From Fibrobacter sp. (GTDB taxonomy: Bacteria > Fibrobacterota > Chitinivibrionia > Chitinivibrionales > Chitinispirillaceae): a stretch of 34,214 nt of DNA. The translations under genes and the position numbers were made by a program. The stretch spans positions 1 through 34,214 of the forward strand of contig JAAYIG010000050.1 in NCBI GenBank assembly GCA_012523595.1, read 5' to 3'. Shown here in pieces: positions 1-34,214 of the stretch (position 1 is the first letter of the stretch; every line of letters starts with the position of its first letter). Below the pieces are notes generated by a model. The model made no database searches. It was not told where the DNA came from and saw only the letters and a list, made by a program, of their open reading frames with translations.

Positions 1-63
1 CACTTCATTGCCTGAGGCATCAAAACCCTTCAGGGCTTTTTTTTCTGTAAGTGCATCCGACAT
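1..63 (-). CDS. N-terminal fragment of a gene downstream of cmk (possibly ribosomal protein S1)
   Basis: The reverse strand opens with an ATG at 63-61 preceded by a good Shine-Dalgarno (CAGGAG, about 7 nt upstream). It reads 21 codons, beginning MSDALTEKKALKGFDASG, to the window edge without a stop. It lies 70 nt downstream of cmk on the same strand. The cmk-rpsA order is common in bacteria, so S1 is the best guess, but the visible N-terminus is too short and too variable to prove it. No S1 RNA-binding repeat is inside the window. Confidence 0.5.
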   Translation of the reverse strand, partial: MSDALTEKKALKGFDASGNEV

Positions 64-133
64 ATTAATTGCACTCCTGTAACTTGGGTTAAGGTTAATG
101 GATATATTTCAGGCACCTGATGATACCTGGAGA

Positions 134-811
134 TTACTTTTTTTGTTCCTCTTTCATGAGCCGTAAGGCTCTCTCAATTATCAGTTCTGCCTGCTCTTCA
201 AGACTCATCGATGTAGTGTCTATTTCCAGAGCATCATCCGCCTTGCACAAAGGACTGTTGGCGCGGGTGGAATCCTTTTTATCCCTGAGTGTGATCTCCT
301 CTACAAGCTCATCCACCGATTTGGAAATGCCAAGCTTCTCAAAATCCTTCTGCCTTCTCTTCGCCCGCTCAACAACTGAAGCGGTCATGAAAAATTTCAG
401 ATCGGCATTGGGGAAAACCACTGTGCCGATATCCCTGCCCTCACAAACAACGCTGTTACCCTCGGCAATCCGTCTCTGCTGCTCCACCAGCGCCTCCCTT
501 ACCACCTTCGGAGCGCAATAATCTGAGACATTGGAAGTGACATCACTACCCCGGATAGCATCAGTGACATCTTCCCCATCCATAAATACCCTGGTATCAG
601 GAAGCTTGCCAGAGAAACTGATTACCGTGTCTGCAGTCAGCCTGGCCAGAGCAGGCTCATCAGTGGCAGGGATGCCGGCACGAAGCGCTTTCAGGGTAAT
701 AACACGGTACATCGCTCCTGTGTCCAGATATGTGATACCGAGACGGGATGCAACTATTTTTGCAGTTGTGCTTTTACCTGATCCTGCCGGTCCATCGATA
801 GCTATTATCAT
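134..811 (-). CDS. cmk: Cytidylate kinase
   Basis: This 225-residue protein has the usual length for bacterial CMP kinase, which phosphorylates CMP and dCMP with ATP in the cytoplasm for pyrimidine nucleotide supply. The P-loop GPAGSGKS is at residues 7-14, followed by the family's DTGAMYR segment. The GRDIGTVVFPNADLKFF motif and an arginine-rich LID region (RAKRRQKDFEKLG) come later. The start at 811 puts the P-loop at the expected distance from the N-terminus. The ribosome-binding site is weak (TGGTAAAAA). The gene is divergent from purC and probably co-transcribed with the gene starting at 63. No odd residues were seen. Confidence 0.96.
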   Translation of the reverse strand: MIIAIDGPAGSGKSTTAKIVASRLGITYLDTGAMYRVITLKALRAGIPATDEPALARLTADTVISFSGKLPDTRVFMDGEDVTDAIRGSDVTSNVSDYCAPKVVREALVEQQRRIAEGNSVVCEGRDIGTVVFPNADLKFFMTASVVERAKRRQKDFEKLGISKSVDELVEEITLRDKKDSTRANSPLCKADDALEIDTTSMSLEEQAELIIERALRLMKEEQKK

Positions 812-913
812 TTTTTACCAGTAAGAAAAAATTGAGAAAAACTTATTAAATATAGTTAATCAATGTAAGTAAGGTCAAGTTAACTAATAGCGATCAAATT
901 GATGAATCTGTTC

Positions 914-995
914 GGGGTCGGTATCGAAACCGATACTTTTGCCCGGTATGTAATGTGATGACAAAGATTTCTCCTCACGGGCTTGTTGTAATGAC
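914..995. repeat. Dispersed intergenic repeat, copy 1
   Basis: Two parts are seen. The first is a palindromic core, GTATCG-AAAC-CGATAC (921-936). The second, about 27 nt further on, is a block beginning AAAGATTTCTCCTCACGGGC (963-995) and ending GTAATGAC. The same two parts recur in the same order at 1161-1249. Blocks of the type AGATTTCTCC...CGAAATGAC are seen as dispersed non-coding repeats in several uncultured anaerobe genomes. That comparison is from memory and was not searched. Confidence 0.6.
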
Positions 996-1160
996 GTCCG
1001 ATTCAACAAGATACCCGTATTCATGCTATACATCGCTCAGGGTGAGGCGCAAATTCTCTGCCAGTCTTTTTATCCTTGAGTGCTCAAACGCTTTATTTCC
1101 TGGTCGGAACTGGTAATGTTTTGCCGGCCAACGGGTTTTAAGTCCGCAGTAATTCATGTC

Positions 1161-1249
1161 GGAGTCGGTATCGAAATCGATACCGGAATTTCCACCTCGA
1201 TCAAAGTGTGAATTGAAAAGATTTCTCCCCGCGGACTCCTCGAAATAAC
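1161..1249. repeat. Dispersed intergenic repeat, copy 2
   Basis: This copy has a perfect 9-bp inverted repeat, CGGTATCGA-AA-TCGATACCG (1166-1185). About 30 nt later comes the block AAAAGATTTCTCCCCGCGGA (1216-1235), which continues to CGAAATAAC (1241-1249). It lies about 245 nt downstream of copy 1 in the same orientation. Both parts are similar to copy 1 but not identical, so this is an old repeat family and not a recent duplication. It ends about 180 nt before the purC start. Confidence 0.6.
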
Positions 1250-1432
1250 AAGCAAAATTATTAGCTCCAGGAAGAAAACATGGGTAAAGATCATCCTTGG
1301 GCAAGCAGCAGATTCTCAGAATATCTCTATTCTTTTAATCGTAATACGATGCCATATTCTGCGGGTATTATTTTATGGGATTCACTGCTTTATAAGGCAG
1401 TTTATTTTCCAACTTTTCTGCTATGGGGTTTT

Positions 1433-2404
1433 ATGGTCTCCAGAGAAACAATCTCTCAACATCTCAGTAATTGTCTCGACGACACATCATTTCTTGGAAT
1501 CAGCGGTCTGCGGAAAGGCAAAGTACGTGACAGTTACGATCTGGGTGAGACTCTCATGCTTGTCACAACCGACCGGCAAAGCGCTTTTGATCGTGTCCTG
1601 GCTAATATCCCTTTTAAAGGGCAGGTTCTCAACGAGATCAGCAGGTTCTGGTTTGACAATACAACCCATATTGTCAGAAATCATCTGATATCTGTCCCGG
1701 ATCCCAACATCACCATAGCAAAAAAATGCAAAGTGTTCCCGGTTGAGTTTGTGGTGCGTGGCTACCTGACAGGATCAACTGACACTTCAGCCTGGAGCCA
1801 GTACTCCAATGGTATCCGCAATATCTGCGGCAACATTCTACCTGATGGTATGGTGAAAAACCAGAAGTTCGACAAGCCGATTCTCACTCCTACAACCAAA
1901 TCAGATGAACACGATGAATCGATGTCGGCACAGGAGATTATTTCCAGAGGAATAATCGATGAAAAGATCTGGAAGAAGCTGGAATCGATAGTTTTCGCCC
2001 TTTTTAATTTCGGAACAGAAGTAGGATCACGCAATGGTTTGATTCTGGTTGATACCAAATACGAACTGGGTCTCGATACCGATGGAAACATAGTTTTAAT
2101 TGATGAGATTCACACTCCTGATTCCTCAAGGTACTGGCTCGAGAGTACATACCGGGAAAAATTTGACAAAGGAGAGGAGCCGGAGAATATCGACAAAGAA
2201 TTTCTGCGCCTCTGGTTCAGGAACAACTGCGATCCTTACAAAGACAAAGTTCTCCCCAAGGCTCCTGATGAACTGATTATCGAACTTTCATCCAGGTATA
2301 TTAATCTTTACGAAATGATAACCAGGCTTCAGTTTATCCCCGGAACCGACGTTTCAATAAAGGACAGAATCAGAAGTAATTTAAAGGCAGCGGGAATCAT
2401 TTAA
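1433..2404 (+). CDS. purC: SAICAR synthase (phosphoribosylaminoimidazole-succinocarboxamide synthase)
   Basis: This enzyme joins aspartate to CAIR with ATP in de novo purine synthesis. The 323-residue form matches the longer PurC type. GKVRDSYD (residues 29-36) and TTDRQSAFD (45-53) form the nucleotide-binding N-terminal lobe. EFVVRGYLTGS and FGTEVGSRNGLILVDTKYE lie in the middle, and DEIHTPDSSRYW is the conserved ATP-grasp-like segment. The frame is open back to 1280, but the upstream 51 residues have no family match and lie partly in repeat sequence. I chose the ATG at 1433, which has a modest GGGG four bases upstream. It is the first gene of a long plus-strand operon, 42 nt ahead of glyQS. 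Confidence 0.95.
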   Translation: MVSRETISQHLSNCLDDTSFLGISGLRKGKVRDSYDLGETLMLVTTDRQSAFDRVLANIPFKGQVLNEISRFWFDNTTHIVRNHLISVPDPNITIAKKCKVFPVEFVVRGYLTGSTDTSAWSQYSNGIRNICGNILPDGMVKNQKFDKPILTPTTKSDEHDESMSAQEIISRGIIDEKIWKKLESIVFALFNFGTEVGSRNGLILVDTKYELGLDTDGNIVLIDEIHTPDSSRYWLESTYREKFDKGEEPENIDKEFLRLWFRNNCDPYKDKVLPKAPDELIIELSSRYINLYEMITRLQFIPGTDVSIKDRIRSNLKAAGII

Positions 2405-2446
2405 AACAGACTTTTTGCAAAACTTTTCAATAATCCGGAGGAGAGA

Positions 2447-3769
2447 ATGACAGCAGGTCCCGATTTGATGAACACAATAGTAAGTCTCTGCAAGAGACGC
2501 GGTATAATTTTTCAGTCCAGTGAGATCTACGGCGGTCTTAACAGTTGCTGGGATTACGGACCTCTCGGTGTCGAGCTTAAGCGCAATGTCAAGGAAGCGT
2601 GGTGGAAATCCATGATTACAAACCGCCGGGATGTCGTTGGTCTCGACGCCTCGATACTGATGCATCCTAAAGTCTGGGAAGCCTCCGGGCATCTCTCCGG
2701 GTTCACCGATCCACTTGTGGACTGCAAAAAATGCAAGGAGCGTTTCCGCGCCGATCATCTGGAAAACCTTGACTGCTGTCCCAAATGCGGCGGTGAGTTT
2801 ACTCCTGTGCGCAGATTCAACCTCATGTTCAAGACTTTCATGGGTCCTGTTGAAGACCAGTCTGCAACCGTTTATCTGCGTCCGGAAACAGCACAGGGAA
2901 TATTTGTCAATTTCCTGAATGTCCAGCAATCCTCCCGTCTCAAACCACCATTTGGTATCGGGCAGATTGGAAAAAGTTTCAGAAACGAGATCACTCCCGG
3001 CAATTTCACCTATCGCACACGTGAATTCGAGCAGATGGAAATGGAGTTTTTTGTTCCGCCTGCTGATGACCAGCAGTGGTATGACTACTGGAAAAATGCC
3101 CGGCTTCAATGGTACAAAGATCTCGGTATCAAAACGGAAAATCTACGTCTGCGCGACCACGATAAAGACGAACTGGCACATTATGCCAAAGCCTGTGCAG
3201 ATGTAGAATACAAATTTCCATTCGGATGGAGCGAACTGGAAGGAATCGCGAACAGGACCGACTACGATCTTAAAAAACATTCAGAAGCAAGCGGCAAAAG
3301 CCTCGCCTACTTCGATGAGGAAAGCAAGCAGCACTATTTCCCCTTTGTGATCGAGCCCGCAGCAGGAGCAGACAGAGCTACTCTGGCATTTCTGGTGGAT
3401 GCCTACGATGTGGAAGGTGAAGGGAAGGACGCACGGACGGTTCTTCACCTCCATCCATCGCTGGCTCCGATCAAAGCAGCTGTGCTCCCCCTGGTCAAAA
3501 GAGACGGCATGCCGGAAAAAGCAGAAAAGATATTCAAGGATCTCCTTGACAATTCCATAAACTCCTTTTATGACCACACATCATCGATCGGCCGCAGGTA
3601 TGCAAGGCAGGACGAGGTCGGTACTCCCTTCTGCATCACTGTTGACAGTCAGTCAATGGAAGATGACACTGTTACTGTTCGTGAACGTGACAGCCGCGAA
3701 CAGTACAGAGTCGCTGCCGAATCGGTTGTTGAGGTAATAAGCGGAAAACTAAAGGCAGCAAGAAAATGA
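2447..3769 (+). CDS. glyQS: Glycyl-tRNA synthetase, single-chain (alpha2) type
   Basis: This cytoplasmic class II synthetase charges tRNA-Gly. At 440 residues it is the eukaryote/archaeal-like homodimer form and not the alpha2beta2 GlyQ/GlyS form. It has [16 protein letters not shown] near the N-terminus and a zinc-ribbon insertion with CKKC (93-96) and CPKC (111-114). RPETAQGIF is at 145-153, the motif 2 segment FRNEITP at 178-184, and motif 3 ([10 protein letters not shown]) is in the C-terminal half before the anticodon-binding domain. GGAGGAG upstream of 2447 is a strong ribosome-binding site. The stop overlaps the ddl start by 4 nt (ATGA). Confidence 0.96.
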
Positions 3770-4809
3770 CAGATCTGATTAACATCGTTATGGGTGGTCC
3801 TTCAGCCGAGCATGAAGTCTCCCTGAGTTCAGGACTGGAAGTGCTTTCACATATAGACAAAAGTAGATATCGCCTCAGAACTGTGGTTATCACCAGAGAC
3901 AAGCATTTCTATTTCCAGGACATCAATACCGGAATTCCTTCGCTTGAGGACCTGGTGCGCCCGGATGCATCCAGGCTCTTCCAGGGTCCCTTCACCGCAT
4001 CTTCTTCACATAAGGTCTGGGAGGGATGTGATGCAGCTTTTCTGGCGCTGCATGGAAGTTTCGGTGAGGATGGGGTGATCCAGGGATTTCTGGACACCAT
4101 AGGAATCCCTTACACCGGATCAGGTGTATTCGCCAGCGCTCTGGCAATGAATAAGATCGCCTCCAAGTTTATCTATCAGCAAAAAGGTCTCACTGTCCCA
4201 CCCTATTCTCTTTACGGGAAGGATTACCCTGATGTAACAGTGGATACAATCTGTGCCAGACACGGTTTCCCATGCTTTATCAAATGTCCTCAGTCCGGTT
4301 CGAGCCGCCTGATGGGCAGGGCTGGTAACAGGAAGGAGCTTGAAGAGTTCTTAAATGAACTGTCGACATATTCATCTGAATTGCTCATAGAGACTGCTAT
4401 CAGAGGAGCCGAATTCTCCTGTGCTGTTCTGGAGAGATCCGATGGCTCTCTGGAAGCCCTTCCACCTATAGAGATACGGCCCAGATCACAGTTCTTCGAT
4501 TATACGGCCAAGTACAGTGACGGCGGTTCCGAGGATATAGTTCCCGCTCCGCAATCTGAGCAGGTTTTGGAGAGTATCCGCCGCAACGCACTGATTGCCC
4601 ACCGTGCATTGGGATGTAAAGGCATCTCCCGTACAGACATGATTATGAAAGATTCTGAAATGTACATTCTGGAAACGAACACTCTTCCCGGACTGACAAG
4701 AAATTCGCTTCTGCCAAAAGCTTTTTGCGCTGCCGGAGGAACTTATTCAGGACTTCTTGATGAAATGATCAATTCTGCACTTGCAAAACGGAGTACTGTT
4801 GTCGCATGA
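3766..4809 (+). CDS. ddl: D-alanine--D-alanine ligase
   Basis: This ATP-grasp enzyme makes the D-Ala-D-Ala dipeptide for peptidoglycan in the cytoplasm. Its 347 residues fit the family. [14 protein letters not shown] is at residues 9-22, followed by the [17 protein letters not shown] segment that precedes the central domain. The C-terminal magnesium/substrate loop reads [17 protein letters not shown]. The start overlaps the end of glyQS by 4 nt and the stop overlaps tsaB by 4 nt, which suggests translational coupling. VanA-type D-Ala-D-Lac ligases are a less likely alternative. No vanH or vanX neighbour is present. Confidence 0.95.
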
Positions 4810-5504
4810 GCTGGGTTCTGGGAATCGACACTTCATCAATTGATCTGGGAGTGGCTCTTTTTCAGGACAATCTCCCGGTGGCATCTTATTCCCGTTTTGT
4901 CCGTAATTCCCATGCAGAGCACATCTCTCAAATAGTCAAGATGATTCTCAGTGCCAACTCTGTAGAACCGCAACAGGTGCAGCATGTAGCTGTAAGCACC
5001 GGTCCGGGATCTTTTACAGGACTCAGGATCGGGATTGCTTTTGCAAAGGGGTTCTGCTTTGGCCGCGATGCTCTGATCTGCCCTGTTTCATCCCTTATGA
5101 TCCTCGCCCACGCAGGTATCATGTACCAGGGGAAAATAGTGGCAGCTATTGATGCACGCAACGATGAAGTATTCTACGCCTCTTTCATCTCTTCGGACAG
5201 GAGACTCCAACGCACAAGTGAAGATCTATTGTGCAGTTCAGATCAATTCAGGCATCTTGCAGCTTCGGCTGATGTTATAATTACTGATAGCATGGGTTAT
5301 TCCCGCAGCACGGTTTTTAATTTTCTTGAAGGTAATCAGGGGTGGTTTCAAGTTGAGAGATATCCATTTCAGCGTGGTTTTTTCTGTGCTTCCATAGGAG
5401 CATCTCTGATACAGGATTTCTCGGTCTGGAAACAGGGAACAGAGATCCTTCCCAATTACCTTCGGCAGTCCTCAGCGCAGTACAAAGCCGGAAAGATGGT
5501 TTAA
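4806..5504 (+). CDS. tsaB: tRNA threonylcarbamoyladenosine biosynthesis protein TsaB
   Basis: TsaB is a non-catalytic actin-like ATPase-fold protein that partners TsaD and TsaE in forming t6A37 of ANN-decoding tRNAs. The 232-residue length is typical. The N-terminal GIDTSSIDLGVALF strand-loop and the hallmark STGPGSFTGLRIG segment (around residues 64-76) are clear. An AIDARNDEVFYASF stretch follows. The C-terminal third is poorly conserved, as is usual. It overlaps ddl by 4 nt, and its TAA is directly followed by the ATG of the phosphatase gene. Confidence 0.93.
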   Translation: MSWVLGIDTSSIDLGVALFQDNLPVASYSRFVRNSHAEHISQIVKMILSANSVEPQQVQHVAVSTGPGSFTGLRIGIAFAKGFCFGRDALICPVSSLMILAHAGIMYQGKIVAAIDARNDEVFYASFISSDRRLQRTSEDLLCSSDQFRHLAASADVIITDSMGYSRSTVFNFLEGNQGWFQVERYPFQRGFFCASIGASLIQDFSVWKQGTEILPNYLRQSSAQYKAGKMV

Positions 5505-6800
5505 ATGGAGCTGTTGTACCAAATAATCTTTTCCGCAGGCGGACTGATTGCAGTTTTAGCCCTTGTTGCACTCTACCGCAAATATCCTCTGCACCTTATT
5601 TACCGAAGTAAAATCGGCCTGGAGGATATGCTGGATGGAGTGAGTGACCCATTGGCGGTTATCACCGAAGACTACACTGTAAAACGTGCAAACAAAGCTT
5701 ATATTTCCATGATATCCAGTAATTTTCAGGATACAATCAATAAAAAATGCTACACGCTTCTGCGAAATCGTACCTATCCATGTGAGGACTGCCTGATGAA
5801 GCAATCTTTCTCATCAGGGCAGCCCGCGACAATAGAACTGTCAAAGCATCCCTCAGGAAGCGGGGCAATATCGATCTCTTTTTCCACATTTGACCTGACT
5901 ATGGGGAAAAAGAAGACCCGCTGCATTATCGAACATATCCGTGATATAACTCTTCTTGAACAGCTCAAACTTGACCTGGAAAAGAAGAATGCTTCTCTTG
6001 CCAGGGCAATGAAACATCTCAAGGCAGCACAGGCGAACATTCGTGATGAACTTCGTCTTGCACGCACGATTCAGCAGGGAATACTCCCTAAACATGCTCC
6101 TGATGTTGACGGGCTGAAGATTTCCGTTGTTTATCATCCTGTAACGGAAGTCGGAGGTGACATCTATGACTTCATCAAATTTTCTCCGGAACACATGGGA
6201 ATTTTTATCGGAGATGCCTCGGGACACGGCCTTTCAGCCGCATTTGTGGGTACGATTTCCAAGATGTCTTTATACAACAACAGTAAAAAAGAGATGCCTG
6301 TAAACGAATTATTGTCAAAAGTTAACCAGGACATGATCGACAATGTGCACACAGGACATTATCTGACATGCTTCTGGGGTATTTTTGACACTCGTTCAAA
6401 GAAATTCACCTATTCCAGAGCAGGACACCCTATTCCTGTCCTGGTCAAACGGAACGGCACAGTCATTCCACTCAAATCCCAGGGGACGTTCCTTGGACTG
6501 CTCCCAAACTCCATGTACGAGGAGCAATCGATAGAGTATGAGAAAGGAGACCGGTTTTTCCTGTTCACTGATGGTATATTTGAGGTGCTTGATCCTGAGA
6601 GCAAGGGAGAGATGCTCGGGTATGACCGGTTTGTAAAGATACTGGCAGGATGCAACCATCTCCCGTTCAATAAAGTGCTTCAATCGATACAGCAGCAATT
6701 GTCAAGTTTTACCTATGAGGACGATTACACTCTGATTCTAATCGAAGCAACTGCACGGAAATCAGAACAAAAGCACCGCAATTCCGGAGCGGGTGAATGA
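5505..6800 (+). CDS. Membrane-anchored PAS domain / PP2C-type (RsbU/SpoIIE-like) serine phosphatase
   Basis: One N-terminal membrane segment is at residues 6-25. It is followed by a PAS domain (about 40-155) carrying the Cys pattern C82, C93 and C96 (PCEDC), as seen in many PAS sensors with possible metal or redox function. A predicted coiled coil (about 150-190) leads to a PP2C/SpoIIE catalytic domain (about 200-425). Metal-ligand motifs are VGGDIYDF (D219), GDASGHG (236-242), FTDGIFE and the terminal DDYTLI. Such phosphatases usually act on anti-sigma-factor antagonists in partner switching. No STAS protein or anti-sigma kinase is in the window, so the target is unknown. It abuts tsaB with no spacer. 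Confidence 0.9.
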   Translation: MELLYQIIFSAGGLIAVLALVALYRKYPLHLIYRSKIGLEDMLDGVSDPLAVITEDYTVKRANKAYISMISSNFQDTINKKCYTLLRNRTYPCEDCLMKQSFSSGQPATIELSKHPSGSGAISISFSTFDLTMGKKKTRCIIEHIRDITLLEQLKLDLEKKNASLARAMKHLKAAQANIRDELRLARTIQQGILPKHAPDVDGLKISVVYHPVTEVGGDIYDFIKFSPEHMGIFIGDASGHGLSAAFVGTISKMSLYNNSKKEMPVNELLSKVNQDMIDNVHTGHYLTCFWGIFDTRSKKFTYSRAGHPIPVLVKRNGTVIPLKSQGTFLGLLPNSMYEEQSIEYEKGDRFFLFTDGIFEVLDPESKGEMLGYDRFVKILAGCNHLPFNKVLQSIQQQLSSFTYEDDYTLILIEATARKSEQKHRNSGAGE

Positions 6801-7876
6801 TGACAAGAATGGTTCGGCAGATTTTCACGATAAAATTACTGGTATTTCTGTTCTTTCTTCGGGTTTTGGCAGAGACTCAGACGAATCCCGATTCTCTGCT
6901 TAACACTTCATCTGACTCTTTGGAAATACAAAACCCAGATTCTCAGCATGTAGACACTGTATTTAATGACGGCATCATTGAGAAGCGGGATTCTCTTTTG
7001 TCTAAAGAGGGACCAAATTCCCCGGATTCTATCTCAGAAAAATCCTCCCTGCCCTCCCCTGCTCCCGAAGATTCCGTAAAACACACCGGATTGTTTATCG
7101 GTGCCGGTGCCGGATGGACCCTGGGAAGCTTCACACTTCTGGACCTGTGGAAACAATCTCTACCAGACTCCCTGGGAGATTTTGGACTGGATGCAAATTC
7201 TTTCGCAGTTGAAGGTGACTCCTCTTCACTGAAATTCGTGATTAAAAAAGATGCTGATTATTACAATATGACTTTTCCGATCAAAGTCTCATTTCATAAG
7301 ATAAGGGAAAAGGATTTTTTCTCATCCGCGCTGTCCTTCTCTATGATTCGTAAAGGTTTCAAAGCATCTGTTTTTCCCTTGAAAGATTCTCTTGAGGGCA
7401 AGGTTGATATCAAACAAAACCTTTCCTTATACTCACTGGGGATAGAGTTTCTTTACGGTTTCCGAATACAGGAGAGGTATTTCTCGATCGATGGAGTTGA
7501 CAGGAGTGATTTCATCATTGGAGCAGGTATTTCGCCACTTGTATCTCTGCAGTCGATAAATAAAGCCGATCTTAACTCCGATGATCCCAGGATGGTATCC
7601 GTAAAAGAAAGTATACATTCCTTCTTTAACAACCATAAGTCTTTCGGCCTTGCCCTAACACTTCGTACCGGATTGAGCACAATGAAAAGCTTTGGAAGCC
7701 GCGGGGCAATTGAAACCGGGATCTTTTATACACTTAACTGGTACAGACGGTTTTTCTCTTCGGGAAAAGAAGTCCTTACAAGTGATGCATTTCCAGAATC
7801 AAATGATAACGAGCCATTGTCCTGCATATCAAACCGGCTCGAGATCTCCTTTTCTCTTCTCAGAAATGTACATTAA
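6797..7876 (+). CDS. Secreted protein of unknown function, probable outer-membrane beta-barrel
   Basis: This 359-residue protein has a signal peptide (basic MMTRMVRQ, hydrophobic to about residue 25, cut near AETQ). A low-complexity Ser/Asp/Pro-rich linker (about 27-95) follows, repeating NPDS/DSL-type segments. The rest (about 96-359) is rich in alternating hydrophobic and aromatic strands with glycine turns (LFIGAGAGWTLGSF, FLYGFRIQERYF, LALTLRTGLSTM). This is the look of an outer-membrane barrel of the OmpA/PorT kind. I do not recognise the family. It overlaps the phosphatase by 4 nt. A second ATG at 6800 is also possible as the start. Confidence 0.75.
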   Translation: MMTRMVRQIFTIKLLVFLFFLRVLAETQTNPDSLLNTSSDSLEIQNPDSQHVDTVFNDGIIEKRDSLLSKEGPNSPDSISEKSSLPSPAPEDSVKHTGLFIGAGAGWTLGSFTLLDLWKQSLPDSLGDFGLDANSFAVEGDSSSLKFVIKKDADYYNMTFPIKVSFHKIREKDFFSSALSFSMIRKGFKASVFPLKDSLEGKVDIKQNLSLYSLGIEFLYGFRIQERYFSIDGVDRSDFIIGAGISPLVSLQSINKADLNSDDPRMVSVKESIHSFFNNHKSFGLALTLRTGLSTMKSFGSRGAIETGIFYTLNWYRRFFSSGKEVLTSDAFPESNDNEPLSCISNRLEISFSLLRNVH

Positions 7877-7895
7877 GAACCGCTCCAGGTGAAAA

Positions 7896-8573
7896 ATGAA
7901 GAAGAGAAGCCCGGAAATAGAGAAAGTTTACAAGATACTCAGCCAGGAATTTAAAAAGCACCGCATGCCTGTGGTGGATCTGATTGAACTGCAGACCAGG
8001 AATCCTTTCAAGGTTCTTGTCACTACTATCCTTAGTGCACGTACCAGAGATGAGACAACAGTTGCCGCAGCAGGTAGACTTTTTACAAAGGTGAAAAATC
8101 CGGGTGATCTCAGGAGATTGGAGAGTTCAGAAATCGAAAAACTTATCTATCCTGTCGGTTTCTACAGGGAAAAAGCTTTAAATCTCAAGGCGCTTCCCGA
8201 TGCTTTAGAAAAGCTTTTTGGAGGAAAGATCCCATCTGACGTGGAAGATCTTGTACTCCTTCCCGGTGTTGGCCGGAAGACCGCAAATCTGGTATCTGCT
8301 GTAGCTTTCAATAAACCGGCTGTATGTGTTGATGTCCATGTGCATCGTATATTTAACCGCCTCGGGTACCTGAGCACAAAAACACCTTTGGAAACCGAAA
8401 TGGAACTGCGCAGAACATTCCCTCAGAAATACTGGACTACTTTCAATTCCTACTTCGTATCATTTGGTCAGCATACCTGCCTTCCGGTAAATCCTCGCTG
8501 CAGCGAGTGTCCGGTTTTTGATTACTGCTCACGGATTGGAGTAAAAGGAGAGCAGAAAAAAAAGGTTGCCTGA
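7896..8573 (+). CDS. nth: Endonuclease III (DNA glycosylase/AP lyase)
   Basis: This base-excision repair enzyme removes oxidised pyrimidines and cuts abasic sites. At 225 residues it is a standard Nth. The helix-hairpin-helix LLPGVGRKTANLV carries the catalytic lysine K128. The catalytic aspartate is D146 in VDVHVHR. The [4Fe-4S] cluster loop is complete, with C195, C202, C205 and C211 (C-x6-C-x2-C-x5-C). The start ATG has AGGTGA just upstream and lies 19 nt after the preceding gene. This is the last gene of the purC operon. Confidence 0.97.
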   Translation: MKKRSPEIEKVYKILSQEFKKHRMPVVDLIELQTRNPFKVLVTTILSARTRDETTVAAAGRLFTKVKNPGDLRRLESSEIEKLIYPVGFYREKALNLKALPDALEKLFGGKIPSDVEDLVLLPGVGRKTANLVSAVAFNKPAVCVDVHVHRIFNRLGYLSTKTPLETEMELRRTFPQKYWTTFNSYFVSFGQHTCLPVNPRCSECPVFDYCSRIGVKGEQKKKVA

Positions 8574-8887
8574 GCCGGCGGTTCGTCCACTATTCCCTGA
8601 CATTTGTCTCTCCATATTTTTCCTGAATTCTATTTCTTTCCCTCTTTTCTCCACAGTTCAGTGTTTCAAGTGCGATCTTTTTCATTATCATACTTTTCAA
8701 TTGAAAGCGCCTCTGATGTATTAACCTCATCTCACCACATAATCATCAGTTTGATGAGAAATATCAGTGTCAACAAAATTGATACTATTTTTATGTCTTT
8801 AACGGTGTAGAAAAACATACAGGCCTCCTTTGAACCGGCCCTGATTGTCTGAGCATAGAAAGTATATCTCTTCTCTATGTACTATTC

Positions 8888-8911
8888 AGGTATTAATATA
8901 CCTTAATACCT
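8888..8911. promoter_or_regulatory. Perfect 9-bp inverted repeat upstream of ferredoxin (operator candidate)
   Basis: AGGTATTAA (8888-8896) and TTAATACCT (8903-8911) are perfect reverse complements with a 6-nt spacer, TATACC. The element is AT-rich and has no U-tract on either strand, which fits a dimeric regulator site better than a terminator. It lies about 125 nt upstream of the ferredoxin ATG. The regulator is unknown. Confidence 0.45.
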
Positions 8912-8960
8912 ATTTGTTGTCAACCATTTCTTAAGACAAAACACACCTAAAGAGATACAA

Positions 8961-8990
8961 TTGCTTTTTTGATACTCTTTTAGTATCTTT
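8961..8990 (+). promoter_or_regulatory. Possible promoter/operator of the ferredoxin gene
   Basis: GATACT (8971-8976) and AGTATC (8982-8987) form a 6-bp inverted repeat with a 5-nt spacer. A -35-like TTGCTT (8961) and a -10-like TATCTT (8984) with 17-bp spacing would put the repeat across the promoter spacer and -10, as expected for a repressor site. The match to sigma-70 is modest. The hairpin followed by TTTT could instead be a weak terminator. Confidence 0.3.
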
Positions 8991-9034
8991 TAATTAGATT
9001 CCCACTTAAACGTTCCTCTTTAAAGGAGACTTTC

Positions 9035-9265
9035 ATGGCAAACAAAGAGAAAAAAGTACCAGGAAATGTGGAAGGCCCCTATTATGTGGATGAAGAATGC
9101 ATAGGCTGTGGTTTGTGCGAGAGCACAGCACCGGATAATTTTAAGATGAGCGATGACGGTTCCACTGCGGTGGTTTACAAACAACCTGCAAATGAATCTG
9201 AAAAAGCGGCTTGCAACGAAGCTCTTAAAGATTGTCCGTCAGAAGCTATAGGCGACAACGGGTAA
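9035..9265 (+). CDS. Small ferredoxin, single [4Fe-4S] cluster
   Basis: This 76-residue acidic electron carrier has C22-x2-C25-x2-C28 (CIGCGLC) and C67 in DCPSEA as cluster ligands. C60 is a further cysteine that in related monocluster ferredoxins can take part in a disulfide. The second-cluster motif of 2[4Fe-4S] ferredoxins is absent. The start has AAAGGAG 7-8 nt upstream. The gene stands alone with its own upstream palindromes, so it is probably transcribed by itself. Its redox partners are not shown by the neighbours. Such ferredoxins are typical of anaerobes. Confidence 0.92.
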   Translation: MANKEKKVPGNVEGPYYVDEECIGCGLCESTAPDNFKMSDDGSTAVVYKQPANESEKAACNEALKDCPSEAIGDNG

Positions 9266-9277
9266 GAAAAGGATACT

Positions 9278-9309
9278 GCCGGAATCGGTATCGATACTCA
9301 TTATCCGGC
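9278..9309. repeat. Inverted repeat containing the GGTATCGATACC-type palindrome
   Basis: GCCGGA (9278-9283) and TCCGGC (9304-9309) are complementary and enclose the palindrome GTATCGATAC (9288-9297). TCGGTATCG (9285-9293) can also pair with CGATACCGA at 9396-9404. It follows the ferredoxin stop by 12 nt. There is no T-run, so it is not a standard terminator. The core is shared with the 921-936 and 1166-1185 repeats. Confidence 0.45.
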
Positions 9310-9426
9310 TGTATTGAACTGATTACTGAAAACTTTATCGGAATGAATTGTTCCACATCTTACCACATGTAGTCAATTCATTTCGATGCCAATACCGATA
9401 CCGACTAAGGGAACTTATCACACTGA

Positions 9427-10143
9427 TTAGTAGCTCCAGGCATATCCTGCCAGCAGAGAGAATGCAGAGTTGCGGAAATCTTTTCCACCGTGAAATACAT
9501 CAACCATACCAAAAGTATATCTCAAGTCTATTAAAAAACGTCCTGTTCCTGCAATTATATCCAGTGCAAAACCAGTGGTCAAACCAAAATCCAGCGGGTA
9601 GATGATCTTTGAAACCGCCTTATCAGAAGTGAGTTCTTTTAGAAACCCCAAATCGGCAGTTTCAGAGAGTTCGGCGATATTTTCTGAGCGGGACTTAAAT
9701 CTTATGAATAATGATGGGCCGGCATAGGCACTGGGCGTAACAGGAACAAAAGGGATGATCAGTTTTGCCAGAAGAGGTATATGGAAGTAATCTGAATAAA
9801 CCTGAAAATTCGCTTTTCCACCATCTACAGGCGAGATTTCCCATCTTTTACCTGATCTCAGAAACAGAATCTCCGGCTGTATAGCCAGAAAATCGGGGAT
9901 GATTTCATATTGCACAAAAAATCCACTTGTGAAGAAGGGCAGAACACCGGATTTGAATCCGTTAACAGAAAGGGAAAGATCTCTTTCAAAAGAACTGACC
10001 CCGTTCCCCCAGTAACTGGAAATGCTGAATCCGGATCTTACCCCTATAGAAAGACCAAGCCTCTCCTGCTGGATTTGAGAGAAGGCTGAAGTGGCTGAAA
10101 GAATCAGCAAGACAGCTTTCAGGCAGTAGTTTGATCGCATCAT
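9427..10143 (-). CDS. Outer-membrane beta-barrel protein (PorT/OmpW-like fold), function unknown
   Basis: About 238 residues with a clear signal peptide (after MMRSNYCLKAVLLILSATSAFS). The sequence then reads as alternating strands with the patterns typical of small outer-membrane barrels: LGLSIGVRSGFSISSYWG at the start, FVQYEIIPDFLAIQPEILFL, YFHIPLLAKLIIPF and SAYAGPSLFIRF in the middle, and a terminal strand FSLLAGYAWSY ending in an aromatic residue. PEILFL...YFHIPLLAK is characteristic of the PorT-like beta-barrel family. I chose ATG 10143 (tandem ATG at 10140), which has AAGAGGAAT immediately upstream, over the longer frame to 10182. It is convergent with the ferredoxin gene. Confidence 0.8.
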   Translation of the reverse strand: MMRSNYCLKAVLLILSATSAFSQIQQERLGLSIGVRSGFSISSYWGNGVSSFERDLSLSVNGFKSGVLPFFTSGFFVQYEIIPDFLAIQPEILFLRSGKRWEISPVDGGKANFQVYSDYFHIPLLAKLIIPFVPVTPSAYAGPSLFIRFKSRSENIAELSETADLGFLKELTSDKAVSKIIYPLDFGLTTGFALDIIAGTGRFLIDLRYTFGMVDVFHGGKDFRNSAFSLLAGYAWSY

Positions 10144-10291
10144 ATTCCTCTTATAAGGCACATGATGCAAGATCTCTGCCAACCAGATAATATTTAACGG
10201 TTTAAGCTCAAGTTTTTATCTCAGAGGAAACTTTGTGATTTTCGAGTTGATTGTTTTCTCAAATCATTAACAATGGTATAAATTACAGTTT

Positions 10292-10785
10292 TTAATTTTT
10301 GTCAAAAATTGTTTTATTAAGAGAAGCAATTTTTTCTATAGACAAACCAGTATAGAAAGCTACTTTTTCAGCAGGTTCACCATTTTTTAACATGTTAAGA
10401 GCAACTCGTTCAATTCCTTTTTCTGTACCTTGTTTAATCCCCTTCCTCATGCTTTTCCGATTCAGGGATATCGTTTTGGATTGAGTTTAAGTAGTGTTTC
10501 AATTGAATCAATGTTCTTTTATCCGGGGTACTCTTATGCTCAAAAAGAAGATAGATATAAAGTGACCTGGTTTTATCGAAGAGTCGATAAACTATATCAG
10601 ACCGAAATTCATTGAGGGACCCATCAGCTGTGTCGTTCTTTATCGCACTGGAAAGGCTAAAATCAATCTCAACCTTTTTGTCTGGAAACAAATACGAACT
10701 AACGAAACTGGAAACTACCGCGGTTTTGCCGAATATTGCTTTGAAGAAACGGTCATGAGGTGTTTGCTGCCGTTTTCTTTTTCAT
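10292..10785 (-). pseudogene. Decayed Rpn-family (PD-(D/E)XK) recombination-promoting nuclease / transposase
   Basis: Pieces of one Rpn/YhgA-like protein can be read in order on the minus strand. First is MKKKTAAN from 10785. After a single-base frameshift near 10761 comes PHDRFFKAIFGKTAVVSSF, then an intact stretch with DIVYRLFDKTRSLYIYLLFE and HKS. The frame then shifts again near 10440 into GIKQGTEKGIERVALNMLK and a helical tail ending at the TAA at 10292-10294. About half the usual length of roughly 300 residues is missing at the second break, so it is also deleted internally. These genes are mobile-element-like and often multicopy. This copy cannot make a full protein. Confidence 0.85.
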
Positions 10786-10847
10786 GAAAGGCAATATACA
10801 TGAGGAAAAATGATAGTCATTATGGAAGCTTATTAGTGCAGTTTCAT

Positions 10848-10884
10848 AAAAGTAAAAAAGTAGTCTGTCCCCTTTTTTACTTTT
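10848..10884. repeat. Perfect 13-bp inverted repeat with TAGTCTGTCCC loop
   Basis: AAAAGTAAAAAAG (10848-10860) and CTTTTTTACTTTT (10872-10884) are perfect complements around the 11-nt loop TAGTCTGTCCC. Elements with this AGTCTGTCCCC core flanked by poly-A/T arms recur between genes in many unrelated bacteria and are thought to be transposase-associated REP-type repeats. That comparison is from memory. It lies between the Rpn pseudogene and spmAB. Confidence 0.6.
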
Positions 10885-10950
10885 TTCAGTTTTAAATCAG
10901 GCACGTGAAGACCTGCCCCATTCCCCTACCAGAAAGTATTTTTATCTCTC

Positions 10951-12252
10951 ATGGATAAAAAACCCGCAGTAATTAATGTTATCTGGCTTTACCTTATCCT
11001 TTCCAGTATAGTGGTTGCCGCATATACAGGCAGGATGGATGAGATCACAAAGGCCTCATTTGATTCCGCAAAAAGTGCAGTAACCCTGGCCATAAGTCTA
11101 ATAGGAGCAATGGCGCTGTGGCTGGGCCTGATGAAAATCGTTGAGTCTGCCGGCCTTATGAAATCCATCTCCCGGGCAATCCGTCCTGTGATGATCAGGC
11201 TTTTTCCAGATGTACCTTCGGATCACCCGGCGATGAGTGCAATGATAATGAATATGGCTGCAAATATGCTTGGTCTGGGAAATGCAGCTACCCCGATGGG
11301 CATTAAAGCGATGACTGAACTCGACAAGCTCAACCCTGAAAAAGGAACTGCAACTAACGCCATGTGCCTTTTTCTGGCGATAAATACATCAAGTGTTACT
11401 ATACTCCCCCTGGGAGTCATAGCTGTTCGTGCCGCGGCAGGAGCCACCAATCCAGGCAGTATCTTAATTCCATCGATTATTGCCACCACATTCTCTACCA
11501 CCACGGCCATCATTGCTGCCAAATTGCTTGCTTCCAGGAGCAAAGTGTCTGTTCCTGTACAAGCTGTAACTGCTCCGGTAAAGGAAGAAGAAAAAGTTCA
11601 GGAAGCACAGGAACTGCTGAAACCGGCCCTGTTTCCCAGAATTTTTACCATCGCACTCATTCCTGTGTTTCTTTTTGCGATTCCCTGGCATTTCATCAAA
11701 CTGGGGCACCAGCCCTCAATGAGCTATAATCTTGTGACAAGTGCTACAGGATGGCTTATACCAATTATCATGGGAGCCATTCTTATTTTTGGCTATCTCA
11801 AGGGTGTCAAAGTATACGAAGCGGTCACAGACGGAGCAAAAGAGGGATTTCAAGTCGCCATGAGAATAATCCCATTCATGGTGGCTATTTTTGTGGCAAT
11901 TGGAATGTTCAGAGCGAGCGGAGCACTGGATCTCTTTACCTGGCTTGTCAACCCTGTAACCAGTCTCATAGGGATGCCGGCAGAGGCCTTGCCTATGGCA
12001 CTTCTGCGTCCACTCTCCGGAACCGGAGCATTTGGTGTCATGTCTGAAATAATCAATAAAGATCCAAACAGTTTCACGGCTTATCTGGTCTCTGTTTTTC
12101 AGGGATCCACAGAAACTACATTTTATGTTCTCGCGGTATATTTCGGAGCTGTCGGAATAAAAAAGACCCGTCACGCTCTTCCCGCAGCACTCCTCGCTGA
12201 TGCAGCCGGGATCCTGGGATCGGTCTTCATCTGCCATCTGATGTTCAGGTAA
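10951..12252 (+). CDS. SpmA-SpmB fusion, nucleoside-recognition (Gate) domain membrane protein
   Basis: 433 residues with about ten hydrophobic segments. The N-terminal half matches spore maturation protein A (WLGLMKIVESAGLMKSIS, NMAANMLGLGNAATPMGIKA). After a charged linker (KEEEKVQEAQELLKP, about residues 211-225), the C-terminal half matches spore maturation protein B (GFQVAMRIIPFMVAIFVAIG, PLSGTGAFGVMSEI, QGSTETTFYVLAVYFGAVGI). Fused or paired SpmA/B are widespread in non-sporulating Gram-negatives, where they are presumed transporters of unknown substrate. The start lacks a good ribosome-binding site. The downstream Nudix gene begins 2 nt after the stop, so the two are co-transcribed. 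Confidence 0.9.
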   Translation: MDKKPAVINVIWLYLILSSIVVAAYTGRMDEITKASFDSAKSAVTLAISLIGAMALWLGLMKIVESAGLMKSISRAIRPVMIRLFPDVPSDHPAMSAMIMNMAANMLGLGNAATPMGIKAMTELDKLNPEKGTATNAMCLFLAINTSSVTILPLGVIAVRAAAGATNPGSILIPSIIATTFSTTTAIIAAKLLASRSKVSVPVQAVTAPVKEEEKVQEAQELLKPALFPRIFTIALIPVFLFAIPWHFIKLGHQPSMSYNLVTSATGWLIPIIMGAILIFGYLKGVKVYEAVTDGAKEGFQVAMRIIPFMVAIFVAIGMFRASGALDLFTWLVNPVTSLIGMPAEALPMALLRPLSGTGAFGVMSEIINKDPNSFTAYLVSVFQGSTETTFYVLAVYFGAVGIKKTRHALPAALLADAAGILGSVFICHLMFR

Positions 12253-12254
12253 AT

Positions 12255-12902
12255 ATGACACCGGATAAATTTGACAGGAAAATCCGCAACTGGATTTCTG
12301 ATGTATCAAAAGCCGGCTGTACTGTCAATAAGGTGGAGACGATAAGTGAAATCCGTAAAAAAAACGGAGATCTCCTCTTTGCTCTTCTGGACATAGATGT
12401 AAGATCACCTGAAGGAGTCCGTCTTCCCAATATCGCCTTTATCAGGGGGCATGCCTGCCTGATCGTGACACTTCTGAAAAATAAAGATACAGGCGAAGAG
12501 AAATACCTGATGGTCCGGCAGAGGCGTATTGGAAACGGTCAGCTAAGCCTTGAGTTTCCTGCAGGAATGCTCGATGAGGAAAGTGATGCCGGTCAAGTGA
12601 TTATAAGAGAATTGCAGGAGGAAACCGGTCTTGAGGTCTTACCAAATGAAATTTTCCCCCTTACAGACAAAATCCTCTACAGCTCAGCCGGAGCATGTGA
12701 TGAGGGGATCTACTATTTTGGATGTATCAAGGAACTGGACAACAATCAATTCTGCTCCTTTCGCGGTCGAAAGGGAGGAAATCCTGAAGAAAACGAAGAT
12801 ATCACTGTAGTGCTTATGTCAAGGGAAGAAGCTGAACCTCAATGCACTTCCCTTCAGGCCAGACTTGGTTTCTTTCTCTTCGAGAAATATCTCATAAGCT
12901 AA
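12255..12902 (+). CDS. Nudix hydrolase, ADP-ribose/ADP-sugar pyrophosphatase-like
   Basis: 215 residues with a Nudix domain in the central part. The box reads GMLDEESDAGQVIIREL followed by QEETGLEV. The REL-QEETGL half is intact, while the first glutamate position of the G-x5-E pattern reads serine next to two glutamates, a small deviation. The preceding FPAG and the KILYSSAGACDEGIYYFG segment resemble the ADP-ribose/UDP-glucose pyrophosphatase branch more than MutT. The substrate cannot be assigned. It is coupled to the SpmAB-like gene (2-nt gap) and ends tail-to-tail with polA, with 4 nt of overlap. Confidence 0.88.
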   Translation: MTPDKFDRKIRNWISDVSKAGCTVNKVETISEIRKKNGDLLFALLDIDVRSPEGVRLPNIAFIRGHACLIVTLLKNKDTGEEKYLMVRQRRIGNGQLSLEFPAGMLDEESDAGQVIIRELQEETGLEVLPNEIFPLTDKILYSSAGACDEGIYYFGCIKELDNNQFCSFRGRKGGNPEENEDITVVLMSREEAEPQCTSLQARLGFFLFEKYLIS

Positions 12903-15580
12903 TGTGCCTCACTCCAGTTCCTGCCAATTCCGACATCCACTTTCAAAGGGACAGAGAGTTTGTATGCTGAACTCATTTTTCCAATCACCCATTCCTTGAA
13001 AGTATCCACTTCCCTCTCCGGCAACTCAAACACCAGTTCATCATGGACCTGAAGAAGCATCCTTGCACCCCCGCAGACATCAGGAAGATCTTTATGGATG
13101 TCAATCATTGCCAGTTTTATGATATCTGCGGCTGTACCCTGAACAGGAGTGTTTATGGCTGTACGCTCAGCCGCTTCACGGATATTGCGGTTTTTTGCGT
13201 TTATTTCAGGCAGGTACCTGCGTCTTCCAAGCAGTGTTTCTGTATAGCCGTACTGGCGTGCTTTTTCGATTGTACTCTCCATATACTCTTTTACAGTCGG
13301 AAACTGCCTGAAATAGGCCTCGATAAAAGTTCTTGCTTCATTAAAAGAGATTCCCAGTTGACGGGAAAGATTGACCGGTCCCATTCCGTACATCAGTCCG
13401 AAATTGATGGTCTTTGCGGCCCTGCGCATCTCTGGAGTGATCATCTCAGGAAAGATTCCATAAATAGCCGAGGCAGTCTGAGCATGGATATCTTTATCAG
13501 CAAGGAATGCATCAATGAGAAAAGGATCTTTAGAAAGATGGGCAAGGATTCTCAGCTCGATCTGGGAATAATCTGCGGAAAGAAGCACATTGTCGTCAGC
13601 GGCAATAAAAGCCTCCCTTATCCTCTTCCCTGCATCGGTACGCACTGGAATATTCTGCAGATTCGGATTGGTACTTGATAGCCGTCCTGTTGCCGCTACG
13701 GTCTGGTTAAAAGAACTGTGTACGCGTCCACTGCCCTGAAAAATCTGCGCCGGTAAGGCATCGATATATGTCGAGAGCAGTTTCTGAACCTCCCGATGCT
13801 CCAGTATTCTTGCGACAACAGGATAATCAGGAGCAAGTTTCTCCAGAACGTCGACATTTGTAGAATGGCTCCCGTTTTTGGTTCTCTTGGATCCGGGTAG
13901 AGAGAGTTTCTCAAAAAGCACCTCCCCTATCTGTTTGGGGGAATTGAGATTCAGAGGTCCTCCTGCCATCCCGTAAATCTCTTCTGTAAGTTTGTCCAAT
14001 ACTCCATGGTACTCGATGGAGAGGTTTTTCAGAAATTCTGTATCGATCAGCATCCCGTGCCATTCCAGATCACCCAGAACTGTTACCAGAGGAAGTTCAA
14101 CTTTATCGAACAGGTCCCTGCAGTTGCGTTCCGAAAGAAGGGGCGAAAGAACCTTCATCAATGCCAGGGTGATACACACAGTCTCTCCGGCATATTCTGC
14201 AGCTTTTTGTAAAGGGACATCCGCAAATGTTTTCCCGGTATTCTCTTTCCCGATGAGTTCTTTGACCGGTGATACCTCCATTTTAAGCCACTCTGCTGCC
14301 AGAATATCGAGATCGTACTGACGTTTTCCGGGATCGAGCAGATATGCGGCTATCATTGTGTCAAAAGAGATCCCAGCCATGCACAGCCCGTAGTTTTTTA
14401 GCACCTGATAGTCGTATTTAAGATTCTGTCCTGTTTTTTGTACATGCGGCGATTCAATTGCTGTTTTAAGACTGTTAAGCACCGTTTCCAGGGGTAAATT
14501 GGCTCCCTCCCTGTGGCCAACCGGGACATAAAACGCTTCTTTTTCATCGAGAGCGATGGAAATTCCAACAAGTTCAGCGGCCCTGGGCAAAAGGTTAGTA
14601 GTCTGGGTATCGATCGATATCAACTTGCAATCTTCGATTCTCTTGCAGAATTTTCCGAGTTCCTCGATGGAATCGATAATTGTGGTCTGGGGTTTGAGCC
14701 TTGGTGCCCCCCCCAGAAGCGGATTGCGCATCAGTGATGAAAACTCAAGTTCCCGGAACAGGGAGAGGCATTTTTCCCTGTCAAATGGTCTTCTTTTGAG
14801 GCTTTCCAGATCCAGAGGCAGGTCTGAATCACATTTCAGTGTTGCCAATGTTTTGCTGACTGAGAGCTGTTCCCGGTACTGTTCGATCTTTTCAATCAGC
14901 TTTGGGTTTTCCAGTATCGAGGGATTTTCGAGAATTGCTTCTACACTCCCCCCTGTTTCGAGCATCTTAACAGCGGTTTTGGGACCCACTCCAGGAACAC
15001 CGGGGATATTATCTGATGAATCGCCTGTCAAAGCCAGATAATCGACTATTTTCTCCGGTCCTACCCCCATTTTCTCTCTGACCTGTTTCTCGTCTATCAT
15101 CTGCAATGTCCCAGTTCCATCCGGAGCCAGCATCTTTACATCAGGCCCGATAAGCTGCATCAGGTCCTTGTCTTTACTCACAATGTAAACTTCGAATTCC
15201 TCTTCTTTTGCTTTGCAGGTAAGCAGGGCTATCAGATCATCCGCCTCCAGCCCGTCTTTCTTTAGCACCGACAGATTGAACGCCTCGATCAGTTCCCCGA
15301 TAAGCGGCATCTGTGATTTCAGATCATCAGGCATCTCCTCACGGTTGGCTTTATATTGACTATAAAGCTCGTGCCTGAAAGTTGGTTTGCTGCTGTCGAG
15401 AGCAACCGTAATGTAGGGACAGGACCAGTTCTCTATGAGGCGAAGTATATAATTAGCAAAACCAAAAACCGCACTTGTGGGCTGACCCTTTGAGTTTATA
15501 AGGGGATTTTTAATGAAGGCGTAATAAGCACGATACACCAGCGCGTGTCCGTCAATAATGAAAATCTGTTTTTTTTCCAT
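12899..15580 (-). CDS. polA: DNA polymerase I with a degenerate 3'-5' exonuclease site
   Basis: 893 residues from the ATG at 15580 (MEKKQIFIIDGHALVYRAYY). The frame continues upstream to 15820, but that part has no family match. The N-terminal 5'-nuclease domain (about 1-290) keeps its Asp clusters (GLEADDLIALL, VSKDKDLMQL, LTGDSSDNIPGVPG). The polymerase domain has motif A (SADYSQIELRILAHL), motif B (RRAAKTINFGLMYG) and motif C (QVHDELVFE). In the middle domain the D-x-E site reads D324-T-Q326 and the YAAED site reads YAGET (463-467), while FDTM with D407 is kept. Two acidic ligands known from E. coli are therefore lost and proofreading is probably absent. No clear ribosome-binding site is seen. 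Confidence 0.96.
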   Translation of the reverse strand: MEKKQIFIIDGHALVYRAYYAFIKNPLINSKGQPTSAVFGFANYILRLIENWSCPYITVALDSSKPTFRHELYSQYKANREEMPDDLKSQMPLIGELIEAFNLSVLKKDGLEADDLIALLTCKAKEEEFEVYIVSKDKDLMQLIGPDVKMLAPDGTGTLQMIDEKQVREKMGVGPEKIVDYLALTGDSSDNIPGVPGVGPKTAVKMLETGGSVEAILENPSILENPKLIEKIEQYREQLSVSKTLATLKCDSDLPLDLESLKRRPFDREKCLSLFRELEFSSLMRNPLLGGAPRLKPQTTIIDSIEELGKFCKRIEDCKLISIDTQTTNLLPRAAELVGISIALDEKEAFYVPVGHREGANLPLETVLNSLKTAIESPHVQKTGQNLKYDYQVLKNYGLCMAGISFDTMIAAYLLDPGKRQYDLDILAAEWLKMEVSPVKELIGKENTGKTFADVPLQKAAEYAGETVCITLALMKVLSPLLSERNCRDLFDKVELPLVTVLGDLEWHGMLIDTEFLKNLSIEYHGVLDKLTEEIYGMAGGPLNLNSPKQIGEVLFEKLSLPGSKRTKNGSHSTNVDVLEKLAPDYPVVARILEHREVQKLLSTYIDALPAQIFQGSGRVHSSFNQTVAATGRLSSTNPNLQNIPVRTDAGKRIREAFIAADDNVLLSADYSQIELRILAHLSKDPFLIDAFLADKDIHAQTASAIYGIFPEMITPEMRRAAKTINFGLMYGMGPVNLSRQLGISFNEARTFIEAYFRQFPTVKEYMESTIEKARQYGYTETLLGRRRYLPEINAKNRNIREAAERTAINTPVQGTAADIIKLAMIDIHKDLPDVCGGARMLLQVHDELVFELPEREVDTFKEWVIGKMSSAYKLSVPLKVDVGIGRNWSEAH

Positions 15581-16042
15581 TTGGTTTCCGAAAGGAGGTT
15601 TATAAATTCTATTCTGGCCTTTTTCTCTGTTGTGCTTTCTTTTTTCACTCTGCTTATCTTTGCAGAATTGTGAAAAGCAGACAGAGTAATCTGCTGGTTC
15701 AGTTTGGAAGACCTTTATCTGCAATACATGTTTAAAATAGTTCAGGTGACCGGATGAGAAATTATGAAACTTTTTTTGTGTCCTGTTTAACTTATTAACA
15801 TACACCGATTTCTTATTCAAGGCCTGTATCGGCCTCGTAATCGGAATGTCCGTGTAATAGCATACAGATAATTACTGAGATGCTACTTTAAGATTTGATC
15901 AGGCTTTTATTGTGTTTGATATCGATCCGATTTATTACGTTACTTCTAATTCTATATTTAGATTGCGCATAAAGGGGGTCATAGCTATATTTTTCTGTAT
16001 CCCTATTCACGATCCATAACATCGACATTCAGGAGATCATTC
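15581..16042. other. Intergenic region between divergent polA and the STAND-TPR gene
   Basis: About 460 nt, AT-rich, and must hold both divergent promoters. The polA frame stays open to 15820 by chance, with no conserved sequence. I saw no tRNA, no repeat of the families found elsewhere in the window and no clear terminator. An AAAGGAGG at 15591 lies on the plus strand but is not followed by a plausible start codon. Confidence 0.5.
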
Positions 16043-19000
16043 ATGGGAAAGGAAATATTCACCGGGCGCGTATTGTTAACAAGATTCTTCAAAGAATTCT
16101 TTCTGAAAGCTCTTGAGGAGAGTAAAGACAGCCGCTCTTTTCTTCCTTTCAGAAAACAGCGTGACCAGGAGGAGATTGTCAACCCCCGCATTTTTCTGTT
16201 TCATGGCCATGATGGGCTCGGGAAGACATCGGCGCTTAACGCCTGCATCCGTGTAGCAGAAGATGCTGCCGAAGAAGCAAAAAAGGAATTGAATGTTATC
16301 CATATCGACTGGAAGCAATGGTATTCAGAGAAATGCTCCATTCCCGGTACACCCAGGGAATTCAACAATTCACTCTGTACGATTCTCACAGGCAAGAGCC
16401 TTGGGATAGAATCATGCCTTGCAAACTGCAAGAGTATCTCAGAGAAAGTACAAAAACTCGATGACTTGCTGAAGAATATTGCAGGAGATGAATGGCCGAA
16501 GGAGATTTTCGCGGACTCCGACCCAAATACGACCTATAACGAATGGATTCAGAGCAAATTAACAAAACAGGATATTGAGTTCCTGGGAAAATCCGAAGAT
16601 CTGAGAGCCGAGGCGATTGCAAACGGGCTCGCTGAAGCTTCGCTTGAAAATGCCCTTATTCTGGCAATTGACAGCTACGAATACCTGCCGCCTGAGATCG
16701 ACCAGTGGCTTCACAGGGCTTTTTTCGGAAAAATTTATAATCAAAAAAACCGGATTATCACCATAGTGTCCGGATGTAACGGGTTTACCAGAGGTTTTCG
16801 CAACGAACTTCCCGAGGAACTGCTTTTCCAGTTTGATTTCTCCACCAATCCGATGACTCTAAGCGACATCGCCTCCATTGCATCAAAAGAAGGTATTGCA
16901 TTGACTGAAGAGGAGATATACAGGATCGAGCAGTGTACTGCCGGTTTTCCTCTTTTTGTTCGTGATCTTGCTTTGTACCGGAAAAATGGGATTGGCCCCG
17001 AGATTATCCCGGAAACCTACAGTGCAGAGCTGCCTTCTCCAATGGAAGTTGCTGAAGGAGTAACATCCAGGTTTCTTGGTTTCTGCACTGATCAGACAAT
17101 CAGAGAGCGGGTTTTCAGCCTTGCTATGCTGCGCCATTACGATGAGTCTTTTCTTGGACAGCTATGGGGTGTTTCTCCCACTGATGTACAGAAAAACATC
17201 AAGGAATTAGCAGAGCAGTTTTCTTTTATATCAGGTAATTCAGTTGATCCACTTGTGCGGAGTTGTCTGATAAATTTCCTCATGGGTGAATTTGCGAAAA
17301 AAGGAAAATCGCTCTTGTCAGGATTTTTTGAAAATTACTCAAATATATGTACATCATATTTTCAGGAGCAGCTTACCGCAATCCAGGATCAGGAGCCTGC
17401 TTCAGGTAAAAGATACGAAAACCATCGCTACAGAGCAGGATTAGCCAATTATATTGATGGTCTGATGTGGGGCTCGCCCAAAAGTGTCATTGAGCTTATT
17501 CCTGGAATTTACCTTGAACTCCAGTATTTTTGTCCTTCTCTTGCAATACAGATACTCTGGCAGCTAAAGGAATTTGAGCCGGTTATTCCCGGAAAATCGG
17601 TTCCAACATTAGAATTGCTGCAAAGAGGCGGGCTACTGGCTGACCGCTCTCTTGTACTTGATAGTTTACCGGTTCAGGAAGTGGAGAGGGAGATTGTTGA
17701 TTTTCTGTCTGGTTGTTCTCAGTTAAGTGATCTGCAGAAATCTTTGCTTCATCAGAAACTTGGAGAGATGGAGCTCCGCATGGGTAATTTCAGTGCTTCG
17801 ATGGAGCAGTTCGGTAAAGCACTTTCTGCCGGTCCGGTATATGAAGATGGTTACCTTTATGATGATTTCGTGATGCTTGGATATGGATTTCTAAAAGAGG
17901 GGAAGCTTGATCTTGCAGTTTCCGCTTTCAGTAATGCTGTTCTTATCAGGGGTGACAGGTTTGTACCCCTGCACGAGTCCGGTATTGCACAGGTAAAATT
18001 GAAACAATATGATTCTGCAGCAACATCCCTCACCAGAGCATCGGAAATAAATCCTGAGAATCAGGAAACCTGGTTTAATCTGGGTTTGGCATGTGCTGCT
18101 CTGGATCGGTATGAGGAAGCCATTGATGCATTCACTAACGCCACAAAGAAAGGTCCTCAGCGGGCAGAAATATGGTTTGAGGCGGCTAAAGCATATACTT
18201 CTGTTAAGAGATACAATGAGGCTATAAAGGCCTATGAAGAGGTTGTAAAGCTTGATGCTGAAAATTACGAAGCCTGGTTCCGGATGGGGCAATGCTGCTC
18301 TATGCAGGGGTTGTCAGACAAAGCTGTGGAGGCTTTCAGAAAAGCAATCGAAATAAAGTATGATTATACAGAAGCGGTGATGGCAATGGGGCAGGAATTG
18401 TATGACCGCGGATTTTTCGCTGAATCAGCGGAAGCCTTTGAACATGCTGTAAGTCTTGATAAAAATGACTTCGTGGCATGGAACTCACTGGCACTTTCTT
18501 ATTATCATGCGGAAAACTATGAAAAGGCGATTGAATCGGCTCAGGCTGCTGCCGCTTTGAAAAATGATGAATCCGAGCCTTTAATGACTATCGGGCATGC
18601 TCAGACTGCACTGGGTAATTTTGCAGGAGCCGATGAGGCCTATGCGCGGGCATCAGAGATCAATCCGGACAATCCTGAAATCTGGAATCATATTGGAAAC
18701 AGTTTTTATGCTCAGAGTCTCTACACTGAGGCCATTTCAGCATTTGAGAAATCAATAAAGCTTAACCCGGTACAGGAATCGACCTGGCTAAGTATCGGGC
18801 TGGCATATCAGGTTCAGGAGAATTTTCCCAAAGCAGTTGAATCGTTTGCCAAGGCAGTTGAGATTGAACCCGGCAATTCAGAGAGCTGGTTTCAGAAGGG
18901 GCGTGTTCACATGTCTCTTGAGCAGTACAAGGATGCTGCAGAGTGTTTCGGCAAATCCGTGGAAATCAATCCTGATTCACATGATGCCTGGTACAGGCGG

Positions 19001-20233
19001 GGGCTTGCCTGCGCAAAGATAAACGATCACAAGAGGGCAATCGACTCTTTTGTGAAGGCATCCACACTATGGTCTTCAGATCCGGATATCTGGTATCACC
19101 TGGGACTCTCATATAGTATAACAGGACGTCACGAGGAGGCGGTCAAGGCCTTCAGGGAGGCATCGAATCTTGCCCCATCACGTCATGAAATCTGGCATAA
19201 CCTGGGTCTTTCCCTTAAATCTCTGGAAAACTATCAGGAAGCCATAGACGCCTTTACAGCAGCTTTAAACATCGCTCCTGAAAAAGCCGAAACCCTGGTC
19301 AATATGGGACAATGCCAGTATTATCTGGGAAAATACGATGAGGCTAAAGAGACATTTACACAGGCTGTAAAGTTTGAACCCGAAAACCTCGATACCCTGT
19401 TTCATCTGGGACTTGCCTGTCATGCGCAAGGCCAATACACTGAGGCTATCAGCCACTACAAGGAAATAACTGAGAAAAAGCCGGATTCAGGAGATGCCTG
19501 GTACAATATGGCACTTGCATTCCATGCTCTTGCAGATTACCCGAAAGCCATTGAAATCTACAATATCACAGTGAAAAAATGGCCACAGAATGGCCCTGCA
19601 TGGTACAACCTGGGTCTTGCTTATCATACGGTAAAGAAGCTCGACAAGGCAGTGAAAGCTTATCGTGAGGCAGGCCGGCTTAATCCAGATCAGGCAGAAA
19701 TATGGTATCATCTGGGTTTATCGTTCCATGCATTGGAGCAGTTCGGTGAAGCAATCCAGGCATATCGCAGGACTGTCCATCTTGTCCCTGACAATTTTGA
19801 CGCATGGTTGAATCTTGGCCTTGCCTATCAGGCCTGGGGACAGCATCTGGATGCAATGGATTGCTTCTCCAGAGCTTCGGAATTAAAACCCGATAACCCG
19901 GATGCCCTTGGGTATCTTGCTGTAAGCTGTTATGAAACAGGAGACTATAAAAAATCCCTGGATTCAGCAATAAAGGCACTAGAACTTAAACCAGATGAGA
20001 CCTGGATAATGGGATATGCTCTTCTCTCCTCTGCTCTGAGCAGACATACCGATAAGGCAATAGAGTACATGGAAAAAATATCGTCTCTTGACCCCTCCGG
20101 AAATGAACTAAGCAGGGTTCTTTACAATCTTAACAACTTTCTAAAGAAAAATCCTTCCAGGGAGGATCTGGAGGTGATTAAATCCAGACTTCAGGAATCT
20201 CTTCAAGACAATGAAGCAATGCAGATATCCTGA
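16043..20233 (+). CDS. STAND-like P-loop NTPase with about 22 C-terminal tetratricopeptide repeats
   Basis: 1396 residues. The N-terminus has a P-loop GHDGLGKTS (55-63) and a Walker-B-like strand ALILAIDSYEYL near 204-215, in an AAA/STAND arrangement that runs to about residue 340. A helical region (about 340-560) follows. Residues about 567-1345 are nearly uninterrupted 34-residue TPRs with the pattern AWYNLGLA...Y.EAI..F..A..L.P, about 22 of them. No signal peptide or membrane segment is present, so it is cytoplasmic. TPR-STAND proteins act as nucleotide-switched signalling or scaffold ATPases, some in phage defence. No effector domain is visible here. AGGAGA lies 6 nt before the ATG. The acyl-activating gene starts 16 nt downstream, so the two form an operon. 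Confidence 0.85.
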   Translation: MGKEIFTGRVLLTRFFKEFFLKALEESKDSRSFLPFRKQRDQEEIVNPRIFLFHGHDGLGKTSALNACIRVAEDAAEEAKKELNVIHIDWKQWYSEKCSIPGTPREFNNSLCTILTGKSLGIESCLANCKSISEKVQKLDDLLKNIAGDEWPKEIFADSDPNTTYNEWIQSKLTKQDIEFLGKSEDLRAEAIANGLAEASLENALILAIDSYEYLPPEIDQWLHRAFFGKIYNQKNRIITIVSGCNGFTRGFRNELPEELLFQFDFSTNPMTLSDIASIASKEGIALTEEEIYRIEQCTAGFPLFVRDLALYRKNGIGPEIIPETYSAELPSPMEVAEGVTSRFLGFCTDQTIRERVFSLAMLRHYDESFLGQLWGVSPTDVQKNIKELAEQFSFISGNSVDPLVRSCLINFLMGEFAKKGKSLLSGFFENYSNICTSYFQEQLTAIQDQEPASGKRYENHRYRAGLANYIDGLMWGSPKSVIELIPGIYLELQYFCPSLAIQILWQLKEFEPVIPGKSVPTLELLQRGGLLADRSLVLDSLPVQEVEREIVDFLSGCSQLSDLQKSLLHQKLGEMELRMGNFSASMEQFGKALSAGPVYEDGYLYDDFVMLGYGFLKEGKLDLAVSAFSNAVLIRGDRFVPLHESGIAQVKLKQYDSAATSLTRASEINPENQETWFNLGLACAALDRYEEAIDAFTNATKKGPQRAEIWFEAAKAYTSVKRYNEAIKAYEEVVKLDAENYEAWFRMGQCCSMQGLSDKAVEAFRKAIEIKYDYTEAVMAMGQELYDRGFFAESAEAFEHAVSLDKNDFVAWNSLALSYYHAENYEKAIESAQAAAALKNDESEPLMTIGHAQTALGNFAGADEAYARASEINPDNPEIWNHIGNSFYAQSLYTEAISAFEKSIKLNPVQESTWLSIGLAYQVQENFPKAVESFAKAVEIEPGNSESWFQKGRVHMSLEQYKDAAECFGKSVEINPDSHDAWYRRGLACAKINDHKRAIDSFVKASTLWSSDPDIWYHLGLSYSITGRHEEAVKAFREASNLAPSRHEIWHNLGLSLKSLENYQEAIDAFTAALNIAPEKAETLVNMGQCQYYLGKYDEAKETFTQAVKFEPENLDTLFHLGLACHAQGQYTEAISHYKEITEKKPDSGDAWYNMALAFHALADYPKAIEIYNITVKKWPQNGPAWYNLGLAYHTVKKLDKAVKAYREAGRLNPDQAEIWYHLGLSFHALEQFGEAIQAYRRTVHLVPDNFDAWLNLGLAYQAWGQHLDAMDCFSRASELKPDNPDALGYLAVSCYETGDYKKSLDSAIKALELKPDETWIMGYALLSSALSRHTDKAIEYMEKISSLDPSGNELSRVLYNLNNFLKKNPSREDLEVIKSRLQESLQDNEAMQIS

Positions 20234-20249
20234 GTTTGTGGAGTAGTAC

Positions 20250-22910
20250 ATGAATAAACTGGTATATGCTGACCTGCTTCGAAATTCTCTTTTGACACAC
20301 GCACAAAAAGCATGCTTGCATATAAAAAGAGAGGGCAGATATCAGAGCTGGACCTATGCAGATTTTCATCGTGATCTCAACCGGCTCTGTTCAGTTTTAA
20401 AAAAACAGGGCCTTAAAAAGGGATATAATGCAATCGTAATCGGAGAGAACTCGCCTGAATGGGTAATCGCTTTCCATGGAATTTTCCTCACAGGTGCATG
20501 TGCAGTTCCGGTTGATCCGAACATCCCCCCGTCGGAAATTGAATCAATCCTGTCAATTACCGAGGCGAAAATTGTTTTCTGCTCTCCGGTTTACCTCAAT
20601 CTGTTCCGTACTCTTAAGCAAAAATATGGATTCCTGGAAAAAATCGTTCTTCTGGCAAATCGTTCAGATGAGAAAGAACCTCTTTTTGAGGAGTTCATCG
20701 CTTCCGGTAATGAGGAAAAGGATGCTTTTTCGGAGAAATTCGAACCGGATGATCCAGTAGCGATCATCTTTACCTCCGGTACCACTGGTAAAGCAAAAGG
20801 AGCTGTTCTCTGCCAGAAAAACTATACCGTTGTGTCCAGATATGCTGTTCCAAGAATGAACGTTGGTCCGGATGATACGATGTGCGCGGTTCTTCCGCTA
20901 CATCATGTTTTCGGGTTCGCGGCATGTTTGGCTGCAGCCCTGTCAAGCGGCATGGATGTGGTTCTTGTTCCTTTTGTTAAGGGGCCCCTGATCCTTGAGG
21001 CACTAAGAGAAAAAAGTGTGACAATTCTGCCCGTAGTCCCTAAAATGATCGCTCTTTTCTATGAAAGCATCCTGCATAACGTTAAGAAAAAAGGACCGGT
21101 TGTTTCAACTGCCTTCAAGGGAATGAAGACTGCCTCTGCCATGGTAGGAGATACTCTGGGACAGGAATTCAGGCGAAAGCTGTTTTCGAGTGTACACAGT
21201 AACTTCGGTGGGAAACTGCGGCTTGTGATTTCCGGCGGTGCTGCACTGGAGAAAAAGTACTGGAATGGTTTCCGGCTTCTTGGATTCAACATAGTTGAAG
21301 GTTATGGATTGACAGAGACACTTGGCCCTATTACACTCTGCCCGGGTAATGATCCCCGGTTGGGTTCAGTCGGACCGGTTCTTGGTGAAAACGAAATAAA
21401 GATCATCGATGCTTCTGAGTCAGGTATCGGAGAGGTGTTGCTTCGCGGCAACTGTGTTTTCAAAGGATACTACAAAAACGATGAGTTGACAGCAGAAGTT
21501 TTCGACAAGGATGGATGGTTTCATACAGGGGATCTGGGGAAACTGGATAAAGATGGCTATCTTTACCTGTCAGGCAGAAAAAAGGACATGATTGTGCTTG
21601 ACACCGGAAAAAACGTCTACCCTGATGAACTTGAGGATTATTACGGTGCATCTCCACTAATCGAGGAACTGGGAATTTTCGGTGTAAAGCAAAATGGGCC
21701 CGAAATAGTTGCCGCTACTATCGTTCCATCACTGGAGATCAGAAAAACCCATTCCATAAAACAGGCCACAGAAATTATCTATAACGAGCTTATCAGGATG
21801 GGAAAAGATCTGCCTGTTTACCGGCGCATTTCCGATTTCGCCACAGTCTACTCCCCTCTTCCCAGAACCACAACACGTAAACTCAAGAAACAGGAATTGC
21901 TTAAAATCTACAACTCAATCAAACGTAAATCCAGTAACCGTCTGGTTCCTGAGGAGCAGCTTTCGGTACTGGAGATGGCTCTGATGAGTACTGAGGAGTA
22001 TTACGGAGTTGTAGAGAGCATAAAGAAAGTTTCTGAGAAGATCGATGCCCAGATAATAAACCCGCGTTCTCATCTGGAAATAGACCTGGGACTCGATTCA
22101 CTTAAAAGGATAGAACTTCTGAGCGAAATTGAGAAACGCTTCTCCATCCACATAACCGAAGATGTATTCGACAAGATGGAATCAATAGGCGATCTTGTTT
22201 CGATGGTTAAAGAAGGCAGATATAATCCTAAAGAAGCATCCGTTGAGAACATAATGAGTCTTAAGGAACGGATTCTTTCGGAAAGCACCGGTATAATAAA
22301 GTTGCCACGGGATGAGTCTTTTCTTGGCCAGACCTCGGTTGTTCTGAGCAAAATTGCAGGTGCCGTGCTGAGTGTGGATGCAACTGGAACAGACCTGTTT
22401 AGGAAGCATTCATCACCACTGATCTTTGCATCCAACCACTCTCATCAACTCGATGCCTGCTGGATTCTCAATGCTCTTCCGGATGAATATAAGAAGGGGA
22501 CGTTCTTTCTTCCCGAAAAGGAGACCAGCAATCTTTACCAGGTTCCCTATTCTTTGCATCGCAGAAATATGCTCAAACCGGGGAAAAATGGTGACCCTAT
22601 CGAGATGCTGAAGATTTATCTCATGGTTTTACGCAGTTCCAGAAATCTGATAGTTTTCCCGGAAGGCGATATAGATAAAAGCGGAATCCTCAGACCATTC
22701 AAATCAGGAATAGGGTTGCTTGCACGGGAAACAGGTGCCACAATAGTGCCGGTACGGATAAAACCTAAGGGAGAGGAAAACAGAAGGACAATTGTGGCAT
22801 TTGGAAAACCAATCGTGTTTTCTGAACTGGTTTCAACTGGAATCTGCAGACCAGATTGCCCTGCAGAGGATATTTCAGAGTATATCCGGTCGGTTGTAAG
22901 CGGGTTGTAA
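20250..22910 (+). CDS. Acyl-AMP ligase / acyl carrier / PlsC-type acyltransferase fusion
   Basis: 886 residues with three domains in order. The AMP-binding ligase (about 1-555) has FTSGTTGK at 174-181, YGLTETLGP near 352 and GWFHTGDLG near 422. The carrier domain (about 575-660) has LGLDSLKR, in which S617 would carry phosphopantetheine. The lysophospholipid acyltransferase domain (about 690-886) has NHSHQLD (729-735, the NH-x4-D motif) and FPEG (803-806). The layout implies that a fatty acid is activated, loaded on the built-in carrier and transferred to a lipid or other acceptor in one polypeptide, like an Aas-type enzyme with its own ACP. The substrate is unknown. No membrane helices are obvious. 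GGAG lies 7 nt before the start. Confidence 0.9.
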   Translation: MNKLVYADLLRNSLLTHAQKACLHIKREGRYQSWTYADFHRDLNRLCSVLKKQGLKKGYNAIVIGENSPEWVIAFHGIFLTGACAVPVDPNIPPSEIESILSITEAKIVFCSPVYLNLFRTLKQKYGFLEKIVLLANRSDEKEPLFEEFIASGNEEKDAFSEKFEPDDPVAIIFTSGTTGKAKGAVLCQKNYTVVSRYAVPRMNVGPDDTMCAVLPLHHVFGFAACLAAALSSGMDVVLVPFVKGPLILEALREKSVTILPVVPKMIALFYESILHNVKKKGPVVSTAFKGMKTASAMVGDTLGQEFRRKLFSSVHSNFGGKLRLVISGGAALEKKYWNGFRLLGFNIVEGYGLTETLGPITLCPGNDPRLGSVGPVLGENEIKIIDASESGIGEVLLRGNCVFKGYYKNDELTAEVFDKDGWFHTGDLGKLDKDGYLYLSGRKKDMIVLDTGKNVYPDELEDYYGASPLIEELGIFGVKQNGPEIVAATIVPSLEIRKTHSIKQATEIIYNELIRMGKDLPVYRRISDFATVYSPLPRTTTRKLKKQELLKIYNSIKRKSSNRLVPEEQLSVLEMALMSTEEYYGVVESIKKVSEKIDAQIINPRSHLEIDLGLDSLKRIELLSEIEKRFSIHITEDVFDKMESIGDLVSMVKEGRYNPKEASVENIMSLKERILSESTGIIKLPRDESFLGQTSVVLSKIAGAVLSVDATGTDLFRKHSSPLIFASNHSHQLDACWILNALPDEYKKGTFFLPEKETSNLYQVPYSLHRRNMLKPGKNGDPIEMLKIYLMVLRSSRNLIVFPEGDIDKSGILRPFKSGIGLLARETGATIVPVRIKPKGEENRRTIVAFGKPIVFSELVSTGICRPDCPAEDISEYIRSVVSGL

Positions 22911-23093
22911 TCAACTGCCTGCCTGCAATCAAACATCCGGGTCTTCTTATTCCTTTTTTCATTCTTTGCTCTTTTCTCCGCATCTTCACATGATTCTCTC
23001 ATTCTCTTTTTATAACAGCTATCATCCTTGCTGTTCTGTCCTGCATGGTACATTTTTACTGATATCCCCTCTCCTGCTGTGGTTTGTTATCAG

Positions 23094-23981
23094 ATGTTGT
23101 TTTACCGATTAGTTTTTTTAACTTTCATACTTGTTCAGCTCTGTTACCCCTCGGAAAGATGGCAGTATTCGCTGGATGCTGATTTAACAGTAGCCCTCAA
23201 TACATTCAGTAGTAACTGGAAAAGCAAAGATGCAGGAAGTCTGGCATGGGTTTCAAAAATGACTGTTATGGTGAAAAAACGGTTGTACGAGAAAGCTCTT
23301 TCAGAAACAACAATCAAACTCATTTTTGGACAGACAAAGTTACAGGACAAAAGCACTAAAAGATGGTCTTCGCCGGAGAAATCGTCGGATGATATTCAGG
23401 TGCAGTCGGTTTTACGCTTTGATATCGGAAAATTTATAGATCCTTTTTTATCGGCTCACTTGAGGAGCCAGTTTGTAGATAACAGAAGGGATACAGATAA
23501 AAGGTATCTTAACCCTGTAGAGTTTACTGAGAGTCTGGGATTTGCACGCGACCTGATAAAAACCAAGAGTATAACCTGGAATACCAGATTTGGATGTGCG
23601 CTTCGCCAGAGAATCGACTCTGATCATCCACTGCCAAAAGATACAGTCGGCCATACCTTGTATGTTCTTGATATTGTTAAAGATGGCGGTGGTGAGATCG
23701 TGTCGGAGTTTAAGTTTTTGAAACCTCAGACTCTGATGGTTAATAGCAAGCTGAAGATTTTCTCTGCTTTTATCAGTTCTGAGGCCACAAAGAAAGCGGA
23801 AACTGATTTTTGGAGGTATCCGGATGTTTCACTGGAGACCTCTGTGAGTTTTTTCCTTACCCGCAACCTGATTCTTTCATACTACTACAACATCATTTAT
23901 GATCGTGAATTCGACAAAATGCCCAGATCAAAGCAAACTCTGGGAGCAGGCCTGGGTATTGATCTCACCTCTGGAAAGTAA
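23094..23981 (+). CDS. DUF3078-like outer-membrane protein
   Basis: About 295 residues from ATG 23094, which gives a clean signal peptide (MLFYRLVFLTFILVQLCYP). An upstream TTG (23028) would bury it. After WQYSLDADLTVALNTFSSNW the protein shows the strand-rich pattern of the Bacteroidetes/Fibrobacter DUF3078 family: a repeated NW or SW segment, SSDDIQVQSVLRFDIGKF, LSAHLRSQF, and a terminal LILSYYYNIIYD...LGAGLGIDL. This is probably an outer-membrane barrel, and the family has no assigned function. It follows the acyltransferase by about 180 nt. The ribosome-binding site is weak. Confidence 0.7.
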   Translation: MLFYRLVFLTFILVQLCYPSERWQYSLDADLTVALNTFSSNWKSKDAGSLAWVSKMTVMVKKRLYEKALSETTIKLIFGQTKLQDKSTKRWSSPEKSSDDIQVQSVLRFDIGKFIDPFLSAHLRSQFVDNRRDTDKRYLNPVEFTESLGFARDLIKTKSITWNTRFGCALRQRIDSDHPLPKDTVGHTLYVLDIVKDGGGEIVSEFKFLKPQTLMVNSKLKIFSAFISSEATKKAETDFWRYPDVSLETSVSFFLTRNLILSYYYNIIYDREFDKMPRSKQTLGAGLGIDLTSGK

Positions 23982-24038
23982 CGGTTTTTAAGGTTTGTTC
24001 CGCAGCCACATCTTGACTAAAAAATTATACACTCCTAT

Positions 24039-24062
24039 GTGTACACCATGTAGAATCTACAT
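24039..24062. promoter_or_regulatory. Palindromic operator candidate upstream of the antitoxin-like gene
   Basis: ATGTAGA-A-TCTACAT (24048-24062) is a perfect 15-nt palindrome. The 8-nt palindrome GTGTACAC (24039-24046) adjoins it. A -35-like TTGACT is at 24013. The site ends 43 nt before the ATG of the antitoxin-like gene, the usual place for an autoregulatory antitoxin operator. Confidence 0.45.
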
Positions 24063-24105
24063 TAAGTAATCCGGACTTTTTACTTGAATTTACAGGAGCT
24101 TACAC

Positions 24106-24339
24106 ATGCATACCGCTATAGTTATTAAACAGAAAGTCAATTCCGATAAAATTGTACTCAGCTTTCCTGAGATAAGGAAACTTATTGGAAGAGAGGTTGA
24201 AATAATAGTTCTTGTGGAAGGAGAAATTGAGGATAGTTCGGTACCGCCACGGGCATTACAGAATTCAGGTCACGTTGCCGGATCTGTAGTCCTTGATGAA
24301 GAAGCGATGAAACAGATCCTTGCAAATCGTTTCCTTTGA
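24106..24339 (+). CDS. Small antitoxin-like protein without an adjacent toxin
   Basis: 77 residues. The N-terminal half (MHTAIVIKQKVNSDKIVLSF and on to GREVEIIVLV) reads as short strands like the swapped-hairpin antitoxins that bind DNA. The C-terminal AGSVVLDEEAMKQILANRF resembles the acidic toxin-neutralising tail of antitoxins paired with PIN or RelE toxins. AGGAG lies 7-8 nt before the ATG. No toxin gene follows: the next 280 nt are REP-like repeats and the next gene is a transporter on the other strand. It may be an orphan, the remnant of a lost pair, or act with a toxin elsewhere. Confidence 0.6.
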   Translation: MHTAIVIKQKVNSDKIVLSFPEIRKLIGREVEIIVLVEGEIEDSSVPPRALQNSGHVAGSVVLDEEAMKQILANRFL

Positions 24340-24350
24340 ATCCTACGTTG

Positions 24351-24449
24351 TCTCGGAGGTGAAAATGTGACTTAATCAGTTAAATTACAGGGTTACCTCG
24401 AAGGTGAAACCGTGACTTAACTCGTTAAATCACGTAGTTATCTCTGAGG
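24351..24449 (+). repeat. Three tandem REP-like units, 45-nt period
   Basis: CTCGGAGGTG at 24352, CTCGAAGGTG at 24397 and CTCTGAGG at 24442 are spaced exactly 45 nt apart. The first two continue GTGAAAAT/ACCGTGACTTAA and then a GTTAAATTAC/GTTAAATCAC end. In unit 2, GTGACTTAA (24412-24420) and TTAAATCAC (24425-24433) pair 8 of 9 around CTCG, a second hairpin after the CCTC/GAGG one. The same core recurs near 31541, 31666, 32036, 32164, 33677, 33755 and 33868. Confidence 0.7.
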
Positions 24450-24623
24450 AAAAATCTGATAAAAGCTTTTCCAGGAAAAATGTACAGGCGACATTAACCA
24501 GGAGGCCGGAAGCGCATTTTCTACTATAATAGTGGATCTGCTTTTTCAGGTCTGAAACCCGGGACATTACTCTACGGTAATTGGTGGAGGTTCCCTTTTC
24601 AGTGTGTTTCCTGAAATTGAATT
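24450..24623. other. Non-coding spacer after the tandem repeats
   Basis: Together with the repeats, this makes about 285 nt between the antitoxin-like gene and the end of the SemiSWEET gene. I see a short TCTACTATAATAGTGGA-like palindrome around 24519-24535 and nothing coding. Confidence 0.4.
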
Positions 24624-24878
24624 CTATTTGTATTTGATTTTGAAGATCAGGATTATTATCGCGAAAACAAGCGTAACAGAGTTAGCCAGAATAACAGGCC
24701 ACTCCCCAAGAATTATACCGTATATCAGCCACAGCAGCACGCCAATTGCGAAAAGCAGAAACATTGTAAAGGAAAGATCTCTTGCGGACCGGGTTTTCCA
24801 GACTCTCAGAACCTGAGGCACAAAAGAGATGGTTGTGAGTGTTCCTCCCATCAATCCTATAAGCATCTCTATTTTCAT
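24624..24878 (-). CDS. SemiSWEET-type sugar transporter
   Basis: 84 residues from ATG 24878 with three membrane helices, the size of a bacterial SemiSWEET protomer, which dimerises to carry sugars across the inner membrane. Helix 1 contains TTISFVPQVLRVWKTRSARD, with the Pro-Gln loop signature. The middle helix LSFTMFLLFAIGVLLWLIYG and the last helix (VILANSVTLVFAIIILIFKI) fit the family, including the conserved Asn of helix 3. The longer frame to 24911 adds a charged stretch with no family match. GGAAA lies 5 nt upstream of the chosen start. The neighbours do not indicate which sugar it carries. Confidence 0.9.
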   Translation of the reverse strand: MKIEMLIGLMGGTLTTISFVPQVLRVWKTRSARDLSFTMFLLFAIGVLLWLIYGIILGEWPVILANSVTLVFAIIILIFKIKYK

Positions 24879-25048
24879 TGTATTTCCAGTCCTATTACGT
24901 ATAAAAGACAAACTCTCTGTATGAGTCTGAAAATATATCCTGTCTTCTTTAGAAAAATCGCCTCTCTATCATATTTATAATGATTCCCTTTTAACTGATG
25001 TATTTATTATTTTGAGATGTTAAAATTCCTTTTCTTTCAGGAGAGCGC

Positions 25049-26389
25049 ATGTTTGGCTGTCATTTGGGGAAACTGTTTCAGGTTACTATAGCTGGTGGAT
25101 CATACCAGGAAGGGCTGACATCTGTAATTCAGGGTGTTCCCCCGGGAATATCTTTAAATGAGCAGGAGATTTATGGTGATCTTTTGTTGAGGAAGCCTGG
25201 CGCAGATGAGCTTTCTTCACCTCGTAAGGAACCGGATCTGCCTCTGATCTACAGTGGTCTCAATGCAGCCGATACAATAGAGGAAGCAGGAAACGAGAAC
25301 CACACAAATGGCACTCCCTTAACTGTACTAATCCCGAATCTGGACCGTCATTTTATTCATATCAAACAGTACCAGGATACAAACAGAACACCTCGTCCTG
25401 GCCATGCCTCATTTGCTTCCTTCATGAAATACGGTCCTGATGATGATGCTATCGGGGCAGGAATTTTCAGTGGACGATACACATCTGCGATTGTGGCTGC
25501 CGGTTATATCGCAAAGAAGATACTGCGTTTATCAGGAATTAATGTGTTCTCTTATGTTAAAGAAATGGGAGGCGTAAGCTGCCCTGAGATGAACCATGAT
25601 CTCATCAGAGAAAAGGCAGAGAGCTACAAAGAGATGCGCAGGGATTTTGATCCTTTTTATCAGGAGATATATGTAAAGAACCGCATCACCATGTCTATGC
25701 GTTTTCTGGAAAAGGTGCGGATTTTCTCGGAGATAGAGAAGGAAATCGATGCAATACGTGATAAGGCTCCTATTCCTGACAAAAAGGAGATCAGTGAAAA
25801 ATACGACGTTCATCCTGTCTTGAACTGTCCTGACCTGGAAGTTGCCCAGGCAATGGTTGATGCAGTGAACCGGATTTCTGCCACTGGGGATTCTGCTGGC
25901 GGAGTAATAGAGGTGATCGCCACAGGAGTTCCTGCAGGGATGGGAGAACCGGTGTTTGAAAAGCTTGATGCTGAATTAGGGAGAATGCTGGGCATAGCAG
26001 CAGTCAAGGGAGTAGAGATTGGTGCCGGCTTTGCCGTCAAAGACATGACCGGTTACCAATCAAATGACAGGATGCACTCAGAAAGTGGTAAAGTTGTGTT
26101 TGATTCCAACAATGCCGGCGGGATTACAGGTGGCCTGGCAACCGGGCAGGATATCGTTGCACGTCTTGCTATAAAGCCGACTCCTACTATCGACAAGAAA
26201 CAGAATACAATTGACAAGTATACTTATGAAAATAAGGAGTTGGCGGCAATAACCCGTCGTGATCCCACAATTGTGGCCAGAATCTGGCCGGTTGCGGAGA
26301 ACTACACTGCCATTGTTCTGCTCGACCAGTTGATTGCGCATCTTGGATACCAGGCTTTACGGAGAACGGTTCCGGACTCAGGCAGATAG
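25049..26389 (+). CDS. Chorismate synthase homologue with altered active-site residues and an insertion
   Basis: 446 residues aligning along its length with AroC: MFGCHLGKLFQVTI, GVPPGISL, RKPG...PRKEPD, RPGHAS, VAAGYIAKKIL, ATGVPAGMGEPVF, VKGVEIGAGF, NNAGGITGGLATGQ and LAIKPTPTI. Changes at conserved sites stand out. GESHG reads GGSYQEG (Tyr19 in place of the catalytic His). SSARETA reads SGRYTSA. GRHDPC reads TRRDPT (Asp405 kept) and RAVPVxEAM reads RIWPVAENY. His119 of RPGH is kept. About 80 residues (175-255), largely helical and charged, are inserted after the first third. CAGGAGAG precedes the ATG. It may be a divergent AroC or a paralogue with another FMN-dependent role. No other shikimate gene is nearby. 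Confidence 0.85.
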   Translation: MFGCHLGKLFQVTIAGGSYQEGLTSVIQGVPPGISLNEQEIYGDLLLRKPGADELSSPRKEPDLPLIYSGLNAADTIEEAGNENHTNGTPLTVLIPNLDRHFIHIKQYQDTNRTPRPGHASFASFMKYGPDDDAIGAGIFSGRYTSAIVAAGYIAKKILRLSGINVFSYVKEMGGVSCPEMNHDLIREKAESYKEMRRDFDPFYQEIYVKNRITMSMRFLEKVRIFSEIEKEIDAIRDKAPIPDKKEISEKYDVHPVLNCPDLEVAQAMVDAVNRISATGDSAGGVIEVIATGVPAGMGEPVFEKLDAELGRMLGIAAVKGVEIGAGFAVKDMTGYQSNDRMHSESGKVVFDSNNAGGITGGLATGQDIVARLAIKPTPTIDKKQNTIDKYTYENKELAAITRRDPTIVARIWPVAENYTAIVLLDQLIAHLGYQALRRTVPDSGR

Positions 26390-26541
26390 TTTGTTAAAAT
26401 TTGGGTTCAAAAAAGCGTGCAATTATAGTATTATTATCATTTAAGCGATTTATTTTGTCTATTGTCTATTAATATAGATATGAACGTATTAAGGAAATTT
26501 CCCCACTAAAAACGGAAATACAGGTAGCAGGAAGGGTAAAT

Positions 26542-28728
26542 ATGGGAAAAATCTGGACATTATTGCTGGTTTGCTCTCTTGGCATCTTATCATTTCAGCA
26601 AGGGGCTCTCGCACAGTATGATGATTTCGGGGGCGACTTGGATGATTGGAATGATGCCGATCTGGAAGCTTTAGAAAGCGAATTCGATCTGGAAGGGGAA
26701 TCAACACCTCCCCCTGCTCCGGCAAAGAGTACTCCCGCTCCTGAAAAGCAACCCTCAGTGGAAAAAACCGAGGCACCAAAGCCTGCTGCTGTCACAACTC
26801 AGCCGCAGCCTGCCACACCCACACCGAGTTCATCTATAAGCACTACACCTGCTCCGGCGCCCGCACCAGCTCCGGTTTCTACACCTGCGCCCTCTCCGGC
26901 ACCTTCTCTTTCCATTCCTACTGTTACATCAGGTACTGCTGTTCTGAGAGCCGGGCCTCCTCAGATCCTTATCACAAGACCTGTTTACGCCCCTTACTCA
27001 ACCGAAGAAAAAACCATGTATATTGCCGCTGTATCTGAAGCTTATTTTCATTTGAAAATTGGTGCACTGCCGGGTATTCAGGTGATATCGCAGGAGAAGA
27101 TAGCTAACAATGTTCAATACTTCAGAGATTTCTCCCGTCGTATTTCCAGAACTTCCTATATAGATGCAGCAAAGAAACTGGGCGCCACTTATCTGTTTTA
27201 TCAGGAATATGAACCTCAGGGCAAAAAGGTTAAATTCAATCTGGAGCTTTATTCTATTGCCGAGAACAAAAGGCTAACCTCCAGTACCCAGGAATTTGCT
27301 ATCCAGGAGATTGAAAACGGATTGTTTGATTGTGTAAACGAGATTGCGACCGCTCTGGTTGGTACTATTCCCTCAGACGTACAGACGATCCTGGCAACTG
27401 ATGTACTTGGTAAAAATTCAAAGGCGATTGAAACATTTGGAAATCAAATCGTTTCTGTAGGTGATTTTTCCCAGAAAAGAGCGGAAAATGCGGTTAATGG
27501 CTTTGAAAAGCTGGTCAATCAGAATTCTCAGATGCATGCAGCAAGGTTTATTACAGCCGCTATCTGCTCCAGAGCAAAGCAGTATGATAAAGCTATTAGT
27601 CACCAGAAAAAGCTTATCTCCACTTTTGGCAGTTCATATCCGGCTCTCTACCTGCAGTTAGCTTCATACTATCGTCAGGGCGGCAAATACAATGATGCGC
27701 TGGATGCTGCAGAGCAGGCTATGAGTGAAAATTCGTTGGAACTTCCCGCAAAGGCTGAAATTGCAAGAATTCATGAGGCCAAAGGGGATTTGAGCAGAGC
27801 CAAGAGTGAATATCTCTCTGTACTTGAAAAGGGCGGAGAAGATGGAGAAATCTATTTCCAGCTTGCTTTGGTCAGCATTGGTCTTAATGATCTTTCCGGC
27901 AGCTCCAGCTATTTATCCAAAGCGGCTTCTGCAGGACGGGAACTGGACAGAGGTGATTATTATGACCTTGGTTTAAGGTATGCAGCTCTGGGGAGCGCAA
28001 ACGATCAGGCAATAGAGGCGTTCAGAAAAAGTCTTGGTATTCAGCAGGATAATGAAGATGCCTGGAGGCAGATGGCTGAATTGTACTCAAGAATGCGTCA
28101 GGACAGTGCAGCAGCAGAATGTTACATAAGCCTCTTCCATATCAATAACGAAGCCTACAAAGATTATCTGCCCAAGGCAGGAATGATGTTTGAAGGGTTG
28201 GGGATGACTGAACGCGCCAAAGATGTTTACTCGCTCTTTCTGGCCAGAAGATATACAGATGTGGAAGTTTCTGTGAGACTGGCAAAGATCGAGGTTCAGG
28301 AGGGAAATTGTAAGAGAGCTGTTGAGCTTGTTGATGGAATGGACACTCTCCCCTCAGTGGGAATGGAAGTTAAAAGAATAATGGAGCAGTGCGGCCAGCC
28401 GGAACGCAGAGTAGTTGTAGCTACCGGAACAGGAGACAAAAAATGGGTTCCTGTTTTTATCTGGAGAGTTGCCTCAGGTGTTCTCACAGCGGGTGCTATA
28501 GGAGTAGGGTATTTCTGCGATATGCAGGTAGCAGAAAAATACGATCAATATCAACAGGATAAGGAAAAAGGTAAAGGCGATTATGGCAATTATGTTTATA
28601 TAAATGATCTACACAATCAGATCGAGAAGTGGAAGAATTACCGAAACTATAGCTACATCGGTGCTGGTATTGCAGGGTTAAGTTTCGCGGTTTCTATCCC
28701 TTTACCCATTATCTTTTCTAATCGTTGA
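26542..28728 (+). CDS. Secreted TPR protein with acidic and Pro/Ala-rich N-terminus
   Basis: 728 residues. A signal peptide ends near residue 25 (SFQQGALA-QYDD). An Asp/Glu-rich stretch (26-54) and a Pro/Ala/Thr-rich flexible linker (about 55-130) follow. A domain at about 135-275 (ILITRPVYAPYSTEEKTMYI, DAAKKLGATYLFYQEYEP) resembles the periplasmic CsgG/FlgO/TolB-N-like anticodon-fold group. TPR-like helical repeats cover about 325-610. Two hydrophobic segments near 637-655 and 706-725 end the chain, so it is anchored in a membrane with the TPRs probably periplasmic. AGGAAGGG precedes the ATG. The lipoprotein gene starts 8 nt after its stop. The function is unknown, perhaps envelope assembly. 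Confidence 0.75.
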   Translation: MGKIWTLLLVCSLGILSFQQGALAQYDDFGGDLDDWNDADLEALESEFDLEGESTPPPAPAKSTPAPEKQPSVEKTEAPKPAAVTTQPQPATPTPSSSISTTPAPAPAPAPVSTPAPSPAPSLSIPTVTSGTAVLRAGPPQILITRPVYAPYSTEEKTMYIAAVSEAYFHLKIGALPGIQVISQEKIANNVQYFRDFSRRISRTSYIDAAKKLGATYLFYQEYEPQGKKVKFNLELYSIAENKRLTSSTQEFAIQEIENGLFDCVNEIATALVGTIPSDVQTILATDVLGKNSKAIETFGNQIVSVGDFSQKRAENAVNGFEKLVNQNSQMHAARFITAAICSRAKQYDKAISHQKKLISTFGSSYPALYLQLASYYRQGGKYNDALDAAEQAMSENSLELPAKAEIARIHEAKGDLSRAKSEYLSVLEKGGEDGEIYFQLALVSIGLNDLSGSSSYLSKAASAGRELDRGDYYDLGLRYAALGSANDQAIEAFRKSLGIQQDNEDAWRQMAELYSRMRQDSAAAECYISLFHINNEAYKDYLPKAGMMFEGLGMTERAKDVYSLFLARRYTDVEVSVRLAKIEVQEGNCKRAVELVDGMDTLPSVGMEVKRIMEQCGQPERRVVVATGTGDKKWVPVFIWRVASGVLTAGAIGVGYFCDMQVAEKYDQYQQDKEKGKGDYGNYVYINDLHNQIEKWKNYRNYSYIGAGIAGLSFAVSIPLPIIFSNR

Positions 28729-28736
28729 GGTGGAAT

Positions 28737-30596
28737 ATGCGAAAGAAAACTGGATTATTGCTGGCTCTCTTATCTCTGTTAGCGGTGATGAGTTGTACCG
28801 ATGTTCCATTCGATCATCCCCTGGATGCTCAAGGGAGTAATTTCATAGGAAAGAATAACCCGGATTTGCTCCTAGATGAAGATGGGAATGGAATACCATA
28901 TTTTCTCGAAGATGATGACGGGGATGGGATACCAAATTATAAAGACCCGGATAATGACACTATAAAACCGGTGATTACCCTGACTGGTGAAATGACAGTC
29001 TATATCAAAGTCAAAGATCCTGAAAAAAAGGTGGAGCTCTATTCCAATATCAAATCCGGCTACTGCAGCGCGGTTGATGATATAGATGGAGATATCACCA
29101 GTGAGATTAAAATCACCCATAATATTTCAGTTTTTATTCCGGGGACATATCAGATGACTTACACAGTCTCGGACAGGGCATTCAATGCTGCTGACCCGGT
29201 AATCCGTACTTTTGTGGTAGTCCCTGAATCAGTAGTAGATACTTCCGGCCCGGTGATCAGTCTTAACGGCCTTCCCGAAGTAACAATTTACCAGGGAACG
29301 GAATATAATGAACGCGGAGCAGAAGCTTATGATATCGGTGATGGCCAGCCTTGCGCAGTTACAACAAGTGGAGAAGTAAATACTGCTGTTATTGGAAGGT
29401 ATGAAATAACATACACTGCAGTGGACTCTAAAGGCAATGTTTCTTCTATAAAGCGTACTGTAGTTGTGCAAGCGGTACATGAAGAAGACAATATTCCGCC
29501 AGTTATTACTCTCAATCCACCGGACTCCGTTTTCCTAGAATTGGGTCAAGCATTCGTTGATCCGGGAGCCACAGCAATAGACAACAAAGACGAAAATATT
29601 ACCAACAAAATCCAGGTAACCAATCCGGTCAAAGTCGACAGTGCTGCAGTTTACTGGGTGATTTACACTGTAACTGATGAGGCCGGTAACTTCACATCAA
29701 AACGCAGATACGTAAAGGTGGGTGGTGGAGGCGATTTCACTCCACCGGATCTTACTCTGATTGGTGAAGACTCTATGGCCATAGCAGTTGGAGCAGATTT
29801 TGTTGATCCTGGGTATACAGCCGTTGATGATGTTGATGGGATAATCACCAATCAGGTTACCAAAGATCCTCCTACAATCAATACAAGTGTCGAGGGACTA
29901 CACATTATTACATACACGGTATCTGATGCTGCGGGTAATGTCACACAAAGAACAAGGAAAGTGATGGTTTCCAGCACAATCACTCTTGATCAGGTACCCC
30001 CTGTGATAAAACTCCTGGGCGATAATCCGGATACGGTAACAGTTGGAAAGAGTTGGACAGACCCTGGCTGTACTGCTACCGATAACATGGATGGGACAAT
30101 TACCTATAATGTCAAGAAAGAGGGTGAAGTCAATACCCAGGTAGTGGGAGAATACACAATAACTTACTCTGTCAGCGACAAAGCTGGAAATAAGACTGTA
30201 GTAACCAGAACAGTTATTGTAACGGCGGTTGTCAGCCTTTTCCAGAAATACGGTGTCCCATCTCCAGACCCTCTTCCGGCCGTTGGTAATGCCCAGTATA
30301 AGAACCACACTATCGAGGGTGATGCTGATCCCGATATGCTTTATACTGTTACCTCATTTACTTTCAACTGGGATCCAGGACAGAACAAAATTTACAGTTT
30401 TGCATTTAATTACGGTGTTTCTCCATACTACAAGAACTTCGAACCTGAACACAATTTCAATTCTCCAAAGCCCAAATTCACACTTGAGGACTCAGAGGTG
30501 GATGGTCTTGATGGAGAATACTATATCGTAATGCAGGATGAAAACTGTATCTGGGTAAGAACAGACGGCAGCTTCGCCATAATCTGGGAGCCATAA
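28737..30596 (+). CDS. Lipoprotein with Asp-rich calcium-type repeats and five Ig-like (DUF5011/HYR-like) domains
   Basis: 619 residues from ATG 28737, preceded by GAGGTGG. The frame also opens at TTG 28725, which is less likely. The signal ends in a lipobox (LLAVMSC, Cys20). Next comes a thrombospondin-3-like acidic stretch (DEDGNGIPYFLEDDDGDGIP) that probably binds calcium. Five repeats of about 80 residues follow, each opening like PPVITL and closing like YTVSDAAGN...R.V.V, the DUF5011/HYR beta-sandwich. The last 110 residues are unique and rich in Tyr, Asn and Asp. It is likely surface-exposed and adhesive or structural. It is co-transcribed with the secreted TPR protein and ends just before a strong terminator. 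Confidence 0.85.
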   Translation: MRKKTGLLLALLSLLAVMSCTDVPFDHPLDAQGSNFIGKNNPDLLLDEDGNGIPYFLEDDDGDGIPNYKDPDNDTIKPVITLTGEMTVYIKVKDPEKKVELYSNIKSGYCSAVDDIDGDITSEIKITHNISVFIPGTYQMTYTVSDRAFNAADPVIRTFVVVPESVVDTSGPVISLNGLPEVTIYQGTEYNERGAEAYDIGDGQPCAVTTSGEVNTAVIGRYEITYTAVDSKGNVSSIKRTVVVQAVHEEDNIPPVITLNPPDSVFLELGQAFVDPGATAIDNKDENITNKIQVTNPVKVDSAAVYWVIYTVTDEAGNFTSKRRYVKVGGGGDFTPPDLTLIGEDSMAIAVGADFVDPGYTAVDDVDGIITNQVTKDPPTINTSVEGLHIITYTVSDAAGNVTQRTRKVMVSSTITLDQVPPVIKLLGDNPDTVTVGKSWTDPGCTATDNMDGTITYNVKKEGEVNTQVVGEYTITYSVSDKAGNKTVVTRTVIVTAVVSLFQKYGVPSPDPLPAVGNAQYKNHTIEGDADPDMLYTVTSFTFNWDPGQNKIYSFAFNYGVSPYYKNFEPEHNFNSPKPKFTLEDSEVDGLDGEYYIVMQDENCIWVRTDGSFAIIWEP

Positions 30597-30613
30597 GCTC
30601 TTTATAAAAACAG

Positions 30614-30640
30614 GGGCGCTTTAAAGCGCCCTTTTTTTTT
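30614..30640 (+). terminator. Rho-independent terminator of the TPR/lipoprotein operon
   Basis: The perfect 18-nt palindrome GGGCGCTTTAAAGCGCCC (30614-30631) is followed by nine T residues. It lies 18 nt after the lipoprotein stop. The stop codon of the convergent gene (30623-30621) is inside the stem. On the minus strand the A-run precedes the stem, so it terminates mainly plus-strand transcripts. Confidence 0.93.
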
Positions 30641-31175
30641 CTTCTGCCCTGATATATTCTTCCAGACTTTCTGCAAATTCATCCAGTTTCTCTCTCAGAA
30701 TCTTCAGGTAAAACCAGTTAATGGATTTATCAAGAGTAACATTCTGAATAAAGCTCAGAACAGATATTTCATCTTCTCTGATAACACTGTAACTAGCATG
30801 GTAATCGAGAATACGGGGAAAAAGTTTACTGTTCTGTCTGGACTCGATCATCTCAATTTTCACCATCGAGCTCTCAGGCAGGAAAATCCGCCTGTAAACA
30901 GACCTGCTGGAATAGAACAGATATTTTATAAGAATTTCAATATCGTAGTGTCTTTCCCCGGTACTAAGTAGTTTCTGATCCGATGCATCAGTGGAGTAAA
31001 GCTTAACATGCTTGAAGTCGTAAAGCAGGAAGAGCAGAGAGTCAGTCTGAAGACTGCTGTTCAGGGTAAATTTGTAAGTGAATTCATTTTCTGAGTGTAT
31101 GAAAACGGGTGAATTAATATGAGAAATTACCGGGAGAGCTGAAAGAAAGTATAAGAACGCAGCAAAACGCATCAT
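30621..31175 (-). CDS. Secreted protein of unknown function
   Basis: 184 residues from ATG 31175 (tandem ATG at 31172), with CAGGAG upstream. The frame is open to 31229, but that extension removes the signal peptide from the N-terminus. A signal sequence MMRFAAFLYFLSALPVISHI is followed by a mixed alpha/beta region with many Tyr, Ser and Leu residues and a charged helical C-terminus (LREKLDEFAESLEEYIRAEE). I recognise no family. The last codons run through the terminator of the convergent operon. It is probably periplasmic or attached to the envelope. Confidence 0.65.
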   Translation of the reverse strand: MMRFAAFLYFLSALPVISHINSPVFIHSENEFTYKFTLNSSLQTDSLLFLLYDFKHVKLYSTDASDQKLLSTGERHYDIEILIKYLFYSSRSVYRRIFLPESSMVKIEMIESRQNSKLFPRILDYHASYSVIREDEISVLSFIQNVTLDKSINWFYLKILREKLDEFAESLEEYIRAEEKKRAL

Positions 31176-31347
31176 TGATCTCCTGTCCGGAACCAAATTC
31201 CGGAACAGGGCAGATTTTAATTTCCGCACCTGGTGAATTGTGTTTCTTGTTTTATTTCTGGAATCAAAATGTGTGCCTTAGATTCCAATTGTTATCGAAG
31301 AAAATTTCTACAGCAATATTAACCCTACTGGGCTCGTATAACTTATA

Positions 31348-31432
31348 GCGGTAAGGTAATACCGCAACCTCCTTCTTAAGGGTGAAGGTGCATGAAACCC
31401 CCGGTCGGAAAAAACTGAACGGGGGTTTTTTA
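31348..31432 (+). ncRNA. Three-hairpin structured RNA, copy A
   Basis: Hairpin 1 is GCGGTA-AGGTAA-TACCGC (31348-31365), 6 bp with a 6-nt loop. Hairpin 2 is CCTTC-TTAAGGGT-GAAGG (31371-31388) inside the conserved core CCTCCTTCTTAAGGGTGAAG (from 31368). Hairpin 3 is a rho-independent terminator, CCCCCG (31398-31403) with CGGGGG (31420-31425) and a T-run. The core is shared with copies B and C, while both flanking hairpins differ completely in sequence and keep their shape. No gene follows on this strand, so it is likely a free small RNA. A short ATG frame at 31391 (MKPPVGKN) is not kept in B or C. Confidence 0.65.
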
Positions 31433-31540
31433 TTATTTATAAGATCGAAGCTGGGATTTGAGGTACCGAGGCATTAGATGCCAAATACTGGTTCTATTCT
31501 TGAGGAGATGAAAATGGGATGTTCTAAATAGGCTTCTGAT
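31433..31540. other. Spacer with no recognised feature
   Basis: About 110 nt between RNA copy A and the duplicated block. No open frame with a ribosome-binding site was seen. Confidence 0.4.
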
Positions 31541-31570
31541 TTACCTCAAAGGTAAAACAGTGACTGTTAA
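31541..31570 (+). repeat. REP-like element (unit 1, first)
   Basis: TTACCTCAAAGGTAAAACAG then TGACTG. TTACCT and AGGTAA can pair as a short hairpin, followed by the family's AGTGACT tail. Confidence 0.6.
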
Positions 31571-31665
31571 ATAACTGATTTACTTGCATGTCTAAATCAA
31601 GAAAAAGCACAGAGTTTTCTTTCTGTTAGAATGTTTTAGAAATTTTGAGGGTGAGAAATGACAAA

Positions 31666-31690
31666 TTACCTCAGAGATGAAATAGTGATC
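31666..31690 (+). repeat. REP-like element (unit 1, second)
   Basis: TTACCTCAGAGATGAAATAG then TGATC. It has the same CCTC-A-GAG core and AGTGA tail as the other family members. Confidence 0.6.
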
Positions 31691-31814
31691 TTTCCACTTT
31701 CCGAAGCAAGTAATATGGCTTGGGTATTTCGGGATTGCTATTTTGAGGAATTTTTCATGGATCGATATCCCAAAACAAGACACAATAATTCCACATAACA
31801 TGCGAATTAATTAT

Positions 31815-31906
31815 GGTGACTGAAAGGTCACCACTTCACATGCCTCCTTCTATAGGGTGAAGGTGCACGAGGCCCTTGCTGAGCTACGGTTCGGCAAGGG
31901 TTTTTT
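31815..31906 (+). ncRNA. Three-hairpin structured RNA, copy B
   Basis: Hairpin 1 is GGTGAC-TGAAAG-GTCACC (31815-31832). Hairpin 2 is CCTTC-TATAGGGT-GAAGG (31846-31863). The terminator hairpin is CCCTTGC (31873-31879) with GCAAGGG (31894-31900) and six T residues. The linker between hairpins 1 and 2 is 10 nt here and 2 nt in copy A. A 15-codon frame from ATG 31814 (MVTERSPLHMPPSIG) overlaps hairpins 1 and 2 but is absent from copy A, so RNA structure is the better explanation. The 60 nt upstream are conserved in copy C and may contain the promoter. Confidence 0.65.
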
Positions 31907-31910
31907 ATTA

Positions 31911-32032
31911 TTAAGGTATCTCACTGATCAAAGATAATGTGTATCGTAGCAGGTCACGGGAGTTAGGTAAAACACGCCTTAACGCTTCATCAGCACTGAA
32001 CCAGGAAGGATCTCTCCCCGGCTCACCCTTCC
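31911..32032 (-). pseudogene. 3'-terminal fragment of a Nudix hydrolase gene (duplicated)
   Basis: The minus strand encodes EPGRDPSWFSADEALRRVLP and on to a stop at 31913-31911, matching the last 37 residues or so of the Nudix gene at 32443-32847. The few differences are conservative (Glu/Asp, Gln/Arg, His/Tyr). The Nudix box and start are absent, so it is a dead fragment left by the tandem duplication. Confidence 0.88.
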
Positions 32033-32035
32033 AAT

Positions 32036-32065
32036 TTACCTCAGAGGTAACACAGTGACTGATAA
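32036..32065 (+). repeat. REP-like element (unit 2, first)
   Basis: TTACCTCAGAGGTAACACAG then TGACTG. TTACCTC and GAGGTAA are perfect complements around a single A, giving a 7-bp palindromic core. Confidence 0.65.
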
Positions 32066-32163
32066 ATAACTGATTTGCCTGAATGTTTGAATCGAGGTAA
32101 AAATACGGAGTTACCTTTTTGTAAGAACGTTTAGAAATTTTGAGGCTAAAAATGGTTGTTAAA

Positions 32164-32187
32164 TTACCTCAGAGATGAAATAGTGCT
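32164..32187 (+). repeat. REP-like element (unit 2, second)
   Basis: TTACCTCAGAGATGAAATAG then TGC. It is identical to the core of the 31666 element. Confidence 0.6.
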
Positions 32188-32347
32188 TCAACATGCACCA
32201 AGGTCTTAAGCGATTAACCACTATTTCTATCTTCCAAACCAGGCAATTAAGGCATGGGCTTTGGGGAATTGCTATTGTAAGGAACTTTTCATGGATCGGT
32301 ATCGAAAACAAGACACAATAATTCCATACAACATGCGAATTTAATAT

Positions 32348-32438
32348 GGTGACTGAAAGGTCGCCACTTCACATGCCTCCTTCTATAGGGTGAAGGTGCA
32401 CGAGGCCCTTGCTGAACTACGGTTCGGCAAGGGTTTTT
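32348..32438 (+). ncRNA. Three-hairpin structured RNA, copy C
   Basis: Hairpin 1 is GGTGAC-TGAAAG-GTCGCC (32348-32365). The single change from copy B (A to G in the 3' arm) turns a U-A pair into a U-G wobble, so the stem is kept. Hairpin 2 is CCTTC-TATAGGGT-GAAGG (32379-32396). The terminator is CCCTTGC (32406-32412) with GCAAGGG (32427-32433) and five T residues. The element ends 5 nt before the stop codon of the convergent Nudix gene, so its terminator may also protect that gene from plus-strand read-through. Confidence 0.65.
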
Positions 32439-32442
32439 ATAA

Positions 32443-32847
32443 TTAAGGTATCTCGCTGATCAAAGATAGAGTGTGTTGCAGCAGATCACGGGAGTTAGGT
32501 AAAACACGCCTTAATGCTTCCTCAGCACTGAACCAGGAAGGCTCTCTCCCCGGCTCACCCATTCCGGAGGTTTTAAGAAACCTGAAGAGAAAAAAAACGA
32601 CTTCATAGTTTTTCCCCCCGAAACAGTAGTTAAGAATACCAGTTTTTTTAACAATTTCTCCCTCTATGCCGGCTTCTTCGTAAAGTTCCCGCCTGGAGGC
32701 TTCTTCCTCGGATTCTCCGTCTTCCAGATGTCCTTTGGGGAATACCCACTTAGTGGGATCCTTTTTAGACCGTATTAGCAGAATTTTAACCTGCCGGTCG
32801 ATAATCCTGAAGACAATCGCACCAGCCTGGTGGACAGGGATTTTCAT
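32443..32847 (-). CDS. Nudix hydrolase (MutT / Ap4A-hydrolase-like)
   Basis: 134 residues from ATG 32847 (MKIPVHQAGAIVFR). A TTG at 32877 opens the frame but adds no family sequence. The Nudix box is perfect: GHLEDGESEEEASRREL then YEEAGIEG (G-x5-E-x7-REL-x-EE-x-G-I). KWVFPKGHLEDGE, KILLIRSKKDP and the terminal WFSAEEAL fit the diadenosine-polyphosphate/NUDT2-like branch, which clears Ap4A or capped nucleotides. The substrate is inferred only. There is no clear ribosome-binding site. Its last codons are duplicated at 31911-32032. GerW lies 31 nt upstream on the same strand. Confidence 0.92.
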   Translation of the reverse strand: MKIPVHQAGAIVFRIIDRQVKILLIRSKKDPTKWVFPKGHLEDGESEEEASRRELYEEAGIEGEIVKKTGILNYCFGGKNYEVVFFLFRFLKTSGMGEPGREPSWFSAEEALRRVLPNSRDLLQHTLSLISEIP

Positions 32848-32878
32848 GGTTAAAAAAATAGTATATCCGGGGTCCAAA

Positions 32879-33319
32879 TTATCGTGATTTTTTTGATCTT
32901 CCCAGCATCTGCAAAAATACTAATACCATGCTTCCTAAGGCAGTGATCAGTGCTATCGATACCTTTGTAAAATCGAGTACTGGAGCCACTGTTGTTCCTT
33001 TCGGACCAATGCTTATGGTTGCCACCGGTCGTGCCAGAGAAACGCCTCCCCCCCCTCCTCCACTTCCTGCACTACTCTGTTCCTTTATATCTCTTTCGCC
33101 TTTTGCAGGATAGTTCCCGTAGCCTTTTCCATACCCTATCCCCATCGCAACAGATACTTCTGAGGCTGTAATTACAGTGTACTCTCCTACTGTCAGTGGC
33201 TGCCCAAAGACAGAGTCTACATGAGCAACAGCGATGAATTGCTCAAATACCTCTCTGGCATCCTCATTATTCTGTACATCATAAGTTGTGAAAGCATTCT
33301 TTTCCTTTTTCTCATCCAT
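32879..33319 (-). CDS. GerW/YtfJ-family protein with C-terminal membrane anchor
   Basis: 146 residues from ATG 33319 (MDEKKEKNAF), preceded by AGGATGC. The frame starts earlier at 33340 but overlaps the upstream gene more. The family pattern is VDSVFGQPLTVGEYTVITAS, then a glycine-rich GIGYGKGYG and a GSGGGGGG run, then a VSLARPVATISI strand. A hydrophobic helix (VSIALITALGSMVLVFLQML) ends the chain. In Bacillus the homologue (YtfJ/GerW) is needed for spore germination, but relatives are common in non-sporulating bacteria, where the role is unknown. It overlaps the small membrane protein gene by 8 nt, so the two are coupled. Confidence 0.85.
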   Translation of the reverse strand: MDEKKEKNAFTTYDVQNNEDAREVFEQFIAVAHVDSVFGQPLTVGEYTVITASEVSVAMGIGYGKGYGNYPAKGERDIKEQSSAGSGGGGGGVSLARPVATISIGPKGTTVAPVLDFTKVSIALITALGSMVLVFLQMLGRSKKSR

Positions 33320-33572
33320 ACTTCTGCATCCTTTTTGCAAATGTTAATATCAGCAGACTTAAAAGAAATGACCCAATCTGTATTAAGCGGGTAATATCTA
33401 TGATTATTTTTTTCTGTACTTTTCCGTTCAGGGATGTCCTGATAAAGGCAGGTATGATAAAAGCACCTGAAAATGAACCAGCTTTCAAGACAATAGCGTT
33501 TGAGTGGAGGTAAATCTCTCCCATCACTCCTGGAATGTCTATTCGTTTATAGTCACTAATCCATTTGAGCAT
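33312..33572 (-). CDS. Small membrane protein upstream of GerW
   Basis: 86 residues. TGGAGAATAG immediately before ATG 33572 is a good ribosome-binding site. The N-terminal two thirds read as strands (GEIYLHSNAIVLKAGSFSGA and on), and a hydrophobic segment (LIQIGSFLLSLLILTF) with a basic tail (AKRMQKYG) ends it. I recognise no family. In Firmicutes a DUF2953 membrane protein often precedes ytfJ, but this is much shorter and I see no clear similarity. The 8-nt overlap with gerW suggests a shared role at the membrane. Confidence 0.7.
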   Translation of the reverse strand: MLKWISDYKRIDIPGVMGEIYLHSNAIVLKAGSFSGAFIIPAFIRTSLNGKVQKKIIIDITRLIQIGSFLLSLLILTFAKRMQKYG

Positions 33573-33676
33573 CTATTCTCCAGTTTTCAATTGTTAGAAG
33601 GTTTGAGGTCTTACAAAAGGTAAGCAAGTTTTGTGCCCATGGGGGTTGAAGTCACGTATTCATCTTTCTGAGATCC

Positions 33677-33699
33677 TTACCTCAGAGGTGAAACAGTGG
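33677..33699 (+). repeat. REP-like element
   Basis: TTACCTCAGAGGTGAAACAG then TGG. CCTC and GAGG pair around one A, and TTA/TGA extend the stem with one G-U pair. Confidence 0.65.
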
Positions 33700-33754
33700 C
33701 ATAGGAATTTTAGGCAATAAGTCATCTCTGGGGTCATTCTCCTTCTGTGATGCT

Positions 33755-33797
33755 CTCACCCCGGAGGTGACTTTTTGACTTAATTCAACAGGTCACC
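33755..33797 (+). repeat. REP-like element, two-hairpin form
   Basis: TCACC-CCGGA-GGTGA (33756-33770) is followed by TGAC (33776) and GTCA (33792), which pair around TTAATTCAACAG. This is the same two-stem plan as the 24397 unit. Confidence 0.55.
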
Positions 33798-33847
33798 AAT
33801 AAAGAGGTGAAATCTTCCCTTCTTGCGAGATAACATAGTGATATGTG

Positions 33848-33890
33848 ACCCCTGAGGCAATAATTCACCTCAGGGGTGAATCTTCGACTC
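33848..33890. repeat. REPIN-like long hairpin upstream of RAYT
   Basis: ACCCCTGAGG (33848-33857) and CCTCAGGGGT (33868-33877) are perfect 10-bp complements with a 10-nt loop. The right half is a REP-like unit (TTCACCTCAGGGGTGAA then TCTTCGACT). The left half read on the other strand is CCTCAGGGGTCACATATCAC, a second unit in inverted orientation. Two REPs facing each other are what is called a REPIN. It ends about 80 nt before the RAYT start. Confidence 0.6.
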
Positions 33891-33970
33891 AAATTTGCCC
33901 CGATTTTTGCTACTCTCTTTTTACCCTGAATAACCCTCAGGATACACACGTGTATAGTAAAGGAGGACAC

Positions 33971-34214
33971 ATGGCGACCAAACCAAGAATGATCGTCCCG
34001 AACGCCTTCTACCAAATCAAATCCGCCTGCATCCCTGAACTAAAAGTCTTCTCAAGTGAAAAAATGAAGAATTTCCTACTCAAACAGATCTCTATCGCCA
34101 AGGAAAAGTACTCCTTCAAGTGCTTCTCCTGGTCTATCATGGATGACCACTATCACCTGGTGGTTCAATCCAGCGAAGAAACCATCTCCAAATTCATGCA
34201 GCGGGTTAACTTTA
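33971..34214 (+). CDS. REP-associated tyrosine transposase (RAYT, Y1/IS200-like), N-terminal part
   Basis: 81 codons run to the window edge without a stop. The start MATKPRMIVPNAFYQIKSAC matches the family opening (M-x-RKPR...PGAFYHV). The HUH nuclease motif is DDHYHLVVQ (His-Tyr-His where family members often have NHVHLLI), and ISKFMQRVNF follows as usual. GGAGG lies 4 nt before the ATG. The catalytic tyrosine would be beyond the window. Such single-copy domesticated transposases cut single-stranded REP hairpins and spread them without inverted ends of their own. The many REP-like units upstream support this. Confidence 0.88.
   Translation, partial: MATKPRMIVPNAFYQIKSACIPELKVFSSEKMKNFLLKQISIAKEKYSFKCFSWSIMDDHYHLVVQSSEETISKFMQRVNF

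Follow-up and report, generated by a model that had tools for sequence, protein, structure and literature searches.

The question raised by this locus is whether three short, similar sequences near one end of a 34,214-nt stretch of Fibrobacter sp. DNA (contig JAAYIG010000050.1, family Chitinispirillaceae; this whole stretch is hereafter called the window) encode an RNA and, if so, how that RNA might act. A preliminary description had proposed an RNA present in three copies, and the coordinates, stem arms and core that it gave for the three loci were all recovered in our analysis. In each of copies A, B and C, a nearly invariant core of 25 nt lies between a 5' hairpin and an intrinsic terminator; the parts are as follows.

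31348 to 31431, plus strand: sRNA copy A (type 1); fold z -4.4; 91.4 bits with covariance model R1 and 69 bits with R2; orthologues in other genera.
31348 to 31365, plus strand: 5' hairpin of copy A, GCGGTA-AGGTAA-TACCGC; paired in 14/14 copies, with differing sequences.
31368 to 31392, plus strand: core of copy A, CCTCCTTCTTAAGGGTGAAGGTGCA; CCTCCTT and GTGANGNTG invariant in 14 copies.
31368 to 31374, plus strand: anti-Shine-Dalgarno CCTCCTT within the core of copy A, identical to the 16S 3' end of the relative G008.
31394 to 31431, plus strand: intrinsic terminator of copy A, stem and T-run.
31815 to 31906, plus strand: sRNA copy B (type 2, with an extra ACTTCACATG 5' of the core); fold z -6.3; R2 75.1 bits.
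32348 to 32438, plus strand: sRNA copy C (type 2); fold z -6.6; R2 74 bits; 96% identical to B.

In copy A, the 5' hairpin is followed by AA, CCTCCTTCTTAAGGGTGAAGGTGCA and the terminator. Copies B and C instead carry a GGTGAC hairpin, the linker ACTTCACATG, CCTCCTTCTATAGGGTGAAGGTGCA and a terminator unlike that of A; copy A was assigned to type 1, and B and C to type 2. The replacement of a U-A pair by U-G in the 5' hairpin of copy C (GTCACC to GTCGCC) was also seen. The fold z-scores are relative to 200 dinucleotide shuffles per copy, none of which was as good. None of the 4227 Rfam models matched the window at its gathering threshold, so the RNA is undescribed in Rfam, as had been suggested. 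At relaxed thresholds, all matches were below threshold and were taken as chance; the best score was 27.3 bits where 49 are required, and the families concerned, His_leader (RF00514) and rimP (RF01770), at 27 bits against gathering thresholds of 49 and 47, have only a terminator-like hairpin in common with the RNA.

Part of the similarity among the three copies is explained by the recent history of the locus.

31533 to 32560 (31533-32027 and 32028-32560), no strand: tandem duplication of about 500 bp, with repeat families D1, D2, D3, D4, D6 and D8.

The duplicated unit contains REP-like repeats, a type-2 sRNA and the 3' end of a NUDIX gene, and its segments are 96% and 91% identical. Copies B and C are the products of a recent tandem duplication; their likeness is therefore little evidence, and they count as one observation. 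Copy A lies outside the duplicated block, as stated before, and the independent evidence for the RNA comes from relatives, not from the window. The duplication has also left behind, at 31907-32028, an incomplete copy of the 3' end of this NUDIX gene, which itself lies at 32443-32877. Six REP-like repeats, ACCTCAGAGGTGAAACAGTG, were located at 24395-24414, 31543-31562, 31668-31687, 32038-32057, 32166-32185 and 33679-33698, against a chance expectation of 0.01. Most of them are near the start of a Y1_Tnp transposase (33971-34214, plus strand; IS200-like, RAYT-type; Pfam PF01797, E 1.7e-7), which is cut by the end of the window, and they are possibly the transposase's own REP family.

Further copies were located using sequence patterns and the two covariance models. 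When 100 relatives were searched with the core pattern, exact or with at most three mismatches, seven further genomes of the family proved to have it, always flanked by a hairpin and a terminator. Model R1, built from eight copies of type 1 or type-1-like, was run over 168 genomes of the phylum and found copies in nine genomes, all of the window's family; one match in G017 (25.6 bits) was rejected because it has no core. Model R2, run over 40 genomes of the order, scored 14 true copies at 53–78 bits and everything else at 22.7 bits or less. The divergent copy in G003 came to light when the pattern was relaxed and syntenic loci were searched without filtering, and G003 was the only one of the match-less family genomes in which the unfiltered model detected a homologue at these loci. 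This brings the total to 14 copies, spread over 10 genomes and seven genera, all Chitinispirillaceae by their record names; patterns and covariance models together added 11 homologues beyond the window, with covarying stems. The two types occur in tandem in three genomes (the window's, G008 and G010), and no genome has more than three copies, all at one locus.

The core pattern was also used to scan all GTDB representatives and picked out 31 stretches. The family members among them are real. Of the others, the nine with the highest scores were read and look like chance matches that have no paired hairpin and no terminator; the remainder have low scores. L011 (G067, another family), L123 and L124 were rejected on the same grounds. 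Within the data searched, the sRNA occurs in a single bacterial family, and we have little doubt that the sRNA gene is real.

Alignment of the copies showed two contrasting modes of conservation. CCTCCTT and GTGANGNTG are unchanged in 14/14 copies (alignment A5), and the longest invariant block in the core is exactly the anti-Shine-Dalgarno 7-mer; the divergent copy in G003 keeps CCTCCTT, with much of its other core changed. The outer stems differ almost wholly in sequence among copies, yet their pairing is always kept. In the 5' hairpin, five positions form standard pairs in every one of the 14 copies, with 3–6 pair types each; pairing is found in 100% of cells compared with 60% after shuffling of the 3' letters, and the hairpins score z -1.4 to -4.2 (mean -2.8) against their own shuffles. 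This supports the selection on RNA structure proposed earlier. The terminator stem also covaries, with two-sided changes at seven pairs, although a terminator must pair anyway. The central stem CCUUC/GAAGG is nearly invariant: U-G variants in G002 and G012 keep the pairing, and in G003 the stem is down to three pairs. The data allow this stem, but as it hardly varies they put it to little test. An alternative CCUU/AAGG hairpin was rejected since it is not kept across copies, and an alternative CUUCAC/GUGAAG helix in type 2 is 3.8 kcal/mol weaker than the main fold.

The same alignment bears on whether the sequence might be a short coding gene. Type 2 does contain ATG CCT CCT TCT ATA GGG TGA, but type 1 is without a matching start codon, most type-1 copies have a stop (TAA) in frame, and the stems vary without a codon pattern, so that coding is hardly credible.

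The genes around the RNA were compared among the genomes that carry it.

26542 to 30596, plus strand: TPR protein gene, then a lipoprotein gene with five Ig-like domains (surface); homologues near the sRNA in six genomes.
30621 to 31229, minus strand: divergent neighbour gene for a secreted-type protein of about 180–200 aa with no Pfam match; homologue beside the sRNA in five genomes.
31314 to 31342, plus strand: promoter-like element of copy A, with CAATA at 31314-31318, 16 bp, and CGTATAAC at 31335-31342; putative function.

Homologues of the divergent gene adjoin the sRNA in the window, G001, G006, G008 and G010, covering four genera and nine copies, and their proteins are 26–56% identical across genomes. 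The TPR and lipoprotein genes are a pair kept in the family; in four genomes (the window's, G001, G006 and G008) their homologues are close to the sRNA; in two more, G004 and G013, the sRNA is directly 3' of the lipoprotein gene. G002 and G012 have a setting that differs from the rest and is common to the two. The surface-protein neighbours are 26–73% identical between genomes, compared with the nearly unchanged RNA core.

These neighbourhoods are difficult to reconcile with a mobile or repetitive DNA element, such as a REP, a MITE or a transposon end, which the preliminary description had entertained as a mobile non-coding element. The occurrence of three copies within 1.1 kb, with REP-like repeats and a Y1 transposase close by, would fit such an element. 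However, the REP-like repeats are a sequence separate from the sRNA, and the core occurs only three times in the whole genome, all at this locus, whereas REP/RAYT families are palindromes dispersed together with a Y1 transposase. Relatives likewise have at most three copies at a single locus, with neighbours conserved over genera and unrelated stem sequences: the same divergent neighbour recurs in five genomes of four genera, and the RNA comes directly after a homologous lipoprotein gene in two more. The distribution in one family only also speaks against mobility, and no sRNA was found in the viral contigs searched, in phages with copy B as the query or in plasmids with copy A as the query. 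The mobile-element reading is largely refuted, and we give it next to no weight.

Most copies are preceded by CAATA, a spacer of 15–16 bp and CGTANTA, and CAATA-N15/16-CGTA is similarly placed in nine genomes. In the window and G010, the type-2 copies have a weaker form of the motif, and G003 has only the CGTAATA part. We read it as a putative promoter, and its position predicts a transcript start at the 5' hairpin. It was also tried as a regulon marker and rejected: matches were not clearly commoner than in a reversed control, and the match at G000:C76 is inside a coding region.

The window sRNA is oriented opposite to both flanking genes, and no same-strand gene follows the copies until the transposase ORF at 33971, as previously noted. 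A cis-acting leader, riboswitch or attenuator of a downstream gene would account for the hairpin-plus-terminator architecture and for the weak likeness, below threshold, to Rfam leaders of the terminator type (His_leader scores 27.3 bits where 49 are required), and a same-strand gene does lie about 150–250 nt downstream in G004 and G013. On the other hand, the next same-strand ORF in the window is 1.5 kb away, no downstream gene was found to be conserved across contexts, and there is no conserved alternative antiterminator pairing. We therefore consider a cis-acting role very unlikely. The terminator is present in 14 copies and the predicted promoter motif in most, as in a stand-alone gene, and the absence of a conserved downstream gene agrees with the earlier preference for a stand-alone sRNA over a riboswitch.

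The invariant CCUCCUU links the RNA to translation. It is the 16S anti-Shine-Dalgarno sequence of G008, an sRNA-bearing relative whose 16S 3' end reads GGATCACCTCCTTTCT, and this bears out the resemblance that had been pointed out from the window. The 16S 3' end of the window genome itself was looked for and not found. At L070 (G008:C12:63-77), the 16S 3' end GGAAGGTGCGGCTGGATCACCTCCTTTCTATGG has two words in common with the sRNA core. Ribosome-binding sites in the family are moderately purine-rich, with GGAG upstream of 40/145 starts versus 7/145 in the background. Hfq (PF17209) is absent from 24 family genomes, while five control genomes, including E. coli and B. subtilis, were positive; an Hfq-dependent sRNA would require an encoded Hfq. 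Since the core has the anti-Shine-Dalgarno sequence, the gene is stand-alone with its own terminator, and no Hfq was found, the best reading is a trans-acting sRNA that pairs with the Shine-Dalgarno sequence or ribosome-binding site of mRNAs independently of Hfq, and we hold this reading to be probable, with modest confidence.

Under this reading, each locus is a gene in its own right, encoding a non-coding RNA some 80–95 nt long and having a predicted promoter of its own. A protective hairpin forms the 5' end, the ultraconserved core supplies a central hairpin of 5 bp, and an intrinsic terminator follows. The gene is inherited vertically within one bacterial family as two sibling types. CCUCCUU and the adjoining core bases would pair in trans with the Shine-Dalgarno region of selected mRNAs, and this pairing would block ribosome binding and silence the mRNA with no involvement of Hfq. 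As the core copies the ribosome's mRNA-binding tail, the RNA probably silences by covering ribosome-binding sites. Perfect complements of 13–14 nt were found at the ribosome-binding sites of mRNAs at G000:C241:15425, G006 adk and G008:C41:46874. The gene at G000:C241:15425 (L183) encodes a secreted protein, and copy A is perfectly complementary over 14 nt to its ribosome-binding site, CCTTAAGAAGGAGG.

Three points weigh against this explanation. The core had been described as exposing CCUCCUUC, which is only partly right: in the predicted fold, mainly the 5' CCU (in part) and an 8-nt loop are left open, but CCUUC, at the 3' side of the anti-Shine-Dalgarno stretch, is mostly paired with GAAGG. 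The complement search gave no conserved targets, as the long-complement mRNAs of G000, G006 and G008 come from genes that are not orthologues of one another, and ribosome-binding sites with TTAAGAAGGAGG are also present in genomes where no sRNA was detected. Finally, conservation is equally strong in GTGANGNTG, the 3' half of the core; Shine-Dalgarno pairing would not by itself account for this, and there is room for a protein partner.

The RNA might accordingly be a sponge or scaffold for a non-Hfq RNA-binding protein, with the core as the binding site and the tandem copies raising its dosage. Conservation on both sides of the central hairpin, beyond the needs of Shine-Dalgarno pairing, would suit such a role, as would the tandem types in three genomes and the largely paired anti-Shine-Dalgarno stretch of the predicted fold. 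However, no short motif is repeated within one RNA, unlike in CsrB-type sponges, no candidate protein was found, and the longest invariant block would then happen to be exactly the anti-Shine-Dalgarno 7-mer. We regard a sponge as possible but rather unlikely.

The core could also mimic the 3' end of 16S rRNA, binding the ribosome or a 16S-maturation factor with a global effect on translation. The core and 16S helix 45 have the 8-mer GAAGGTGC in common, and the final 40 nt of 16S rRNA contain both it and CCTCCTT, with their order swapped. The 8-mer is not kept, being GAGGGTGT in G012, GAAGGTGT in G002 and GAAGATGC in G003, yet most of the 16S ends read do have the 16S word GGAAGGTGC. The match is moreover that of a short word made post hoc, and we treat the match with helix 45 as coincidence; mimicry is improbable. 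Slightly more doubtful still is its elaboration, in which the sibling RNAs as a pair imitate the 16S 3' end (the anti-Shine-Dalgarno sequence together with GAAGGUGC, a word from helix 45) and bind factors of the ribosome or of maturation. If true, it would mean RNA-based translation control in Hfq-less bacteria.

A ribosome-binding-site-pairing sRNA, the reading that we prefer, has counterparts elsewhere. The alpha-r14 sRNAs of Rhizobiales (NfeR1, SmelA075) carry CCUCCUCCC in three hairpins with highly different stems (PMC10746234, PMC3927594), and silencing at ribosome-binding sites has been tested for NfeR1 (PMC10746234). The RNA described here is similar in having several hairpins, freely changing stems and an ultraconserved anti-Shine-Dalgarno motif. 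It differs in that the motif is CCUCCUU, occurs once per RNA and is partly in a stem, whereas that of alpha-r14 is unpaired in three hairpins; here it is followed by the conserved GGGUGAAGGUGCA, the phylum is another one, and no Hfq was found. SisA-D of Caulobacter are sibling sRNAs sharing a 10-mer with an anti-Shine-Dalgarno signature and were recovered with Hfq (PMC12559287); the likeness, by description and not by sequence, is in homologous siblings with this signature, while SisA-D belong to another phylum and number four compared with two tandem types here. RoxS, FsrA and CsfG act on their mRNA targets through C-rich stretches, and no RNA hub protein is known in their species, Bacillus subtilis (PMC8216469). 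They too are likened by description, with no Rfam-level sequence relation to this sRNA.

In summary, the locus belongs to an undescribed, phylogenetically supported sRNA family in little-studied anaerobes in which no Hfq was found. Its probable mode of action would add a lineage with anti-Shine-Dalgarno-type sRNAs beside the alpha-proteobacterial and Bacillus examples, and the covariance model, together with the tandem sibling pairs, offers a ready means to test how targets may be chosen without Hfq.
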